This document shows positions 1-64,000 of a DNA stretch of 64,000 nucleotides, piece by piece. The stretch is from Actomonas aquatica (GTDB lineage Bacteria > Verrucomicrobiota > Verrucomicrobiia > Opitutales > Opitutaceae). The notes beneath the pieces are model-generated. The model was given only the letters and a program-made list of their open reading frames with translations, had not been told where the DNA came from and made no database searches. The position numbers and the translations under genes are program-made. The stretch spans positions 372,001-436,000 of the forward strand of contig NZ_CP139781.1 of the NCBI RefSeq assembly GCF_019679435.2, given 5' to 3'. Numbering within the stretch: position 1 is the stretch's first letter; every line of letters starts with the position of its first letter.

Positions 1-576
1 ACCCGTTCACTGAACAGTCACCGCACAGCCCAAGCTTTTCTGGGTGTCGCGGCTGATCAAGAACTGACCGCTTCGATTAAACCGAACGCAAATATTCGCC
101 TCATTGCGAAGGACTGTCGGACCGCGGGCCAAGATCTTCATGGGCTGCTCAAGCGCATGGCTGATGATCGGTCGCTTGAACCACACGAGTCCGCCTATTT
201 TGGGTGGATCTCGAAAACCCGCTCCTTGCTGCGAAAACTAGGGGTGGGGGAGATCCAGATGAATGTCCCGCTGGCCGGCAGCTGGATGGGGACTGCGTTG
301 ACAGGCGCATGCGATCTGCTCGTGCATGGCGGTCCGAAAGCGATCGGGGTGGTGGAGATCAAAACCATCCTTCGTGGTGAACAGACGCACCCTCGCTCTC
401 GTGATCTGGTGCAACTGGCGAGTTACACGAGTTTGGCTGAACAAGAGTTCGGAGTGTCCGCATGGGCGTCATTGGCCTACTGTCACTTTGAGACCCGAAC
501 CGTTCGGATTTTCGTTTTCCGCCGAAGTGACCGGCTACTCGCTCCGATACAGCGCCAACTGGAAATTGCGGCATAG
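1..576 (+). CDS. PD-(D/E)XK nuclease-like protein, 5'-truncated by window edge
   Basis: The reading frame is open from base 1 to the stop at 574-576, so the start lies left of the window; an internal ATG at 157 is available but nothing favours it. The C-terminal half carries a PD-(D/E)XK signature of the RecB/Cas4 kind: a GACDLLV strand with the metal-binding Asp, then VVEIKT (the ExK part), then QLASYTSL, which fits the QxxxY motif. Such proteins cut DNA or pair with helicases. It lies 11 bases upstream of a small Cys-rich gene in the same direction, at the left of a defence island, so a role in DNA processing or defence is inferred. The fold assignment is by motif only; the biological substrate is unknown. 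Confidence 0.6.
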   Translation, partial: TRSLNSHRTAQAFLGVAADQELTASIKPNANIRLIAKDCRTAGQDLHGLLKRMADDRSLEPHESAYFGWISKTRSLLRKLGVGEIQMNVPLAGSWMGTALTGACDLLVHGGPKAIGVVEIKTILRGEQTHPRSRDLVQLASYTSLAEQEFGVSAWASLAYCHFETRTVRIFVFRRSDRLLAPIQRQLEIAA

Positions 577-587
577 GAGAGTCTGAA

Positions 588-866
588 ATGACCTACGATC
601 TTAACGGGCTTTCAGAAGCATTTGATCACGCCAAATGGCGCGCCCGGGAATTCATTTTGGCTTACAACCGTTGTCTTCCCAGCGAGTCTTGCCCGCACTG
701 CGCGCAATGTGCTCATGTCCCAGGCTTGCCGTGCCCCGAATGTGGTTACGAACACCCGATGTCTTTCCTCATCCTCCTCGATGGCGAGTATGGCTATGAG
801 GCGGTGGAAATTCGCAACCGCCGGCAGGTCGTCGCAACGTTCGAAGTCGGCTCCGAATGGAGATAG
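588..866 (+). CDS. Small Cys-rich, zinc-ribbon-like hypothetical protein (92 aa)
   Basis: A GGAG sequence lies 8 bases before the ATG and the gene starts 11 bases after the nuclease-like gene, so the two are probably co-transcribed. The middle of the protein has CPHCAQC followed by CPEC (roughly residues 35-52), which could bind one zinc ion in a ribbon or knuckle. The C-terminal third (FLILLDGEYGYEAVEIRNR) looks like a small beta-rich region. I do not recognise the family. It may be an accessory or regulatory partner of the upstream nuclease-like protein; this rests only on adjacency. Confidence 0.55.
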   Translation: MTYDLNGLSEAFDHAKWRAREFILAYNRCLPSESCPHCAQCAHVPGLPCPECGYEHPMSFLILLDGEYGYEAVEIRNRRQVVATFEVGSEWR

Positions 867-883
867 CATCCGATCAGGGCGGA

Positions 884-1744
884 CTATGCTACTTCAAGTA
901 TTTGCTCGATAGCGCTCGCCAGATTGCTCGCTGATGCTCCTTCCATGAACTCTTCCCAAAGATTTCGTGAACTACCATCGAGCAATCGCCCGTCGCCACT
1001 GATTGCGATGGCACCCTGAGTCCTCCATTGAGCGTCGATCTCGAAGTAACCAGGGTGTTGACGCATGTCTGCGAGGGGATCGCGCTGCCGACACCATTCC
1101 TGGTCCCAGTCCCCGTTCCAAATAGTCATGTCCTGGTGACTACGGCGAAGTGCTAGGATGGTCATGACCTCAAAAAGAAGAACGTAAGAGTCTGACCACC
1201 GATGATGGCGGCAACCGGCGTGTGATTTCTCGGGGCGGAGCGGGAGTTCGAAATGCCTGAGAGCAAGTTGTATCAGCTCAGGGGTTGATGTCCCGGAAGC
1301 GCACAGGGTTTCCAGATCAACGTCGTGTCCGCCAGGAATGTTCTTGATCCAGTTTTCAACGTTTCCGGCGATGGTGAACCGCCCGAAAGTTTGTGGTGGG
1401 TCGGCGTCGGAACAGCTGAGTTCGGCGAGCGCGATTCCATAGTAACCCAGTCCCTCCCGCTGGATAACCACAGGCTTGATTCCATGGGATCTGTAATACC
1501 GACGACAGACTTGAAGTGCCAAATACCACGCCAATCCCCATTGGGTTTTTTTACGGCCAGCTTGGCGCCATTTTTCAAATTCGATATCGGCCGTCATCTG
1601 GGCAAAGTCTCTTGGAGTGGCGGTAATGGGCAGGCATAGCCCATGGAGGGGTAGATTGTTTCTAGCTAGGACTTTACAACGCCGCTGTCGCTCTGTTGTG
1701 TCGCAGCCGTTTTCGACGATTTCTGGCCGAGCGTCGACATTCAT
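884..1744 (-). CDS. Hypothetical protein (286 aa), divergent from the defence operon
   Basis: This leftward gene begins about 75 bases from the start of the giant helicase gene, which reads the other way, so the two share a short divergent promoter region. A GGAG lies close (3 bases) before the ATG. The protein is soluble, rich in Trp, Arg and His, with no signal peptide or membrane segment. A stretch around residues 50-100 (MTADIEFEKWRQAGRKK and onward) and an acidic, Trp-rich C-terminal half stand out. I recognise no family. The divergent position beside a defence operon would suit a regulator or an accessory defence protein, but no helix-turn-helix could be identified by eye. Confidence 0.55.
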   Translation of the reverse strand: MNVDARPEIVENGCDTTERQRRCKVLARNNLPLHGLCLPITATPRDFAQMTADIEFEKWRQAGRKKTQWGLAWYLALQVCRRYYRSHGIKPVVIQREGLGYYGIALAELSCSDADPPQTFGRFTIAGNVENWIKNIPGGHDVDLETLCASGTSTPELIQLALRHFELPLRPEKSHAGCRHHRWSDSYVLLFEVMTILALRRSHQDMTIWNGDWDQEWCRQRDPLADMRQHPGYFEIDAQWRTQGAIAISGDGRLLDGSSRNLWEEFMEGASASNLASAIEQILEVA

Positions 1745-1819
1745 CTACTCCAGTTCCGATGCAGCACGCCTCACTGCCAGAAACCTTATCCCCGGATGGT
1801 GCACCACCGTCTCGTCGTC
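1745..1819. promoter_or_regulatory. Divergent intergenic region, likely promoter of the defence operon
   Basis: About 75 bases separate the start of the leftward hypothetical gene from the start of the rightward helicase gene. Any promoters for both must lie here or inside the neighbouring coding sequence. No convincing -35/-10 pair or perfect inverted repeat could be made out by eye. Confidence 0.3.
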
Positions 1820-4800
1820 ATGGATAGTGTCTTCAAATTTCGCGATGAGTTGATCGGGAGCTATGAAAGCTTTTCGCGTAGTTTTACGCGGATTCAAGCC
1901 GAGGATATCCGTGAACACGTCGAAGCTGAGTATCAGCGGAAGCGGTATTGGCCTGAGCCGCTCATTCAGATCAACCCCAACTACCTGCGGGCGCGAAACG
2001 TTGATCAACTGGTGGAGGAAGGAAGTCTCCATCCAACCTGTAAGACGATTTTTCGCTTCAAGACGGACACGGGCGAGCAACCGCTGCGTTTATTCCAACA
2101 TCAGCAGGAGGCGCTTTCCAAGGCCGCCGGTTCGTCGAGCCAGAGCTACGTAGTCACGACCGGCACTGGATCCGGTAAGTCTCTTTCTTTCTTCATCCCC
2201 ATCATAGATCGGATTCTGAAAGCAAAGGACGCCGATTCGACTCCTCGAACGAGAGCGATCATCATCTACCCGATGAATGCGCTGGCAAATAGCCAGTTGG
2301 AGGAGGTTCGAAAATTCCTCGGAAACCTCGCCCCAGCAGATTCATCAATTCGAGTCGATCGCTACACTGGTCAGGAAGACGACAAGATCAGGAAAGAGAT
2401 CGCGGCCAATCCGCCAGACATTCTGCTCACCAACTTCATGATGTTGGAGTTGATCCTGACGCGGTATGAGGAAACCGATCGACTCGTTGTGGATCACTGT
2501 CGCGGGCTCGAATACTTGGTGCTCGACGAACTTCATACCTATCGCGGCCGTCAAGGAGCAGACGTTGCGATGTTGGTGCGACGGCTCAGGGAGCGCTTCC
2601 ATTCCAAAAATCTGATTTGCATCGGCACATCTGCGACAATGTCGAGCACAGGATCGCAACAAGATCGAAAACGCACTGTTGCGGAGGTAGCTTCGAAACT
2701 TTTCGGACAAAACATCCCCCCGGAGAACGTGATTGGCGAAACCCTGGAGCGGGTGACGAATCCAAAACTGGGGTTGGATGCGATAAAGCCGCTGTTAAAA
2801 GCGAGTCTTTCGCGGAAGGAGTTCGCTTGGCCAACGTTTCAGGCCTTTAGAGATGATCCCGTGTCGGTCTGGGTCGAACTCAAGTTGGGTATCCATTTCC
2901 CTAGTGAAGGAAGCCCCGAGCGGGCGAAGCCGATATCGCTCACCGATGCCGCTTCGGAACTAGCGATCGACGCAGGTATCGAGTCTGAAATGGCGCACGA
3001 AGCCTTGGAGCGTTTTCTGGTGGCCGCACAGTCAGAGCAGGGACCGGATGGGCGCGCACCGTTTGCCTTTAAACTGCACCAGTTCATCAGTGGTCCCGGT
3101 AAGGTTCACTGCACCTTGGAGCCTGAGGGGAAGAGATTGGTCACACTCGATGCACAGCGCTTCGCGCCTAGCCGCCAAGACGAGGCCATATTTCTTTTCC
3201 CAACGCATTTCTGTCGTGAGTGTGGCCAAGAATACCATCCGGTTTGGGAGGACACCAAATCTAGCCCGAACTACACCCCCCGTGAGATTGACGACGTGGG
3301 AGGAGAGGACCGTGAAGATCGATCTGGATTCCTTGCCGCCTGTCGGGGTGAACAGAACTTCAAGGGAGAGATCACTGACTATCCAGACACTTGGCTCGAT
3401 TACAGTAAGGATGAGCCGAAGCTTAAGCCTACCTACCGCGCATGTAAGGTGACTGCAGTTAAGGTGGGGGCCAACGGCTGTCTGGGCCAAGGGCAGGATT
3501 ACTGGTTTATTCCAGGCAAATTCCGCTTCTGCCTAAACTGTAGCCAAGTCCACGAAGCGTATGGTCGGGATATCAATCGCCTTTCCGGTCTGTCGGGTGA
3601 GGGGCGTTCATCGGCCACCACGATCATTACTTTGACAGTTCTGCGGCAGTTATACGCGCAGGAGTTCCCGAAGGATTTTGGAGGAAACGATCCCCGCAAG
3701 CTCCTTGGATTCTCGGACAATCGTCAGGATGCCGCACTACAGGCCGGACATTTCAACGACTTCGTTTACCTTTTGATCATTCGGGCTGGGTTACTTGGCG
3801 CACTGAGAAACAACGATGGGGTTCTGGACGAAGAGCAGCTTCCGGATGCGGTTTTCGAAGCGCTCGGTTTCGGCGACAATGACCCTGGTGTTCTGGCGGA
3901 GTATTTGCGCGATCCGACGATACTCGGGCTAGGCCTAAAAACCGCTCAAAAGGCCATCCGATACGTGATCGGTTACCGATTAATCCGGGATCTCCGCAAA
4001 GGTTGGAGATTCAATAATCCGAATCTCCACCAGCTCAAACTAATCGAGTTGGGTTATGATTCCCTCGATGAATTTTGCGCCCATCAAGCGTCGTTTGAAT
4101 CGAACAATATTTTGGCGCGATTGACTCCAGACGAGCGCCATGAATTGGCCAAGCTGGTGTTCGATGAGATGGTGAAGAACCTCTGTGTTGAAACACGCTT
4201 CCTCGATGGTGCTGAGCATGAACGGATGGCGAATCCCGTGGGACAATACCTAACCGAACGATGGGCGTTTGGTTGGGATGAGCGCCTGGATACGACACGC
4301 TATCTCATCCTCGACAAAAGACCAGACGGGAAAGGCAAAGGCCGGAAGCGGTTGGACTTGATCGGGGGCGGCACCAACTCGCGTTTAGTTCGACTAATCA
4401 AGTATGCGAAGTTCTGGGACCGGTCATCGTTCGGGAAACCGACCGCACCGTTTAGCAACCAGGAGTTGGTCGAAATGTGTCAGGCCTTTCTCAAAGCGGC
4501 AGCGACGCACGGATACGTGCAAAGCCACGGACTCGACAACAACAAGCTCGTTGGCTGGACGCTGAAATCGTCGGCCCTCCAATGGGTGATGAAGGGGGAC
4601 GATGCCGACGCGGTGACAGGCTCTCAAAACCGCTTTTTTCGAGAACTCTATCTTACCGTTTCGGAGATCCTGACGAGCAAGTCACACCAGTTGTTCGATT
4701 TTCGTGCCCACGAGCATACCGCCCAAGTGGATGCGGAGAAACGGAAGTCGATTGAGCAGTTGTTCAGACGCAGTGAGCGAGATGTCGCAGATTGGAAGTC

Positions 4801-7126
4801 GGTCGAAGGTAACACAGGGCCAATGCCGCGACTTCCCGTCCTGTTTTGCTCACCGACCATGGAACTCGGCGTCGATATATCTTCGCTCAACACCGTCTAT
4901 CTGCGGAACATGCCGCCAACTCCGGCAAACTACGCTCAACGCAGCGGACGTGCGGGACGGTCGGGCCAAGCCGCGTTAGTTGTGACCTATTGTGCAGCGA
5001 TGAGTCCGCACGACCAGTGGTTCTTCAACCATCAGAGCGACATGGTCCATGGCGTCGTGAAAGCCCCGACACTGGAACTTGCGAATCGCGACCTAGTTGA
5101 AAGCCACCTCCACGCGGTGTGGCTTGCGACAGTCGAGTATCAGTTAGCGACCAGCATTGCGCCGATGCTGGACTTGGACTCGCCCCTCAAACCTCTCCTG
5201 CAAGATATCCAATCCCGACTTGAAAAGCCGGAGGTAACAGCTCGCGCCCTGGCGCAAGCGAGAGAGGTTCTCTTTCACGTTAAAGACGAGCTAAACGCTC
5301 ATAACGCCTCGTGGTTTACCGACGATTTCGTTGAACAAACCATTCGGAAGAGCGCCCAAACATTTGATGAGGCATTTAGCCGGTGGCGCACGCTCTACGA
5401 TGGAGTTCAGAAGCAAATGGAGGCCGCGGACAAAGTGGTGCGTAGCCCGGCGACCAGTGCTCGTGACCGTGAGAATGCCAACCGTCGCTATCAGGACGCG
5501 AAGAACCAACTCACGCTTTTGCTCAAGAGCGACGGTAGTTCGTTGAACAACGATTTCTACACGTTCCGCTATCTTGCGAGCCAAGGGTTTCTTCCTGGCT
5601 ACAATTTCCCCCGACTCCCATTGATGGCTTGGATTCCAGCCACTGGAAGAAAGGCGAACGGGAAAGATGATCGTGGTAGTATGGTTAGTCGACCGCGCTT
5701 CCTCGCTCTAGCGGAGTTTGGGCCTCGCAGCCTCATTTACCACGAAGGGAAAATGTTCCGCGTCGATCGCACGAAACTCAATATCCAGAGTTCCGATTCG
5801 ATCTCAGCCAATTCTGAACTAGCCACGGTGAATGCGCTGGTTTGCACCCGTTGCGGTCATGGTCACCTTGGCAATAACGAACAACCGATGCCGTCCGAAA
5901 GCACCTGTGACCATTGTGGGCAGGCATTGACCGATGATGGGCTCGTAAAAGGGCTCTTCCGTATCGAGACAGTTGAGACAAAGGTGCAGGAGCGAATTTC
6001 CGTCAACGAGGAGGAAAGACAGCGCCAGGGCTTCGAACTCCAGACCACTTATCGCTTCTTGCCCGGTCCCAATGGGGTCCCGGAGGTTAACTATTCCGAA
6101 GTTGAGACGGGCGGGGAATCGATCGCTAAGCTCACCTATTCACCGTCCGCTAGGATTTGGCGCATCAACAAGGGTTGGCGTAGGCGGAAGAACAAAAAAC
6201 AGCTGGGCTTTGCGATTAACCCTATCACGGGTCAATGGAGCAAGCTGGACGATCCGGACACCGACAATGTCGAGGAGAACCCAGATGCCACCGGCGTAGT
6301 CAATCAACCAGCACAGCTCGTCGTTCCCTATGTTGAGGACCATCGAAATATCCTCATTTTCTCACCTGAAAAGGTGCTCAGCGAAGCCGCGATGGCGACC
6401 CTCCAAGCAGCGCTGAAACGTGGGATTACACAGACCTTTCAGATCGAAGACTCTGAACTTGTAGTCGAGCCTTTACCAGATCGGTCAAACCGACGGAGCA
6501 TCCTATTCTACGAGGCTGCTGAAGGTGGGGCAGGGGTGCTCAGTCGAATAGCGTCGCCGGACTATCGGGATCAATTGGCTATTGTGGCTCGCACGGCGTT
6601 GTCGGTCCTGCATTTCGACCTTCCAGAAACCGGAGTCCTGTCGAGCGACGATCTACCGAAATGCGAGGTATTGACCGAAGCCGGCGAACGAATCTGCGAA
6701 GCAGGCTGCTACCAGTGCCTCCTGTCCTACTACAATCAGCCTGATCACGAGCTAATCAACCGACGTGATCCCAGTATCCAGCAACTGTTGGTTCAATTGG
6801 CCAATGGAGTGGTTATGCCCAGCACGGTTCCTCTTCCCAAGTCAACCGTCGGTCCCTTGGGGGCGTGGCTTTCGGCCCTCCGCGAAGCGGGTCTTCGGTT
6901 GCCGGATGAAACCGAGAAGTCCATCGCCGATGGTCGTGCAGTTGCCGACGCCGTTTATAAATCATCTCGCGCTCTCGTTTTCCTGAACCAACCGGCGGAT
7001 GAAATCTCAGCGTATGCGAGAGATCGAGGATTCGAGGTCATTGTTTTCCCCACACCGCAGGACGAATGGCCTACGGTTTTTGCTCAACACCCGGCCGTAT
7101 TTGGCTCCCCCTCGGCCCGCGCATGA
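1820..7126 (+). CDS. Giant DEAD/DEAH-type helicase with DUF1998 domain (DruE/DrmAB-like)
   Basis: About 1768 residues from the chosen ATG at 1820; an in-frame ATG at 1796 exists, but homologues of this type begin near the FKFRDELIGSY segment. Superfamily 2 motifs are visible: Walker A TGTGSGK near residue 115, motif II as DELH near 235, SAT near 270, and motif VI QRSGRAGRSG near 1037. Cys pairs that could bind zinc occur near 463 (CREC), 571 (CLNC), 1343 (CTRC) and 1363 (CDHC). CEAGCYQCLLSYYNQ near 1630 is the DUF1998 signature shared by MrfA, DrmB and Druantia DruE. The C-terminal ~100 residues look like a degenerate Vsr/restriction-endonuclease-like fold. The protein probably moves along phage DNA as a motor. 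The stop overlaps the next start (ATGA), so translation is coupled. Helicase/DUF1998 assignment is firm; the system name is inference. Confidence 0.88.
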   Translation: MDSVFKFRDELIGSYESFSRSFTRIQAEDIREHVEAEYQRKRYWPEPLIQINPNYLRARNVDQLVEEGSLHPTCKTIFRFKTDTGEQPLRLFQHQQEALSKAAGSSSQSYVVTTGTGSGKSLSFFIPIIDRILKAKDADSTPRTRAIIIYPMNALANSQLEEVRKFLGNLAPADSSIRVDRYTGQEDDKIRKEIAANPPDILLTNFMMLELILTRYEETDRLVVDHCRGLEYLVLDELHTYRGRQGADVAMLVRRLRERFHSKNLICIGTSATMSSTGSQQDRKRTVAEVASKLFGQNIPPENVIGETLERVTNPKLGLDAIKPLLKASLSRKEFAWPTFQAFRDDPVSVWVELKLGIHFPSEGSPERAKPISLTDAASELAIDAGIESEMAHEALERFLVAAQSEQGPDGRAPFAFKLHQFISGPGKVHCTLEPEGKRLVTLDAQRFAPSRQDEAIFLFPTHFCRECGQEYHPVWEDTKSSPNYTPREIDDVGGEDREDRSGFLAACRGEQNFKGEITDYPDTWLDYSKDEPKLKPTYRACKVTAVKVGANGCLGQGQDYWFIPGKFRFCLNCSQVHEAYGRDINRLSGLSGEGRSSATTIITLTVLRQLYAQEFPKDFGGNDPRKLLGFSDNRQDAALQAGHFNDFVYLLIIRAGLLGALRNNDGVLDEEQLPDAVFEALGFGDNDPGVLAEYLRDPTILGLGLKTAQKAIRYVIGYRLIRDLRKGWRFNNPNLHQLKLIELGYDSLDEFCAHQASFESNNILARLTPDERHELAKLVFDEMVKNLCVETRFLDGAEHERMANPVGQYLTERWAFGWDERLDTTRYLILDKRPDGKGKGRKRLDLIGGGTNSRLVRLIKYAKFWDRSSFGKPTAPFSNQELVEMCQAFLKAAATHGYVQSHGLDNNKLVGWTLKSSALQWVMKGDDADAVTGSQNRFFRELYLTVSEILTSKSHQLFDFRAHEHTAQVDAEKRKSIEQLFRRSERDVADWKSVEGNTGPMPRLPVLFCSPTMELGVDISSLNTVYLRNMPPTPANYAQRSGRAGRSGQAALVVTYCAAMSPHDQWFFNHQSDMVHGVVKAPTLELANRDLVESHLHAVWLATVEYQLATSIAPMLDLDSPLKPLLQDIQSRLEKPEVTARALAQAREVLFHVKDELNAHNASWFTDDFVEQTIRKSAQTFDEAFSRWRTLYDGVQKQMEAADKVVRSPATSARDRENANRRYQDAKNQLTLLLKSDGSSLNNDFYTFRYLASQGFLPGYNFPRLPLMAWIPATGRKANGKDDRGSMVSRPRFLALAEFGPRSLIYHEGKMFRVDRTKLNIQSSDSISANSELATVNALVCTRCGHGHLGNNEQPMPSESTCDHCGQALTDDGLVKGLFRIETVETKVQERISVNEEERQRQGFELQTTYRFLPGPNGVPEVNYSEVETGGESIAKLTYSPSARIWRINKGWRRRKNKKQLGFAINPITGQWSKLDDPDTDNVEENPDATGVVNQPAQLVVPYVEDHRNILIFSPEKVLSEAAMATLQAALKRGITQTFQIEDSELVVEPLPDRSNRRSILFYEAAEGGAGVLSRIASPDYRDQLAIVARTALSVLHFDLPETGVLSSDDLPKCEVLTEAGERICEAGCYQCLLSYYNQPDHELINRRDPSIQQLLVQLANGVVMPSTVPLPKSTVGPLGAWLSALREAGLRLPDETEKSIADGRAVADAVYKSSRALVFLNQPADEISAYARDRGFEVIVFPTPQDEWPTVFAQHPAVFGSPSARA

Positions 7127-9933
7127 GTTTCGCGACTGCCACTGAGTTTTCACCAGGAACCCTCCTGCGCGCCCGTGGGCGCGAGTGGGTCGTTCAGCCT
7201 GGGTCGAATGTCGATCTATTGCACCTTCGCCCGTTAGGTGGATCGGATGAAGATATCACAACGCTGATCCCCGAACTTGAGTTTGAGGCTCCGGAGCCAG
7301 CCACCTTTCCGGAACCCGATCCAACGAAACGTGGCAACCATACTGCCGCACTCCTCCTTCGTGATGCTCTTCAACTCAAGCTGCGATCGGGTGCTGGTCC
7401 TTTCCGGTCTTTCGCCAATATCGCAGTCGAACCCAGGGCTTATCAGCTGGTGCCGCTGCTGATGGCTTTGCGGCAACCTACGGTTAGGTTGCTGATCGCT
7501 GACGACGTGGGCATCGGCAAAACGATTGAGGCCGGTCTCATTGTTCGCGAACTCCATGATCGCGGTGAGATTACTCGATTCGCGGTGCTGTGCCCGCCTC
7601 ATCTCGTCGAGCAGTGGCAAGCCGAGCTAAATCGCCATTTTCATTTTCACGCTGTTGCACTTACTGCCTCCAGCGTCACCCGCTTGGAAAAGTCGCTACC
7701 ACATGGTGTGTCACTCTTTGAGCAGCACCCGGTCGTGGTGGTGAGTCTCGACTACATCAAGAGCGACCGTCACCGGGCTCATTTTCTATCCATTGCTCCA
7801 GAGTGCATCGTGGTTGATGAGGCCCACACGTGTGCGGCGGCTGGCAAGGGCAAGCAATTGCGCTTCGAGTTGCTTCAGCAGCTCACGGAGCAACCCGATC
7901 GTCACCTGATTTTACTTACGGCTACGCCACACTCTGGTGACGATGCCGCTTTCCATAATCTTCTCTCTCTGCTTCGTCCCGATTTTGCTGAACTTGCCGA
8001 GGCCGATGAAACAACCCGCCGATCCTTACGCGAAGAACTTGCCCGTTACTTTGTGCAGCGACGGCGCAAGGATATCGAGGACAAGGAATGGCAGGATGGG
8101 AGTGTTTTCCCACGTCGTCTCACTGCTGAAATCACCTATCGGTTGACCGGTGCGTGGGGTGAGTTCTTCGATGCAGTTCAGGATTATTGTGTGCAGCTGG
8201 CCAATAGGGCGGAAGCTAGTGACTCCTCGGGTCGCCACATGATCTGGTATGCGACGCTTGCTCTGCTTCGTTGCGTGTCGTCTTCGCCCGCTTCGGCCGA
8301 GCGCGCCCTCACGACCCGCTTGTCAGGAACACAAGAGGAAATGGAGGCACTGGCGGATGAAGAACGGGTGCAAGATGGAGACAGTTCTGAGCTGTCCGTT
8401 AACGATCTGGAGCCGGCTGCGGCGCTCGACACGGACGGAACGCTCAAGGGGCTGATTGAGCGGGCTCGCCAACTCTCTGGGCAAAGGGGCGATCCCAAAC
8501 TCAAAGCCCTTGTCGGTCACTTGAAAGAGCTGATGGAGAAGGGCTCTCGACCGGTTGTTTTCTGCCGTTACATCGCGACCGCTGGCTACGTGGCCGATGA
8601 ACTTCGGAAGCATTTCAAGAATGCTACCGTCGACGCGGTGACAGGTGAATTTACCTCCGAGGAACGCGAGGAGCGGGTAGGGCACTTGGCGGAAGCGGAT
8701 AATCCCATCCTAGTGGCCACCGATTGCCTCTCCGAGGGTATCAACCTCCAACACGGTTTCAATGCGGTGATTCATTACGACCTCGCGTGGAATCCCACTC
8801 GTCACGAGCAGCGCGAAGGTCGCGTCGACCGCTTCGGCCAAAAGTCCCAGGACGTCCACTGCACAATGCTTTACGGGCAGGACAATCCCGTGGATGGCTT
8901 TGTTCTCAACGTCATCCTCCGTAAAGCCGAGACCATTCGGGAGAAGCTCGGCGTCATGGTGCCGCTTCCTTCCGACCAGCAGCGCATCAGCCAAGCCTTG
9001 ATCAAGGCTACCCTGCTGCGGGGTCGCCAAGCTGAGCTGAATTCCCAGCAATTGGACTTGGGTCTGGAAGCCCAGATCGAGGCCGAGCTAAAGCCTCTCA
9101 CGACGGCTTGGGAAGACGCCATGGAGAAAGCCAAGGCCAACCGCACCGTCTTCGCCCAACGTCGGATCAAGCCCGAGGATGTGCTTCCTGAGTGGCGTCG
9201 CCAGCTCGATCTCATTGGCAACGAGCACGCGATTGCTCGGTTTGTGGCCAACGCCTGCGCCCGTCTCGGTTCCGCCCTCGAACCCTCGCGAGGTATATGG
9301 CGTTTTGTTCCGGGGAACCTGCCCGGAACCCTACGTGAGCGCCTGGCTGAGGAGCGACTCGATAAGAGCCACACCATCGACTTCCATTACCCACCCGCTC
9401 AAGGCGCGCTGTTCATCCATCGCACCCATCCGCTGGTATCGATTCTCGCGGATTCGCTGCTTGAAGGCGCATTGCAGGATGAAACGCCACTCGCCGCCCG
9501 CTGTGCGGTGACGGTCACGCCCGACGTGCCGATCGTCACCACGCTTTTCCTGCTCCGGCTGCGTTACCAGCTCATCCACCAAAAGCGCGATTCCTTCCGC
9601 ACGCTCATGGCCGAGGAAGCCGTCGCGCTCGCTTGCGAAGGCCGGGAGTCACCCACTTGGCTCGATGATGCCTCGGTGCTTCGACTCATCGAAGTCAAAC
9701 CCGCCGGCAACCTCGGCTCCGATGCCTCGACGCGAGAGATTTCCCACGCGCTTGGGCTGCTTCGATCCAACACCGCCCGCCTCGAAACCATCGCCAAAGA
9801 AAGAGCCGATGCGCTCTTGCAGGATCATCGCCGAGTTCGTGAAGCCGCCCGCGACCAAGGGAGCTACTCCGTGACCGCCTGCCTCCCCGTCGACGTTATT
9901 GGCGTCTACGTTCTCCTTCCAGATAATCTCTAA
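7123..9933 (+). CDS. SNF2-family helicase, DrmD-like
   Basis: The ATG at 7123 overlaps the upstream TGA by four bases and gives a 936-residue protein beginning MSFATATEFSPGTLLRARG, which matches how DISARM DrmD proteins start. A longer frame from 7066 exists but is less likely. SNF2 motifs in order: DDVGIGKTIEAGL (Walker A, near residue 127), VVDEAHTC (motif II, near 230), LLTATPHSG (motif III) and, in the second RecA lobe, ATDCLSEGINLQ then HEQREGRVDRFGQ (motifs V and VI, near 565). A conserved C-terminal extension of about 300 residues follows. In class 1 DISARM and Hma-like loci this translocase accompanies a large adenine methylase, as it does here. DrmD-like is well supported; function against phage is inferred from context. 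Confidence 0.88.
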   Translation: MSFATATEFSPGTLLRARGREWVVQPGSNVDLLHLRPLGGSDEDITTLIPELEFEAPEPATFPEPDPTKRGNHTAALLLRDALQLKLRSGAGPFRSFANIAVEPRAYQLVPLLMALRQPTVRLLIADDVGIGKTIEAGLIVRELHDRGEITRFAVLCPPHLVEQWQAELNRHFHFHAVALTASSVTRLEKSLPHGVSLFEQHPVVVVSLDYIKSDRHRAHFLSIAPECIVVDEAHTCAAAGKGKQLRFELLQQLTEQPDRHLILLTATPHSGDDAAFHNLLSLLRPDFAELAEADETTRRSLREELARYFVQRRRKDIEDKEWQDGSVFPRRLTAEITYRLTGAWGEFFDAVQDYCVQLANRAEASDSSGRHMIWYATLALLRCVSSSPASAERALTTRLSGTQEEMEALADEERVQDGDSSELSVNDLEPAAALDTDGTLKGLIERARQLSGQRGDPKLKALVGHLKELMEKGSRPVVFCRYIATAGYVADELRKHFKNATVDAVTGEFTSEEREERVGHLAEADNPILVATDCLSEGINLQHGFNAVIHYDLAWNPTRHEQREGRVDRFGQKSQDVHCTMLYGQDNPVDGFVLNVILRKAETIREKLGVMVPLPSDQQRISQALIKATLLRGRQAELNSQQLDLGLEAQIEAELKPLTTAWEDAMEKAKANRTVFAQRRIKPEDVLPEWRRQLDLIGNEHAIARFVANACARLGSALEPSRGIWRFVPGNLPGTLRERLAEERLDKSHTIDFHYPPAQGALFIHRTHPLVSILADSLLEGALQDETPLAARCAVTVTPDVPIVTTLFLLRLRYQLIHQKRDSFRTLMAEEAVALACEGRESPTWLDDASVLRLIEVKPAGNLGSDASTREISHALGLLRSNTARLETIAKERADALLQDHRRVREAARDQGSYSVTACLPVDVIGVYVLLPDNL

Positions 9934-9955
9934 GGGTCAACCGGATCTTAGACTG

Positions 9956-10471
9956 ATGATTCACGTGATTCACCATCTCAAATTTACCGAGACAGCTATT
10001 ACCCAACGATGGAGGAAGGAAGGAACCTTTTGGAAGAAGGTGAATGGGTTTTCTCACCCACTGACTTCCAAGAGGATCGGGAAAGTATACGTTTTCTCAG
10101 ACACGGAGTGGCCCTTCTACGTTGGGAAAGCTTGTCAAAGTATAGGAACTCGTTTGGGCGCCGCCTTTCGTGCAACACCCGCCAAGCGTATAAACGGTTT
10201 CGCCGGATACCGGTTCAAACGAGATTTGGACCAAGCTTTCTTACACGTCTTTATGGGGTCGGAGGATTCCCCTTGGTCGGACATGGATGCGGAATGCATC
10301 GAGGCGGAAGTGGTCTATCGAATTCGCCAACACGGGGAATGGCCTCGTTATCAAACCGAAATTCATTTTTCCGCGCCGCAGTCCGTTCACTCCAGCGCCG
10401 CCGATTCAATCATGAATTACTTCATCGGAACTAAGGCAGGCACACCATTAATCGCTCCGAAAATCAGCTAA
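9956..10471 (+). CDS. GIY-YIG nuclease-fold protein embedded in the defence operon
   Basis: The ATG at 9956 gives 171 residues; a TTG at 9899, overlapping the upstream gene, would add 19. The GIY-YIG core is visible as GKVYVFSDTEWPFYVGKA (residues ~42-59), followed by SIGTRL with the conserved Arg, and CIEAEVVYRIRQ (~122) supplying the metal-binding Glu. This fold cuts DNA in UvrC, homing enzymes and some type II restriction enzymes. The gene sits between the SNF2 helicase and the methylase, two bases before the latter. Known DISARM and Hma core sets do not, to my knowledge, include this nuclease, so it is either an extra effector of this system or an embedded independent defence gene. Confidence 0.72.
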   Translation: MIHVIHHLKFTETAITQRWRKEGTFWKKVNGFSHPLTSKRIGKVYVFSDTEWPFYVGKACQSIGTRLGAAFRATPAKRINGFAGYRFKRDLDQAFLHVFMGSEDSPWSDMDAECIEAEVVYRIRQHGEWPRYQTEIHFSAPQSVHSSAADSIMNYFIGTKAGTPLIAPKIS

Positions 10472-10473
10472 AT

Positions 10474-13400
10474 ATGGCCCGCCGTAGCAACGACTCCCTC
10501 GTTTTTGATACCATCCAGTTGGAAGGTGGCCTGCTGGTGCCCGCAGTGCTGGAAAAGGTGGCTCGCGGAGAGCACTCCGATCAATCGGCAGCCGATTATC
10601 AGCTCCCCAAAGGGCTGAGCCTAGCCGATGAGCAGGGGCGTGCTTTTCGCATCGCTTCCGCCCTCTGGAAGACCTTTCAGCCCACACGGGATCGCCGCGA
10701 TATCGATCCACACCGAGCCACCCTGGCTTTTGCGACCGAGTTGTTGCGAGATGCGCTTGGTTACAGCGATTTCGCGCTGGCCCCAGCCTCCGTTGAAATA
10801 GCCAATAGAGGTTACCCGGTGACCGGATTCCTTCGCGGTCGGGTGGCGGTCATTGTCGCGCCGCACGACTTGGAACTCGACGCGCCCGATGATCGATTCG
10901 CCGTGATCGGATCTGGTCGTCGTCGACTCTCCGCCTACCAACTTGCTCAGCAGTTCCTCAACGCCAGTGAGCCATGCACCTGGGCGCTGCTGACCAACGG
11001 CCACCAACTCCGTCTGGTGCGGGATGCCGACACCCTCACTCGTCCCGCGTTTCTGGAATTCGACCTCGATCTCATCCTGCGCGATCAACGCTACGCCGAC
11101 TTTCGGGCGCTCTGGTTGGTGCTCCACGCCAGCCGTGCTGGGAAATTAGATACACCCGGCACCGATTGCGTGTGGGAGGCGTGGAAGAAAGAAGGAGAGT
11201 CCCAGGGTGAACGCGTGCGCGACGGCCTGCGCATTGGCGTGACATCCGCGCTACTGACCCTCGGCACCGGTTTCTTGGCCCACCGACAAAACTCCGCCCT
11301 GCGCCAGCGACTCGAAAACGGTTCGCTCACTACCGATGACTACTTTCAACAACTCCTGCGGCTCATCTACCGATTCCTTTTTCTCTTTTGTGCGGAAGAG
11401 CGATCTGATCCGAACTCCAGAATTCCCCTGATTCATGAGGCTAGTTCGGATTCCGTGGCTCGCGACCTCTACGCTCGCGGATACGCTCTGCAACGCTTCC
11501 GCTCACTTTCACTTCGACGAAGAGCTTACGACCACCATAGCGACTTATGGCTCTCCGTTCGCGTTGTCCTGCGAGCTCTAGAAAGTGGTCAGCCTAAGCT
11601 GGCACTCCCCGCCTTGGGCGGTCTTTTCGCAAACTCCCAATGTCCTGATTTAGATTCGGTCGGCTTAACTAACCTCGACCTGTTATCCGCTATGCGTGAG
11701 CTGCGTTGGTTCTCCGATCCACGCAGCGGCCAGCGCTCTGCTATCGACTATCGCAACATGGGTCCCGAGGAACTCGGTTCCGTTTACGAGTCGCTCCTCG
11801 AACTCATCCCAACGCTCGATCTGCCCGCCCGCAGCTTCGGCTTCGTCGGCATCACGGACGAAGGATCTACCGTCGGCAACACCCGCAAGACCACCGGTTC
11901 CTATTACACTCCAGATTCGCTCGTTCAGGAACTCATTAAGTCAGCCCTCGATCCCGTCATTGCTCAAAAGATCGCTAACCACCCCGAAAATCCTTCCGCC
12001 GCGCTGCTCACCCTTTCGGTGATTGATCCTGCGTGCGGTTCGGGCCACTTTCTGATTTCCGCTGCTCGGCGTATCGCTGAGAAGCTCGCCGAACTCCGCA
12101 CCGTCGATGGAGCGGTCACTCCTACAGATTACCGCCACGCATTGCGGGAAGTCATCGGTCATTGCATCTATGGTGTGGACCGCAATCCCATGGCTCTTGA
12201 GCTCGCCCGCACAGCTCTTTGGTTGGAAGGTTTCGAGCCCGGAAAACCACTCTCCTTCCTCGACCATCACCTTCAATGCGGTGACGCATTGCTCGGACTC
12301 ACCTCGTTCGACCAGCTCCGCAAAGGTATTGCCAAGGACGCCTTCACCGTCCTCTCCGGCGACAACAAGGAGGTTTGTAAATCCCTCGCCGCCACCAACC
12401 GGGCGGCCATCAAATCTTTCGCAAGACGTCTCAAAGACAAGTCCGCCGAGTTCTTCGACGCCTGCGACCTCGACGACGCCCTCCGGCGCCTCGAAGCCAT
12501 TGAGGCCATGCCCGACGGAACCACCACCGAGGTGGACGCGAAGAAGATAGCCTTCACCCGCTTTCTTTCTGAAGCGCAGGACAACCAGCTCGCGCATGCT
12601 TGTGACCTCCTCGTCGCCGCTTACCTCACGCCTAAAACTCAGGAGAACGAGTCAACCTGCCCAACCACCGCCACTCTGATTGATGTCCTCTTTCCCCAGC
12701 AGGTAAGCGCTGTTCCACAAGCTGTCATTGACCACGCTACTTCACGTTGTCGAGAAGCCCGTGTCTTCCACTGGCCTTTGCGGTTCACCCACATCTTTGG
12801 GCATGGCGGATTTGATTGCGTGCTCGGAAATCCACCGTGGGAGCGCATCAAGCTACAAGAGCAGGAATTTTTCGCCGCCCGCGAACCCGCTATTGCTGCT
12901 GCCAAAAACAAGGCCGAACGCGCCAAGCGCATTCAATGGCTTTCAGAGGGCTGCCTCCACTACCACCTATCAGAGTTTGAGTCCGTCCCGAAGCTCAACC
13001 ACAGCGAAGTTTCTCTATTCCTCGAGTTCGAAAACGAGAAACGCATTGCCGAGGCCACCAGCGCCTTCGCCCATGTCAACGGCGACGACGGCGGTCGCTT
13101 TCCACTCACCGGTGTCGGAGATGTGAACACCTACGCACTCTTCGCCGAAACGATCACCCAACTTACAAACCAAATGGGCCGCGCCGGTTTTATCGTCCCG
13201 ACCGGCATAGCAACCGATGATTCGACCAAAGCGTTCTTCTCTACCCTGGTCACCAACGAACGGCTTGTCTCACTGCTGGCCTTCGAGAACGAAGAGTTAG
13301 TATTCCCCGGCGTTCATCATTTTACGAAGTTCTGTTTGGTCACAATAGGGGGGGCGGGTTCTACGCCATCCGCCGATCTCGCATTTTTCGCCCGACAAGT

Positions 13401-15294
13401 ATCTTGGCTCCGTCAACCCGGTCGAAGATTCAGGCTTAGTGCGACGGACTTCCAGATAATCAATCCAAATACCCGAACGTGTCCGGTATTCCGATCTGAG
13501 GCCGACGCGGAACTCACCAAGAGTATCTATCGTCGCATTCCTGTTCTTATTGAGGAGGCTCGTGACTCAGGCTCCGAAGTAAACCCTTGGGCCATTTCAT
13601 TCGGAACGATGTTTCACATGTCAGGCGATAGCGATCTTTTCAGCGATGCGCCGACGCCCCATTCCCTTCCGCTCTACGAGGCGAAGTTGATCCATCAATT
13701 CGACCATCGTTGGGCCCACTTCCGTAATCGGCTAAAGAACAAGAGCGGCACTCTCGTTACAGAGGATTCGTTGATCGAGCAGAAATCTAACCCTGATTAT
13801 TCGGTCACGCCTCGGTATTGGGTGCCCGAGAGCGAAGTTCTCTCTAAGATCGCCCGTGCCCCCAAATGTGTCCGCGACGCCTTCAAGGATAGAAATACCG
13901 AGGCCTTGCTTTCCGCCATCGCTACGTGGATCGAAGCCCGCCACGAACCAGATCTTCTTGATGGCATGGTCCGAGCAACATCAGCCCGTCAACGTGTCAT
14001 AGATCTTGTAGGCCCCAAATTCGACGATCTCCCCGCTAATGAAAAGGACTGGCTGAGCGACAAATCTCTCGCCGAAGCACGCGAATGGCTGCCTCTAACC
14101 AACGAGGAACTCATAGCTATCCGCAACATTTCTGACATCACAACTGGCACCTGGCACCTCCTCGATCAACGCAGCTCCCGTTGGTTTATCGGCTGGCGAG
14201 ACATAACGAACTCCACAAACGAACGAACCGTCATCTCAAGCGTGATTCCAAGGTCGGCAATTGGACACACAATGCCGACCTTTAGCTCCTCAACCAGCCC
14301 AAGCTTACATGCTGCGCTTCTCGCCAACTGGAATTGCTTAGTCCTCGATTTCATTGCCCGTCAAAAGATCGGCAGCACCCATCTTACCTACGGCTACGTT
14401 AAACAGCTCCCAATCCTGCCTCCAGCCGCCTATGGGAAAGAGGCTCTCAACTTTATCGTCCCTCGGGTATTGGAACTCACCTATAACGCTGACGATTTGA
14501 GTGACTGGGCGAGGGACCTCGGTCACAACGGTCCGCCCTTCCGCTTCGATCCTGATCGCCGCGCCCAGCTCCGCGCCGAACTCGACGCCTACTATGCCCG
14601 CCTCTACGGCCTCACCCGCGAGGAACTCCAATACATCCTCGACCCGGCCTCCACCCACGGCCCCGACTACCCGACGGTCACCTTCCCCGGCCTCAAGAAA
14701 AACGAAATTGCCCAATTCGGCGAATACCGCACCCAGCGGTTGGTATTGGCTGCGTGGGATGTTCAAGAGGAGAAGCTAAAGGATCGGTATCGGTGTCAGC
14801 AGATTGGCGATACCGATTGGATGGATCGGCCGGTGGTGTTCCCTGATCTGCCGCGAGGGGCAATATCCGCATCGATGTATCGGGCCGCCGTTGTTCCCCA
14901 TTTGGTTCAACAGGCGGGAGGGCGGCTTAGATTCGAGCGATTCCGACGCGCCTTCTGGTTGCTATCCGAACCCGAGATAATGTTGCGTTTTGCAAAAGGC
15001 GAAGTCGGTGAGGAAGTTTCCAAGCGAAACCGCAGTCACCATGAATGCCTGAGCAAGGATATGCTAATACCCCATCTTCGGGGAAGCATCCGTGACGATA
15101 TGAATTTCGTTTCAATCGAAGGAGAGCGCTGGCTTGAGCTTGTTCGCTCCGATCATCTTTCCAGCGACGAACACATTATCTTCGACGCTCGGATTGCATT
15201 AATCGTGGCTGATTTGTGGCCCGAGGCCGCACCAATTTCGCCGCTTACTCCTGAGGAAGAGGCAACCATTAGGGAACTCGAATACACGAAATAG
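10474..15294 (+). CDS. Large Eco57I-type N6-adenine DNA methyltransferase (DrmMI/PglX-like)
   Basis: The protein is 1606 residues long. It has motif I DPACGSGHF (residues ~517-525, S-adenosylmethionine binding) and the N6-adenine catalytic motif NPPWE (~785). The roughly 450-residue N-terminal region (TLAFATELLRDALGY, then LLTNGHQLRLVRD) resembles the front part of type IIG enzymes and BREX PglX. The C-terminal ~500 residues would hold target recognition and a tail beginning near YYARLYGLTREELQYIL. The expected job is to methylate host DNA at a specific site so the co-encoded helicases and nucleases spare it. The stop is one base before the ATPase start, so the two are co-translated. Methylase activity is confidently assigned; whether the N-terminus retains nuclease activity is not clear by eye. 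Confidence 0.9.
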   Translation: MARRSNDSLVFDTIQLEGGLLVPAVLEKVARGEHSDQSAADYQLPKGLSLADEQGRAFRIASALWKTFQPTRDRRDIDPHRATLAFATELLRDALGYSDFALAPASVEIANRGYPVTGFLRGRVAVIVAPHDLELDAPDDRFAVIGSGRRRLSAYQLAQQFLNASEPCTWALLTNGHQLRLVRDADTLTRPAFLEFDLDLILRDQRYADFRALWLVLHASRAGKLDTPGTDCVWEAWKKEGESQGERVRDGLRIGVTSALLTLGTGFLAHRQNSALRQRLENGSLTTDDYFQQLLRLIYRFLFLFCAEERSDPNSRIPLIHEASSDSVARDLYARGYALQRFRSLSLRRRAYDHHSDLWLSVRVVLRALESGQPKLALPALGGLFANSQCPDLDSVGLTNLDLLSAMRELRWFSDPRSGQRSAIDYRNMGPEELGSVYESLLELIPTLDLPARSFGFVGITDEGSTVGNTRKTTGSYYTPDSLVQELIKSALDPVIAQKIANHPENPSAALLTLSVIDPACGSGHFLISAARRIAEKLAELRTVDGAVTPTDYRHALREVIGHCIYGVDRNPMALELARTALWLEGFEPGKPLSFLDHHLQCGDALLGLTSFDQLRKGIAKDAFTVLSGDNKEVCKSLAATNRAAIKSFARRLKDKSAEFFDACDLDDALRRLEAIEAMPDGTTTEVDAKKIAFTRFLSEAQDNQLAHACDLLVAAYLTPKTQENESTCPTTATLIDVLFPQQVSAVPQAVIDHATSRCREARVFHWPLRFTHIFGHGGFDCVLGNPPWERIKLQEQEFFAAREPAIAAAKNKAERAKRIQWLSEGCLHYHLSEFESVPKLNHSEVSLFLEFENEKRIAEATSAFAHVNGDDGGRFPLTGVGDVNTYALFAETITQLTNQMGRAGFIVPTGIATDDSTKAFFSTLVTNERLVSLLAFENEELVFPGVHHFTKFCLVTIGGAGSTPSADLAFFARQVSWLRQPGRRFRLSATDFQIINPNTRTCPVFRSEADAELTKSIYRRIPVLIEEARDSGSEVNPWAISFGTMFHMSGDSDLFSDAPTPHSLPLYEAKLIHQFDHRWAHFRNRLKNKSGTLVTEDSLIEQKSNPDYSVTPRYWVPESEVLSKIARAPKCVRDAFKDRNTEALLSAIATWIEARHEPDLLDGMVRATSARQRVIDLVGPKFDDLPANEKDWLSDKSLAEAREWLPLTNEELIAIRNISDITTGTWHLLDQRSSRWFIGWRDITNSTNERTVISSVIPRSAIGHTMPTFSSSTSPSLHAALLANWNCLVLDFIARQKIGSTHLTYGYVKQLPILPPAAYGKEALNFIVPRVLELTYNADDLSDWARDLGHNGPPFRFDPDRRAQLRAELDAYYARLYGLTREELQYILDPASTHGPDYPTVTFPGLKKNEIAQFGEYRTQRLVLAAWDVQEEKLKDRYRCQQIGDTDWMDRPVVFPDLPRGAISASMYRAAVVPHLVQQAGGRLRFERFRRAFWLLSEPEIMLRFAKGEVGEEVSKRNRSHHECLSKDMLIPHLRGSIRDDMNFVSIEGERWLELVRSDHLSSDEHIIFDARIALIVADLWPEAAPISPLTPEEEATIRELEYTK

Positions 15295-15295
15295 T

Positions 15296-17290
15296 ATGGA
15301 AACGCAGGCCCACTTTCTCGAACAATTGATCCGATCCATCGCGCCTAAGGCAGGCCGATCCGAACCGGATCTTTGGTTTCGAGAATTGCGTTTGCTCGAT
15401 CGCCTAGACTTGGATTCCGAACGGCGAAAGATTACGCTGCATCGCGGTTTCAATATTTTATGGGCTGCTCCCGAAGATCCCGATACTGAGCAGGGATTGT
15501 ATCGAGATGGACTCGCTGGTCATGCCAGCGGGAAAACGCTCTTCTGTCGGATACTTCGCCACCTGCTAGGCGAAGACCCTCTTGGGACTCAAAGTCAGCG
15601 AGACGGAATTGCGTCACACTTTCTTTCGCTCTGGGCAGTTGCATCCGTTCGAGTGAATGGGAAAAGCTGGATAGTGGGTCGCCCGTTGGCGACCGATGGA
15701 GAGAAGTTTGCGGTAGCAGCAGAAACGTTCGAAGAAGCCATCGCTGGCTCGGTGTCGCCTGTAGGGGGATACGAAACTTTTATTGGAGAAGTTCGATCTC
15801 TGGGAAAGTGTGTAGAGCCGCTTTTTCCGGGCCATGGTTGGCGCCACCTTTTACCTTGGCTAGCCCGTGACCAAGAGGCTCGATTTAGCAGCCTAGCCAC
15901 CTGGCGAGAGGCTTCTAGCCAAGGGGATAATCCGCTGACTAAGGTCGTTGATCGTCACCAAGTCATGCGGGCGGTGCTGGATTTGCTGGATAAAGATGAG
16001 CCGGCTTTGCGCCTTCAAATTGATAAAGGTCAACAAGAGTTGGAAAAAGCACGATTCGGGCAGATGGCCTTGGAGGCTCAATTGGAAGCGCGAATCGGTA
16101 TGGCTAATGAGCAGGCAAAGCGCCTCCTGAGCCAAAGATTCCCTGAGGATGATGATGCGATTGAAGCTCGCCTGCGCGCCTTAGCCGACGTCATCCGTGA
16201 AGGCGCAGCAAAGCTGAGTGACCGGCCAATCCCAGCCACCGTAGATTCGGCGCAAAAGCGGCTCGCGGAAGCGAATCGAAAACTAACGTTGGCGGAGAAC
16301 AAATTGGAGGCGATTGAGGAAGAATTACCTAGGCAGATAGAACGTCGTGACCGAGATCTGACCATCATCCGTAAGTTCAAGAATGGCGATGTCGTAGATC
16401 CGGCACGTGCCGATGCAGGTTTTTGCCCACGGACTCTTCAATCGGCTATTAAGCGAGGCTGTCACCAGTCACGTGAGCCTAGCGAAGAGTCACTGGTGGC
16501 AATCGACGATCTAGAAGCTCAGGCGAAGGCGGATACCATTGTGATCGAGGCTCGTAAAGAGGAGCAGAGGAAGCTGAATCAGGGTATGGCGAATCTCCGG
16601 GAAGCAGTCCGGGATGCAGAGAGACAATTGGGAAAGGCCCAAAAAGAAGCTGACCGGGATCTCGAAGAATTGACTCGAAAGGCGAGCCGAGCCGAGGAAG
16701 CGGCTGAACTATACGCGAGCATCGACCAGACCCGTGCGCGGTTCAAGAGTGCCGATGGTGAAGTATCCAAGCAGTCTGAGGAACTCGAGTCCAAGAAGTC
16801 ATCGCTGGCTCGTCTTAGACGAGAAATGGAGGACCGGGTAGTGGAGCTTTCCAACATCTTTGCTGATGTGGTGCGTGCGGTGATGGGGGCATCAGTCGAA
16901 GCTAACATCACCATTACTGCCGAAGGCATAGTTCCGCAAGTGACTCGGAAAAGTGAGTTATCGGGAGCGGCGCTAGATACCATTAAAACCCTAGCTTTTG
17001 ACCTCGCTGCTGTTGTTGCCTCAATCGAAGGGAAGGGGAGTCACCCGCGTTTCCTGATCCATGATGGTCCTCGGGAAGGGGACATGGCCCGAGTTATTTA
17101 CGAGCGGTTTTTTCTCTACGCAGCAGGTGTCGAAAAGGCGTTTTCTTCGCCCGACCAAGCCAGCTTCCAATACATCATCACCACCACGACTCCGCCGCCT
17201 AAATCGATGCGCGAAGGAACGCGTTGGCTGCTAGATCCAGTCCTCGATTCCCGCGACAAATCCCAACGCCTCCTCAAGGAAGATTTTTAG
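15296..17290 (+). CDS. SMC/Rad50-like coiled-coil ATPase of the defence operon
   Basis: This 664-residue protein has an N-terminal P-loop (AGHASGKT, residues ~76-83, fitting [AG]x4GK[ST]), a long central helical region rich in Glu, Lys, Arg and Ala (residues ~240-530), and a C-terminal Walker B/D-loop FLIHDGPREGD (~584). That layout matches SMC/RecN-like ATPases, in which the two ends form one head. A Cys pair separated by a short loop (FCPRTLQSAIKRGC, ~380-393) sits at the tip of the coiled coil where Rad50 has its zinc hook, although it is not a canonical CxxC. It may tether DNA ends or sense the translocating helicases. It starts one base after the methylase stop and 28 bases precede the next gene. 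Confidence 0.82.
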   Translation: METQAHFLEQLIRSIAPKAGRSEPDLWFRELRLLDRLDLDSERRKITLHRGFNILWAAPEDPDTEQGLYRDGLAGHASGKTLFCRILRHLLGEDPLGTQSQRDGIASHFLSLWAVASVRVNGKSWIVGRPLATDGEKFAVAAETFEEAIAGSVSPVGGYETFIGEVRSLGKCVEPLFPGHGWRHLLPWLARDQEARFSSLATWREASSQGDNPLTKVVDRHQVMRAVLDLLDKDEPALRLQIDKGQQELEKARFGQMALEAQLEARIGMANEQAKRLLSQRFPEDDDAIEARLRALADVIREGAAKLSDRPIPATVDSAQKRLAEANRKLTLAENKLEAIEEELPRQIERRDRDLTIIRKFKNGDVVDPARADAGFCPRTLQSAIKRGCHQSREPSEESLVAIDDLEAQAKADTIVIEARKEEQRKLNQGMANLREAVRDAERQLGKAQKEADRDLEELTRKASRAEEAAELYASIDQTRARFKSADGEVSKQSEELESKKSSLARLRREMEDRVVELSNIFADVVRAVMGASVEANITITAEGIVPQVTRKSELSGAALDTIKTLAFDLAAVVASIEGKGSHPRFLIHDGPREGDMARVIYERFFLYAAGVEKAFSSPDQASFQYIITTTTPPPKSMREGTRWLLDPVLDSRDKSQRLLKEDF

Positions 17291-17318
17291 CACTGATTCG
17301 AAAGAAAAGGAATAGAAC

Positions 17319-18401
17319 ATGAGCTTACCAATAAACTCAGCGCTTTATTATCCCACGATCGAATTTCAGGACTACCGGTGGCTTTGGACAGCATCCTTAG
17401 TCTGGGATAAAATCTATCGAATAGAACCAGAAGATTTTAGAGCCGCCGAGCCCGATAATGTCCGAATTCTCTGCGAAGAAGGTGATATCGGGATTCCACT
17501 GCGGCCAGGTAGATATGCGCAGGATGTCGCAGGTGAGTTCATGGATGGAGTTAATAGTCGAAAGTGGGACGCTGCGGCATTTGATGCCAGCTCCCTTCGT
17601 GACGAATACGCACGTCTTCATCACGAAAAAATAGACGTTCAGATTAGAAAAATGCTAATCTCGACTGGGCGAGCTGCCAGCCATGAACAATGGCTATACG
17701 TCCCCGACGATTTTGCCGCTCTATACATGACCTATTTGGCAACACGAATGGCAGAAAAAAACGACCTCCAGGCCATATCTGATACCAACGTAGCTTGGAC
17801 TGCCCATACCTATTTTTCGAACGAAGGAATCGACACTGAATGTGTTCCCGATGAATACGAACAAACTTTGGCAGCGCTTTTAATTGGGAACTACGTTCCA
17901 GAAAATATCACTGACATCTCACCCAAACAAATACTCGCATTTCGGAAGAGATATCCCGACGAGCGCCGGAATTTCATGAGAGCAGTAAAGGGGGCAGCCG
18001 CGCAATTGGCAAACTGCTCAGATCCAACAGTTATTCAGGATGTAGTGCAGACTGTTCAGGGCGATGTTGGTCGGGCGACAAAGGACTTTCAACGAAGTAT
18101 GGAGGTTTTAGGAGCGAAGACTTTCACCGGCTTTAAGACTATGAGTTTTCCGATGGCTACGGCCGCGCTCGCAACCTTCGCTCCGATCACGTTTGGTCAG
18201 AGTGTTGTTATTGGGGCGACAGGGTTCGCGATAGGCGCCCTCGCAAGCTTTGCGACCCGTTCACTCGAAGCTGACCGGCTGAGTAAGAGCCACGAATATT
18301 CGTATCTCGTGCACGCCAATAAAGCATTCCCCAAAGCCGCGGACCGAATTGATCTGCCTCGTCGGCTTTATCGTGATCTACACGAGTTTATCAATGACTG
18401 A
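17319..18401 (+). CDS. DUF6236-family protein with a C-terminal hydrophobic segment
   Basis: An AAGGAA sequence precedes the ATG. The N-terminus (ALYYPTIEFQDYRWLWTASLVWDKI) is typical of the DUF6236 family, members of which are found in defence islands but have no established biochemistry. Residues ~277-312 form a small-residue-rich hydrophobic stretch (MATAALATFAPITFGQ then SVVIGATGFAIGALASF) that could make a membrane hairpin. A charged tail of about 46 residues follows. The gene looks more AT-rich than its neighbours. It lies between the ATPase and HNH genes and ends five bases before the latter. Family assignment is from recalled sequence resemblance; a membrane role is inference. Confidence 0.65.
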   Translation: MSLPINSALYYPTIEFQDYRWLWTASLVWDKIYRIEPEDFRAAEPDNVRILCEEGDIGIPLRPGRYAQDVAGEFMDGVNSRKWDAAAFDASSLRDEYARLHHEKIDVQIRKMLISTGRAASHEQWLYVPDDFAALYMTYLATRMAEKNDLQAISDTNVAWTAHTYFSNEGIDTECVPDEYEQTLAALLIGNYVPENITDISPKQILAFRKRYPDERRNFMRAVKGAAAQLANCSDPTVIQDVVQTVQGDVGRATKDFQRSMEVLGAKTFTGFKTMSFPMATAALATFAPITFGQSVVIGATGFAIGALASFATRSLEADRLSKSHEYSYLVHANKAFPKAADRIDLPRRLYRDLHEFIND

Positions 18402-18406
18402 ACAGG

Positions 18407-19210
18407 TTGATTTGGCACCTTGAACAGGCACCATCCTTTGCTGATAAAATCGTGAATTCCCTTGAGCGGACCCTGATTCTGAAGGCCGGTTACGACCACG
18501 GCTGGGAAGTGGTGGTTGAGGAGAATCCTGAAGTGGTCGTGCTCGCCTCGTCCTTACATAGCTGCCGAATAAAAATCGAAGCGCGTTCACCAGAGATGCG
18601 CTGGTGGGTTTCATTCGCCCCGAGGTTGCTTCATCTAGAGCTAAAACGCCAATCTCGGAACCTTGTGTTGACCGATGAATTTTTCGGTGAAGAGACCGAG
18701 CAAGATTTGTCGCTCTTGATGGCAAAGGCGGCGGCAATCGCTCGTGCCCTGCCGAATGCACCGGAACTGAAGTTTGAGCAGTTGGTTGAGGTAGAGCTGA
18801 AAAACGCCGAATCGCTAGGCACAACTGAGGTGGAGGCGACGATTCGTCGCAGAGTAGGGCAGGGAATATACCGGGATAGCCTGATGGAGTATTGGGGTGG
18901 TTCCTGCGCTGTTACTGGGGTTACGATGCCCGAACTTCTCCGTGCCAGTCATGCGAAGCCGTGGGCGGAATGCGAATCAGACGCGGAGCGGCTGAATGTG
19001 TTCAATGGCTTTCTTTTGGTCGCCCACCTTGATGCACTGTTCGACAGGTTTCTTCTTTCGTTCGACGATCACGGTTGCGCACTGATCTCCAACAAGATTG
19101 ATGAAAAAACCCGGGAGATACTGCTTCTGAACCAACCGCTTCAACTGCGTTGGTTGGCCGATGAGCATCGGGAATTCCTGCTCTGGCATCGGGATCATTT
19201 GATCGAGTAG
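18407..19210 (+). CDS. HNH endonuclease, last gene of the defence operon
   Basis: The frame starts at a TTG (18407) five bases after the upstream stop; a GTG at 18452 is an alternative. The C-terminal 120 residues match a common HNH restriction-type domain: GIYRDSLMEYWGGSCAVTG, then LLRASHAKPWAEC, then NVFNGFLLVAHLDALFDR, supplying the ASH and N residues of the beta-beta-alpha metal site. The N-terminal ~140 residues are unlike any domain I know and may recognise a modified or structured substrate. As a nuclease at the end of a helicase-methylase-ATPase operon it is the most likely DNA-cutting effector. The usual H-N-H second His is not certain by eye. Confidence 0.78.
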   Translation: MIWHLEQAPSFADKIVNSLERTLILKAGYDHGWEVVVEENPEVVVLASSLHSCRIKIEARSPEMRWWVSFAPRLLHLELKRQSRNLVLTDEFFGEETEQDLSLLMAKAAAIARALPNAPELKFEQLVEVELKNAESLGTTEVEATIRRRVGQGIYRDSLMEYWGGSCAVTGVTMPELLRASHAKPWAECESDAERLNVFNGFLLVAHLDALFDRFLLSFDDHGCALISNKIDEKTREILLLNQPLQLRWLADEHREFLLWHRDHLIE

Positions 19211-19243
19211 CGCCAAGTATAACCCGAACTCGAAGGGTGAGTG

Positions 19244-20371
19244 CTAGTCCGAGAATAGGTCCATTTGTTGAGAGGGAAGCTGATCGGGATCGTTCGACTG
19301 ACCTGCTATTGGATTTTTGTCCGCCGGAATAGCATCCTTGTTCTCGGATGGAGGAGAGGACTGCTCCACTTTTGGGTTTTTAGGGCCGAGGTTTTCCCGG
19401 AATTCACCCATTTGGTCGTCAGGCTCCCCCGATTTCGGGGAATCCGAGAGTGTAGTGGATTCAGCTGGCTGATCTGATTGCCCCGTTTTTGAGTTTCCAG
19501 TGCCGGAGTTTTCCTGGAATTCACCCTTTTGAGTTTCAGGCACCGGCGATTTCGTTGAATCCATGGGTGTTGCGGATTCAGCCCGCGCAACTTCTCGCTC
19601 TTGTTTTGGGTTTTTATGGGTGAGGTGATTCCGGAGATTCCTCGTTTTGTCGTCAGGCTCCCGCGATTTCGCAGTATCCGAGGCTGTAGTGGATGCAGCT
19701 GGTGAATCTACTGATTCGTTCTTAAGCAGTGCCGTCTGTATTGCCTTGAGACTATTGTGACCAAAAACCCGTTTGGCGGCTTTATTCCCCAGTCCTTTGA
19801 GCATTCCGATTTGCTGAAAGACGGAATACAGATCATTGCCGGTGGCGGAAGCCCTTAGTCCCGTGGTCAGTTGTGCGAGTTCATCCGAAAATTCCAGGAC
19901 CGCGGCTTGGCACTTTTCTTGATCAAACTCGATCGGCAACTGACCATTGGGGGTCTCTATACCGATCTCGTCGGCAACGGATTGGGCGAGATCTGGTTCA
20001 ATCATTCCTTCCGAGCCGATACGGTCCATGATCCGGACCATGGCCTCTTGCCATTGGTCAGGTGACGCGTTTTGCAGATTCCTGAAAGCGCCTTCCCGAA
20101 ACCGACGAGTATTTTCCCCAAATGGGGAATCCCGGAGAAACCTTCCGAAGGCAGCGGATCGGTATGCCTGCGACTGTCCGATCCGCCATCTGAGCCAAGA
20201 ATAGGCTACGAAGGATTTGTAGTCGGGACGAAACAGCTCATCCACCATCATTTCATCGAGCGCTTCTGCTCTAGCGTGCTCACCTTCCAGCATCTTCGCT
20301 TCGCAGCGTCGGCGAGCAATCCGGATAGCTTCAGGGGTTTTGGGGACCGTGCGTTGTTGGGACTTCTTCAT
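19244..20371 (-). CDS. Repeat-containing hypothetical protein with C-terminal clamp-binding-type peptide
   Basis: About 375 residues from the ATG at 20371; a TTG at 20404 would add 11. The N-terminal ~210 residues are helical and basic (IRIARRRCEAKMLEGEHARA), with a globular-looking middle. The C-terminal ~150 residues are disordered and built from three 39-residue repeats rich in Ser, Pro, Glu and Lys. The last residues are QQMDLFSD, which contains QMDLF, close to the QL(S/D)LF peptide that binds the bacterial DNA polymerase sliding clamp. The gene converges on the HNH gene, leaving 33 bases between. I recognise no family. A link to replication or repair of the mobile element is inferred from the tail alone. 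Confidence 0.6.
   Translation of the reverse strand: MKKSQQRTVPKTPEAIRIARRRCEAKMLEGEHARAEALDEMMVDELFRPDYKSFVAYSWLRWRIGQSQAYRSAAFGRFLRDSPFGENTRRFREGAFRNLQNASPDQWQEAMVRIMDRIGSEGMIEPDLAQSVADEIGIETPNGQLPIEFDQEKCQAAVLEFSDELAQLTTGLRASATGNDLYSVFQQIGMLKGLGNKAAKRVFGHNSLKAIQTALLKNESVDSPAASTTASDTAKSREPDDKTRNLRNHLTHKNPKQEREVARAESATPMDSTKSPVPETQKGEFQENSGTGNSKTGQSDQPAESTTLSDSPKSGEPDDQMGEFRENLGPKNPKVEQSSPPSENKDAIPADKNPIAGQSNDPDQLPSQQMDLFSD
19349..19699 (-). repeat. Three tandem 117-bp intragenic units (39 residues each)
   Basis: In the leftward repeat protein the units begin AASTTASDTAKSREPDD, AESATPMDSTKSPVPET and AESTTLSDSPKSGEPDD. Each runs 39 codons, so the DNA units are 117 bases and lie end to end (19583-19699, 19466-19582, 19349-19465). 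They are diverged but clearly homologous in protein and DNA, and recent duplication within a flexible tail is the simplest reading. Confidence 0.75.
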
Positions 20372-20859
20372 CCCTTGATTTGGGAAATTCGGATTCGGAA
20401 CCAACCCCTTGTTCAGTTTTTTTGAAACTAGCCGGAGATCTGGTCCTCTGTCTGACCGAACCGGATTCCCTCAATCGGCTAAATGGCCCCTGTTCGCTCA
20501 TCCACTTGGCGCTTGATCAGGACCATCTGGATTTTGCCGACGACCGATGACAGCCGAGGACTGGGTGGGCCGTCACAGACTTCGCGAAGTCTGCCTCAAG
20601 AAAGGAATCCCTTCCTGCCACACTTTTATGCACCTCTTCGGGCACGGTATGAGGCAATTGTGCATCAGACGCTCAGATAGGGTCAAATGGGGCTACTGAG
20701 CCTGTCCGAAATCGACCTTCGATAACTGCTACAGGTTGAACGTGTGGGCGCGGGAATACGGTAGTCGTCCGCTCCAAAACCTCGGTATGAAGGGGAGTGA
20801 ACTACACGACCCTCTGCCTGGATTTTGGACCTTATCAAGCAAGGTTCGGTTTTGTTCTC
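20372..20859. other. Non-coding stretch with an 18-base perfect palindrome
   Basis: No convincing gene was seen. A 65-codon rightward frame at 20483-20680 has no family resemblance or ribosome-binding site. The perfect palindrome CAGACTTCGCGAAGTCTG lies at 20576-20593, in front of the leftward repeat protein gene, and could be an operator or a recombination or hairpin site. Nothing else is recognisable in this stretch. Confidence 0.45.
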
Positions 20860-21708
20860 TCAGTGGGCCCCTGTGATTTGAATGTAGCGGCTGTGCTGGT
20901 CGATGCCGGTTCCCCATTCGAATTTTTTGGGAACGCGAAACAAGAGATTCCCTGAGGAATCCCTTTCGAGGAACGGTCGAATTTGCCGCCAATATTTCAG
21001 GTCCTGTTGAGTATTCGGCAGCTCTGCTTTGAGGGAGAGGATCTTGGCTGTGATTTCTGCCTCCTCTTTTCGAAGTGCATCCAAGGTCGGATGACCATTG
21101 AATGGCTCAAGGAGGATTGTGGCCGCCAAGCACATGATCGACAGGGGTGTCAGGACCCATCCGAGTTGTTTGATTTTTGAGCGTTTTGGCGGGGAGGCAT
21201 GCGTTTTGAACAGATCCTGCAAAACCTGAAGATCGATTTTGTGCTCAGCCATACGGATTCGAATCACCTGCTCTAGGCTGGAGGTGTCTGGCCGGTGCTT
21301 ACGCAGGTTCTCGATCTGGTCGGTGAGTTGTGTTTCGTTTTCCAAGACGGACAGTAGCGCGCTGGACATCTCTGATTGGTGATCTTCGAGCGCTGAGATC
21401 TTGGAAAACTGCGCATGATGGTCTGCGGTTACGGATTCGGAAAAAACCCGAAGGGTCTCGGCAATCTCTTCGAGTTGGTGATTGCTGATGCTGAGCTGGC
21501 CGGCTCGTTGGACGTCAGGCATACTGTCCGTGTCTTTGTCCGGTCGGGCGACAAACAACCGATGGAAGTAGTCTGATAGAGATTTGCACCCTGACTTCAC
21601 GAACTCGTTTGCGAGTGCTTCCTGATCCTTAGGATCTTTGAAGCGGACGGTGACCTGGTGGGGTTTGATGGGTTTTTTGTGCGGTGCCATGGTCACTCTA
21701 TGGCGCAT
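20860..21708 (-). CDS. MobC-like mobilisation protein with one membrane segment
   Basis: The chosen ATG (21708) has GGAGGA eight bases upstream, a near-ideal ribosome-binding site, giving 282 residues; an upstream extension to 21873 is not supported. The N-terminus (PHQVTVRFKDPKDQEALA, then GCKSLSDYFHRLFV) looks like the ribbon-helix-helix start of MobC-type relaxosome accessory proteins. A coiled-coil-like region follows, then one hydrophobic helix (WVLTPLSIMCLAATILLEPF, around residue 195), then a ~70-residue charged tail. No relaxase lies in the window. The protein may have been kept for DNA binding or partition at the membrane. The MobC link is by N-terminal resemblance only. Confidence 0.6.
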   Translation of the reverse strand: MRHRVTMAPHKKPIKPHQVTVRFKDPKDQEALANEFVKSGCKSLSDYFHRLFVARPDKDTDSMPDVQRAGQLSISNHQLEEIAETLRVFSESVTADHHAQFSKISALEDHQSEMSSALLSVLENETQLTDQIENLRKHRPDTSSLEQVIRIRMAEHKIDLQVLQDLFKTHASPPKRSKIKQLGWVLTPLSIMCLAATILLEPFNGHPTLDALRKEEAEITAKILSLKAELPNTQQDLKYWRQIRPFLERDSSGNLLFRVPKKFEWGTGIDQHSRYIQITGAH

Positions 21709-21936
21709 TCGGCTTTTCCTCCAAGTAGGCCCGGTATCAAAGTGGAATTTTGAGCGCCGACTTTCTCCGCGGGTGTGATCTGTAGTAGGAAAAACCTGAG
21801 GGCCTGAATTACGCAGCGAAAACCTCGGCAACATGATGCTCCGGGAGTCGTTCAAACTCATTGCAGAAATCAAAAGTCGGCCACCTTACATTCAATCGGC
21901 AAGTTTTAGGGGACTCTGGATCGGTGGAGCAGAGAA

Positions 21937-21953
21937 TACTACGTCACGTAGTA
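21937..21953. promoter_or_regulatory. 17-base inverted repeat, operator-like
   Basis: The sequence TACTACGTcACGTAGTA has perfect 8-base arms around a single C. It lies about 230 bases upstream of the MobC-like gene start and would suit binding of a dimeric regulator. No cognate repressor gene is recognised nearby. Confidence 0.45.
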
Positions 21954-22060
21954 AAATAGCGAAATGGTCAGGCGCTGTGACGGGTTTTCAATACCATAGC
22001 AGGTGTCTAGTGCCAGTAGGGGAGGCATTGATGGGCCGGTTTTTCTCCGGATGAGTCACT

Positions 22061-22123
22061 GGTCGGGTTTAGACCAGCCAGTCGCGGTCGAACCCGACCC
22101 AAGGTGGATAAAACAACCCGACC
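22061..22123. repeat. Three copies of a 9-base motif AACCCGACC
   Basis: AACCCGACC occurs at 22091-22099 and 22115-22123 and, in the opposite orientation as GGTCGGGTT, at 22061-22069. Three exact copies in 63 bases beside the integrase gene resemble arm-type integrase/excisionase sites, iterons or operators. The first copy also sits in a small hairpin with CTGGTC and GACCAG arms. Confidence 0.5.
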
Positions 22124-22175
22124 GGTGATACAGGATACCCCCAAACCCAAATTCGGGGGCGAGCTGTGGTTTTCA

Positions 22176-22205
22176 TTGGTCTGGGAGTCGTTCCTCCCAG
22201 ACCAA
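22176..22205 (-). terminator. Strong hairpin downstream of the integrase
   Basis: A perfect 12-bp stem (TTGGTCTGGGAG paired with CTCCCAGACCAA) with a 6-base loop begins 20 bases past the integrase stop. It lacks a clear U-tract on the leftward strand, so it may act as a terminator or as a transcript-stabilising hairpin. Confidence 0.5.
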
Positions 22206-22224
22206 CTCAGCACGAATCCGCATT

Positions 22225-23469
22225 CTACTGGCTGTCGGCAGGTTTTTGGGGACTCTCCGAAGGGAAGATCTGCCAGAAGGCATCGGCATCTTCCTTAGTC
22301 ATCAAATTCACATAGTGTTTTGTCAGGATTTCCTCGGAGTTTCCGTAGAGCATTGCCGCCGTCCCGAAGCTCCCGCCTGAACTGATGTAGGCGGAGGTCG
22401 AGGTGTGCCGCAGAGAATTCGGCGGTAGGTCGAACGCTTTCGAGATATTACGTGAATGCCAGGCACGGTGTGGCACCTCCAGCATGTCTGGGTAGGTTTC
22501 CAGCCACGCCTTTAGGTTTTCTGGCGTATGAACCGGGCGAGACTCCCCGCCCACCTTGCCAAAGGGAATACGTAGCACCAAGCCGTTATATAGAACCTTC
22601 CAACCCTCACGTTTTACGGTGTCGAAGAGACGGATGATTTCACCCGATCCCTCATCATTGGCGGTATCTTTCTTATTTGCGCGGACCCCAGCCAGGAGCG
22701 CAATCGCATAGAAGAGAATATATTGCGGTTCGTTAGCCTCGACCCAACGAAGGAGGTTTGCTGCGGTCTTGGGGGAAATAACCTGAGGCAGCTTTCGGCT
22801 CTTCTTCCGCATTTTTGGCGTGCGCACACCTTTTCCCAACTCGGGATCGCACCAACGGCGCGGGGGCTGACCGCACCAACGAATCCACTGAGATACCGCG
22901 AGTATGTCATTCCGCTTCGCTCGTTGACTCAACTCCGGCCGGGATTTCAGCCATTTAGCGATGTGGTCCGGGGTCAGATCGTGAAGCAATGTGTTTTCAC
23001 CGACGAAACTCACGAAGTTTAGGAGCCGTCGCCGAAGCCGGGTTTCGTTGGATTGCGAAAGGTCTTCATCGTCTCGTTCCTTCTGAAAGGCCGAAAACCC
23101 GGCTCCGAGGGTTTGGGTTTCGATTTTGATGTTGGGGTTTGATAGGTCGCCGCCCCGCGAGAAACCGTTGGCCGCCATTTGGCGCATGATCGCCTTCATC
23201 TCGAGGATCTCTGCCTTGAGGCCGACCAGTTCGACACAGACGGTATTGACCGTCTGGACTTCCACCGGGCCGCGCACGACTTCAGAGAATATCTCCGCTG
23301 CCCGTTTAAGTGCCTGTTTATAATTAGTTTCGCCTGTTGAGCGGTCGTATTGCCGACCGCCAAAGCGGAAGCGGGCGTGCCAGCGCATCGTCCGCTTGTC
23401 TAGGGTTACATTCACTTCGCCCTCCTTGCCGAGGGTTTCCATGAGCAGGTTATTTGGTAATGTTGCCAT
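22225..23469 (-). CDS. Tyrosine recombinase / site-specific integrase
   Basis: This 414-residue protein has an N-terminal arm- and core-binding half (residues 1-220) and a C-terminal catalytic domain. Visible catalytic residues are Arg263 (LLAGVRANKKD), Arg354 in NSLRHTS and the nucleophile Tyr386 in TKHYVN. The usual His before box II (HxxR) is Asn351, and the GHSS-type His is Asn377 in YGNSEE; such Asn variants recur in integrases of Planctomycetes and Verrucomicrobia. A predicted coiled region near residues 80-100 is unusual. The gene starts about 135 bases from a tRNA-Ser-like 3' end, the expected target site, and most likely catalysed insertion of the island to its left. Confidence 0.88.
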   Translation of the reverse strand: MATLPNNLLMETLGKEGEVNVTLDKRTMRWHARFRFGGRQYDRSTGETNYKQALKRAAEIFSEVVRGPVEVQTVNTVCVELVGLKAEILEMKAIMRQMAANGFSRGGDLSNPNIKIETQTLGAGFSAFQKERDDEDLSQSNETRLRRRLLNFVSFVGENTLLHDLTPDHIAKWLKSRPELSQRAKRNDILAVSQWIRWCGQPPRRWCDPELGKGVRTPKMRKKSRKLPQVISPKTAANLLRWVEANEPQYILFYAIALLAGVRANKKDTANDEGSGEIIRLFDTVKREGWKVLYNGLVLRIPFGKVGGESRPVHTPENLKAWLETYPDMLEVPHRAWHSRNISKAFDLPPNSLRHTSTSAYISSGGSFGTAAMLYGNSEEILTKHYVNLMTKEDADAFWQIFPSESPQKPADSQ

Positions 23470-23603
23470 GGATTTCGTATGATAAGTCCGTGGCTAGGCC
23501 AAAGGGCTGGCAGCCCTTTTTTCTTTGGGAGTGCTCTCTCAAACAGCATGCCAAGGATGATTTCTCACCTAGGTAGCAGCTGCAAATTTCGCATTCTGAA
23601 CGC

Positions 23604-23627
23604 ATTCGAATCCCCCTCTCTCCGCCA
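23604..23627 (+). mobile_element. Putative attachment site (att): 3' end of a tRNA-Ser gene
   Basis: The bases read as a T-loop (TTCGAAT), the 3' T-stem strand (CCCCC), an acceptor strand (TCTCTCC), the discriminator G and CCA, which is the 3' end of a bacterial tRNA-Ser. The 5' parts of the tRNA and the complementary T-stem strand are missing upstream, so this is not a functional gene. Genomic islands often duplicate the 3' end of their target tRNA. With the integrase gene 135 bases away, this is most simply the right-hand att site. The intact tRNA-Ser should lie left of base 1, in the + orientation. Confidence 0.65.
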
Positions 23628-23699
23628 GCGAGGGGGAGGCGGAACCCACGTGAAATGGATGGGAGTTGGCGGAGTGACTGGGACCGAGAGGCAACGTTA

Positions 23700-23722
23700 G
23701 CGCGAGCAAGCTCGCTGCCTAC
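23700..23722. repeat. REP-like palindromic element
   Basis: GCGAGC-AA-GCTCGC with flanking TGCCTAC resembles the short interspersed palindromes common between genes of many GC-rich bacteria. It lies between the att site and radC. It could fold in RNA but has no U-tract. Confidence 0.45.
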
Positions 23723-23757
23723 ATGGCTCGGTTTGGAGCACGTTATTTAGGCCGTTG

Positions 23758-24486
23758 CTACAGCACTCCGGCGTCGCGGAAGCTGTAGAAACCCAACCCG
23801 ATTGGGTCGGCGGCGGGCGTGCCGACGACGACGTGGTCGAGCAGATCGATTTCCACGATGTTGGCGGCTTCACGGAGCTGGCGGGTGATGCGCACGTCGG
23901 CGGCACTCGGGGCGGGGTCACCGCTGGGATGGTTGTGCACGCAGACGACGGCCGAGGCGGCTTCCTTGATGGCGGCGCGGAAAACTTCGCGGGGATGCAC
24001 GAGCGTGGCGGTCGCGGTGCCCGAGGTGACTTCGATTTTGCGCAGGAGGCGGTTTTTACGGTTCAGGCACAGGACCCAGAACTTCTCCACGGCGAGGCCC
24101 AGCGTGTGGGGGCGGCAGTAATTGGCGATTTCGGCCGGAGTGGTGAGCTGTGGCGTGGTGCTGCCGCTGGCGGCAAGCACGCGGCGGGCGAGCTCCATGA
24201 CTGTGACCAATTGCAGTGCCTTCACCTTGCCGATGCCGCGTAGGCGCAGAAAATCGTTTTGCGTCCAAGAGAGCAGGTCTGAGAGCGAGCCGGCGGTGGC
24301 GAGCAGCTTGTCGGCGACGGCGAGGACGTCGTGTCCCTGCGTGCCGCTGCGCAGGAGCATGGCGAGCAACTCGGAGTCGCTGAGGGCGGTTGGTCCCGAG
24401 CGTTGCAGGCGTTCCTGGGGGCGTTCGGTCACCGCCATGTCGCGCAGGCGAGAGTAAGGGAGGGTATCGGCGGTCGTGGCGTTCAT
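23758..24486 (-). CDS. radC: RadC family JAB/MPN-domain protein
   Basis: The protein has 242 residues, the usual length for the family. The N-terminal part has a helix-hairpin-helix-like segment (LRLRGIGKVKALQL, ~82-95). The C-terminal JAB domain has the metal motif HNHPSGDPAPSAAD (~185-198). RadC proteins are widespread and often sit beside mobile elements; the old claim of a DNA repair function has not held up well, so role and substrate are unknown. It begins the core chromosome to the right of the att site, and its leftward orientation puts its end next to the REP-like palindrome. Confidence 0.92.
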   Translation of the reverse strand: MNATTADTLPYSRLRDMAVTERPQERLQRSGPTALSDSELLAMLLRSGTQGHDVLAVADKLLATAGSLSDLLSWTQNDFLRLRGIGKVKALQLVTVMELARRVLAASGSTTPQLTTPAEIANYCRPHTLGLAVEKFWVLCLNRKNRLLRKIEVTSGTATATLVHPREVFRAAIKEAASAVVCVHNHPSGDPAPSAADVRITRQLREAANIVEIDLLDHVVVGTPAADPIGLGFYSFRDAGVL

Positions 24487-24536
24487 GGAGTTGGTTACCC
24501 CTGAAACGGAGAATTGGGTGTCATTCTTTCAGCAAA

Positions 24537-24564
24537 ATGCCCGCACGGTTGATCGTGCGGGCAT
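24537..24564 (-). terminator. Terminator downstream of the PVC-type cytochrome gene
   Basis: The 11-bp perfect stem ATGCCCGCACG / CGTGCGGGCAT with a 6-base loop lies about 35 bases past the stop of the leftward gene at 24600. On that strand it is followed by TTTTGC, fitting an intrinsic terminator. Confidence 0.65.
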
Positions 24565-24599
24565 TAGAGTGGTGGCGGTCGGACGACCGGACGGGTGGC

Positions 24600-27500
24600 C
24601 TATTCCTCGATTTCGCCGTGCACGGCGCGGGCGGGGCCTTCGCCTTCGCCGGTTTCCTCGCGCGGCTTGAGGTTGCGCATGAAGGCCATGAGGTCGCGCA
24701 GTTCGTCGCGTTGGAGGATCATGCCGAAGATGGGCGGCATGCTGGACGGAGCGGCGCTACGGGCCTCCACGTTGGCCGGGTCGATGACGTAGGTCTCGGC
24801 GGCGGCGTCGATGACCACGATGCGCTCGGCGGTTTCCTCCTGAATGATGCCCGCGGTGTAGCCGCCGCCTTTGAGTGAGAAGGCCACGACGTCGAAGCCG
24901 GGGGCAATGGCGGCGTTGGGATCGATGATGGACTCGAGGATGTATTCGGTGCTCTGACGGTCGGCGATTTCGGAGAGGTCAGGACCGGCTTCGCCGCCTT
25001 CGCCGTTGACCTTGTGGCAGCGGGTGCAGGCCAGCACGGGATGCTCATTAAACAATCGCCAGCCCGCGCGAGGGTCACCACCGGCAAGGGCTCCGCGGAA
25101 GGGAGCGAGTTTGTCCCCGGCGGTGTCCCAATGGGCTTTGAGGTCGCCGACGGCGGCCTGCACGGCGGGGGCGTCGGAGGCCTCGGCGGCGTCGAGTAGT
25201 TCAAATTGGGCGAGGTAGGGAAGCTCGCCAGCTTGCAGGCGTTTGAGCCCGGCGAGGAGCAGGTCGGCGGCGGCCGGGTCGGCGAGATCGGCGATGGCGG
25301 TGAAGGCGGCCTGTTGTTCGCGCGCGGTGCCGGCTGAGGACATCGTCCGCAGGACCGGTAGGGCTTCGGGGGGAGAGAGGCGCGCGAGGATGGGCAAGGT
25401 CGCCATGCGCAGCTCGGGGGCGTCGGAGGCGCCGGCGATGGCGACGCTGGCTTGGATCTGATCGTCGCCCAGTTCGTCGAGGAGCGTCAGGGCGTCGGCG
25501 CGCACTTCGCCGGCGACCGAGGCGTTGGCCACGAGCTCGCGCAGGTTGGGCAGGGCGGTTTTCAGCTCGAGGGTGCGGATGGCGTCGAGGGTGGCTTGCT
25601 TGACGCTGGGTTCCGCGGCAGCGAGCAGCGTCGGAAGCTGTTGTTGGAGGGCGGCCAACGTGGGCGCGGGATCGCGCGACGGGAGCGGACGGTAAACGCC
25701 GGCGATGCGATCACGGTGGAAGGGCTCGGGCGTGGCGGCGAGTTGGTAGAGTGCCTCTTCGCGGAGGTCGGCGGGCACATCGGCGCGGGCCGCGTAGGCG
25801 GCGAGGGCGACGCTGTCTGCGGGGCGACCGAGGCGGTGGCGGGCGTTGAGGATGCGAAGCTGCAGGGCTTCGTCGTCGAGATCGCGTTCCCCGAGCAAGG
25901 CGGCGAGGGCGGGCAACGCCTCGGGGATGGGCGCGTCGTTGATGGCGATGGCGGCTTCGCGCGCGAGGTAGGGATCGGTGTCGTCGAGGAAACCGGCGAT
26001 ACGCGGATCCTGCAGGCGGCGGTAGACGAGGATCACCCCGAGGCGCACGGCGGCGGAAGGGTCGCTCTCGGCGGCGGTCAGGGCGTCGTGGTTGTGCAGT
26101 TTTTCCAAGGCATACACGGCGGCGTGGCGCACGTAGGCGTCGGCGTTGTCATTGCGGCGAAGGAGGTCGATGAGCGCGGGGGAGACGTCGGCGTTGCCGA
26201 GTTTGCCGAGGGATTGGGCGGCGAAGAACTGCACGCGCGGAGACGCGTCTTCAAGGAGGGCGGTCAGGGTGCGCTCGTGCTCGGTGAGGCGGTGGTCGCC
26301 GGCGAGTTTGGCGGCTTGGGCGCGGACTTCCGGGTGGGCGTCGCCGAGCAGGAAGCCGAGACGGGCAAGGGCGTTGTCGTGGTCGGCCTGGAGCATGCCG
26401 AGACCCCAAAGGGCGTGGAGGCGGGCGAAGAGATTGGCGCCATCGTGGGCGGCGATTTCGGCGAGGGCGGTGATGTGGGCCGGTCCGCGGGCGACAAATT
26501 CAAACTGGGCTTCGGTGCGCACACGTTGATCGGGGTGGGCGAGGAGGTCGGCGAGGCGGGTCGTATTGGCGGATTTGATACCGCCGCGCAGCAGCACCTC
26601 GACCTCGTCGCGTTGGGTGCGGTCCGCGGCGGAGAGTTCGCGCGGCGCGAGCGAATAGACGCGGCCCATGTTGGACTTGGGCCAGCCGACGACCCAATCG
26701 ACAAAGTAGAACTTGCTGTCGGGGCCGAAGGTGACGTCGGTCGGGAGCATGCCCCAGACGAAGGGCTCGCTGGCGGTCACGTCGTAGGTCGCGCCTTGAG
26801 GCACCACTTTGTAGGACTGCACACCCGAGCGGGCAATGGAGCCCTTGAAGTGGGTGATGAAGAGGGTCTGGTCGTAGGCGGGGCTGAGGCCGGTGCCGGG
26901 GTAATAGACGATGCCGGAGGGGCCGTCCTCGATGTTGGCCATGGGCGGCAGGAGATAGGCCGGGCGCCCCGGGAAGTCGGGTTTCCAGAGGTCCTCGCTC
27001 ATCCACGGGCCGGCGCGGCCGCGGGGGGCGAATTGGTAACCGACGCTCCAACCGGAGTCGCCGCCTTCTACGACGTGCACGAGGCGTTCGAGGTCGCCGT
27101 TGTCGCAGTCGTTGTCGCCGGTGAGGAGGTCGCCGTATTCGTTGAAGGCGAGTTCCTGCGGATTGCGCAGGCCCCAGGCGACGAGTTCGAAGTCGGAGCC
27201 ATCGGGGTTGCAGCGAAAGACCGCGCCTTGGTCCAGGAGTTTGACGTGGGTGTCGTCGACGGCGGAGGTGGCGTTGGTGGAGCGGTCGCCGATGGAGAAG
27301 TAGAGTTTGCCGTCGGGCCCGAAGATGAGGCCGTGCAGGTCGTGGCCGGTGTAGCCGAAACGCACGCCGAACCCGCGAATGAGCTCGTGGCGCGCGGTGG
27401 CGGTGGTGCCAGCGGCGTCGGTGTCGAACTGCCAGAGGCTGGGGATGTTGGTGAACCAGACCTTACCGTCGCGGGCGAGCACGCCGGAGGCGATACCATC

Positions 27501-28007
27501 GAGTTTGGAGTTGAAGCCGTCGGCAAAGACCTTGGAGGAGTCGGCCACGCCATCGCCATCGGTGTCCTCGACGAGGCGCACGACTTCGGTCTCAATGGCG
27601 AGGTCGGAGGCCTGTCCGCCGAAGACGTTGTCGATGAGTTTGGTGCGGTCTTCGATGGTCTCGGCGGCGAGTTCGTGTTCGAGGATCGGCATGTAGCCGC
27701 GGATATCGAGCACGCTACTGCGGTAGCGATGGGTCTCGGAGACGAAGAGGCGGCCTTGTTCGTCGAAATCGAAGGCGACGGGGTTGGAGAGCATGGGCTC
27801 GGCGGCCCAGAGTTTGATCTCAAAGGCGTCGTCGGTGCGGAAGTTGGCGATGGCACGCTCGGCGTCGAGGGAAGCGGGCGTCAGCACCGGCTCAGGCAAC
27901 CGGGTCTCGGCGGGGTCGAGTTCGAGCTCGGGATAGGGCGGCAGGGCAGCGACGGCGATCGCGGTGCAAGCCACGCCGACAAGGGGTAAGGGGAGGCGGT
28001 AGTTCAC
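24600..28007 (-). CDS. PVC-type haem-binding CxxCH protein with HEAT repeats
   Basis: The GTG at 28007 gives a protein of about 1135 residues starting with a good signal sequence (MNYRLPLPLVGVACTAIAVA); a TTG at 28049 would add 14 unlikely residues. The N-terminal half is a beta-propeller dehydrogenase-like domain (LWAAEPMLSNPVAFDFDEQG, SETHRYR) as in membrane-bound sugar dehydrogenases of this phylum. A long alanine-rich HEAT-like repeat region follows, then a C-terminal cytochrome c domain with CTRCH. The protein is exported and probably oxidises a sugar or polyol, passing electrons to the respiratory chain; the substrate cannot be told. A hairpin terminator follows. Confidence 0.85.
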   Translation of the reverse strand: MNYRLPLPLVGVACTAIAVAALPPYPELELDPAETRLPEPVLTPASLDAERAIANFRTDDAFEIKLWAAEPMLSNPVAFDFDEQGRLFVSETHRYRSSVLDIRGYMPILEHELAAETIEDRTKLIDNVFGGQASDLAIETEVVRLVEDTDGDGVADSSKVFADGFNSKLDGIASGVLARDGKVWFTNIPSLWQFDTDAAGTTATARHELIRGFGVRFGYTGHDLHGLIFGPDGKLYFSIGDRSTNATSAVDDTHVKLLDQGAVFRCNPDGSDFELVAWGLRNPQELAFNEYGDLLTGDNDCDNGDLERLVHVVEGGDSGWSVGYQFAPRGRAGPWMSEDLWKPDFPGRPAYLLPPMANIEDGPSGIVYYPGTGLSPAYDQTLFITHFKGSIARSGVQSYKVVPQGATYDVTASEPFVWGMLPTDVTFGPDSKFYFVDWVVGWPKSNMGRVYSLAPRELSAADRTQRDEVEVLLRGGIKSANTTRLADLLAHPDQRVRTEAQFEFVARGPAHITALAEIAAHDGANLFARLHALWGLGMLQADHDNALARLGFLLGDAHPEVRAQAAKLAGDHRLTEHERTLTALLEDASPRVQFFAAQSLGKLGNADVSPALIDLLRRNDNADAYVRHAAVYALEKLHNHDALTAAESDPSAAVRLGVILVYRRLQDPRIAGFLDDTDPYLAREAAIAINDAPIPEALPALAALLGERDLDDEALQLRILNARHRLGRPADSVALAAYAARADVPADLREEALYQLAATPEPFHRDRIAGVYRPLPSRDPAPTLAALQQQLPTLLAAAEPSVKQATLDAIRTLELKTALPNLRELVANASVAGEVRADALTLLDELGDDQIQASVAIAGASDAPELRMATLPILARLSPPEALPVLRTMSSAGTAREQQAAFTAIADLADPAAADLLLAGLKRLQAGELPYLAQFELLDAAEASDAPAVQAAVGDLKAHWDTAGDKLAPFRGALAGGDPRAGWRLFNEHPVLACTRCHKVNGEGGEAGPDLSEIADRQSTEYILESIIDPNAAIAPGFDVVAFSLKGGGYTAGIIQEETAERIVVIDAAAETYVIDPANVEARSAAPSSMPPIFGMILQRDELRDLMAFMRNLKPREETGEGEGPARAVHGEIEE

Positions 28008-28170
28008 GGGCAAGAAGGGCAAGGGGACGGCAAACGGAGCCGGAGACAAGGCCGGTTCGGCAATTCACCCCAGCGAAAAGCAGCCGAGGTGGCTTAATGA
28101 TAAATGCGTCGAGTGGCCGGATCCGAGGTTCCGGCCGGCCGGCGGTGTGGGGGGGGGAGGCGAGGCCGAC

Positions 28171-29046
28171 TCAGACGGTGCAGAGCTTGATGGCGCGGGC
28201 GAGCGGAGCGATCGGATCGGCCTCGGTGGGCACAAACTCCTGGCCTACGTAGCCGGTGTAACCGCTCTCTGCGATGGCCCGCATCACGGCCGGGTAGTGG
28301 ATCTCTTGGAAGGCGCCATCGAGCTCATGGCGCCCCGGGTTGCCTCCGGTGTGGTAGTGAGCGATCCATTGGCCGTGATCCCGGATGGTGCGGATGAGGT
28401 CACCCTCCATGATCTGCATGTGGTAGATGTCGTAGAGTAGCTTGAAGTGCTCGGAGCCGACCTTTTCGCAGAGCTGCACACCCCACGGGGTGGTGTCACA
28501 TTGGTAGTCGATGTGGTTCACCTTGGAGTTGAGCAACTCCATGCAAAGCGTGACGCCGTGCTGGCGGGCGATGGGTTCGATAAGGGCGAGACCCTCGGCG
28601 CAGATTTCAAGGCCCTCGGCGGCGGAGAGACCGCGACGATTGCCGGAGAACACGATCATGTTGCGCTGGCCGGCGTCGGCCATGGCCGGGATTTTTTCGG
28701 CCATAAAGGCGCGGATGGCCTCGTGGTTGGCGCGATCATTGAGACCGTTGGTGATGCCGCCAGGGACGCCCCAAACCATTGCGCAATCGAGTCCGCGAGC
28801 GGCGAGAATCGGTAGCTCTTCCACGGATACGAGTTCGACGGAGTGGAGGCCGGCGTCCTTGCCGCGGTCGCACAGTTCTTCCAGCGACAGGTCCTTGTAG
28901 CACCAGCGGCAGGCGGAGTGCTTGTAGCGTCCTTTGGGCTCGTCGGGCAGGTCGTGGGCGAGGGCGCGCGTGCCGGTGAGGGCAGCGGAGGCGGCGGCGA
29001 GGGCTGAGCCGGTGGCAAGGTTTTTCAAGGCGGAGCGGCGGGTCAT
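28171..29046 (-). CDS. Tat-exported sugar isomerase/epimerase-like TIM-barrel protein
   Basis: The start at 29046 gives a 291-residue protein with a twin-arginine leader (MTRRSALKNLATGSALAAAS). The body resembles hydroxypyruvate isomerase and the xylose-isomerase-like TIM-barrel family: metal ligands are suggested by MELLNSKVNH, LLYDIYHMQIMEGD and GYVGQEFVP. Members interconvert small keto and aldehyde sugars, but exported Tat versions in this phylum are uncharacterised. It lies upstream of the PVC cytochrome gene in the same orientation, separated by about 160 bases, so the two may serve one periplasmic sugar pathway. Confidence 0.8.
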   Translation of the reverse strand: MTRRSALKNLATGSALAAASAALTGTRALAHDLPDEPKGRYKHSACRWCYKDLSLEELCDRGKDAGLHSVELVSVEELPILAARGLDCAMVWGVPGGITNGLNDRANHEAIRAFMAEKIPAMADAGQRNMIVFSGNRRGLSAAEGLEICAEGLALIEPIARQHGVTLCMELLNSKVNHIDYQCDTTPWGVQLCEKVGSEHFKLLYDIYHMQIMEGDLIRTIRDHGQWIAHYHTGGNPGRHELDGAFQEIHYPAVMRAIAESGYTGYVGQEFVPTEADPIAPLARAIKLCTV

Positions 29047-29100
29047 GGGGCTGGGGTAGTGCACGGCCGGACGTTGCTCAGGCCATCGGGCCGAGGCCAG

Positions 29101-29136
29101 TAAGAAACAAGGCGCACCCGGATAGGGTGCGCCTTG
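29101..29136 (-). terminator. Terminator of the methylmalonyl-CoA decarboxylase operon
   Basis: A perfect 12-bp stem (CAAGGCGCACCC / GGGTGCGCCTTG, loop GGATA) lies 36 bases beyond the end of the beta-subunit gene. On the leftward strand it is followed by TTTCTTA, a fair U-tract. Confidence 0.72.
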
Positions 29137-29171
29137 GAAGGTGTTTTCGGATCGGCGAGAGGTTGGCCGAA

Positions 29172-30407
29172 TCAGCTACCGGACAAGGTCGAGATGAGGA
29201 AGCCGGCGGCGACCGCGGTGCCGATGACGCCAGCGACGTTGGGTCCCATGGCGTGCATCATCAGGTAGTTGCCCGGATCGGCGCGTTGACCTTCCACGTG
29301 GGAGACGCGGGCGGCCATGGGCACGGCGGACACACCGGCGGAACCGATGAGCGGGTTGATCGGGGTCTTGCTGACCATGTTCATCAGCTTGGCCATCAAC
29401 ACGCCGGTGGCGGTCGAGACACAGAAGGCGATGACGCCGAGCACGATGATCTTCAGGGTCGCCGGAGCGAGGAAGCTGTCGGCTCGCATGGTGATACCGA
29501 CGCTGGTGCCGAGGAAGATCGTCAGCACGTTGATGATCTCGTTCTGGGCGGCCTTCACGAGGCGCTCGGTCACACCGGACTCACGCAGGAAGTTGCCGAG
29601 CATGAGCATACCGATGAGAGCGGTGGCATCGGGCACCAGCAGCACGCAGATGACCATCACCCCCATGGCGAAGACGAGTTTCTCGAGCTTTGAGACCTTG
29701 CGCAGCGACTTCATGCGGATCTTGCGTTCCTTCTCGGTGGTGAGGAGGCGCATGATTGGTGGCTGGATGAGTGGCACCAGTGACATGTAGCTGTAAGCGG
29801 CCACGGCGATCGCTCCGAGCAGCTCGGGGGCGAGCTTGTTGGAGAGGAAGATCGCGGTCGGTCCATCGGCGCCGCCGATGATGCCGATCGAAGCCGCCTG
29901 CGCCGGCGAGAAGCCGAGCAGGAACGAGCTGAAGAAGGTGAGGAAGACACCGGCCTGGGCCGCAGCGCCGAGCAGCAAGGTGCGCGGCATGGCGATGAGC
30001 GGTCCGAAGTCGGTGAGCGCACCGACGCCGAGGAAGATCAACGGCGGGATGAGCTCGAGTTTGATGCCTTGGGAGATGAAGTCGTAGAGACCACCTTCCA
30101 TCTTGGTGACGTGCAGCGTCTGGGTGACGGTGCCGTCGGCAGCAGGTTCTCCGGCCACAGCCTCACCGTGCTGTTCCACCCGTGCTTCCAGACGGAAGGT
30201 GGCGGGATCGACCGGGTCGATCATGCCACGGGTGGGCAGGTTGGCGAGGACGGCGCCAAAGGCGATGGGCACCAAGAGCAAGGGTTCAAAACCCTTGGCT
30301 ACAGCCAAATAGAGCAGGACTGCGGCGATGCCCCACATGATGAGCATGCCCACGGAGACCTGGCTGAATCCAGTGGTGCTGAAGAAGTCGATGAGGTTTT
30401 GCAGCAT
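29172..30407 (-). CDS. mmdB: Na+-pumping decarboxylase beta subunit (MmdB/OadB/GcdB)
   Basis: This 411-residue polytopic membrane protein carries the family signature GIIGGADGPTAIFL, whose Asp takes part in Na+ transport. It catalyses decarboxylation of carboxybiotin and couples it to Na+ export across the inner membrane. A charged insert (residues ~70-110: RLEARVEQHGEAVAGEPAADGT) between early membrane helices is longer than I expect for the family. The gene is last in the leftward operon, 16 bases after the delta-type subunit, and is followed by a terminator. Substrate identity (methylmalonyl-CoA rather than oxaloacetate) comes from the alpha subunit and the neighbouring epimerase and mutase genes. 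Confidence 0.9.
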   Translation of the reverse strand: MLQNLIDFFSTTGFSQVSVGMLIMWGIAAVLLYLAVAKGFEPLLLVPIAFGAVLANLPTRGMIDPVDPATFRLEARVEQHGEAVAGEPAADGTVTQTLHVTKMEGGLYDFISQGIKLELIPPLIFLGVGALTDFGPLIAMPRTLLLGAAAQAGVFLTFFSSFLLGFSPAQAASIGIIGGADGPTAIFLSNKLAPELLGAIAVAAYSYMSLVPLIQPPIMRLLTTEKERKIRMKSLRKVSKLEKLVFAMGVMVICVLLVPDATALIGMLMLGNFLRESGVTERLVKAAQNEIINVLTIFLGTSVGITMRADSFLAPATLKIIVLGVIAFCVSTATGVLMAKLMNMVSKTPINPLIGSAGVSAVPMAARVSHVEGQRADPGNYLMMHAMGPNVAGVIGTAVAAGFLISTLSGS

Positions 30408-30422
30408 GGTAGTGCTTTCTCG

Positions 30423-30803
30423 TTAGCGCACGCGGTGGGAGGAGAAGTGATCGCGCCGACCCTCGGCAGCCCAGTTGGTCGAGCCTTCGATGGCCTTGAT
30501 GGAGGCGATCCGGTGGGGACGTCCCTTCAAGGTCACGTGGATGGCTGCGGTGATGGCTGCGAGGAGTTCAGGCGTGGGGCCGGAAGCCGCGACCGGAGCC
30601 GCCGCTGCCGGAGCTGCAGCAGGAGCTGCGGCCGGAGCGGGGGTGGTCGGTCGATTGCGGAATATGCGGCCCAGCACCTCCAAAAACACCCAAATCGCGA
30701 TGAGTGCGGAGAACACAACCACCAAGCCAGTGACTTGAAACTCCACCAAATCGGTGACGGTTGGGTTCTCGGACAGGTTGGCGAGGGGGAGTGTGGTGAG
30801 CAT
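30423..30803 (-). CDS. OadG/MmdD-type small membrane subunit of the Na+ decarboxylase
   Basis: The start at 30803 gives 126 residues. A single membrane helix (LVVVFSALIAIWVFLEVLGR, ~residues 24-43) is followed by an Ala-Pro-rich linker and a C-terminal segment PELLAAITAAIHVTLKGRPHRI, typical of OadG-family subunits, where it helps assemble the complex. It lies between the biotin carrier and beta-subunit genes in the order seen in sodium-pumping decarboxylase operons. Both gaps are short, so the genes are co-transcribed. Confidence 0.82.
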   Translation of the reverse strand: MLTTLPLANLSENPTVTDLVEFQVTGLVVVFSALIAIWVFLEVLGRIFRNRPTTPAPAAAPAAAPAAAAPVAASGPTPELLAAITAAIHVTLKGRPHRIASIKAIEGSTNWAAEGRRDHFSSHRVR

Positions 30804-30825
30804 GGTGCGAATGTTGGCTGAAGAT

Positions 30826-31212
30826 TTAGCCGAGTTGCAGAATGACGGCACCCTCTTCGACGCCGTCGCCCGGAGCGACCGCCACGGAAGAGACGGTGCC
30901 GGCTTGTTCGGCGTAAATGAAGGTATTCATCTTCATCGCTTCGACGGTCGCCACTTGGGCACCGGCTTCGATGGTGTCGCCGACTTTGACGTCGACGGAC
31001 ACGATCTTACCGGCCAGCGGGCTCACGATGGCACCGGCACCGGCGGCCACGGGGGCGGGAGCCGGACGCGGAGCGGCGGGAGCCGGGGCGGCGACAGGCG
31101 GCGTCGCAGCCGGAAGAGGAGCCGCGGCGGAAGCAACGGCCGGAGTCTCGTCGAGGGTCTCGACGACGACGTCATACGATTTTCCGTCTACGGTGACGCG
31201 AAGTTTTTTCAT
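30826..31212 (-). CDS. mmdC: Biotin carboxyl carrier subunit of the decarboxylase (MmdC-like)
   Basis: This 128-residue protein ends in a biotinyl domain with the attachment motif EAMKM (Lys carries biotin, ~residue 94). The front part (KLRVTVDGKSYDVVVETLDE) fits the usual N-terminus, and an Ala-Pro linker (~residues 30-60) gives the swinging arm. It shuttles CO2 from the alpha subunit to the membrane beta subunit. It lies 62 bases after the carboxyltransferase gene in the same operon. Confidence 0.9.
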   Translation of the reverse strand: MKKLRVTVDGKSYDVVVETLDETPAVASAAAPLPAATPPVAAPAPAAPRPAPAPVAAGAGAIVSPLAGKIVSVDVKVGDTIEAGAQVATVEAMKMNTFIYAEQAGTVSSVAVAPGDGVEEGAVILQLG

Positions 31213-31274
31213 AGCGATTTATCAGCGGGAAGGGTTCGGTAAGGATTTGGTGGTGATGCGGTCAGGCCGGGCCA

Positions 31275-32828
31275 TTAGAGCGGGATGTTACCGTGCTTCT
31301 TCGGCGGGCGGGTCTCACGCTTGGAGAGCGTGTTGCGCAGGGCCATGGCGACGATGCCGCGGGTCTGGGAGGGTTCGATGATGTCGGTGATCATGCCCTT
31401 GGCCGCGGCGCGGTAGGGAGAGGCGAACTTGTCGCGGTAGTCGGCGGCAAATTCGGCGGAGGCCTTGGCGGGATCCTCGGCGGCGTCGATTTCGCGCTTG
31501 TAGAGAATCTTCACGGCACCTTCGGCACCCATGACGGCGATCTCAGCGGTCGGCCAGGCGAAGACCATGTCGGCACCCATGTCGGCACTGCACATGGCGA
31601 GGTAGGCACCGCCGTAGGCTTTGCGCATGATGACGGTGATCTTCGGCACGGTGGAGGCCGCGTAGGCGAAGAGCATCTTGGCGCCGTGGCGGATGATGCC
31701 GCCGCGCTCCTGGGCAACGCCGGGCAGGAAGCCGGGGACGTCGACGAGGGTGACGATCGGAATGTTGAAGATGTTGCAGAAGCGGATGAAGCGCGCGGAT
31801 TTGTCCGAGGCGTCGATGTCCAGGGTGCCGGCCTTGACGTTCGGCTGGTTGGCGACGATGCCCGTCACGATTCCTTGGATACGGCAGAAGCCGACGACGA
31901 TGTTCTTGGCGAAGAATTCCTGCACCTCGAGGAAGTCGCCGTCGTCAACGAGGCGATGGATCACCTTCTTGACGTCGAGGGGGGACTTCGGGTCGGCCGG
32001 GAGAATGTCGTTCATCTCGTGGTCGGGATTGAGCACGAGATTGGGCGGCGGACGGTGGGGCGGATCACCGACGTTGTTGGACGGCAGGAAGGAGAGGAGT
32101 TTCTTCGCGATCTGCAGGGCGTGCTGCTCGTCGTTGGCGATGAAGTGCACGTTGCCGGAGATGGCGGCGTGCGCATCGGCGGAGCCGATCTCTTCCATCG
32201 TGGTGGTCTGACCGGTGGATGCCTTGATGACCTCGGGACCGCAGATGAACATCTGGGCGTTCTTGCGGGTCATGATGAGGAAGTCGGTCAGGGCGGGGGA
32301 GTAGGCCGCACCACCGGCGCAGGGGCCGGCGATGATGGAGACCTGCGGAACCACGCCGGAGAGCAGCACGTTCTTGAAGAACACCTGGCCGTAGCCGGAG
32401 AGGGAATCCTCACCCTCCTGAATGCGGGCGCCACCGGAGTCGTTGATGCCGAGAACCGGCATGCCGGCCTGACCGGCATATTCCATGATGTCGCAGATCT
32501 TCTTGGCGTGAATGCGACCGAGGGCGCCACCACCGACGGTGAAGTCCTGGCTGAAGGCGGCGACCGGACGGCCGTCGACGTAACCGACGCCGGTGACGAC
32601 ACCATCACCAGGCATGGACTTCTTTTCCATGCCGAACTGGTTGCAGGTGTGCTGCGCGAGCTGGCCAAACTCCATGAAGGTGCCCGGCTCGAAGAGGGCC
32701 GCGAGGCGCTCACGGGCGGTGAGCAGGCCTTTTTCGTGCCGCTTGGCGATTCGGGCTTCGCCGCCACCGAGTTCGGCGACTTGGCGAGCCTCCTCGAGGC
32801 GTTTGAGGTGTTCGGGTGCGATAGGCAT
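31275..32828 (-). CDS. mmdA: Methylmalonyl-CoA decarboxylase alpha subunit / acyl-CoA carboxyltransferase
   Basis: The 517 residues are the family length and contain paired crotonase-fold carboxyltransferase halves with the CoA and carboxybiotin loops INDSGGARIQEG (~128-139) and YGGAYLAMCSAD (~400). It moves the carboxyl of (S)-methylmalonyl-CoA to biotin, giving propionyl-CoA. The same family includes propionyl-CoA carboxylase beta; adjacent membrane subunits and the absence of a biotin carboxylase gene favour the sodium-pumping decarboxylase. It is second in the operon, about 45 bases after the epimerase. Confidence 0.9.
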   Translation of the reverse strand: MPIAPEHLKRLEEARQVAELGGGEARIAKRHEKGLLTARERLAALFEPGTFMEFGQLAQHTCNQFGMEKKSMPGDGVVTGVGYVDGRPVAAFSQDFTVGGGALGRIHAKKICDIMEYAGQAGMPVLGINDSGGARIQEGEDSLSGYGQVFFKNVLLSGVVPQVSIIAGPCAGGAAYSPALTDFLIMTRKNAQMFICGPEVIKASTGQTTTMEEIGSADAHAAISGNVHFIANDEQHALQIAKKLLSFLPSNNVGDPPHRPPPNLVLNPDHEMNDILPADPKSPLDVKKVIHRLVDDGDFLEVQEFFAKNIVVGFCRIQGIVTGIVANQPNVKAGTLDIDASDKSARFIRFCNIFNIPIVTLVDVPGFLPGVAQERGGIIRHGAKMLFAYAASTVPKITVIMRKAYGGAYLAMCSADMGADMVFAWPTAEIAVMGAEGAVKILYKREIDAAEDPAKASAEFAADYRDKFASPYRAAAKGMITDIIEPSQTRGIVAMALRNTLSKRETRPPKKHGNIPL

Positions 32829-32873
32829 CGGAGTGAAGGGGAAATGAAACGTGAAGGTGGAGGCGGACCGGAC

Positions 32874-33278
32874 TTATTCCTTGGGCGCGCAGAATTCGGT
32901 GAGCACACCGTGGGTCGACTTCGGGTGCAGGAAGGCGACCATCTTGTTGGCGGCACCCTCGAAGGGGGTCTCGTGGATCAAGCGCACACCGGCATCGGCC
33001 GCGCCCTTGAGCTGGGCCTCGATGCCATCGGTGGCGAAAGCGACGTGGTGGATGCCCTCGCCGTTTTTCTCCAGAAACTTGGCAATGGGGCTGTCGTCGG
33101 CCGTGGGCTCGAGCAGCTCCAAGTGGACCTCGCCGCAATGGAAGAAGGCGGTGCGCACTTTTTGCGACGCCACCTCTTCGGTGTGTTCGCACTTAAGGCC
33201 GAGCGCCTTTTCGTAGTAAGCAATGGCGGTATCTAGGTTTTTAACCGCGATGCCGAGGTGATCGATTCGAGTAATCAT
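32874..33278 (-). CDS. mce: Methylmalonyl-CoA epimerase
   Basis: The ATG at 33278 has AAGGAG just upstream and gives 134 residues, the usual size. It is a vicinal-oxygen-chelate protein: MITRIDHLGIAVKNLD, HLELLEP and GIHHVAFATDG supply the His and Glu metal ligands. It interconverts (R)- and (S)-methylmalonyl-CoA, linking the divergently transcribed mutase to the decarboxylase downstream. It is the first gene of the leftward operon. Confidence 0.93.
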   Translation of the reverse strand: MITRIDHLGIAVKNLDTAIAYYEKALGLKCEHTEEVASQKVRTAFFHCGEVHLELLEPTADDSPIAKFLEKNGEGIHHVAFATDGIEAQLKGAADAGVRLIHETPFEGAANKMVAFLHPKSTHGVLTEFCAPKE

Positions 33279-33473
33279 GGCTCCTTGTCTGAGTTGTGCG
33301 GAGCAGATCATGCCGCAGATTTTGAGGGGTGGCTCGGCATGGATTGCGTTTGGGTGGGCATGGTTTGCGCAATGCCCCCGGTGATTGCGGTGGGAACGGG
33401 TATGCTTTGGCAAAATGTGCGCAGTCGTATGGGCCCGGGCGCGATAACATCATCCCGCAACGTCCGAACAACC
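33279..33473. promoter_or_regulatory. Divergent promoter region between mce and mutA
   Basis: This 195-base region separates the two divergent units of the propionate pathway and must hold both promoters. I looked for a cobalamin riboswitch (mutase uses B12) and did not see its conserved B12-box-like core. No clear operator could be assigned. Confidence 0.4.
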
Positions 33474-35504
33474 ATGGACCAAAATAACAGCCCAAAGAAT
33501 TCTCCAGAGGAACCCTTGGCCGAAGCGCTCGCCGCGTGGCGTGCGCAGGTCGAACGAGACTTGAAGGGAGCACCGTTTGAAAAACGGCTGATCACTCGCA
33601 CCCCGGAAGGTATTTCTCTCAATCCGCTCTATACGCGCGCTGACCTGCCGGCCGGTTTCTCGGCCGAGGAAGCGCCCGGAACCGGCTCTCGGGTGCGTGG
33701 CACTCGCGCGCCCGGCGACACGAAAGTCTGTCGCCGGCTGCAGGCGATCAATCGCGCCGATGCCGATGGCTTCAACACCGCCTTGCGGGCGGCCCTCATG
33801 GCCGGCCAGGACGCGGTGGTGGTGCCGGGAGCCGACCTGGCCGCTCAAGGCGGCTGGGCTCCGGCCAAGCTCGAGGAGCTCACGCAGGCCCTGCGCGAGG
33901 TCGAGCTCACCGCCGTGCCGGTGCATTTCCCGGTCGGCGCCAGTGCGCTGCCGGCCATCGCGATGCTGGTCGCTTACGCCGAAGAGCGTGGCCTGAGCCT
34001 CGAAACCCTTTGCGGCAGCGTGGCGGCCGATCCGATCGCCGCCGCTGTGCGCGAAGGCGCGATGCCGGCCGATATGTCCCCGGTGTGGGATGATGTCGCC
34101 AGCAGCGTCAACTGGTCCGCCGAGAAGGCTCCGGGACTGCGCACCGTCGCGGTCGACGCTTCGGTTTGGTCCGACGCCGGCGCCAATGCCGTGCAGGAGC
34201 TCGGTCTCGCCCTCGCGGCGATCGCGGAAAACGTCCGCGGTCTCGAAGGCAAGGACGTCGCGCTCGAGAAGCTCGCCGCCGCCACGCTGGTGCGTTTCGG
34301 CATCGGACCGCGCTTCTTCATGGAGCTCGCCAAGTTCCGCGCCTGGCGCGTGGTGCTGGCCAAGCTGATGGTCGCGCTCGACGGTGATGCCGCCGACGCC
34401 GCCGCGGTCGAAGTCGTCGCCCAGACCGGGCGTTGGAACAAGACCCGCCTCGACACGCATGTGAATATGCTGCGCACCACCACCGAAGGCCTCTCCGCCA
34501 TGCTCGGCGGGGTCGACGGCCTGAGTATCGAAGCTTTCGATACGGTGACCGGCGCCAACAGCGCGGTGGGTGAGCGTATCGCCCGCAACCTGCACGTCCT
34601 GCTGAGCGAAGAGTTCGGCTTCAGCGTGCCGGCCGACGCCGCCGGTGGTTCCTGGTATGTGGAAAACACCACCGACCAACTCGCCCGCAAGGCCTGGGCC
34701 TTCTTCCAGGAGGTCGAGAAGCAGGGCGGTCTCGTGGCCGCGCTGAAGGCCGGTTGGGTGCAGACCCAGCTCGCCGGCACGGCCAAGGGCCGCGACCGCG
34801 ACTACGCCGTGCGCCGCAGTGGTCTCATCGGCACGAACCTCTTCCCGAATGCCAAGGACGTCATCAAAGACGCCGCCGCTGCTCCGGCTGCGGTCTCGGC
34901 CTTCATCGCCGCCGACACCAGCATCGCCTGGTCCAACCGCCTCAGCAACGCGGTCGACGCCCTGCGCGCCGGTAACGCCGTCGCGACGGTGGTCGGCGAC
35001 ACGCCGATGGCGACCGAGCCGCTCACCGAGCTGCCGGTTTACAAGGCCGCCGCGCCGTTCGAGGCCATGCGTCTCGCCGCCGCGGATCTCGCCACCAAGC
35101 GTGGTCAGGCCCCCACGGTGTTCTTCGCCAAGATGGGCCCGGTAAAGCAGCACAAGCCGCGCGCCGATTTCTCGGCCGGTTTCCTCTCCGTCGGTGGATT
35201 TGCGCTCAACTCGAAAGCCGCCTTCGCGACGGCCGAAGAGGCTGCGGCAGCCGCCCTCGAAAGTGGGGCCGACGCGCTCGTGATCTGCTCGACCGATGAT
35301 ACCTACCCGGACCTCGTCCCGCCGCTCTGCGCGGCCGTGAAGGCCGCCAAGCCCGACATGCAAATCGTGCTGGCCGGTCTCCCGCGTGACGAAGCCGTGC
35401 AAAAGCAGTTCACCGACGCCGGGGTGGATGAGTTCATCCACGTGCGGGCCGACGTGCCTGCCACCCTGAGCCGCATGCTCAATCGTATCGGAGCCAACCT
35501 CTAA
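33474..35504 (+). CDS. mutA: Methylmalonyl-CoA mutase small subunit
   Basis: The ATG at 33474 gives 676 residues beginning [17 protein letters not shown]; the frame extends upstream without support. It has the mutase TIM-barrel and a C-terminal flavodoxin-like region, but the B12-binding DxHxxG motif is absent at the equivalent position ([17 protein letters not shown]), as expected for the non-catalytic small subunit. It pairs with the large subunit encoded 13 bases downstream. The heterodimer isomerises succinyl-CoA and (R)-methylmalonyl-CoA. Confidence 0.93.
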
Positions 35505-35517
35505 AGACCTTGCCGAA

Positions 35518-37668
<2,151 letters not shown>

Positions 37669-37706
37669 AGCGCCATCACCGGGTAATAGCTTCCCGCATC
37701 CAACCC

Positions 37707-37800
37707 TGTAGGGCCGCACTTGGCGTGCGGCCGCGACAGCGCGATCCATTCTCGATTTGAGAAATCGCCATCGCGGCTCGACGCCAGGGCGAGCCCTACA
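37707..37800. repeat. Long imperfect palindrome, REP/BIME-like
   Basis: The left arm begins TGTAGGGCCGCACTTGGCG and the right arm, read on the other strand, begins TGTAGGGCTCGCCCTGGCG. Each arm is about 30 bases and they flank about 34 bases that contain a smaller palindrome (ATTCTCGATTTGAGAAAT). This is the form of paired REP elements. It lies between mutB and meaB and may weaken or separate their transcription. Confidence 0.65.
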
Positions 37801-37839
37801 TTTGGATTGGGGCAGCTCGGAACGCCGAGAAAGTCAGAC

Positions 37840-39036
37840 ATGAGCGACGACGACCATCACCACCATCACCAAGACGAGAGCTGCCCGCCGCCGAAACCGG
37901 CTACGGAAAAGAAGCCGCCCGTGCAGCGGCACGACGGCTGTCCGCAACCGCGCCCCGATTGGGTGCCGGAGGACGCCACGGGGGGCTTTGCGACCTGGTT
38001 GGTGGAAGGCGTGCGCACGTCGGGCGTGGCGGGCACGGCGCCCAAGCGGCCAGTGCCGCGTCGCCGTCAGCTGAGCGTCAATGACTACGTGGAGGGCGTG
38101 CTGGCGCGCAATCCGATGGTGCTCGGTCGCGCGATCACCTTGGCCGAGAGCAATTCACCGGCGCATCGTGCGCTAGCGCAAGAGGTGCTCACCAAACTGC
38201 TGCCGCACACTGGCAAATCGCGCCGGGTCGGCATCACCGGTATCCCCGGGGCGGGGAAGAGCACCTTCATTGAATCGCTGGGATTTTCGCTCACGTCCAA
38301 TGGCCATCGCGTGGCGGTGTTGGCGATCGATCCATCGAGCACGATCCACGGCGGCAGTATTCTGGCCGACAAGGTGCGCATGGAGAAACTGGGCCGTGAG
38401 CCCAACGCCTTTATTCGCCCGTCTCCCTCCGGTGGTTCACTCGGCGGGGTCGCCCGCAAGACCCGTGAAGCCATCCTGCTGTGTGAAGCGGCTGGATACG
38501 ACGTCGTGATCGTGGAAACGGTCGGCGTCGGGCAAAACGAGGTCACGGTGCGCTCGATGGTCGACATGTTCCTCGTGCTCATGATCGCCGGTGCCGGCGA
38601 CGAAATGCAGGGCATCAAGAAGGGCGTCATCGAGCTGGCGGATTTGTTGGTGATCAACAAAGCCGATGGCGACAACGTGCCGCGCTGCATTGCGGCGCAG
38701 GCGGAAATGAAACGGGTGTTGCACTACCTACAGCGGCCCACCGAGGGCTGGGAACCTCCGGCGGTGTTGGCCTCGGCGCTCACCGGCCGCGGTGTCGACG
38801 ACGTGTGGCGGACCACCGGCGAATTCTTCAAAACCGTCACCTTAACTGGCGGGCTGCAGTCTCGTCGCCGCGCCCAGGCGGTGGAGTGGATGCACTCGCT
38901 CATCCTCGAAAGTCTCAAGGAACGTTTCTACGCCCGCGACGACGTGAAAGCACGTTTGTCCGCGATGGAAAACGCCGTCGCCGACGGCCGCCTCCCCCCG
39001 CTCGCCGCCGCCCTCGACCTGATCGGCAACGGCTGA
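37840..39036 (+). CDS. meaB: Methylmalonyl-CoA mutase GTPase chaperone MeaB
   Basis: The ATG at 37840 gives 398 residues. The G-domain shows GITGIPGAGKSTFIES (P-loop, ~132-147), VETVGVGQNE (switch region) and INKADGD (NKxD, base recognition). MeaB proteins gate cofactor loading and protect the mutase. The gene follows mutB after a REP-like palindrome. The N-terminal ~50 residues are unusual: a run of five His (DDDHHHHHQDE) and a Pro-rich linker, possibly binding metal. Confidence 0.92.
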   Translation: MSDDDHHHHHQDESCPPPKPATEKKPPVQRHDGCPQPRPDWVPEDATGGFATWLVEGVRTSGVAGTAPKRPVPRRRQLSVNDYVEGVLARNPMVLGRAITLAESNSPAHRALAQEVLTKLLPHTGKSRRVGITGIPGAGKSTFIESLGFSLTSNGHRVAVLAIDPSSTIHGGSILADKVRMEKLGREPNAFIRPSPSGGSLGGVARKTREAILLCEAAGYDVVIVETVGVGQNEVTVRSMVDMFLVLMIAGAGDEMQGIKKGVIELADLLVINKADGDNVPRCIAAQAEMKRVLHYLQRPTEGWEPPAVLASALTGRGVDDVWRTTGEFFKTVTLTGGLQSRRRAQAVEWMHSLILESLKERFYARDDVKARLSAMENAVADGRLPPLAAALDLIGNG

Positions 39037-39169
39037 GGTCCAGACTGCTCCAAGGCTCGGACGCGTCTGAAGAGTATTATGGGCGCGGGGGCGGGATCGC
39101 CCGCGCGTCTTTTGATCGTTGAAATGCGACTCGCTTTCGACGCCTGGCACCGTTCGATCGCTTTTTGCG

Positions 39170-40522
39170 ATGCGTCGTGTAGATCCCCCAGCAAATCCTG
39201 TGCGCAGGAGCCCGTCCATCCTCCTCCGTCCGGAGCTTGCGATCGGGTGCGTCACGTTGTTGGCGGTCATCCGGTTGGTGGGGTTGATCGATGCCAATGC
39301 GGTCGACGTTCTGTATCAGGATCAATGGGATTTGTTGCGTCCGCTCTTCGCCGGCGAGGGGGCTTGGACGTCGTTCACGTGGCAACACGGCCCCCATCGC
39401 CAAGGACTCGGTGGGCTGCTGCAATGGTGGCTCTACCCATTGACGGGTTGGAATGTGCGGGCGGAGTCGTGGAGTTGTTTGGCGGTGTTGTTGGCGGCGT
39501 CTGCGATCGCGGTGGCGGTTTCCCAACGGCTCACCAAGCGTCTGGGGTGGCCGGCGGTCCTGCTCCCCGTCATTATCCTTAGTCCGGTTTATTGGGAGAC
39601 GATGCTACTGACTCCGAACATAGCGCACGGTTTGATGCCGCTGCTGCTCGTCATGGTTTTGGCATGGGGGTGGGCTGGAGAGGGGAGTCGGCGCGATGTC
39701 GTCGTTTTGGTGTTAGGGGGCTTCTGCGCTCAATTTACCGGCTTTGGTTTCTGCGTTGCGCTCGTCTCGGCGGCACTGGCGACATGGTTTTGTATTTTTC
39801 CCTCGGCGGAGGGATGGACCCGGGCGCGCGCGGGTTTCGTCGTCGTAGCTTATTTGGCCACGGTCGCTGTATTCATGGTCGGTTACCGGTGGGATCCGGC
39901 GGTGCCGGGATGGCAGTTTCCGGTGGCGGATTGGTGGAACTATCCGCGGTTTGTTGCCCTCATGTTTTCGAGTTTGCTGGGCCTGCGCTCGATGGCCTGG
40001 TGGGCGTTGTTACCGGGCGTGGTGGTGGTGGTAATGGTCATCGCGGCACTTGGTCAGGCCTTGATGACGCTGGCCACGCCGAGGGGGCGGGTGGTGGGAG
40101 TGCTCGCGGGCACGAGTTTGGTCTTTGCTGCCTTCACGGCGGTGGGCAGGCTCCCGGTGAACATCGAGGCAGCCTTTATGTGGCGATACCTCCCGCTGCT
40201 CGCGACGGGCTGCTGTGCGCTCGTGATGGCGTTGGGTTTTCCAGCGCTCCGCGAGCGTCGGCTTCTACCGCAAATCGTGACCGCGATCGTGGTGCTCTTC
40301 GCGGTGCGGGTGTGGTTCAACTTCGTCCCGGAGGGCTACGCCGCGGCAATCGCGGAGGCCAAGCGCGAGTGGGTGGCCGCGTATTTGGAAACCCGTGACA
40401 TGAAAATGGCGAACGAACGCTCGGGCTACTTTGTCATGCGGGCAGACCCTGAGTCGGCCTTGATTCAAAGTCGGTTGGAGTGGTTGGCCGAACGGGAACT
40501 TTCCCTCTTTCGCGGTCGCTAA
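39170..40522 (+). CDS. Multi-pass membrane protein, GT-C-like, function unknown
   Basis: The ATG at 39170 gives 450 residues; a TTG at 39119 would lengthen it. About ten hydrophobic helices are visible (for example CVTLLAVIRLVGLI and VLLAASAIAVAVSQ). A periplasmic loop after the first helix (YQDQWDLLRPLF then WQHGPHRQG) contains acidic and His residues as in GT-C glycosyltransferases and related enzymes. I cannot name the substrate. It ends three bases from the convergent SIS-domain gene. Confidence 0.65.
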   Translation: MRRVDPPANPVRRSPSILLRPELAIGCVTLLAVIRLVGLIDANAVDVLYQDQWDLLRPLFAGEGAWTSFTWQHGPHRQGLGGLLQWWLYPLTGWNVRAESWSCLAVLLAASAIAVAVSQRLTKRLGWPAVLLPVIILSPVYWETMLLTPNIAHGLMPLLLVMVLAWGWAGEGSRRDVVVLVLGGFCAQFTGFGFCVALVSAALATWFCIFPSAEGWTRARAGFVVVAYLATVAVFMVGYRWDPAVPGWQFPVADWWNYPRFVALMFSSLLGLRSMAWWALLPGVVVVVMVIAALGQALMTLATPRGRVVGVLAGTSLVFAAFTAVGRLPVNIEAAFMWRYLPLLATGCCALVMALGFPALRERRLLPQIVTAIVVLFAVRVWFNFVPEGYAAAIAEAKREWVAAYLETRDMKMANERSGYFVMRADPESALIQSRLEWLAERELSLFRGR

Positions 40523-40525
40523 CGC

Positions 40526-41596
40526 TCAGGACCCTGCCGAAACGTCCGGGCAGAAGCCGTAGAGGGCGTCGTCGCGGCCTTTGCCGGGCCAGTTGACTTG
40601 GTCGACGCCGAGGTGGCGCATGACGGTGAAGACGAGGTCGTTGAGGGCGGCTTCGAAACCGAAGATCGAGAGCAGGGGCGGGGCGTCGATTTGGACGACG
40701 TAGGCGCTGGCGCCGACGCCGCGCAGCATGTCGACGCTGCGCTGCACGAGTTCGGCTTCGCCGGGTCCGTTGCCCTGCAGGATAATCGCGGGTTTCGGGT
40801 GCGCGGTCATTTGCTGGAAGGGGCCGTGGGCGAATTGGAGGAAGTCGGAAATCGACGGGCAGTTCCAATATAGGCCTTCCATGAACTTGCAGGCGAGGTT
40901 CTGCGAGTAGTCGGAAATGGGCGCGGCGGTGATGAGGTTGAAGCCGTGAGCGAAGGCGCTGGGCAGTTCACACATGGCGTCGCGCAACCGGGCCGGCGCG
41001 GTAGCCGCGAGCAGCGGCGCGAGCGTGGCCGAGTCGGGCACCTGGAACCGGGAGCAGGAGAGCTGCGTGGCGAATTGCAGGCAGGCAAGGTAACCGGCGA
41101 GCGGACCGACGAAGCGGATGAGCGTGGTGTATTCCTCGGCCAACGGGAATTCGACGAGCTCGCCGCCGGCTTCGAGCAGTTTGCGCAGCAGCTGGGCACG
41201 GTCGGGTTTGCCGGCGGCCTCGGCGGCCTCGGGCGTGGTCGCCGTGAAGAGAATGGTGTGGGCGAAGTCCTGGCCGCGCTGGAGTGCGATCTGCGCGTTG
41301 GGCGAAACACCTTGGGAGAAGACCACGAGGGTTTTGCCGGCGAAGGTGGAGGCGGGGGCGTCGACGAATCCGGAGAGCGGCAAATAGGCGGCGGCGCGAT
41401 CGCTGTGCAGGTTCAGCAGCGTGGCGAGGTAGCGCGCGTGGGCCTCGGAGCTGCCGGTGCCGGTGATGATGAATCGCTGACTGGCGAGGGAGGCCGGTTT
41501 GAGCGGTTTGGGTCCGGCCGCCAGCATGCCGTCCAGGACGGACGGGATCATGGCTAGACGTTGGGCGAGCAGCTCGTGGCCGTGGGGATCAGACAT
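40526..41596 (-). CDS. SIS-domain (phosphosugar-binding) protein
   Basis: The 356-residue protein has the SIS signature IITGTGSSEAHARYLATLL (~42-60) and TLVVFSQGVSPNAQIAL (~93-109), like the isomerase half of glucosamine-6-phosphate synthase but without the amidotransferase domain. Two SIS halves seem present. Such proteins bind or isomerise phosphorylated sugars. It lies about 145 bases from the start side of the tandem cyclohydrolase gene's stop, same strand, so a shared nucleotide or sugar-phosphate role is possible but unproven. Confidence 0.75.
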   Translation of the reverse strand: MSDPHGHELLAQRLAMIPSVLDGMLAAGPKPLKPASLASQRFIITGTGSSEAHARYLATLLNLHSDRAAAYLPLSGFVDAPASTFAGKTLVVFSQGVSPNAQIALQRGQDFAHTILFTATTPEAAEAAGKPDRAQLLRKLLEAGGELVEFPLAEEYTTLIRFVGPLAGYLACLQFATQLSCSRFQVPDSATLAPLLAATAPARLRDAMCELPSAFAHGFNLITAAPISDYSQNLACKFMEGLYWNCPSISDFLQFAHGPFQQMTAHPKPAIILQGNGPGEAELVQRSVDMLRGVGASAYVVQIDAPPLLSIFGFEAALNDLVFTVMRHLGVDQVNWPGKGRDDALYGFCPDVSAGS

Positions 41597-41742
41597 GGGG
41601 AAAAACGCTGAAAATCTAAAAACTGAAACGCTGGAATGGGCTGATACTACTCTCTCTGCTTTCCGTTTTTCCTCCTGTAGGGACGGTGCGCGAGAGTGGC
41701 TTGGTTCCCTTCGTTGCCTTCTGTTGAAATTACGGTGCGCGA

Positions 41743-43332
41743 TCAGTCGCGGTGGGCTTCGTCGTCGAGGAAGATCCAGCGTTCGACGTCGAGGTGGTGG
41801 CGTTGCAGGGCTTGGGCGTATTCGGTCTTTTTGACCAAGCTGGACGGCGAGTTCATCACCATCTGGATGGTGTTGTTGGGCACGTGCTGTTTGAGCAGCA
41901 CCATCGAGGCGTCGTAGTCGCGGCTGTCGTAGTGCACGCCGAGTCGTTTGTAGGCCTCCTCACTCGAGAGGGCCTGGCTCGACTGCGTGAGCATGAGGTC
42001 GGTGGCGTAAGCACCAAAGCCGGCACCGCGGCCGTCGTTGTAGATGAGTTGGATCACGCCCACGCCGTATTGCACGATGTGTTTGACCGACTGCTTGAGT
42101 TTGTCGCGGTTGCCGAGTTGGCGCAGCGGGAAACGGTTGAAGAGCGACTCACTGTGCAGGCGCACCACCGGGATGTCGTAGGAGCGGGCGTTGCCGTGGG
42201 TGAGGATGACAAACTCCTGACTGGTCACGATGTCGTAGTAGACGTGCACGCGGAACCAGTAGGGCGTCGTGAGGAGATCCACGATGGGGTCCTCGGGATT
42301 GGCCTTTTGAAAAGCTTTGAGGTTTTTGGTGTCGATGGTGACGAAGAAGCGATTGCCCCGGATGAGCTTGTAGTCGCGGATGAGCGGCTGTTCCTCGGCC
42401 ATGTAGTCCTCGATCTTTTTGTCGGCGAAGATGGTTTTGAACTCCTCGGCATTCAGCAGCACCTCGTCGTCGACCGGCTTCATCGGCAGGAAGTAGCTCG
42501 CGGAGTAGATGAAGCGAGTAGCCTCAGGCACGGCGTGGGGTTTGAAGGGCACGACGGGCTCGGGCGGGAGGGCGCGTTTGACGAGGGTTTCGGCCGGACG
42601 GTTGAGGATGTGGCCGCTGGCGGCCTTGGACGTCAGGTAGGCAAGGTTGAAGGGCGAGGGTTCAAACTCGAGCGTCTCGGTATCCACGACCTTGATACCT
42701 TGGTCGCGGAGGGCGGACACTTTGTCGGGATTGTTGGTGAGGACGATGAACGGTGCCTTGATGCCGAGCAGCAAGCAGATGTCGGAAATGTTGTCGTAGT
42801 TGCGGTGGTCCTTCTTGAGGCCCATCGAGGCGTAGGCCTGGAAGGTGGAGAGCTGGTCGAGGGAGGCCTGCACCATCATGCGGTCGCGGGATTTGCCCAC
42901 GTAGCCGACACCGCGGCCTTCCTGCATGAGGTAGAAGAGGATTCCGTTGCCCTTCTCGGCGATGACCTTGAAGGCGCCTTCGAGCTGCTGCACGCAGTCG
43001 CAATCGCAGCCGCGGAGGGTCTCGCTGGTCACGCAGGAGGAGTGCAGGCGAGTGTAGAGCAGCTCGGCATCGGCAATGTCACCATGCGCGAGGGCGATGA
43101 TGTAGTGCTTGTCGATGATGTCTTGGAAAATGTGGGTGCGGAACGGGCCGAAACGGGTCTCCAGATTGCAGGTCGCGACATAGAGCGTCGTGCCATGCAG
43201 CGGGCGGTCCTGGGTGGGCTCGCTGTCGTGGGCGACCGCGCCGAAGGTATGCTGCATCTCCGCAACCAGACGCTGAAACTCGTCGGGAATATTGGCAAAG
43301 GTGGCGGTCGGTGCGGTGGTTTCGGTGGACAT
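41743..43332 (-). CDS. Tandem GTP cyclohydrolase II-like protein (529 aa)
   Basis: Residues ~50-215 are a GTP cyclohydrolase II domain: zinc ligands Cys100, Cys111 and Cys113 (LHSSC and CDCDC), QEGRGVGY (~138-145) and the late LTNNPDKV. Residues ~320-520 are a second, diverged copy: RLHSES and NDGRGAGFGAYATD align to the same elements, but the zinc cysteines are gone. The usual AY of the AYxLQD motif is lost in the first copy (RMMVQAS) and AY-like only in the second. The classical riboflavin enzyme is ~200 residues. The uracil-catabolic Urc1 proteins are known divergent relatives. The neighbouring purine-type permease suggests a purine or pyrimidine ring-opening role rather than riboflavin synthesis; this is inference. 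Confidence 0.82.
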   Translation of the reverse strand: MSTETTAPTATFANIPDEFQRLVAEMQHTFGAVAHDSEPTQDRPLHGTTLYVATCNLETRFGPFRTHIFQDIIDKHYIIALAHGDIADAELLYTRLHSSCVTSETLRGCDCDCVQQLEGAFKVIAEKGNGILFYLMQEGRGVGYVGKSRDRMMVQASLDQLSTFQAYASMGLKKDHRNYDNISDICLLLGIKAPFIVLTNNPDKVSALRDQGIKVVDTETLEFEPSPFNLAYLTSKAASGHILNRPAETLVKRALPPEPVVPFKPHAVPEATRFIYSASYFLPMKPVDDEVLLNAEEFKTIFADKKIEDYMAEEQPLIRDYKLIRGNRFFVTIDTKNLKAFQKANPEDPIVDLLTTPYWFRVHVYYDIVTSQEFVILTHGNARSYDIPVVRLHSESLFNRFPLRQLGNRDKLKQSVKHIVQYGVGVIQLIYNDGRGAGFGAYATDLMLTQSSQALSSEEAYKRLGVHYDSRDYDASMVLLKQHVPNNTIQMVMNSPSSLVKKTEYAQALQRHHLDVERWIFLDDEAHRD

Positions 43333-43401
43333 GATGGAAGAGCTAATATGCTAAAAGTCGGAAAGGCTAAATGTCGGGCTGTTTTTACAGGTGGATACGC
43401 T

Positions 43402-43420
43402 GTCGGGCGTGAAGCCCGAC
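43402..43420. repeat. REP-like hairpin between permease and cyclohydrolase genes
   Basis: GTCGGGC-GTGAA-GCCCGAC forms a 7-bp stem and is followed by CCAC, resembling short interspersed palindromes in related genomes. It lies 32 bases past the leftward permease stop and could also reduce read-through. Confidence 0.5.
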
Positions 43421-43451
43421 CCACTTGCTGGTGGAGGGGCTCGGTTTCGAC

Positions 43452-44789
43452 TCAGCCCGAGAACGGAAAGATCTCGAAGAACTGGAGGAAGAAGATCGCG
43501 GCGATGATGTAGCCGACGGTGGGGAAGGTCTTGGGTTTGCCGCTGGCGAGAGCGAGCAAGGCCGCGCTGATGAGGCCGAAGCCGATGCCCTCGGCAATGC
43601 TGAAGGTGAGCGGAATGCAGAGGATGATGAGCATGGCGGGAGCCGCGACGCGGAAGTCGTCCATTTTGATCTCTGTCACCGATTGCAGCATGAAGATGCC
43701 CACCACCACGAGGGCAGGCGCCGTGGCCGCGGCGGGGATGGCGAGGATGATGGGGGTGAGAAAGAGGGCGAGCAGCATGAGCACTCCCACGGTGACAGCG
43801 GTAAGGCCGGTGCGGCCGCCGGCTTCAACGCCGGAGGCGGACTCGATGTAGCTCACGACGGTGGAGGTGCCGAAGAGGGAGCTGAGGATGGCGGCGATGG
43901 AATCGGCGACGAGAGCGTTACCGGCTTTGGGCAGGTTGCCGTCTTTGTCGAGCAGACCGGCGCGTTTCGTCACGCCGATGAGTGTGCCGATGTTGTCGAA
44001 CATATCGACCAACAGGAGCGTGAGGATGAGCGGCAGGGCGACTTGAAAGGCCGACCAAGACGAGAGGAAACCGAACTCCAGTTGCAGGAACACCGGACTG
44101 GGATCGGACGGCATGGCGAACCACGACTCGGGCAACGCGGTGACTTTGCCGCCGTTGCCGTCGGGGATGAACAGGCCGATGATCGAGGTGACGACGATGC
44201 CGATGATGATGGCGGCGGGCACCCCGCGGGCGACGAGCAGGATCGTGAGGGCGATGCCGATGAGGCAGACGAGCGCGGGGCCCGAGGTGAAGTCACCGTG
44301 CGTGACATAGGTGGCCGGGCTCGCGACGATGATGCCGCCGTTTTTTAAACCGATGAAGGCGATGAACAGGCCGATGCCGCAAGTGATCGCGATCTTAAGC
44401 GAGTAGGGGATGGCGCGGACGATTTTCTCGCGCACGCCGGTCACGGAGAGGGCGAGGAAGATGAAGCCGTTCACAAACACCATGCCGAGGGCCTGTTGCC
44501 AGGGGACGCCGGCGCCGATGCAGATCGAGTAGGTGAAGAAGGCGTTGATACCCATGCCCGGAGCGAGCGCCAACGGGAAGTTGGTCAGGGCCGCCATCAG
44601 GAACGTAGCGACGGCGGCGGTGAGCGCAGTGACGGTGACCAGGGCGGCGCGGTCCATACCAGCGTCGGCCAGAATGCTGGGGTTCACCGCCAGGATGTAG
44701 GCCATGGCGGCGAAGGTGGTGAGGCCGGCCTGGAGTTCGCGGGAAACGGTGGTGCCGTGGTCGGTGAGCTTGAACAGTCGATTCAGCAT
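43452..44789 (-). CDS. NCS2-family (AzgA-type) purine permease
   Basis: The 445-residue protein has about 12-14 membrane helices. The start (LFKLTDHGTTVSRELQAGLTTF) and ILAVNPSIL are typical of AzgA/PbuG-type adenine, guanine or hypoxanthine H+ symporters. Substrate choice between purines cannot be made by eye. It is transcribed toward the cyclohydrolase-like gene and diverges from the amidohydrolase gene. It supports a nucleobase theme in this region. Confidence 0.88.
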   Translation of the reverse strand: MLNRLFKLTDHGTTVSRELQAGLTTFAAMAYILAVNPSILADAGMDRAALVTVTALTAAVATFLMAALTNFPLALAPGMGINAFFTYSICIGAGVPWQQALGMVFVNGFIFLALSVTGVREKIVRAIPYSLKIAITCGIGLFIAFIGLKNGGIIVASPATYVTHGDFTSGPALVCLIGIALTILLVARGVPAAIIIGIVVTSIIGLFIPDGNGGKVTALPESWFAMPSDPSPVFLQLEFGFLSSWSAFQVALPLILTLLLVDMFDNIGTLIGVTKRAGLLDKDGNLPKAGNALVADSIAAILSSLFGTSTVVSYIESASGVEAGGRTGLTAVTVGVLMLLALFLTPIILAIPAAATAPALVVVGIFMLQSVTEIKMDDFRVAAPAMLIILCIPLTFSIAEGIGFGLISAALLALASGKPKTFPTVGYIIAAIFFLQFFEIFPFSG

Positions 44790-44830
44790 GGGAATGAGCG
44801 GGAGCGGAACGAAGCGGAAGAGGGACGGAA

Positions 44831-45799
44831 ATGAAACGCCTCAGCAATGACGGTGCCAAAGGGGCCGCAGGATTGCGGGTTGCGGCGGGACCGGCAACGC
44901 ATGATTTTGAAGGTGTGCGAGTTATCGACGCTCATGTGCATTTATATCCACCGCAGATAAATGCGGATCCGGCCGGTTGGGCGGCGGCGGCCGGTGAGCC
45001 GCATTGGGCGACGCTCTGCACACGGGTGCGGCCGGGCGGGCGCGCGGTGCAGGGGTTCCCGTCGGTGGACACCCTGCTGCGCGACATGGATGCGGCCGGC
45101 GTCGATGAGGCCGTGTTGCTCGGCTGGTATTGGCAAACGGTGGCGGCGACGGAATTGCAGAACCGGTTTTTTGAAGAGGTGGTGGCGGCGCATCCGGATC
45201 GGCTGCGGGCCTGCGGGACCTGGCATCCGGCGATGGGCGTTGGGCCACTGGCGAGCTTTCGGGAGCGCGGGTTTGTCGGGATCGGCGAGCTGTCGCCGCA
45301 CAGCATCGGGTATGGCGAAGGCGACGTCGCGGCTTGGGCGGAGCTATTTGCGGCGGCGGGCAAGCTGGGCCTGCCAGTCAATCTGCACGTGACGGATCCG
45401 CGGTCGCGGCCATTTCCCGGGAAGGTGGAGACGCCGTTGCGGGACTTCGTGGGCTGGGCGCGGCAGTTTCCGCAAACGACCTTTGTGTTGGCCCACGGTG
45501 GGGGGCGGATGCCGTGGTTTAAGCCGGACGTGCTGCGCCTGCCGAATGTGGTGTTTGATATGGCGGCGTTTCCGCTGCTGTATCCGCCGCCGTCGTTGGA
45601 TGCCTGGGTGGCGCAGTGCCGACCGGGGAAGCTGTTGTGGGGCTCGGACCATCCGCTCAACTTGTATCCGCGGAGCGGTGACGACGAAGCCGCCAGCCTG
45701 GCGGCTTGGCGGCGGGAGATGGTCGAGGCCGGGTTTGGCGACGAGGTGCGCGACGCGCTGCTCGGAGGCAACGCGTCGCGGGTGTATGCGCGGCGCTGA
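44831..45799 (+). CDS. Amidohydrolase (metal-dependent TIM-barrel hydrolase)
   Basis: AGGGACGGAA precedes the ATG. The 322-residue protein has IDAHVHLYP (HxH metal site, ~33-41), a His at INLHVTD-like PVNLHVTDP, ALAHGGG-like VLAHGGGRMPW and the terminal Asp in LLWGSDHPLN. That matches the amidohydrolase-2 family (decarboxylases and hydrolases acting on small ring compounds or lactones). The start lies 41 bases from the divergent permease start. A catabolic substrate is likely, but not identifiable. Confidence 0.82.
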   Translation: MKRLSNDGAKGAAGLRVAAGPATHDFEGVRVIDAHVHLYPPQINADPAGWAAAAGEPHWATLCTRVRPGGRAVQGFPSVDTLLRDMDAAGVDEAVLLGWYWQTVAATELQNRFFEEVVAAHPDRLRACGTWHPAMGVGPLASFRERGFVGIGELSPHSIGYGEGDVAAWAELFAAAGKLGLPVNLHVTDPRSRPFPGKVETPLRDFVGWARQFPQTTFVLAHGGGRMPWFKPDVLRLPNVVFDMAAFPLLYPPPSLDAWVAQCRPGKLLWGSDHPLNLYPRSGDDEAASLAAWRREMVEAGFGDEVRDALLGGNASRVYARR

Positions 45800-45802
45800 G
45801 TC

Positions 45803-46597
45803 CTAGCGCACCAGCGTGATGGCGATGGGCTCGGGGACGGTGGCGGCGACGACTGCGCGGTAGCCGTCCTGGTCGGAGAAGGCCGACTTGGCGATGGTGC
45901 GGCGCGGGAGCTGGCAGTTGATTTCGTCGGTGGCAAAAGGCCAGGGCGAGATGCGCCAAGTGGTCGGACCGAGGGGAGTGCAGGTGAGGGGATGCAGCTT
46001 ACCGTCGCGATCGGGGTGCTGATGGCGCAACTCACGGGGGGAGTCGTAACCGGAGCAGACGATGAGCGAGAGGTTGTCGCAGCATTGCAGGAACTCGAAG
46101 CCGCGTTGCATGGCGGCCGGATCCGCACCGTGTTCCTTGATGGTGGCTTCCTGCCACGCGCGTTGCGCGGCGATAAAGGTCTCATAGGCCTCACGATGCT
46201 CGGGTCGGATGGAGTCCACGTCGGCTTGTTCGGTGAGCAGGTTCACCGTGTGCATGGACACCATCACGGCGGCGAGGGGATCCTGTTTGGCGACGGCGGC
46301 GGTGGCTTCGGCGCGCACGTTGAGATAGGACGGCAGATCGATTTCCTCGAAGGCGGAGTAGGCGCCGACGAGGTCGCGGGTGAAGGCCTCGGGTTTGCCG
46401 GCGGGCGTGAGGCTCGGCTTAGCGTCGCGGGCGATCCAGCCATCGTCGTGGTGATACACCGCGTGGCGAATCGGGGGAAAGGGGGCGGGGCGGCCGAATT
46501 GGTCGTTGCCCCACGCGTCGGCGAATTCACCGGCGAGTTGGGCGTGATCGGGATGGGTGATGAGCACCCATGAGTCATCCGTTTCTGCGCGAATCAT
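45803..46597 (-). CDS. DUF3891 family protein
   Basis: The 264-residue protein starts MIRAETDDSWVLITHPDHAQLAGEFADAWG and has HHDDGW, a His/Asp cluster reminiscent of HD-type or metal-dependent hydrolases, plus VSMHTVNLL in the middle. These are typical of DUF3891, whose function is unknown. It converges with the amidohydrolase gene three bases away. A metal-bound hydrolase is a guess from the His/Asp cluster. Confidence 0.75.
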   Translation of the reverse strand: MIRAETDDSWVLITHPDHAQLAGEFADAWGNDQFGRPAPFPPIRHAVYHHDDGWIARDAKPSLTPAGKPEAFTRDLVGAYSAFEEIDLPSYLNVRAEATAAVAKQDPLAAVMVSMHTVNLLTEQADVDSIRPEHREAYETFIAAQRAWQEATIKEHGADPAAMQRGFEFLQCCDNLSLIVCSGYDSPRELRHQHPDRDGKLHPLTCTPLGPTTWRISPWPFATDEINCQLPRRTIAKSAFSDQDGYRAVVAATVPEPIAITLVR

Positions 46598-46634
46598 GGT
46601 TGGTAAAACGTGGTCGATTGAAGGCGGGTGGGTC

Positions 46635-47897
46635 TCAGCAGCTTTCGCACCGGCTCAGCACCCAATCCAGCGCGGCGCTGTGGCGGCTGGGGAAGACGAT
46701 GTGCACACCGAGGCTGAAACCATTCGGCAGCGGCACCGGCACGGTGAGCGCGGGCAGGCCGGCGAGAGAGACCGGGGTGGTAAAGTCGAGCAACGCGTCG
46801 CGCAGGCTTTGATCGAGCGCGCCGGTCGGCGGTGAGGGTTGGGTGGAGACGGGGAGAATGAGGAAGTCGTAGTCCTCGAAGGTGCGGGCGAAGGCGAGGC
46901 GCACGCGCATCGCTTTAACTTGAGCGTCGTCGACCTGAGCGGCGGTCCAGCGGCGCCCGCGATCAATGCGGCCCCAGACCGCTTCGCCGTAGTCGTCGCG
47001 GTGGCGGTCGAGGTCATCCTGGTGGACAGCGTAGGCCTCGGTGCTTTGCAGGATGCTGTAAGCCGCGTTGGTGCCTTTGAAGGTGCGGCAGAGCAGGTCG
47101 TCGGCCGCGAGGGTTTCGCTGGTGAAGCGGGCGGCGGTCTCATCCAGCGCCGCCGCGTAATAGTCTCGCGGTGTGACGCCGAAAACGGAGGGCGGCACCC
47201 AGGCGCCGCGCGGAGTTTGCGCACTGGTCGGAAACGTCCCCCGCAGTGCGGTGTGTAAGGTCCGCAGATCGGTCGCGCTACGCGTGAGCCAACCGGCGGT
47301 GTCGAAACTGGGCGCGAGCGGAAAGGCGTCGGCGATGAAGGCGTGATGCGGCGTCTCGCGCCAGCTGTAGAGACCGCAGAATGCGGCCGGCACGCGGAGC
47401 GAGCCGCCGGTGTCGGTGCCGAGGGCGAAAGGCACCAAGCCGGCGGCGACGGCGGCAGCGGAGCCACTGGACGAGCCGCCGGCATCGTGACCGGGAAAGT
47501 GCGGATGCTCCACCTGGCCGTAGTGCTGGTTCTCGCCGGTGAGGCCGTAGGCGAATTCGTGCAGGTGGGTTTTGCCGACCGGGATGGCGCCGAGGGCGCG
47601 CAGGCGGGCGACGAGGGTGCCGTCGGCTTTGGGGCGACGCGGACGTAGGATGCCGCCGCTGCGAGTGGGCTGACCGGCGAGGTGAAAGAGGTCTTTGATG
47701 GCGAACGGCACACCACGCAGCGGCAGTGCGGTGTCATCGATTGCTGCAGCCGCGGCAGTCCAAGCGGAGGAGTCGGGGGGCGTCGCCCAGATGGCAGCTT
47801 GTTGAGCGGTGGGGAGCGCGGCACAGCGCTCGCGAAAGATGGCGGCTGGGGCGGAGGGATCGGTATCGAAACGGGATTGCCAAGCGGCGAAGTCCAT
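46635..47897 (-). CDS. Amidase-signature hydrolase
   Basis: The ATG at 47897 gives 420 residues. The Ser-cisSer-Lys triad is visible: Lys in PFAIKDLF (~66), cis-Ser in GGSSSGS (~142-148) and the nucleophile in GTDTGGSLR (~166). Family members cleave amides such as allophanate, urethanes or aryl amides. Substrate is unknown; proximity to RidA and nucleobase-type genes would suit a nitrogen-releasing step. Confidence 0.88.
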   Translation of the reverse strand: MDFAAWQSRFDTDPSAPAAIFRERCAALPTAQQAAIWATPPDSSAWTAAAAAIDDTALPLRGVPFAIKDLFHLAGQPTRSGGILRPRRPKADGTLVARLRALGAIPVGKTHLHEFAYGLTGENQHYGQVEHPHFPGHDAGGSSSGSAAAVAAGLVPFALGTDTGGSLRVPAAFCGLYSWRETPHHAFIADAFPLAPSFDTAGWLTRSATDLRTLHTALRGTFPTSAQTPRGAWVPPSVFGVTPRDYYAAALDETAARFTSETLAADDLLCRTFKGTNAAYSILQSTEAYAVHQDDLDRHRDDYGEAVWGRIDRGRRWTAAQVDDAQVKAMRVRLAFARTFEDYDFLILPVSTQPSPPTGALDQSLRDALLDFTTPVSLAGLPALTVPVPLPNGFSLGVHIVFPSRHSAALDWVLSRCESC

Positions 47898-48023
47898 GGG
47901 GGGCAGGTTCGGCGCGATTTGGGGCGCTTGGCAATGTTGCGAACAGAGAGTGCCAGATTGTTCGTGGCATTTACCATGCATTCGGGCTGGCGACGGCGAT
48001 GGGTTCGGGTCTACGTGTCCCTC

Positions 48024-48485
48024 ATGGATCCTGAAGCCAAACTTGCAGAACTCGGTCTGGAATTGCCGCCTCCCCCGGCGGCCGGTGGCAACTACCTGCC
48101 CTATGTGCGGACGGGTAACTTGGTTTACTGTGCCGGCGCCATTTCGGTGCGCAACGGCGAGATGACTCACACGGGTCAGGTCGGTGCCGAGCAGACGGTC
48201 GAAACCGGTTATGAGTCCGCCAAGGTGTGCGCGCTCAATACGCTGGCGGTGCTCAAGTCAGCCCTCGGTTCGCTGAGCAAGGTCAAGCGCCTCGTCTACG
48301 TGGGCGGCTACGTGAACGGCGTGTCCGGTTTTGCGGACAGCCCGGCCGTGGTGAACGGCGCCAGCGACCTCTACATCGAGGTGTTTGGTGACGCGGGCCG
48401 CCATGCCCGTGCGGCCGTCGCGGTGGCGGGTCTGCCCAAGGACTCCACCGTGGAGATTCAGATCGTGGCCGAAGCTGCGGAGTAA
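48024..48485 (+). CDS. RidA/YjgF family protein
   Basis: The ATG at 48024 gives 153 residues beginning MDPEAKLAELGLELPPPPAA, which matches the longer RidA-like subgroup; the frame extends upstream into non-homologous sequence. NYLPYVRTGNLVYCAGA and the conserved Arg region (GRHARAAVAVAGLP) fit imine/enamine deaminases. It diverges from the amidase gene and is followed by a bidirectional terminator. Confidence 0.88.
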   Translation: MDPEAKLAELGLELPPPPAAGGNYLPYVRTGNLVYCAGAISVRNGEMTHTGQVGAEQTVETGYESAKVCALNTLAVLKSALGSLSKVKRLVYVGGYVNGVSGFADSPAVVNGASDLYIEVFGDAGRHARAAVAVAGLPKDSTVEIQIVAEAAE

Positions 48486-48506
48486 ATGCCGCAGATCGTT
48501 TCTTTC

Positions 48507-48541
48507 AAAAAAAGGCGCTCCAAATCGGAGCGCCTTTTTTG
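48507..48541. terminator. Bidirectional intrinsic terminator
   Basis: GGCGCTCC / GGAGCGCC with loop AAATC is flanked by an A-run on the left and a T-run on the right, so it can terminate both the rightward RidA gene and the leftward fabV gene. Confidence 0.85.
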
Positions 48542-48579
48542 TGGGAGAGTTTTGAGAAGGAGAGCCGGTCGGCGCTCGC

Positions 48580-49767
48580 TCAAATCATCGGGCGATGCGG
48601 CTCGGTGTCGGCCTCGTAGTCGATGCCGGGCAGGCCGAAACCAAACATCTTAAGGAACTCTTCGCGGTAACCCGCGATGTCGGTGAGCGCTTCGAGATTC
48701 TCGGTAGTCACCTGCGGCCAGATTTCTTTCACGCCGGCTTGGATGTCGTCCTGCATTTCCCAGTCGTCGACGCGGATGCGGCCGGCCTCGTCGAGGTCGA
48801 GCGCTTCGCCGCTGTAGAGGCGGTCGGCGAAGAGACGTTGCATCTGCTCGATGCAGGCCTCGTGCGTGCCCTTGGCCTTCATGAGTTTGTAGAGGATGGA
48901 AATGTAGAGCGGGACAACCGGAATGGCGGAGCTGGCCTGCGAAACCAACGCCTTGTTGACCGAGATCAACGCGCGGCCGTAGCCCTTGGTTTTCATGAGG
49001 GCGTCGATGCGCTTGCAGGCGGCCTCGAGGTCTTTTTTGGCGAGACCGATGGTGCCGTTCTTGTAGATGTCCCAGGTCACCTCGGGGCCGATGTAGGTGT
49101 AGGCCACGGTGGTGGCGCCATCGGCGAGCACGTCGGCATCGTTGAGGGCGTTCATCCAACGCTCCCAATCGTCGCCGCCCATGACGGCGATGGTGTCGGC
49201 GATCTCGGCCTCGGAGGCGGGGTCGATGGAAATGTCGCTCACGACGCCGCGGTCGGTATCCACGGTGCGGTTACTGTAGGTCTGGCCGACTGGCTTGAGC
49301 ACGGATTTGTGCACGGTGCCGGTGTCGGGATGGGGGCGGCGCGGCGAGGCGAGGGAATAGACGACGAGGTCGACCTGACCGAGATCCTCTTTGATGGCGG
49401 CGATGACCTGTTCCTTGGTCTCGTTGGCGAAGGCGTCGCCGTTGAAGTTGCGGGCGTAGAGCCCCTCGGCGCGGGCCTTTTCAGTGAAGGCGATGGTGTT
49501 ATACCAGCCGGCGGTGCCGAGGCGGTCCTCTTCGGACGGGCGCTCAAAGAACACGCCAATCGTCTTCGAACCGGCGCCGAAGGCGGCGGCGATACGCGAA
49601 GCGAGGCCGAACCCGGTCGACGAGCCGATAACGAGCACGTTCTTGGGGCCGTCCTTGATGGAGCCTTTCGACTTCACGTAGTCGATTTGTTGCTGGATGT
49701 GAGCTGCGCAACCCTCGGGGTGAGAGGTGACGCAGACGAAGCCGCGAACACGAGGTTTGATGACCAT
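48580..49767 (-). CDS. fabV: Trans-2-enoyl-CoA/ACP reductase FabV
   Basis: The 395-residue protein is full length. It shows MVIKPRVRGFVCVTSHPEGC, the nucleotide-binding VIGSSTGFGLASRIAAAFG (~46-64) and the catalytic Tyr-x8-Lys in YIGPEVTWDIYKNGTIGLAKKD, where FabV has Yx8K. It reduces the enoyl intermediate with NADH in fatty acid synthesis and is typically resistant to triclosan. It is monocistronic as far as can be seen. Confidence 0.95.
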   Translation of the reverse strand: MVIKPRVRGFVCVTSHPEGCAAHIQQQIDYVKSKGSIKDGPKNVLVIGSSTGFGLASRIAAAFGAGSKTIGVFFERPSEEDRLGTAGWYNTIAFTEKARAEGLYARNFNGDAFANETKEQVIAAIKEDLGQVDLVVYSLASPRRPHPDTGTVHKSVLKPVGQTYSNRTVDTDRGVVSDISIDPASEAEIADTIAVMGGDDWERWMNALNDADVLADGATTVAYTYIGPEVTWDIYKNGTIGLAKKDLEAACKRIDALMKTKGYGRALISVNKALVSQASSAIPVVPLYISILYKLMKAKGTHEACIEQMQRLFADRLYSGEALDLDEAGRIRVDDWEMQDDIQAGVKEIWPQVTTENLEALTDIAGYREEFLKMFGFGLPGIDYEADTEPHRPMI

Positions 49768-49823
49768 GGGCTCGCAAGCTGCGGGTGGCTCCGCGGGCTG
49801 GCAAGTGCGGAAAATCGGTCGGA

Positions 49824-50432
49824 TTAGGGCTGTAGCGAGCCACCAAAACGGTGGACGGTGGCGCTCGGAGCGTCTGTTGCCAGCTCCAGGGTGAAGGCCG
49901 TCACGGTGGCCGGTTCCTCTGGCTGAAAGGTGAACAACCCGCGCACAAACTCTGCGGGCGGAGCCGCGGCGAACACCTGATCCTGCACGAATCGATCGCT
50001 GGAGGGACGGCGGGTCGCCGTGAGGGTGAAGCGGACGTCCACCGGGAGCGGTTTGTTCGAGATGTAGAGCAGGACCCCTTCGCCGCTGGTGGGCGACCAG
50101 ATGACGGCAAAGGAGGGCGCAGTTGCGGCGTCGGCCGGCGAGAGCAAGGCAAGGCGGGCTTCCCCGAGATCGACCGAATCCTGCGCCAGTCGTTGGCTGA
50201 TGACGCGCTCCATGGCCAGTTCCTGCTCGGCGGCTTGGAGGGCGGTTTGCGCGAGCAGGGCCTCTTGGCGGACGAGCTCCGTCTGGTTGTGTTGGCGATA
50301 ACTGACCAGCGCTACCAGCAACAGCGCGGCGAGCGCGAGCAAGCTGATGAGAACCACCGCCGCCGTCGCCGCCCGTTGTGGCCGCGCCGGGCGCGAGTCA
50401 GGTCGGGAGGTGTGGGCGGAGAGGGAAATCAT
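49824..50432 (-). CDS. Single-pass membrane protein of the exosortase locus (202 aa)
   Basis: A basic N-terminus (RPDSRPARPQRAA) leads into a membrane helix (VVLISLLALAALLLVALV, ~26-43), a coiled-coil-like stretch (~45-80) and a beta-rich periplasmic domain. FAVIWSPTSGEGVLLYI and a later Phe-rich strand faintly resemble the C-terminal half of anti-sigma-K (RskA) proteins, but no zinc-binding anti-sigma motif is present. It starts one base after the stop of a 30-codon membrane gene, so translation is probably coupled. Role unknown. Confidence 0.6.
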   Translation of the reverse strand: MISLSAHTSRPDSRPARPQRAATAAVVLISLLALAALLLVALVSYRQHNQTELVRQEALLAQTALQAAEQELAMERVISQRLAQDSVDLGEARLALLSPADAATAPSFAVIWSPTSGEGVLLYISNKPLPVDVRFTLTATRRPSSDRFVQDQVFAAAPPAEFVRGLFTFQPEEPATVTAFTLELATDAPSATVHRFGGSLQP

Positions 50433-50433
50433 G

Positions 50434-50526
50434 CTAGAGGACGGCGAAACCGATCACGCCGAGGACGATAAAAACCGCGAGCCAAATGAGCGCATGGCGC
50501 TCGCGCGTGGTGAGTTTGAAGAGCAT
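50434..50526 (-). CDS. 30-residue membrane peptide (small ORF)
   Basis: The reading frame, too short for many gene finders, encodes a basic start MLFKLTTRERH and then one helix (ALIWLAVFIVLGVIGFAVL). It lies 29 bases downstream of the exosortase stop and its own stop is one base before the next ATG, on the same strand. The tight fit and the positive-inside single-helix pattern support a real gene. Its N-terminus is like that of ComEA-type anchors without any following domain. Confidence 0.55.
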   Translation of the reverse strand: MLFKLTTRERHALIWLAVFIVLGVIGFAVL

Positions 50527-50555
50527 GACGTGACGGCGCGGGGCGGGTTACGAGG

Positions 50556-52205
50556 TCAGAGGCCGAAGGGTTGCAGTCCGGCGAAAAACTCCTGCAGCAA
50601 CGGCTCGTCGCGAATCGTTTCCCAGGGCTGATTGCTGGAAAGGCGCACGAACATCTGTTCGCCGTCGCTGCGGATGCCGTAGTGGAAAACCGAAGACAGG
50701 AGCTCCAAGGGGCGACGCGGATTAAACTCCCGAATGACGCGGCGGTCGTAACTGTGCCAGAACCAGACGTGCTGCGGCATACGTTGGTTGTGGAAAAGGC
50801 GGTGTTCGGCGACATGCAGTTGCCGTTCGCCGAGGTCGAGGCGGGTAGTGGTTTCGGCAATCGGCTGCGGACTCCAACCGGCACCGGGCCAGCAGGCATC
50901 AGGGGTGTGGGAGGCGACGGTGCTGACCGGGGCCTGGCCCGGGGCCCAGTAGGCGATGTAGAGTGTGACTTGGAGCAGCTCGCCGTTGGGGCCCTCTTTG
51001 AGGTAGATGCGCTGGCCGAGGTTTTCGGTCTCCAGGATGTCCGAGAAGCGGTAGAGATCGGTGCTGGTGGCGACGCGCCACCCGGCCGGAGCAGGCGGCA
51101 TGAACGCGAGGACATCGGGCACGGGTGATTCATTGCCGGTGGTGGCGGGGCGCGTCATGACCGTGAAAAACAGGACCACGGCGAGGCCGGCGGTGTAGCC
51201 GGCGAAGTAGATCGGTCGAACCCGGCGGGCGGGCGCGAGGGCGGTGAGATTGTCGGCTTCCGGCGGAGTGGCGACCGGTTCGGCTGCCGGGGAAACGTCT
51301 TCCAGCTTTTCCAGTAGCAAGGCCAGCAGTCCGAGCAGCACGGCGGTGATGCCGAGGATGGCGAAGCCGGTGGCGTCATGCCAGAATCCGGTGATGTCGA
51401 CGCCGCGATTGGCCAACAAGGTGAGCAAAAGCGAGCGGACGAAATTCATCCCGATGGCCAGCAGCGGGGCGAGCACCAGCAAGGTGATGCGGCTGCCAAC
51501 CTTGCGCACAAACGCAGCGGAGAAGAAGAGACCGGCAAACACGCAGGACAAGAGACTCCGCACGCCGCTGCAGGCTTCTTCGACGCCGACCGAGGTATTG
51601 GCTAGCTCGATGATGTTGCCGTTTTGGATGGCCGGAACGCCGAGCAGGTGGAGCGCTTCCAGCACTCGATCCGAGACCCAGAGCTGGAGGGTGAAGGTGA
51701 GGGAATGGTAAGTTCCCGGCGGCAGCGGCAGGGAGAAGACCCAGAGGAGCAGGGCGGCGACCGTGATCCAGTTGGCCGGCACCAGACGGACCTGCGGGGT
51801 GGCGGCGAGGAGCAACAGGGCGGCCAGCGCGCCGGTCGTGCTGAAACCGAGGAGGAAAAGCACGAGCGTGTGCGTCCAGTCGAGCGCGGCGGCAAATAAC
51901 GACGCGATGATCAGCAGGCCGAGACTGGCGAACAGGCCGAGGCATACGACGCTTATCCAAAGTTTGGATACGTTCCACCAGCGCAGCGGACCGCGTTGTC
52001 GACTCTCGTGCAGCAGGACGGCGAAAAGAATCGGGGTGAAGAAGCCGTGAGACAGGTCGGGGTTGGCCGACCATTCCGGCACGATGCGCCAGAGCCAGGC
52101 GACGAGCAGGACGGCGAGGCTGCCGGGAATCCACCACGAACCCGGCCCGAGGGCCCGCAAGAGCCCGGGCACTTCCCGCCACGGTCGAGTGGGCGTTGGG
52201 TTCAT
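50556..52205 (-). CDS. Exosortase fused to an EpsI-type domain
   Basis: The 549-residue protein has an N-terminal multi-helix exosortase with the catalytic Cys in EEACSGVRSLL (~215), Arg in NFVRSLLLTLLANRG (~258) and His in FWHDATGF (~274). After a further helix it continues with an EpsI-type periplasmic domain (residues ~330-549, LQVTLYIAYW, HRLFHNQRMPQHVW). Exosortases sort PEP-CTERM proteins in bacteria that make exopolysaccharide. The start overlaps the upstream gene's stop by four bases (ATGA). Confidence 0.9.
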   Translation of the reverse strand: MNPTPTRPWREVPGLLRALGPGSWWIPGSLAVLLVAWLWRIVPEWSANPDLSHGFFTPILFAVLLHESRQRGPLRWWNVSKLWISVVCLGLFASLGLLIIASLFAAALDWTHTLVLFLLGFSTTGALAALLLLAATPQVRLVPANWITVAALLLWVFSLPLPPGTYHSLTFTLQLWVSDRVLEALHLLGVPAIQNGNIIELANTSVGVEEACSGVRSLLSCVFAGLFFSAAFVRKVGSRITLLVLAPLLAIGMNFVRSLLLTLLANRGVDITGFWHDATGFAILGITAVLLGLLALLLEKLEDVSPAAEPVATPPEADNLTALAPARRVRPIYFAGYTAGLAVVLFFTVMTRPATTGNESPVPDVLAFMPPAPAGWRVATSTDLYRFSDILETENLGQRIYLKEGPNGELLQVTLYIAYWAPGQAPVSTVASHTPDACWPGAGWSPQPIAETTTRLDLGERQLHVAEHRLFHNQRMPQHVWFWHSYDRRVIREFNPRRPLELLSSVFHYGIRSDGEQMFVRLSSNQPWETIRDEPLLQEFFAGLQPFGL

Positions 52206-53683
52206 TGTCGGGGCATTTCGAAGCGTTCGAGCAGGGCGTAGGTCATCTCCAGGGAAAGCGGCTGGAGGCTGGGGAGCACGCGCTCGATGCGCACCTGGCG
52301 AGGAGAGCGCATCATCGCGGTGATGGCGTCGAGGGCTTTGAAGGAGGTGCCGGCTTCCTGACGGAGGATGTCGCCGAGGCGGCTCTGGCGGGGGAAATCG
52401 CCTTGGGCGCCGGAGAGGGCAAACATCGCGACCAGCGCGGAAAGGCGTTCACCAGGGGCGGAGAGTTTCATGGGGTCGACGCGATTGCGGACCATTTGAT
52501 AGAGCTCTTCGTCGGGATTGACAATAAGGTGTGCGCACAGGAGTTCGACCTGCACGAGGCTCGGGTCGAGCCGAGTGAGGCGGTCGAAGAGGCCGAGTTG
52601 GTTGGCGCGAGCGTTGGCGCGGGCAAAGGCCTGCAACTGCAGCGAGATGCGGTCGCGGTCGCCGAGGCGGTCGTTGAGCTGGTTGAGCAACTCGACGGCG
52701 CGGGCAGGGTCGCCCAGTTCGATGAGTCGCCGCAGTTGGTAGTAGATCACGAAGCTCGGCACATCGGGGGGCGGCGGATGGCCCAGCAGTTCGATCGAAA
52801 AGGCGGCAGGCCGGGCGCGGACCTCGGTCTCCAGAGTGAGCACCTCGCGCACGCCGGGCTGCATGGCTTCGGTCTGTTGCAGGATGCGGGTGAGTAGATC
52901 GGTGTTGCCGGTGCGTTCGTTGGCAAAAAGCAGGGCATGCGACCAGGCCGCGACCATTTCGGGGTCGAAGGCGAGGGCGCGGGCGGAGAGCTTTTCGATG
53001 GCGCCGTAGTCGGCGCGAGGAAGCAGAGCCCGGAGCCATGTGCGAGCGGTGCGCGCCCGCTGCTCGGGGTGGTCGTTCATCAACTGCTCGTATAGGTGGT
53101 TGGAAACGTCGGGTCGCGTGGCTTGCCATAGTTTGGCGAGTGAGAGGCCGGCTTCGTAGTTGCCCGGGTCGTATTCGTAGGCGAGGGAGAGTGACATCAC
53201 CGCCGCGTTCAGGTCGCCCGTCTGGTAGGCGGTTTCGGCCTGTTCCAAGTAGTAGGCGGCACGGGCTTCGTCGATCTGACTCCAGTTCGGCGGCCAGACG
53301 ATCATCTTCAGTGTGACCGGAAATCCGATCAGGCGCAGGCCGCCGTAGGCACCAAAAATGGCGAGACTGAACAGCAGCACGGTGCAGGTCCCGTAGAACG
53401 CGATGACGCGGCCCCAGTAAGGACGCACCTCGGCGGCATTGACGCTACATTTGAGTTTACCGTCGGCATTAGGTTGGAGGAGTGGGCAAACGGTGCGAAA
53501 GCGAGCCGGTTTGGAAAAATGCAGCGCGGCATCGCACCCCGTTTCACCGGCTCGACCGGAATCCGAGAGGTTCTGGCAAGGGCATGCGGAAGACCCCCTA
53601 CCGGAACGATAGAGGGTCTTGCGGGTATTCCAGTAGATGAAACCCCAGCAGATTCGGAAGATATCGGCGATCCAGCCCAGCAC
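52202..53683 (-). CDS. TPR-like membrane-anchored protein with Cys-rich N-terminus
   Basis: The GTG at 53683 gives 493 residues. The N-terminal ~85 residues contain CPC and further single cysteines (TGCDAAL, RTVCPLL, KLKCSV), possibly a metal or zinc site. A membrane helix follows (VIAFYGTCTVLLFSLAIFGA, ~96-115), then alpha-helical TPR-like repeats (AEQAYQTGDLNAAVMSLSLAYEYDP-type pattern, from ~145 onward). It overlaps the exosortase start by four bases, so the two are made together. The repeats probably mediate assembly at the export or exopolysaccharide machinery. Confidence 0.68.
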   Translation of the reverse strand: MLGWIADIFRICWGFIYWNTRKTLYRSGRGSSACPCQNLSDSGRAGETGCDAALHFSKPARFRTVCPLLQPNADGKLKCSVNAAEVRPYWGRVIAFYGTCTVLLFSLAIFGAYGGLRLIGFPVTLKMIVWPPNWSQIDEARAAYYLEQAETAYQTGDLNAAVMSLSLAYEYDPGNYEAGLSLAKLWQATRPDVSNHLYEQLMNDHPEQRARTARTWLRALLPRADYGAIEKLSARALAFDPEMVAAWSHALLFANERTGNTDLLTRILQQTEAMQPGVREVLTLETEVRARPAAFSIELLGHPPPPDVPSFVIYYQLRRLIELGDPARAVELLNQLNDRLGDRDRISLQLQAFARANARANQLGLFDRLTRLDPSLVQVELLCAHLIVNPDEELYQMVRNRVDPMKLSAPGERLSALVAMFALSGAQGDFPRQSRLGDILRQEAGTSFKALDAITAMMRSPRQVRIERVLPSLQPLSLEMTYALLERFEMPRQ

Positions 53684-53834
53684 AGGTCGGCGAATGTGTG
53701 ATGCAAATGGGTGGTCGGCAACCCGTAAGGTTGAGGCAGGGTATATAAGGAAAACACCCGAGGCGCGGAATCGGCGTGTGCCGCTGGAATTACGGGGAAG
53801 TCGGGTTAGGGTTCGATCGCCGAACCTTTACCTG

Positions 53835-54455
53835 ATGCGTATGAAATCGACCCTACGATCCGTCCTCACCGCCACGGTTTTCAGCGCGGTGCTCGCCCTC
53901 CCCACGTTCGCTTCCCAAGCGTCGGTCGGGGAACAGGCTCCTGACTTCACGCTCACCTCCATCGACGGCCAAACCCACCGGCTGAGCGACTTTAAGGGCA
54001 AAACGGTGGTCCTCGAATGGGTGAATCCAGAGTGCCCGTTCGTGGTGAAGCACTACTCCAGTGGAAATATCCCCGCGCTGCAAAAGTCTGCCACGGATGA
54101 CGGGGTGGTCTGGCTGGCAATCAATTCGGGGTCGCCGGGAGCCCAAGGCGACTATGACCCTGAAAAGGCTGCAGGTTGGATGGAATCAAACGAAGCCGCT
54201 CCGACCGCGTATTTTCGCGACCAAGACGGCAAAGTGGGGCGTCTCTATGGCGCCAAAACCACCCCGCACATGTATGTGATCAATCCGGAGGGGGAGCTGG
54301 TTTACAACGGTGCGATCGACAGTATCCCGTCGGCGAGCAAACGCGACTTGGCCAAGGCGCAGAATTACGTGATCGCCGCGCTGGCCGCGGTGAAAAACGG
54401 ACACGAGCTCGAACGTGATCAGACCCAGCCCTACGGCTGTGGTGTCAAATATTGA
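53835..54455 (+). CDS. Secreted thioredoxin/redoxin-fold protein
   Basis: The ATG at 53835 gives 206 residues with a signal peptide (MRMKSTLRSVLTATVFSAVLA). The AhpC/TSA-type domain begins GEQAPDFTLTSIDG and has one Cys in NPECPFVVKHY (~60-70), like the peroxidatic position of one-Cys redoxins, rather than CxxC. The C-terminal RDQTQPYGCGVKY has a second Cys that could serve as resolving Cys. It is exported and probably reduces or oxidises partners in the periplasm. A terminator follows. Confidence 0.85.
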   Translation: MRMKSTLRSVLTATVFSAVLALPTFASQASVGEQAPDFTLTSIDGQTHRLSDFKGKTVVLEWVNPECPFVVKHYSSGNIPALQKSATDDGVVWLAINSGSPGAQGDYDPEKAAGWMESNEAAPTAYFRDQDGKVGRLYGAKTTPHMYVINPEGELVYNGAIDSIPSASKRDLAKAQNYVIAALAAVKNGHELERDQTQPYGCGVKY

Positions 54456-54486
54456 GCGTTTTCAGCGCCGCCCCTGATTCTTTTCC

Positions 54487-54519
54487 AGACCGATGCTCAC
54501 GGGCATCGGTCTTTCTTTT
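54487..54519 (+). terminator. Intrinsic terminator after the redoxin gene
   Basis: A perfect 10-bp stem AGACCGATGC / GCATCGGTCT with loop TCACGG is followed by TTCTTTTG, starting 31 bases beyond the redoxin stop. Confidence 0.88.
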
Positions 54520-54539
54520 GGGCGCGCGCGAAGCCGGAG

Positions 54540-55397
54540 CTAGGGTAACCGAGGGAAGGTGAATAAATCCGCGTCGATGGTGCCGTCGGCGACGCGGTTC
54601 ACAGAACCGGTGAGTTGGACGGCGTAGTCGGGGTCGATGGTGATTTCGATTTCGCCCCCCGGCATTTCGACGGTCAGCTGGTCGTCCACCAGTCCGAGCC
54701 GATGGGCGACGGCGGCGGCCGCGCTGGAGCTCGATCCGGAGGCAAGGGTGTAGCCGGCGCCGCGCTCCCAAATCTCGATGCGAATGCGACGACGGTCGAT
54801 CACCTGCAGAAACTGGAGATTAATGCGTTGGGGAAAGAGCGGGTGGTTTTCGATGGCGGCGCCGTAGCGATGCGCGAGGTCGGCGGAAATTTCCGGCAGC
54901 GGGACCACGCAGTGGGGATTACCGATGCTGGCCGCGCAAAAAGTGAACTCCTGGTCGCCGGCTGTGAGGGTTTCGTTGATCACCTCGCGGTCGGGGCCGG
55001 TGACCGGAATCTTGGGGCTTTGAAAGGTGACGCGGCCCATGTCGACGGTGACGCGAGCGGCACCGTCGTGCACGGTGGCGACCACTTCACCGCCAAGCGT
55101 TGAGATGGGCAGGGTGGCGGACTCGGGTTGATGGGTGTCCCAGAGGTAGCGGGCAAAGATGCGCAGACCGTTGCCGGATTTTTCGGCTTCAGATCCGTCG
55201 GGGTTGAAGATGCGCAGGCCGTAGGGGGTATGCTCAGTCGGAAACGGCCCCCAGAGAATGCCGTCGGAGCCGACCCCAAAATTGCGGTGGCAGATGGCGC
55301 GGATGGCGGCGGCGTCGGGGGGAGAGGATTCGGGCCACTCGGCCGGATCGATGACAATGTAGTCGTTGCCGAGCGCGTGATACTTGTGAAAAAGCAT
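54540..55397 (-). CDS. dapF: DapF-family epimerase homologue lacking both catalytic cysteines
   Basis: The ATG at 55397 gives 285 residues, beginning MLFHKYHALGNDYIVID as in DapF. Two symmetrical halves are present, with the conserved GNG (75-77) and ERGAG (211-215). However, the two active-site cysteines are serines here: Ser74 in KSGNGLRIF (normally CGNG) and Ser220 in TLASGSSSS (normally ACGTG). DapF normally converts LL- to meso-diaminopimelate for lysine and peptidoglycan. Loss of both thiols casts doubt on normal epimerase activity, though related epimerases and dehydratases in this fold use Ser or Thr. The family assignment is firm, the reaction is not. Confidence 0.85.
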   Translation of the reverse strand: MLFHKYHALGNDYIVIDPAEWPESSPPDAAAIRAICHRNFGVGSDGILWGPFPTEHTPYGLRIFNPDGSEAEKSGNGLRIFARYLWDTHQPESATLPISTLGGEVVATVHDGAARVTVDMGRVTFQSPKIPVTGPDREVINETLTAGDQEFTFCAASIGNPHCVVPLPEISADLAHRYGAAIENHPLFPQRINLQFLQVIDRRRIRIEIWERGAGYTLASGSSSSAAAAVAHRLGLVDDQLTVEMPGGEIEITIDPDYAVQLTGSVNRVADGTIDADLFTFPRLP

Positions 55398-55450
55398 GAG
55401 GAGGCGGGTGTCGCCAGAGATTGGATACGTGGTTCCGGTGGGTGGGCCGC

Positions 55451-56980
55451 TCAGGCGTCGGTGGCCGGCTCGGTCTCGTCTGCCGCGACGTAACCAAACA
55501 ATCCCTTGGACTTGATGGCCTGAGCAACCGGCGCGGGCACCATGTTTTCCCAACTGGGGTCACCGCCTTGGAGGCGGCGCAGGACATCGCGGGAGAAGAT
55601 GTCCAGGATGTCGTTGTTATAGCCCACGGTGCAGTCGATGTAATGGTTCTCCATCAAGTGGGCGTAGAGGTTGCGCAGGTGCGGTGAGACCTGGAGGTTG
55701 CGGGCGGTGACGAGCACGTCGGCGGCAAAGGCGTGACTGGCGAGCGCGGGGATCGGCGCCGAGGCGGCGGCGACGCTGCCGGTGGCGGCTTTGATCTCCT
55801 GCACGTAGTTGTCGTAGGCGTTGCGCCGCATCGGGTAGACGTAGAGTTTGACCGCGTTGCGGAAGAGACGGCCGAACGCCTCCAGAATGCCGCCCTGCAG
55901 CGACTCGTAATACTTCTCGTTGAAGATCTCGAGGAGGTTGTTGATGCCCATCGCGACGCCGATCATTTCCGAGGTGTAGCGGCGGAAGTAGGAGGTGAGG
56001 CGGTAATATTCCGGGTAGTTGGAGATGAGCACCGTCATGCCGATGTCGCCGAGGACGTCGACACGGGCTAGGAAGTCCTCCGCATCGATGTCACCGGACG
56101 CGAGCAGGTTGTTCATGGTGATTTCCATGAGCACGATGAGGTCCTTCCCCTGCACGGCGGGCTCCTGCATAAACTGGGCACAGGCGCAGTTGAGCATGTC
56201 GACGTTGACGTGAGTGACCGGGCGGAACGAACCGCGTTCCACCATGATGGCTTTGCGGCGCAGCACTTCGGAGGGTTGCAACACCTCCTGTTGCGGGCCG
56301 AAGAGCACGGCGTTGGTCAGGCCGAACTGCACGAGATGCAGCGACATAAGACGGTTGTCGACGTCTTCAAAAGCCGGACCGCTGAGCTTGAGCATGTCGA
56401 CCTCGATGCGGTCGTTGCCGACGTTGTCGGTGAGCGAGGAGATGAGTTTGGCGGGTTCTTCGCGGTAGGCGAAGGCGCCATATATCAGGTTCACGCCGAC
56501 GATGCCGAGAGCCTGCTGTTGGAGCAGGTTGTCCTTATCCCACATGCGCACGTGGATGATTATATCGGAGGGCTCGGAGTTAGGCTCGGCCTGGAAGCGG
56601 ATGCCCATCCAGCCGTGGCACTCGTTGTTGCCGCGGTAGGCCTTGGCGGCGACGGTGTCGGCGAAAACGAAGAAGGTGGTTTTGTTGCCACGCTGGGCTG
56701 AGAGGCGCTCGTGGAGCAGCGAATACTCGTGGTCGAGCATGGTGACCAGGCGCTCCCGGGAGACGTAGCGGGGGGCTTTGCCGTAAATCTCATCGCTGAA
56801 GGTCATGTCGTAGGCTGACATGGATTTGGCGATGGTGCCGGCGGCGCCGCCGGCTTGGAAAAAGAGCCGCGAGACCTCTTGGCCGGCCCCGATCTCGGCG
56901 AAGGTGCCGTATTTTTGCTCGTCCAAGTTAATGGAGAGAGCTTTGCGGTTGGTCGTGAGAAGCTCGGAGCCGTTGCTCAT
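55451..56980 (-). CDS. Conserved cytosolic protein of unknown function (509 aa)
   Basis: The ATG at 56980 gives 509 residues starting MSNGSELLTTNRKALSINLD. The early stretch EQKYGTFAEIGAGQEVSRLF, FFQAGGAAGTIAK and SAYDMTFSDEIYG are instantly recognisable as a conserved family in Bacteroidota and Verrucomicrobiota, often labelled TonB-related or adenylyltransferase by mistake; there is no signal peptide, no beta-barrel and no HIGH motif. It lies about 54 bases upstream of the dapF homologue in the same orientation. Function unknown; strong conservation implies an important role. Confidence 0.8.
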   Translation of the reverse strand: MSNGSELLTTNRKALSINLDEQKYGTFAEIGAGQEVSRLFFQAGGAAGTIAKSMSAYDMTFSDEIYGKAPRYVSRERLVTMLDHEYSLLHERLSAQRGNKTTFFVFADTVAAKAYRGNNECHGWMGIRFQAEPNSEPSDIIIHVRMWDKDNLLQQQALGIVGVNLIYGAFAYREEPAKLISSLTDNVGNDRIEVDMLKLSGPAFEDVDNRLMSLHLVQFGLTNAVLFGPQQEVLQPSEVLRRKAIMVERGSFRPVTHVNVDMLNCACAQFMQEPAVQGKDLIVLMEITMNNLLASGDIDAEDFLARVDVLGDIGMTVLISNYPEYYRLTSYFRRYTSEMIGVAMGINNLLEIFNEKYYESLQGGILEAFGRLFRNAVKLYVYPMRRNAYDNYVQEIKAATGSVAAASAPIPALASHAFAADVLVTARNLQVSPHLRNLYAHLMENHYIDCTVGYNNDILDIFSRDVLRRLQGGDPSWENMVPAPVAQAIKSKGLFGYVAADETEPATDA

Positions 56981-57108
56981 GGCGCGGGAGGTTAGGTTTT
57001 CAGGGAAGGTGCGCAATCTTCTGCTCAGGAAACCGCCGGTGGAGGTGAGCGACCAATCAGCCAATTGCACTGGAGGAACTTGGGATTGGCTCTACGGTAT
57101 CGGCACAC

Positions 57109-58941
57109 ATGAAGACCTTCTTCGCATCTTTGTTGGGCACGGTGACTGGTTTGATCCTCTTTGTGATCGGCGGCACCCTGATGATGTTTATCGGATTGAT
57201 GGTGATCTCCAAGCTGGGTGAACCGCCCAAACCGCAAGTGGAGAAGGGCGCGTATCTCGTTTTTGACTTGTCGAGCAACATCTCGGATGCGCCGCAGGAA
57301 ATTGATAACAACGCGATCATCGCGGCGTTCAGCGGGCAGGACTTGCCGTCGCAGCTGCAGACCCGTTTGGTCACGCGGGCGCTGCGAGCCGCGGCCAAGG
57401 ACGACCGCATCGAGGGCGTATTGCTGAAAGGCTCCTTCGCGCCGGCCGGCTACGGCACCTCGTTTGCGACGCTGCAGGAAGTGCGACGGGCGCTGGAGAC
57501 GTTTAAAGAGGAGGGCAAACCGGTGCAGGCGTTCCTGCAGTATCCGGACACGCGTGACTTTTACGTGGCGAGTCTGGCCGACGACATCGCCCTCGATCCG
57601 CAGGGCATGGTGCTGATTCCCGGTCTGGCGTCACAACCGACCTTCTACGCGGGCGCTTTCGAGAAATACGGTATCGGCGTGCAGATCACGCGCGTGGGCA
57701 AATACAAGTCGGCGGTGGAGCCCTACACCCGAGGGGACTTCAGCCCGGAGAACCGCGAGCAACTGACCTCGTTGCTCAACTCCCTGTGGGGCGAACTCCG
57801 CGACACGGTGGCGGAGGCGCGCGACATCAAGCCGGCGGACTTGCAGGCGCTGATCGATGCGGGTGAGGCCTTCGTGCCCGCGGATGCCTTGAAGGCGGGC
57901 CTGATCGACCGTCTGGCTTACACCGACGAGATTTTGAGCGAGCTCAAAGAGAAGACCGATGTCGATGATCCGAAGAAGCCCTTCAAACAGGTGAGCCTCG
58001 GCGAATACATTGCCCAGATGGGGAAGGTGCGCGCCGCGCCGGAAGAACAACCGAAGGACGATGGCGACGAGGATGGACGCGTCGCGGTGATTTATGCGGA
58101 GGGCGCGATCGTGGACGGGCAGGGCACGCCTACCGATGTGGGCGGCGCCAAATTCGCCCGGGAAATCCGCCGCTTGCGGCAGGATCCCAAAGTGAAGGCG
58201 ATCGTGTTGCGGGTGAATAGCCCGGGCGGATCGGCCGCCGCTTCGGAACACATTCAGCGTGAGCTGCGTCTCGCTGCGGAAAAGATGCCGGTGGTGGTGT
58301 CGATGGGCGGTTACGCGGCATCGGGCGGCTACTGGATCTCGGCCTACGGCGATCGCATCTTTGCCGAACCGACGACCATCACCGGCTCAATCGGCGTGTT
58401 TGGCATGATCCTCAACATCGAGGAACTCGGTAACAGCTTTGGCTTCACCTGGGACACGGTGAAGACCGGCGAATTCGCCGACGCGCTCTCGATCGCCCGA
58501 CCCAAGACCGACGAAGAAATGGCGCTCGCCCAACGGGTGACCGACTCCATTTACGCCGACTTCATTCAGAAGGTGGCGGAAGGCCGCGACCTCGATCCGG
58601 ACCATGTGCGCGAGATCGCGCAGGGGCGGGTTTGGACGGGCGAGCAGGCAATTGAAATCGGTCTGGTGGATGAACTGGGCGGTTTGGCCGATGCCATCGC
58701 CTTCGCCGCCAAGGAAGCGGACCTCGAAAGTGATTTTATGGTGACCGAGTTCCCGCGTCCGAAGGAGTTGGCCGAAGTGATCGCGGAAGCGATGCAGCGC
58801 CTGTCGCCGACTTCGGTCGAGGCGCCTTCGATCCTCGAGGAAGCCGCCCAACGCCTCGAAGCCGATCTCGGCCAATTGCGTCAATTCAACGACCCGCGGG
58901 GCGTGTATGCGCGCCTCCCGGTCGAGTTGATTATCCAATAA
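57109..58941 (+). CDS. sppA: Signal peptide peptidase SppA, 67K type
   Basis: The 610-residue protein has an N-terminal anchor (LLGTVTGLILFVIGGTLM) and two tandem peptidase halves. The Lys general base is in GKYKSAVEPYTRGDFSPENR (N-terminal half) and the Ser nucleophile is in SMGGYAASGGYWISA (C-terminal half), as in the E. coli enzyme, with VNSPGGSAAASEHI nearby. It degrades leftover signal peptides in the membrane. The gene diverges from the conserved unknown gene and is followed 52 bases later by sufT. Confidence 0.92.
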   Translation: MKTFFASLLGTVTGLILFVIGGTLMMFIGLMVISKLGEPPKPQVEKGAYLVFDLSSNISDAPQEIDNNAIIAAFSGQDLPSQLQTRLVTRALRAAAKDDRIEGVLLKGSFAPAGYGTSFATLQEVRRALETFKEEGKPVQAFLQYPDTRDFYVASLADDIALDPQGMVLIPGLASQPTFYAGAFEKYGIGVQITRVGKYKSAVEPYTRGDFSPENREQLTSLLNSLWGELRDTVAEARDIKPADLQALIDAGEAFVPADALKAGLIDRLAYTDEILSELKEKTDVDDPKKPFKQVSLGEYIAQMGKVRAAPEEQPKDDGDEDGRVAVIYAEGAIVDGQGTPTDVGGAKFAREIRRLRQDPKVKAIVLRVNSPGGSAAASEHIQRELRLAAEKMPVVVSMGGYAASGGYWISAYGDRIFAEPTTITGSIGVFGMILNIEELGNSFGFTWDTVKTGEFADALSIARPKTDEEMALAQRVTDSIYADFIQKVAEGRDLDPDHVREIAQGRVWTGEQAIEIGLVDELGGLADAIAFAAKEADLESDFMVTEFPRPKELAEVIAEAMQRLSPTSVEAPSILEEAAQRLEADLGQLRQFNDPRGVYARLPVELIIQ

Positions 58942-58993
58942 CCCGTCGAGTCGGAGCTTTTCAACGCGCTCCGATTCCCGTCTGAATCGAACC

Positions 58994-59533
58994 ATGTCTG
59001 ATCACGTCCTGAATCGCGCTGTCGAAGCCACCGTCATCCCCGCCGGCACGCCGGTCACGCTGCCCGAGGGCCTGTCGGTCCACATCGTGCAGTCGCTGGG
59101 TGGCAACGTCACGGTGCGCACCGACCAAGGTCTGTGCCGGATCGCGGAGAGCGATGCGTCGGCCATTGAGGGCTACCAGGCTGCGGCCGAAGCGGCGGCG
59201 GAGTCGCAAGTCGCGGAGTTCAGCGAGCAGGCGGTTTGGGACGCGTTGAAGACCTGTTTCGATCCGGAGATCCCGCTCAACATCGTCGACCTCGGTTTGG
59301 TGTATGACCTGTTCGTCGAAGACCACGGCGAGAGTGGCCGCACGGTGGAAGTGAAGATGACGCTCACTGCGCCGGGCTGCGGCATGGGGCCGGTGATCGC
59401 TGAAGATGCGCGCAAAAAAGTGGCGGCGCTGCCGACGGTGGCGGACGCCAAAGTGCACATCGTGTGGGATCCGCAGTGGACGCCGCACATGATTTCCGAG
59501 GAAGGCCGCACCGTCCTCGGGTTGGATCAGTAA
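58994..59533 (+). CDS. sufT: Putative Fe-S cluster assembly protein SufT (DUF59)
   Basis: The 179-residue protein has an N-terminal beta-rich segment typical of SufT and a C-terminal DUF59/MIP18 domain: CFDPEIPLNIVDLGLVYD and TLTAPGCGMGPVIAED, with the conserved Cys. SufT helps mature Fe-S proteins. Same strand as sppA, 52 bases apart. There is no suf operon in the window, so its partners are elsewhere. Confidence 0.9.
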   Translation: MSDHVLNRAVEATVIPAGTPVTLPEGLSVHIVQSLGGNVTVRTDQGLCRIAESDASAIEGYQAAAEAAAESQVAEFSEQAVWDALKTCFDPEIPLNIVDLGLVYDLFVEDHGESGRTVEVKMTLTAPGCGMGPVIAEDARKKVAALPTVADAKVHIVWDPQWTPHMISEEGRTVLGLDQ

Positions 59534-59552
59534 TCCGCGCGCCGGGATCGTT

Positions 59553-60623
59553 TCAGAGCGAGCAACCGTCGACGTCGGCGGTGCTCGTCGGCGCCTCGCA
59601 GTTGGGCCGAGCGATGACGCCCGGGTAAGGTTCGTCGACGAAGAGCCGGTCGGGTTCGGTCAGGAGGTGCCGATCGCATACAGCGAAGAGTTCGGCTTCG
59701 CTCTGAGTGCGGCGCATGTCGTGCAGGAACGCGCCCTCGGGGTCCACGCTTTGGCCGACAAAGTTGAGGAACTTCTTCATGCGGTTCACGTGAGCTCGCT
59801 CCGGGATTTTGGGATCCTGCGTGGCGCGGAAAAGTCGGGTCGCGTAACCATGCACGTCGGCCAACGTGGGTTGGAAAACCGCGCGTCCGGCGAAGTGATC
59901 GCGGCATTGTTGGAAGAGCCACGGGTTGCGGATGGCGTGACGCCCGATCATGACGCCGGCGGCGCCGGTATGCTCGACAATGCGGGCGGCGGCGGAGGCC
60001 GAGGTGACGTTGCCGTTGGCGAGGACCGGGCAGGGCACGCGCCGCACGGCGTGGGCGATGAGGTCGTAATCGACGGCGCTGCGGTAGCCGCCTTTGACGG
60101 TGCGGCCATGGACGGTGAGTAGGTCGACGTTGTGGCGGGCGACGGAATCGAGGACGGCGTCGTAGGGGGAGGCGTCGTCGAAACCGAGACGCATCTTCAC
60201 CGTGAACAGGCCGGGGCAAGCGGCGCGGAGGGCGGCGAGGATTTCGTCGACTTTGGCCGGGTCACGGAGGAGGCCGCCGCCGACGTTTTTTTTATACACC
60301 TTGGGTGCTGGGCAACCGAGATTGAGGTCGATGCCGGCCACGGGGTGTTTGAGCAGGAGGTCGACGGTGCGCTCGAGGTGCTCGATGGATTCTCCGATGA
60401 GTTGGGCGAAGACGGGGCGGCCGGTCTGATTCTCGTCGATGGAGCGCACGATGTGGCGCTCGGGGCGCGAGGTGTCGTGGACACGGAAAAACTCGGTCAC
60501 GAAATAGTCGGGCGCGCCGTAGTGGGCGACGACCGCCATGAAAGCGAGGGTCGTGACGTCCTGCATGGGGGCCAGCGCCGTGAGCGGCTGGCCCGGTTCG
60601 ATGGGCGGGGGCAGCTTAGTCAT
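59553..60623 (-). CDS. dus: tRNA-dihydrouridine synthase
   Basis: The ATG at 60623 gives 356 residues and overlaps the stop of the upstream bifunctional nuclease gene by eight bases, implying translational coupling. FMN-barrel motifs: LAPMQDVTT, the DLNLGCPAPKVYKKNVGG stretch with catalytic Cys, and TVHGRTVKGGY. It reduces specific uridines in tRNA; position specificity is not assignable by eye. Confidence 0.92.
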   Translation of the reverse strand: MTKLPPPIEPGQPLTALAPMQDVTTLAFMAVVAHYGAPDYFVTEFFRVHDTSRPERHIVRSIDENQTGRPVFAQLIGESIEHLERTVDLLLKHPVAGIDLNLGCPAPKVYKKNVGGGLLRDPAKVDEILAALRAACPGLFTVKMRLGFDDASPYDAVLDSVARHNVDLLTVHGRTVKGGYRSAVDYDLIAHAVRRVPCPVLANGNVTSASAAARIVEHTGAAGVMIGRHAIRNPWLFQQCRDHFAGRAVFQPTLADVHGYATRLFRATQDPKIPERAHVNRMKKFLNFVGQSVDPEGAFLHDMRRTQSEAELFAVCDRHLLTEPDRLFVDEPYPGVIARPNCEAPTSTADVDGCSL

Positions 60624-61092
60624 CCGTGCCGCCAAAGGACTCGTCCTCTTCCTCTTTCTTGCGCAGGACGCGCTCGAGGATCTCGGTCATGTCTTCGACG
60701 GAATCGAGGACACTACGGGCCACGTAAATCGGGCGCTGTTGCTGCAGCGCGAGCACGGTGGAATCACTGGGACGGGCATCGATCTCGACGATCTTTTTGC
60801 CGATCTCGTTCTCCATGCGCAGGAGGATGCGGGCGTAGAAGGTGCCCTCGTTCACGTCGTTGATGATGACGTGCTCCATCTCGACCCCGAGGCCGAGGAA
60901 CATCTGGCCAATGAGGTCGTGCGTTAGCGGGCGCTCTTTGCGAATCCCGTCGAGGGTCATCTGGATGGCGTTGCCCACCGAGTGATCGACGTAGATGACG
61001 AAGGTCTTGTCGTCGGTGCCCAAAAACACCGCGCAACCATTGGCGGTGGGCATCACACCCCGGACGGAGACTTCAACGACATCGGACTTCAT
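60616..61092 (-). CDS. Bifunctional nuclease (BFN) domain protein
   Basis: The 158-residue protein carries the BFN/DUF151 domain (VFLGTDDKTFVIYVDHSVGNAI, then DARPSDSTVLALQQQRPIYV), widespread in bacteria and plants with DNase and RNase activity reported for some members. A short acidic tail follows (EEEDESFGGTDD). Overlap with dus suggests an RNA-related role. Confidence 0.88.
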   Translation of the reverse strand: MKSDVVEVSVRGVMPTANGCAVFLGTDDKTFVIYVDHSVGNAIQMTLDGIRKERPLTHDLIGQMFLGLGVEMEHVIINDVNEGTFYARILLRMENEIGKKIVEIDARPSDSTVLALQQQRPIYVARSVLDSVEDMTEILERVLRKKEEEDESFGGTDD

Positions 61093-61142
61093 GAGCGCAA
61101 GGTGATTGGGGCAGGAGCGCAGCGCAAGCGGTCACCGCGGGC

Positions 61143-61988
61143 TCAGGCACGAAAACCGAGCAGCGAAATGCCCCACTCGGCGGCCTGTTTTTCGACGGCG
61201 GGGCGATCCAGCACGATGACGTTGCCTGCCTCCAGGGCGGCCGCGCGCAGACCGGCTTCGCGCATGGACTCGAGGGTGCGTTGGCCAAAGCAAGGCACAT
61301 CGAAGCGAAAATCCTGACGGCCTTTGACGGTCTTCACGAAGAGGGCGTCCTCGGTCTTGAAGGTGCCGGCGCGGCGGATCATCTCATCGGTGCCTTCGAA
61401 GGCTTCGACGGCGAGCACCGTGCCTTTGCGCACGACGCAGCCCTGGCCGATATCGAGGCGGGCGCACTCGCGGGCAATCTGGATGCCGTGAGCCAGGTAG
61501 TCGTCGGGGATGGGGAATTTGCGCCCGGCGAAGAGTCCTTCGGGCGCGAGGTGGTCGTCGAGGAAGGCGCGGGCGTCGAGCAGGTGGATACCAAGTTTTT
61601 CGATCTCGGTGGCGATGGCGCCGAAGATGGTCTCGGCGTTGCGGCGTTTGAGGGAGAAGAGGATGCGGGTGGCTTTGAGGTCGGGGTGCAGGCCCTTGAA
61701 CAGACGGCGCGGCGTGATCTGTCCGGCCATGAGGGCGTAACCGGCGCCAAAGCGATCGAGGGCTTTGAGCATGTGGCCGAGTTGTCCGACTTTGATGCGC
61801 ACGCGGTCGGATTCCGGCACGGAGTCCCAGAGCTCGGGCGCGGTTTCCTCCTCGAAGGCGATGAGGCGCAGGGGCACGCCGGCGGCGCGAATGGCATCGG
61901 CCACCAAGCGCGGGTAGAGGGCTTGGCCGGCGATGAGGGCGACGGGGCGCGAGGCGTCAAAATCGGAAGGCAGGTGCGCGGAGAGCAT
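61143..61988 (-). CDS. lpxI: UDP-2,3-diacylglucosamine pyrophosphatase LpxI
   Basis: The ATG at 61988 gives 281 residues, the family length. VALIAGQALYPRLVADAIR, GYALMAGQITPRRLF and DLKATRILFSLKRRNAE in the N-terminal half and VRKGTVLAVEAFEGTDEMI in the catalytic half mark LpxI, which hydrolyses UDP-2,3-diacylglucosamine in lipid A synthesis. It indicates that the organism makes a lipopolysaccharide-containing outer membrane and uses LpxI rather than LpxH. Confidence 0.92.
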   Translation of the reverse strand: MLSAHLPSDFDASRPVALIAGQALYPRLVADAIRAAGVPLRLIAFEEETAPELWDSVPESDRVRIKVGQLGHMLKALDRFGAGYALMAGQITPRRLFKGLHPDLKATRILFSLKRRNAETIFGAIATEIEKLGIHLLDARAFLDDHLAPEGLFAGRKFPIPDDYLAHGIQIARECARLDIGQGCVVRKGTVLAVEAFEGTDEMIRRAGTFKTEDALFVKTVKGRQDFRFDVPCFGQRTLESMREAGLRAAALEAGNVIVLDRPAVEKQAAEWGISLLGFRA

Positions 61989-62014
61989 CGGGCGGAGCGT
62001 GGGTGGCGGCGGGC

Positions 62015-62052
62015 GAAAAGAAAAGGCCGCATCGCGCGGGGGCGATACGGCC
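62015..62052 (-). terminator. Terminator downstream of the BY-kinase gene
   Basis: The arms GGCCGTATCGC and GCGATGCGGCC (leftward strand) pair over 11 bp with one G-U pair and are followed by TTTTCTTTT, 39 bases past the kinase stop. Confidence 0.75.
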
Positions 62053-62090
62053 AAAAGGCTTGGATCGGGAGTCGGTGGGAGCGCGAACGC

Positions 62091-64000
62091 TCAGGACTCG
62101 GCGCCGTAATATTTCTTGTAGCTCCGGTAGTAGCGGTAGTTGGAGTAATACTCGATGCGTCGCGGGGAGAGACCGTTGAGCACGATGCCGAGCATCTCGC
62201 GTTTGGCGCTTTGGAGCGCGTTGATGTATTGGCGGATGTGTTTGCGGTAGGCGCGGTTGAAGCGGCACACGTAGATCACCTCGTCGGCGTGCTCGGCGAT
62301 GAGCAGGGAGTCGGTCACGGCGCCCACGGGCGGCGAGTCGATGACGATGAGTTCGTATTCCTTTTGCAGGCGATCGAGCACCTGGACGAAGCGCTCGGAT
62401 TCGAGCAGTTCGGTCGGGATGCGGGAGCGGCCGCCGGAGCGCAGGAGAGAGAGGTTCTCGCCGACCTTCACGATGCCGAGGTCCGGGTCGTCGGCCATGA
62501 CGCCGTCGAGAGAACCCTTGTTCTCGAACCACGGGATGAGGCCCTTGTCGTTCTCCATCTGGAAGTGGCGATGGAGCATCGGGCGACGAAGGTCGCAGTC
62601 GATGAGCAGAGTCTTGCGGCCGTGGCGGGCGAAGCCGCCGGAAAGGTTGCAGGAGATGAGGGTCTTGCCTTCACCCGGGATGGTGGAGGTGACCAGCAGC
62701 GATTTGGGGAAGTCCAACTTGGAGTTGATCTTCACCGCGCTGTAGACGCTGAGGAAGGATTCCGTTCCCGGGACTTGGCGGTTCTCCAGCACGAGCGAAT
62801 ACTTCTCTTCATCCTTGAGTGCAGAGAGGTCGGGGATGATGCCGAGCAGGTTGACACCGATGAAGTGTTCAACGTCCCACGCGCTCTTGATGCGGTCGTC
62901 GATGAAGCTGAGGCCCACGGCCACGCCGACGAAGACGAGCACGAAGACAAGCACGGAGGACTTCACGATGCCGGAGATGTTGGGGGTAAAAGGCGCTCCG
63001 GCCGGGACGGCCGCGTCCAGCGGATGGACGGGCACGCTCTCCATGCGCTCCTCCGTATCCACTTCCTGAAGACGCGAGACGATTTGCTGATAGTTGGCGC
63101 GTTTGATCTGAGCTTGGTCGCGCAGGCTGTTATGTTCGGCGGAAAGTTCGTTGAGGCGGCGCTGCTCCTGCTCGGCCTTCACGTATTCGGCCTGCATGGA
63201 GCGCTCTTGGGTGCGGGCCTTTTCGACGGTCGTGCGCAAGTCGGCGATCGCGAGGTTGAGGGCGTCTTGGAGCTGGCCTTCGACCACGGCGATCTCGTTG
63301 GCTACGTCGATCATGCGGGGGTGGCGCTCCAAGTAGCGCTCGGCCAGGATGGCCTCGTTACGGCGCAGCTCTGCGAGTTGGAGGCTGAGGGCGTTGACCG
63401 ATCCGTGACTGCTGATGTAGCTGATCTCCAGCAGGGAGCGACCTTGGTCGCGGAAGCTTTCGACTTGCTGCAGGAGTTCCTCGATTCGAATGCGTTCGAG
63501 GCGGGCGTTGGTCACGGCTTGGTCGGCTTGGACCAAGCGGTTGCGCACCAAGTTGGTGGAGTTGTCGAGGTCGACGAGATCGTGTTTGCGCTGGTAGTCG
63601 CGGAGGCGGCGCTCGGCATCTTCAGCCTCGAGGCGCAGGGCTTCGGCGCGTTGTTCAAGGAAGTCACCTACGCCGGCCACGGTGTCACCGCGACGATCGA
63701 AGATGTAATCCATGAACTGGTCGACGTAGCGATTGGCGACGAGGGCGGCGGCTTCTGGATCCCGGTGGACGACGGAAATCCGAATGATGTAACTGTCACG
63801 CACGTCGCCAACGTTGAGTTGGCCCAAGGCGGCTCCCGCCGAGGGGGGCTCCTGACCGGGCTGGAGGTCCTGCAGGTAGGGGCGTTGGAGGATGCGGGCT
63901 TCCTCGGGGGTGAGGGAGTTGATCACACGCTCGCGCATCGAGGCCGAGCCGAGTTCCTGCAAATAGGTGTTGAGGTCGACAAAACCGCGCACGGATTCGT
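62091..64000 (-). CDS. BY-kinase / Wzz-type exopolysaccharide biosynthesis protein, 5' truncated
   Basis: The frame is open to base 64000, so the start and probably the first membrane helix lie outside. A long coiled coil (from ~residue 110 of the visible part) precedes a second membrane helix (KSSVLVFVLVFVGVAVGLSF), then the tyrosine autokinase: Walker A STIPGEGKTLISCNLSGG, Walker A' LLIDCDLRRP and Walker B IDSPPVG. The tail is Tyr-rich (YYSNYRYYRSYKKYYGAES), the autophosphorylation cluster. It controls polymer chain length and export. The nearby exosortase locus suggests a cell that makes exopolysaccharide. Confidence 0.92.
   Translation of the reverse strand, partial: ESVRGFVDLNTYLQELGSASMRERVINSLTPEEARILQRPYLQDLQPGQEPPSAGAALGQLNVGDVRDSYIIRISVVHRDPEAAALVANRYVDQFMDYIFDRRGDTVAGVGDFLEQRAEALRLEAEDAERRLRDYQRKHDLVDLDNSTNLVRNRLVQADQAVTNARLERIRIEELLQQVESFRDQGRSLLEISYISSHGSVNALSLQLAELRRNEAILAERYLERHPRMIDVANEIAVVEGQLQDALNLAIADLRTTVEKARTQERSMQAEYVKAEQEQRRLNELSAEHNSLRDQAQIKRANYQQIVSRLQEVDTEERMESVPVHPLDAAVPAGAPFTPNISGIVKSSVLVFVLVFVGVAVGLSFIDDRIKSAWDVEHFIGVNLLGIIPDLSALKDEEKYSLVLENRQVPGTESFLSVYSAVKINSKLDFPKSLLVTSTIPGEGKTLISCNLSGGFARHGRKTLLIDCDLRRPMLHRHFQMENDKGLIPWFENKGSLDGVMADDPDLGIVKVGENLSLLRSGGRSRIPTELLESERFVQVLDRLQKEYELIVIDSPPVGAVTDSLLIAEHADEVIYVCRFNRAYRKHIRQYINALQSAKREMLGIVLNGLSPRRIEYYSNYRYYRSYKKYYGAES

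Follow-up and report, generated by a model that had tools for sequence, protein, structure and literature searches.

UTP cyclohydrolase (Urc1) uses a domain of the GTP cyclohydrolase II (GCHII) type for a catabolic, nucleotide-level ring opening in uracil breakdown (work cited in PMC12507026). It may be regarded as the closest working analogue of the tandem protein described here, being alike in logic while failing in membership. Its chain (structures 7eev and 7ej3) is likewise made up of two parts, one of them a GCHII-type domain; however, its extra domain is N-terminal and belongs to another family, and its sequence similarity to the tandem is much weaker. A second relevant case is a GCHII paralogue of Streptomyces coelicolor, which, changed at the position of Tyr105 of Escherichia coli RibA, reportedly makes a formylated product. 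This single-domain protein, from work by Spoonamore et al. in 2006 (cited in PMC3509567), reportedly has Met at that position, where the tandem has Arg, and is not known to have a SIS partner. RibBX of Acinetobacter baumannii (6mnz) has two domains, as does RibBA of the genomes studied here, and its GCHII-related second domain is inactive. In RibBX this domain is fused to RibB, whereas in the tandem a degenerate copy is fused to a GCHII domain predicted to be active. The isomerase domain of GlmS, NagB-II and the deglycases FrlB and FraB form a class that acts on amino-sugar phosphates, with the same fold as the protein encoded next to the tandem at an identity of about 10-15%. Finally, the formamidases BrbF, of the creatininase family, and ArfB deformylate the formylated GCH product and serve riboflavin synthesis, and a creatininase-family enzyme removes the formyl group of the ring-opened GTP product in Sinorhizobium (PMC9478397).

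The window, a stretch of 64,000 nucleotides of Actomonas aquatica (positions 372,001 to 436,000 of contig NZ_CP139781.1), encodes on its minus strand a 529-residue protein (41743..43332) in which a single Pfam family, GTP_cyclohydro2 (PF00925), is matched twice, at 130.8 and 48.2 bits. The whole protein scores 173.6 bits against a cut-off of 23.3, which places it within the GCHII family. The tandem architecture is not a product of chance, since 60 distinct full-length homologues, 50-84% identical to the window protein, can be aligned end to end, and all 60 match PF00925 in the profile search. Conservation is given below as counts in the alignment of these 60 tandem sequences (A1). The protein does not reach the cut-off of the RibA equivalog model TIGR00505 (149.5 vs 205.85 bits) and passes that of the broader RibA subfamily model NF001591 (184.7 vs 148). 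The full-length tandem is conserved at more than 80 Verrucomicrobiota loci; 106 were found in a species-level genome collection, 80 of which were kept. About a third of 57 near relatives have the tandem as a long match, as do 14 of the 288 genomes in a phylum-wide draw from Verrucomicrobiota (12 inside the order Opitutales and two in one other family), and no plasmid record covered 80% of the query. Some genomes carry two copies (L021/L037, L024/L035 and G012), and the presence of the SIS gene beside only one of the two in G012 suggests two tandem subfamilies. Partial matches in separate frames at G099:C1:483104-484124 represent a decaying duplicate, an intact copy being found elsewhere in that genome.

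The N-terminal half (residues 1-250; 42583..43332, minus strand) is a zinc-intact GCHII domain. In the AlphaFold model of the tandem (pLDDT 85.7) it superimposes on E. coli RibA (2bz0) with Z 19.6 and an rmsd of 1.7 Å over 173 residues, at 36% identity. All of R49, C54, C65, C67, E92, R94, D126, R128, T149 and K154 of RibA are matched in this half, and the equivalents R95, C100, C111, C113, E138, R140, D175, R177, T199 and K204 are invariant (60/60). In RibA the zinc is held by cysteines, and Arg128 has been proposed to contact the alpha phosphate for release of pyrophosphate (PMC10366380). The conservation of both the zinc cysteines and the Arg128-type set thus suggests, as far as sequence can tell, that the substrate is a nucleoside triphosphate. 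The first-pass annotation had read the first half as keeping the zinc cysteines and lacking the AY pair of the GCHII motif. Indeed, C100, C111 and C113 are retained, while RAYAL of RibA is replaced by RDRMM in a stretch that aligns without gaps. The position of the catalytic Tyr105 is thereby occupied by Arg151, in 60/60 sequences. In the comparison with UTP cyclohydrolase, the placement of the latter's Tyr105 equivalent is ambiguous owing to a 5-residue insertion. The tandem departs from RibA in the exchange of Tyr105 for Arg, in the fused degenerate second GCHII copy and in its purine/SIS context. Two residues ahead of the CxC zinc pair (GCDCDC), 57 of the 60 proteins have a further cysteine, C109, which E. 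coli RibA lacks and which may affect metal binding.

Directly downstream of the tandem (40526..41596, minus strand) lies a gene for a 356-residue SIS-fold, phosphosugar isomerase/deglycase-like protein. It remains below the cut-off of the Pfam SIS family PF01380 (13.1 vs 25 bits), and comparison of its profile by HHalign with the individual GlmS and FrlB sequences of E. coli gave no significant match; the fold assignment is therefore carried by structure comparison. The AlphaFold model (pLDDT 94.4) displays a double-SIS fold with Z values of 21-29 over about 290-340 residues: 29.1 for NagB-II and Lmo0035, about 28 for GlmS isomerase domains and 21.8 for FrlB. E240, H257 and G258 are present in 45/45 homologues and P259 in 43/45, an arrangement shared with FrlB, where Glu is followed by His-Gly-Pro 16-17 residues on. 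E240 and H257 are at the positions expected for a catalytic Glu/His pair, as predicted from the HGP motif rather than from a significant alignment to FrlB or GlmS. When genomes were searched whole, the gene was recovered in 19/20 tandem-positive and 0/19 tandem-negative relatives (Fisher p 3e-10, with kinship ignored), and coordinates place it next to the tandem in each of the 19; the remaining positive, G009, yielded no SIS gene in the search. This co-occurrence with constant adjacency is the strongest single clue that the two proteins act together, and the nature of the partner suggests that a sugar phosphate is detached from an amine, a step required once the ring of a nucleotide has been opened.

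The further surroundings have the character of purine scavenging. Linked-gene counts over the 80 loci are floors, because many contigs are short, and both flanks are present at 35/80 only. Directly upstream of the tandem is an NCS2/AzgA-type purine permease (43452..44789, minus strand; PF00860, E 2.7e-46; 24/80 loci), which we take to belong to the AzgA clade. It is followed by an Amidohydrolase_2 family protein (44831..45799, plus strand; PF04909; 16/80), a DUF3891 protein (45803..46597, minus strand; PF13030; 9/80), an amidase-signature hydrolase resembling AtzE and allophanate hydrolase, with its start placed at the Met of MDFAAW (46635..47897, minus strand; PF01425, E 6.9e-65; 18/80), and a RidA/YjgF-family protein with its start placed at MDPEAKL (48024..48485, plus strand; PF14588/PF01042; 18/80). 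Elsewhere, tandem loci include adenosine deaminase (17/80), adenine deaminase (7/80), a nucleoside phosphorylase family protein (NUP; 16/80), a nucleosidase (5/80), an HGPRT-like phosphoribosyltransferase (12/80), a PRK07213-like amidohydrolase (6/80), formamidase (4/80), FAH (4/80) and, by clustering, a TonB receptor (20/80). Creatininases, the family to which BrbF belongs, occur at 6/80 loci; these are however nearest to other subfamilies and match ArfB weakly. Cerasicoccus maritimus has, within its tandem cluster, a FAA-hydrolase domain fused to an amidase (L075:10439-12532), the two being separate neighbouring genes in L037. Adjoining the region, at 35518-39036 of the window, a methylmalonyl-CoA mutase-like gene and then a MeaB/ArgK-like GTPase gene were read by eye.

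The downstream genes are clustered with the tandem only in part of the family. Amidohydrolase and formamidase nevertheless track it across genomes, even when unlinked, the former in 16/20 positives vs 2/19 negatives and the latter in 15/20 vs 3/19. In the present genome they are dispersed (C1:1505310 and C1:1142457, respectively) and not clustered. The phosphoribosyltransferase is evident in no more than roughly half of the tandem positives. A search of 20 tandem genomes for uricase, in which the controls worked, detected none. Molybdo-hydroxylase relatives of xanthine dehydrogenase were matched in 10/20, so a partial classical purine route, including its first step, may run alongside.

Aggregated, we consider the tandem to be a neofunctionalised GCHII, a purine-nucleotide ring-opening hydrolase that starts a nucleotide-level route of purine breakdown, with a probability of roughly 50%. 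From conservation, folds, linkage and co-occurrence we infer a substrate, a product, an order of steps and a role for the C-terminal half. Purine bases imported by the permease would, after deamination and phosphoribosylation, feed the pool of triphosphates. One of the purine nucleoside triphosphates, GTP or perhaps XTP/ITP, would be bound together with zinc by the N half, with the conserved Arg177 bringing about pyrophosphate release and the zinc-bound half hydrolysing the imidazole ring. With an invariant Arg in place of Tyr105, the reaction would probably yield a formylated ring-opened nucleotide or a derivative, and not the riboflavin precursor; this effect of the exchange is ascribed by way of the Streptomyces paralogue, as reportedly found. 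The SIS enzyme would then cleave the ribosylamine C-N bond, so that pentose phosphate is returned and the aminopyrimidine set free; from the latter, relatives of creatininase/formamidase, amidohydrolase, RidA and amidase would strip the remaining formate and ammonia. The whole could be seen as a purine counterpart analogous to the Urc1/UTP cyclohydrolase route without being a member of it. The complete pathway, with a tandem GCHII opening a purine nucleoside triphosphate, a dedicated SIS deglycase recovering the ribose phosphate, and neither xanthine dehydrogenase nor uric acid on the way, is put forward more tentatively, at slightly less than even odds, as undescribed in Verrucomicrobiota. 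The reading offered in the first-pass annotation is supported in its direction, towards a GCHII relative with a changed catalytic residue, set among purine-scavenging genes and unlikely to serve riboflavin; its composite active site and its pyrimidine chemistry are not supported.

GCHII relatives start several biosynthetic routes, and the tandem could accordingly open a ring towards a pteridine- or deazaflavin-like or other nitrogen-rich product instead of initiating breakdown. Congruent with this, creatininase-family deformylases work in flavin synthesis (PMC9478397). However, the linked adenosine and adenine deaminases, nucleosidases, permease, TonB receptors, amidase and FAH have the look of uptake and breakdown, and no ligase, methyltransferase or synthase was prominent in a non-exhaustive clustering of neighbours. 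Taken together, a biosynthetic ring-opener seems rather unlikely.

We also judge it unlikely that the tandem supplies GCHII activity for riboflavin, although the state of RibBA lends this a certain appeal. A normal ribA elsewhere in the genome, as the first-pass annotation had allowed for, did not emerge from a search: the only other GCHII-family protein is RibBA (L118:1431-2567; G000:C1 about 701930-703066), whose GCHII part lacks all three zinc cysteines, E92 and R94, as it does in 17 other tandem-positive genomes. The zinc cysteines are thus gone in 18/19 tandem-positive genomes with a second GCHII-family protein. The N half of the tandem is the sole zinc-intact GCHII domain in this genome and in those 17, and G045 has the tandem and no other PF00925 match, so that the tandem could have replaced the degenerate domain. 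The one exception, G204, has however an intact RibBA together with the tandem. Furthermore, the same zinc-less RibBA is found in 26/27 tandem-negative genomes with a PF00925 match (exception G022), which have no PF00925 protein besides RibBA; two further tandem-negative genomes gave no PF00925 match at all. At many RibBA loci of both groups (L118, L122-L182) ribH lies beside the degenerate gene, while none of the 80 tandem loci showed a rib gene nearby, be it ribD, ribH or ribC. The invariant Arg in place of Tyr105 also speaks against this role. Judged from these sequences, canonical GCHII has disappeared across the family whether or not a genome has the tandem, and the tandem does not explain the riboflavin supply of the family: the gap is independent of it, because 26/27 tandem-negatives share the zinc-less RibBA and ribH adjoins in both groups. 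Thus, a riboflavin role for the tandem is possible but unnecessary.

The C-terminal half (residues 251-529; 41746..42582, minus strand; PF00925 48.2 bits) carries an inserted segment at about residues 290-355 and was proposed, as one of two possibilities, to complement the first half in one composite active site. That it is devoid of cysteines and has the GRGAGF and GAYATD motifs was confirmed. C54, C67, T149 and K154 of RibA are replaced by S, N, M and S, respectively, and the C65 position is also substituted. The positions of R49, R94, D126 and R128 are kept in this half as in the N half, by which it may still touch the nucleotide or complete an interface. R391, D433, R435, D469 and R471 are present in 58/60 sequences and W519 in 60/60; W519, H363, G434 and G438 are invariant in A1. 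VIA-align listed no match of the C half to GCHII structures, but with so long a chain its listing is biased towards the N half, and the lack of a match says little. With the register anchored on the shared GR motif, Y442 of the supposed second AY pair falls opposite K101 of E. coli RibA, four residues before Tyr105, and its column varies across the 60 sequences (Y 29, H 23, F 7, M 1); at the Tyr105 position proper, the window protein has L446 and most homologues R. The 'split' tyrosine is thus, on this alignment, an accident of the window sequence, and the C half a degenerate copy under selection and not the donor of the missing tyrosine. Being out of register and not conserved, the AY pair leaves the composite site unsupported, and with the complete zinc and phosphate residue set already in the N half we consider such a site very unlikely; under the purine ring-opening reading, the C half would most likely be a non-catalytic copy completing a dimer-like unit within one chain.

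That the tandem opens UTP in the manner of Urc1, as the annotation had also suggested, is highly improbable: the structures 7eev and 7ej3 do appear among the fold matches of the model, but in the profile comparison UTP cyclohydrolase scores 25.5 bits vs 137 for RibA, the N-terminal domain of Urc1 (which we take to be PF12471) is matched in 0/60 members, only PF00925 being found at E <= 0.01 in Pfam, DUF1688 (Urc4, PF07958) was detected in none of 20 tandem genomes, a weak point as the controls gave no signal either, and the genes around the tandem belong to purine rather than uracil metabolism.

A literature search on tandem GCHII proteins, purine routes of Verrucomicrobia and diaminouracil catabolism, which reached subscription papers only in small part, returned nothing on point, and a nucleotide-level purine breakdown route via the tandem appears to be undescribed so far. 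The data separate, within one family, two roles usually credited to annotations of 'GTP cyclohydrolase II'. Automatic annotation would call the tandem RibA and the degenerate RibBA bifunctional, and neither label seems right. With the zinc site of RibBA gone across the family, the source of the riboflavin precursor in these bacteria moreover becomes a directly testable question. If the purine ring-opening reading is true, the tandem would represent a second nucleotide-level ring-opening catabolic route, after that of UTP cyclohydrolase for uracil and now for purines, and a function could be given to a module of two genes conserved in Verrucomicrobiota, a phylum of which many members are known from environmental genomes alone.
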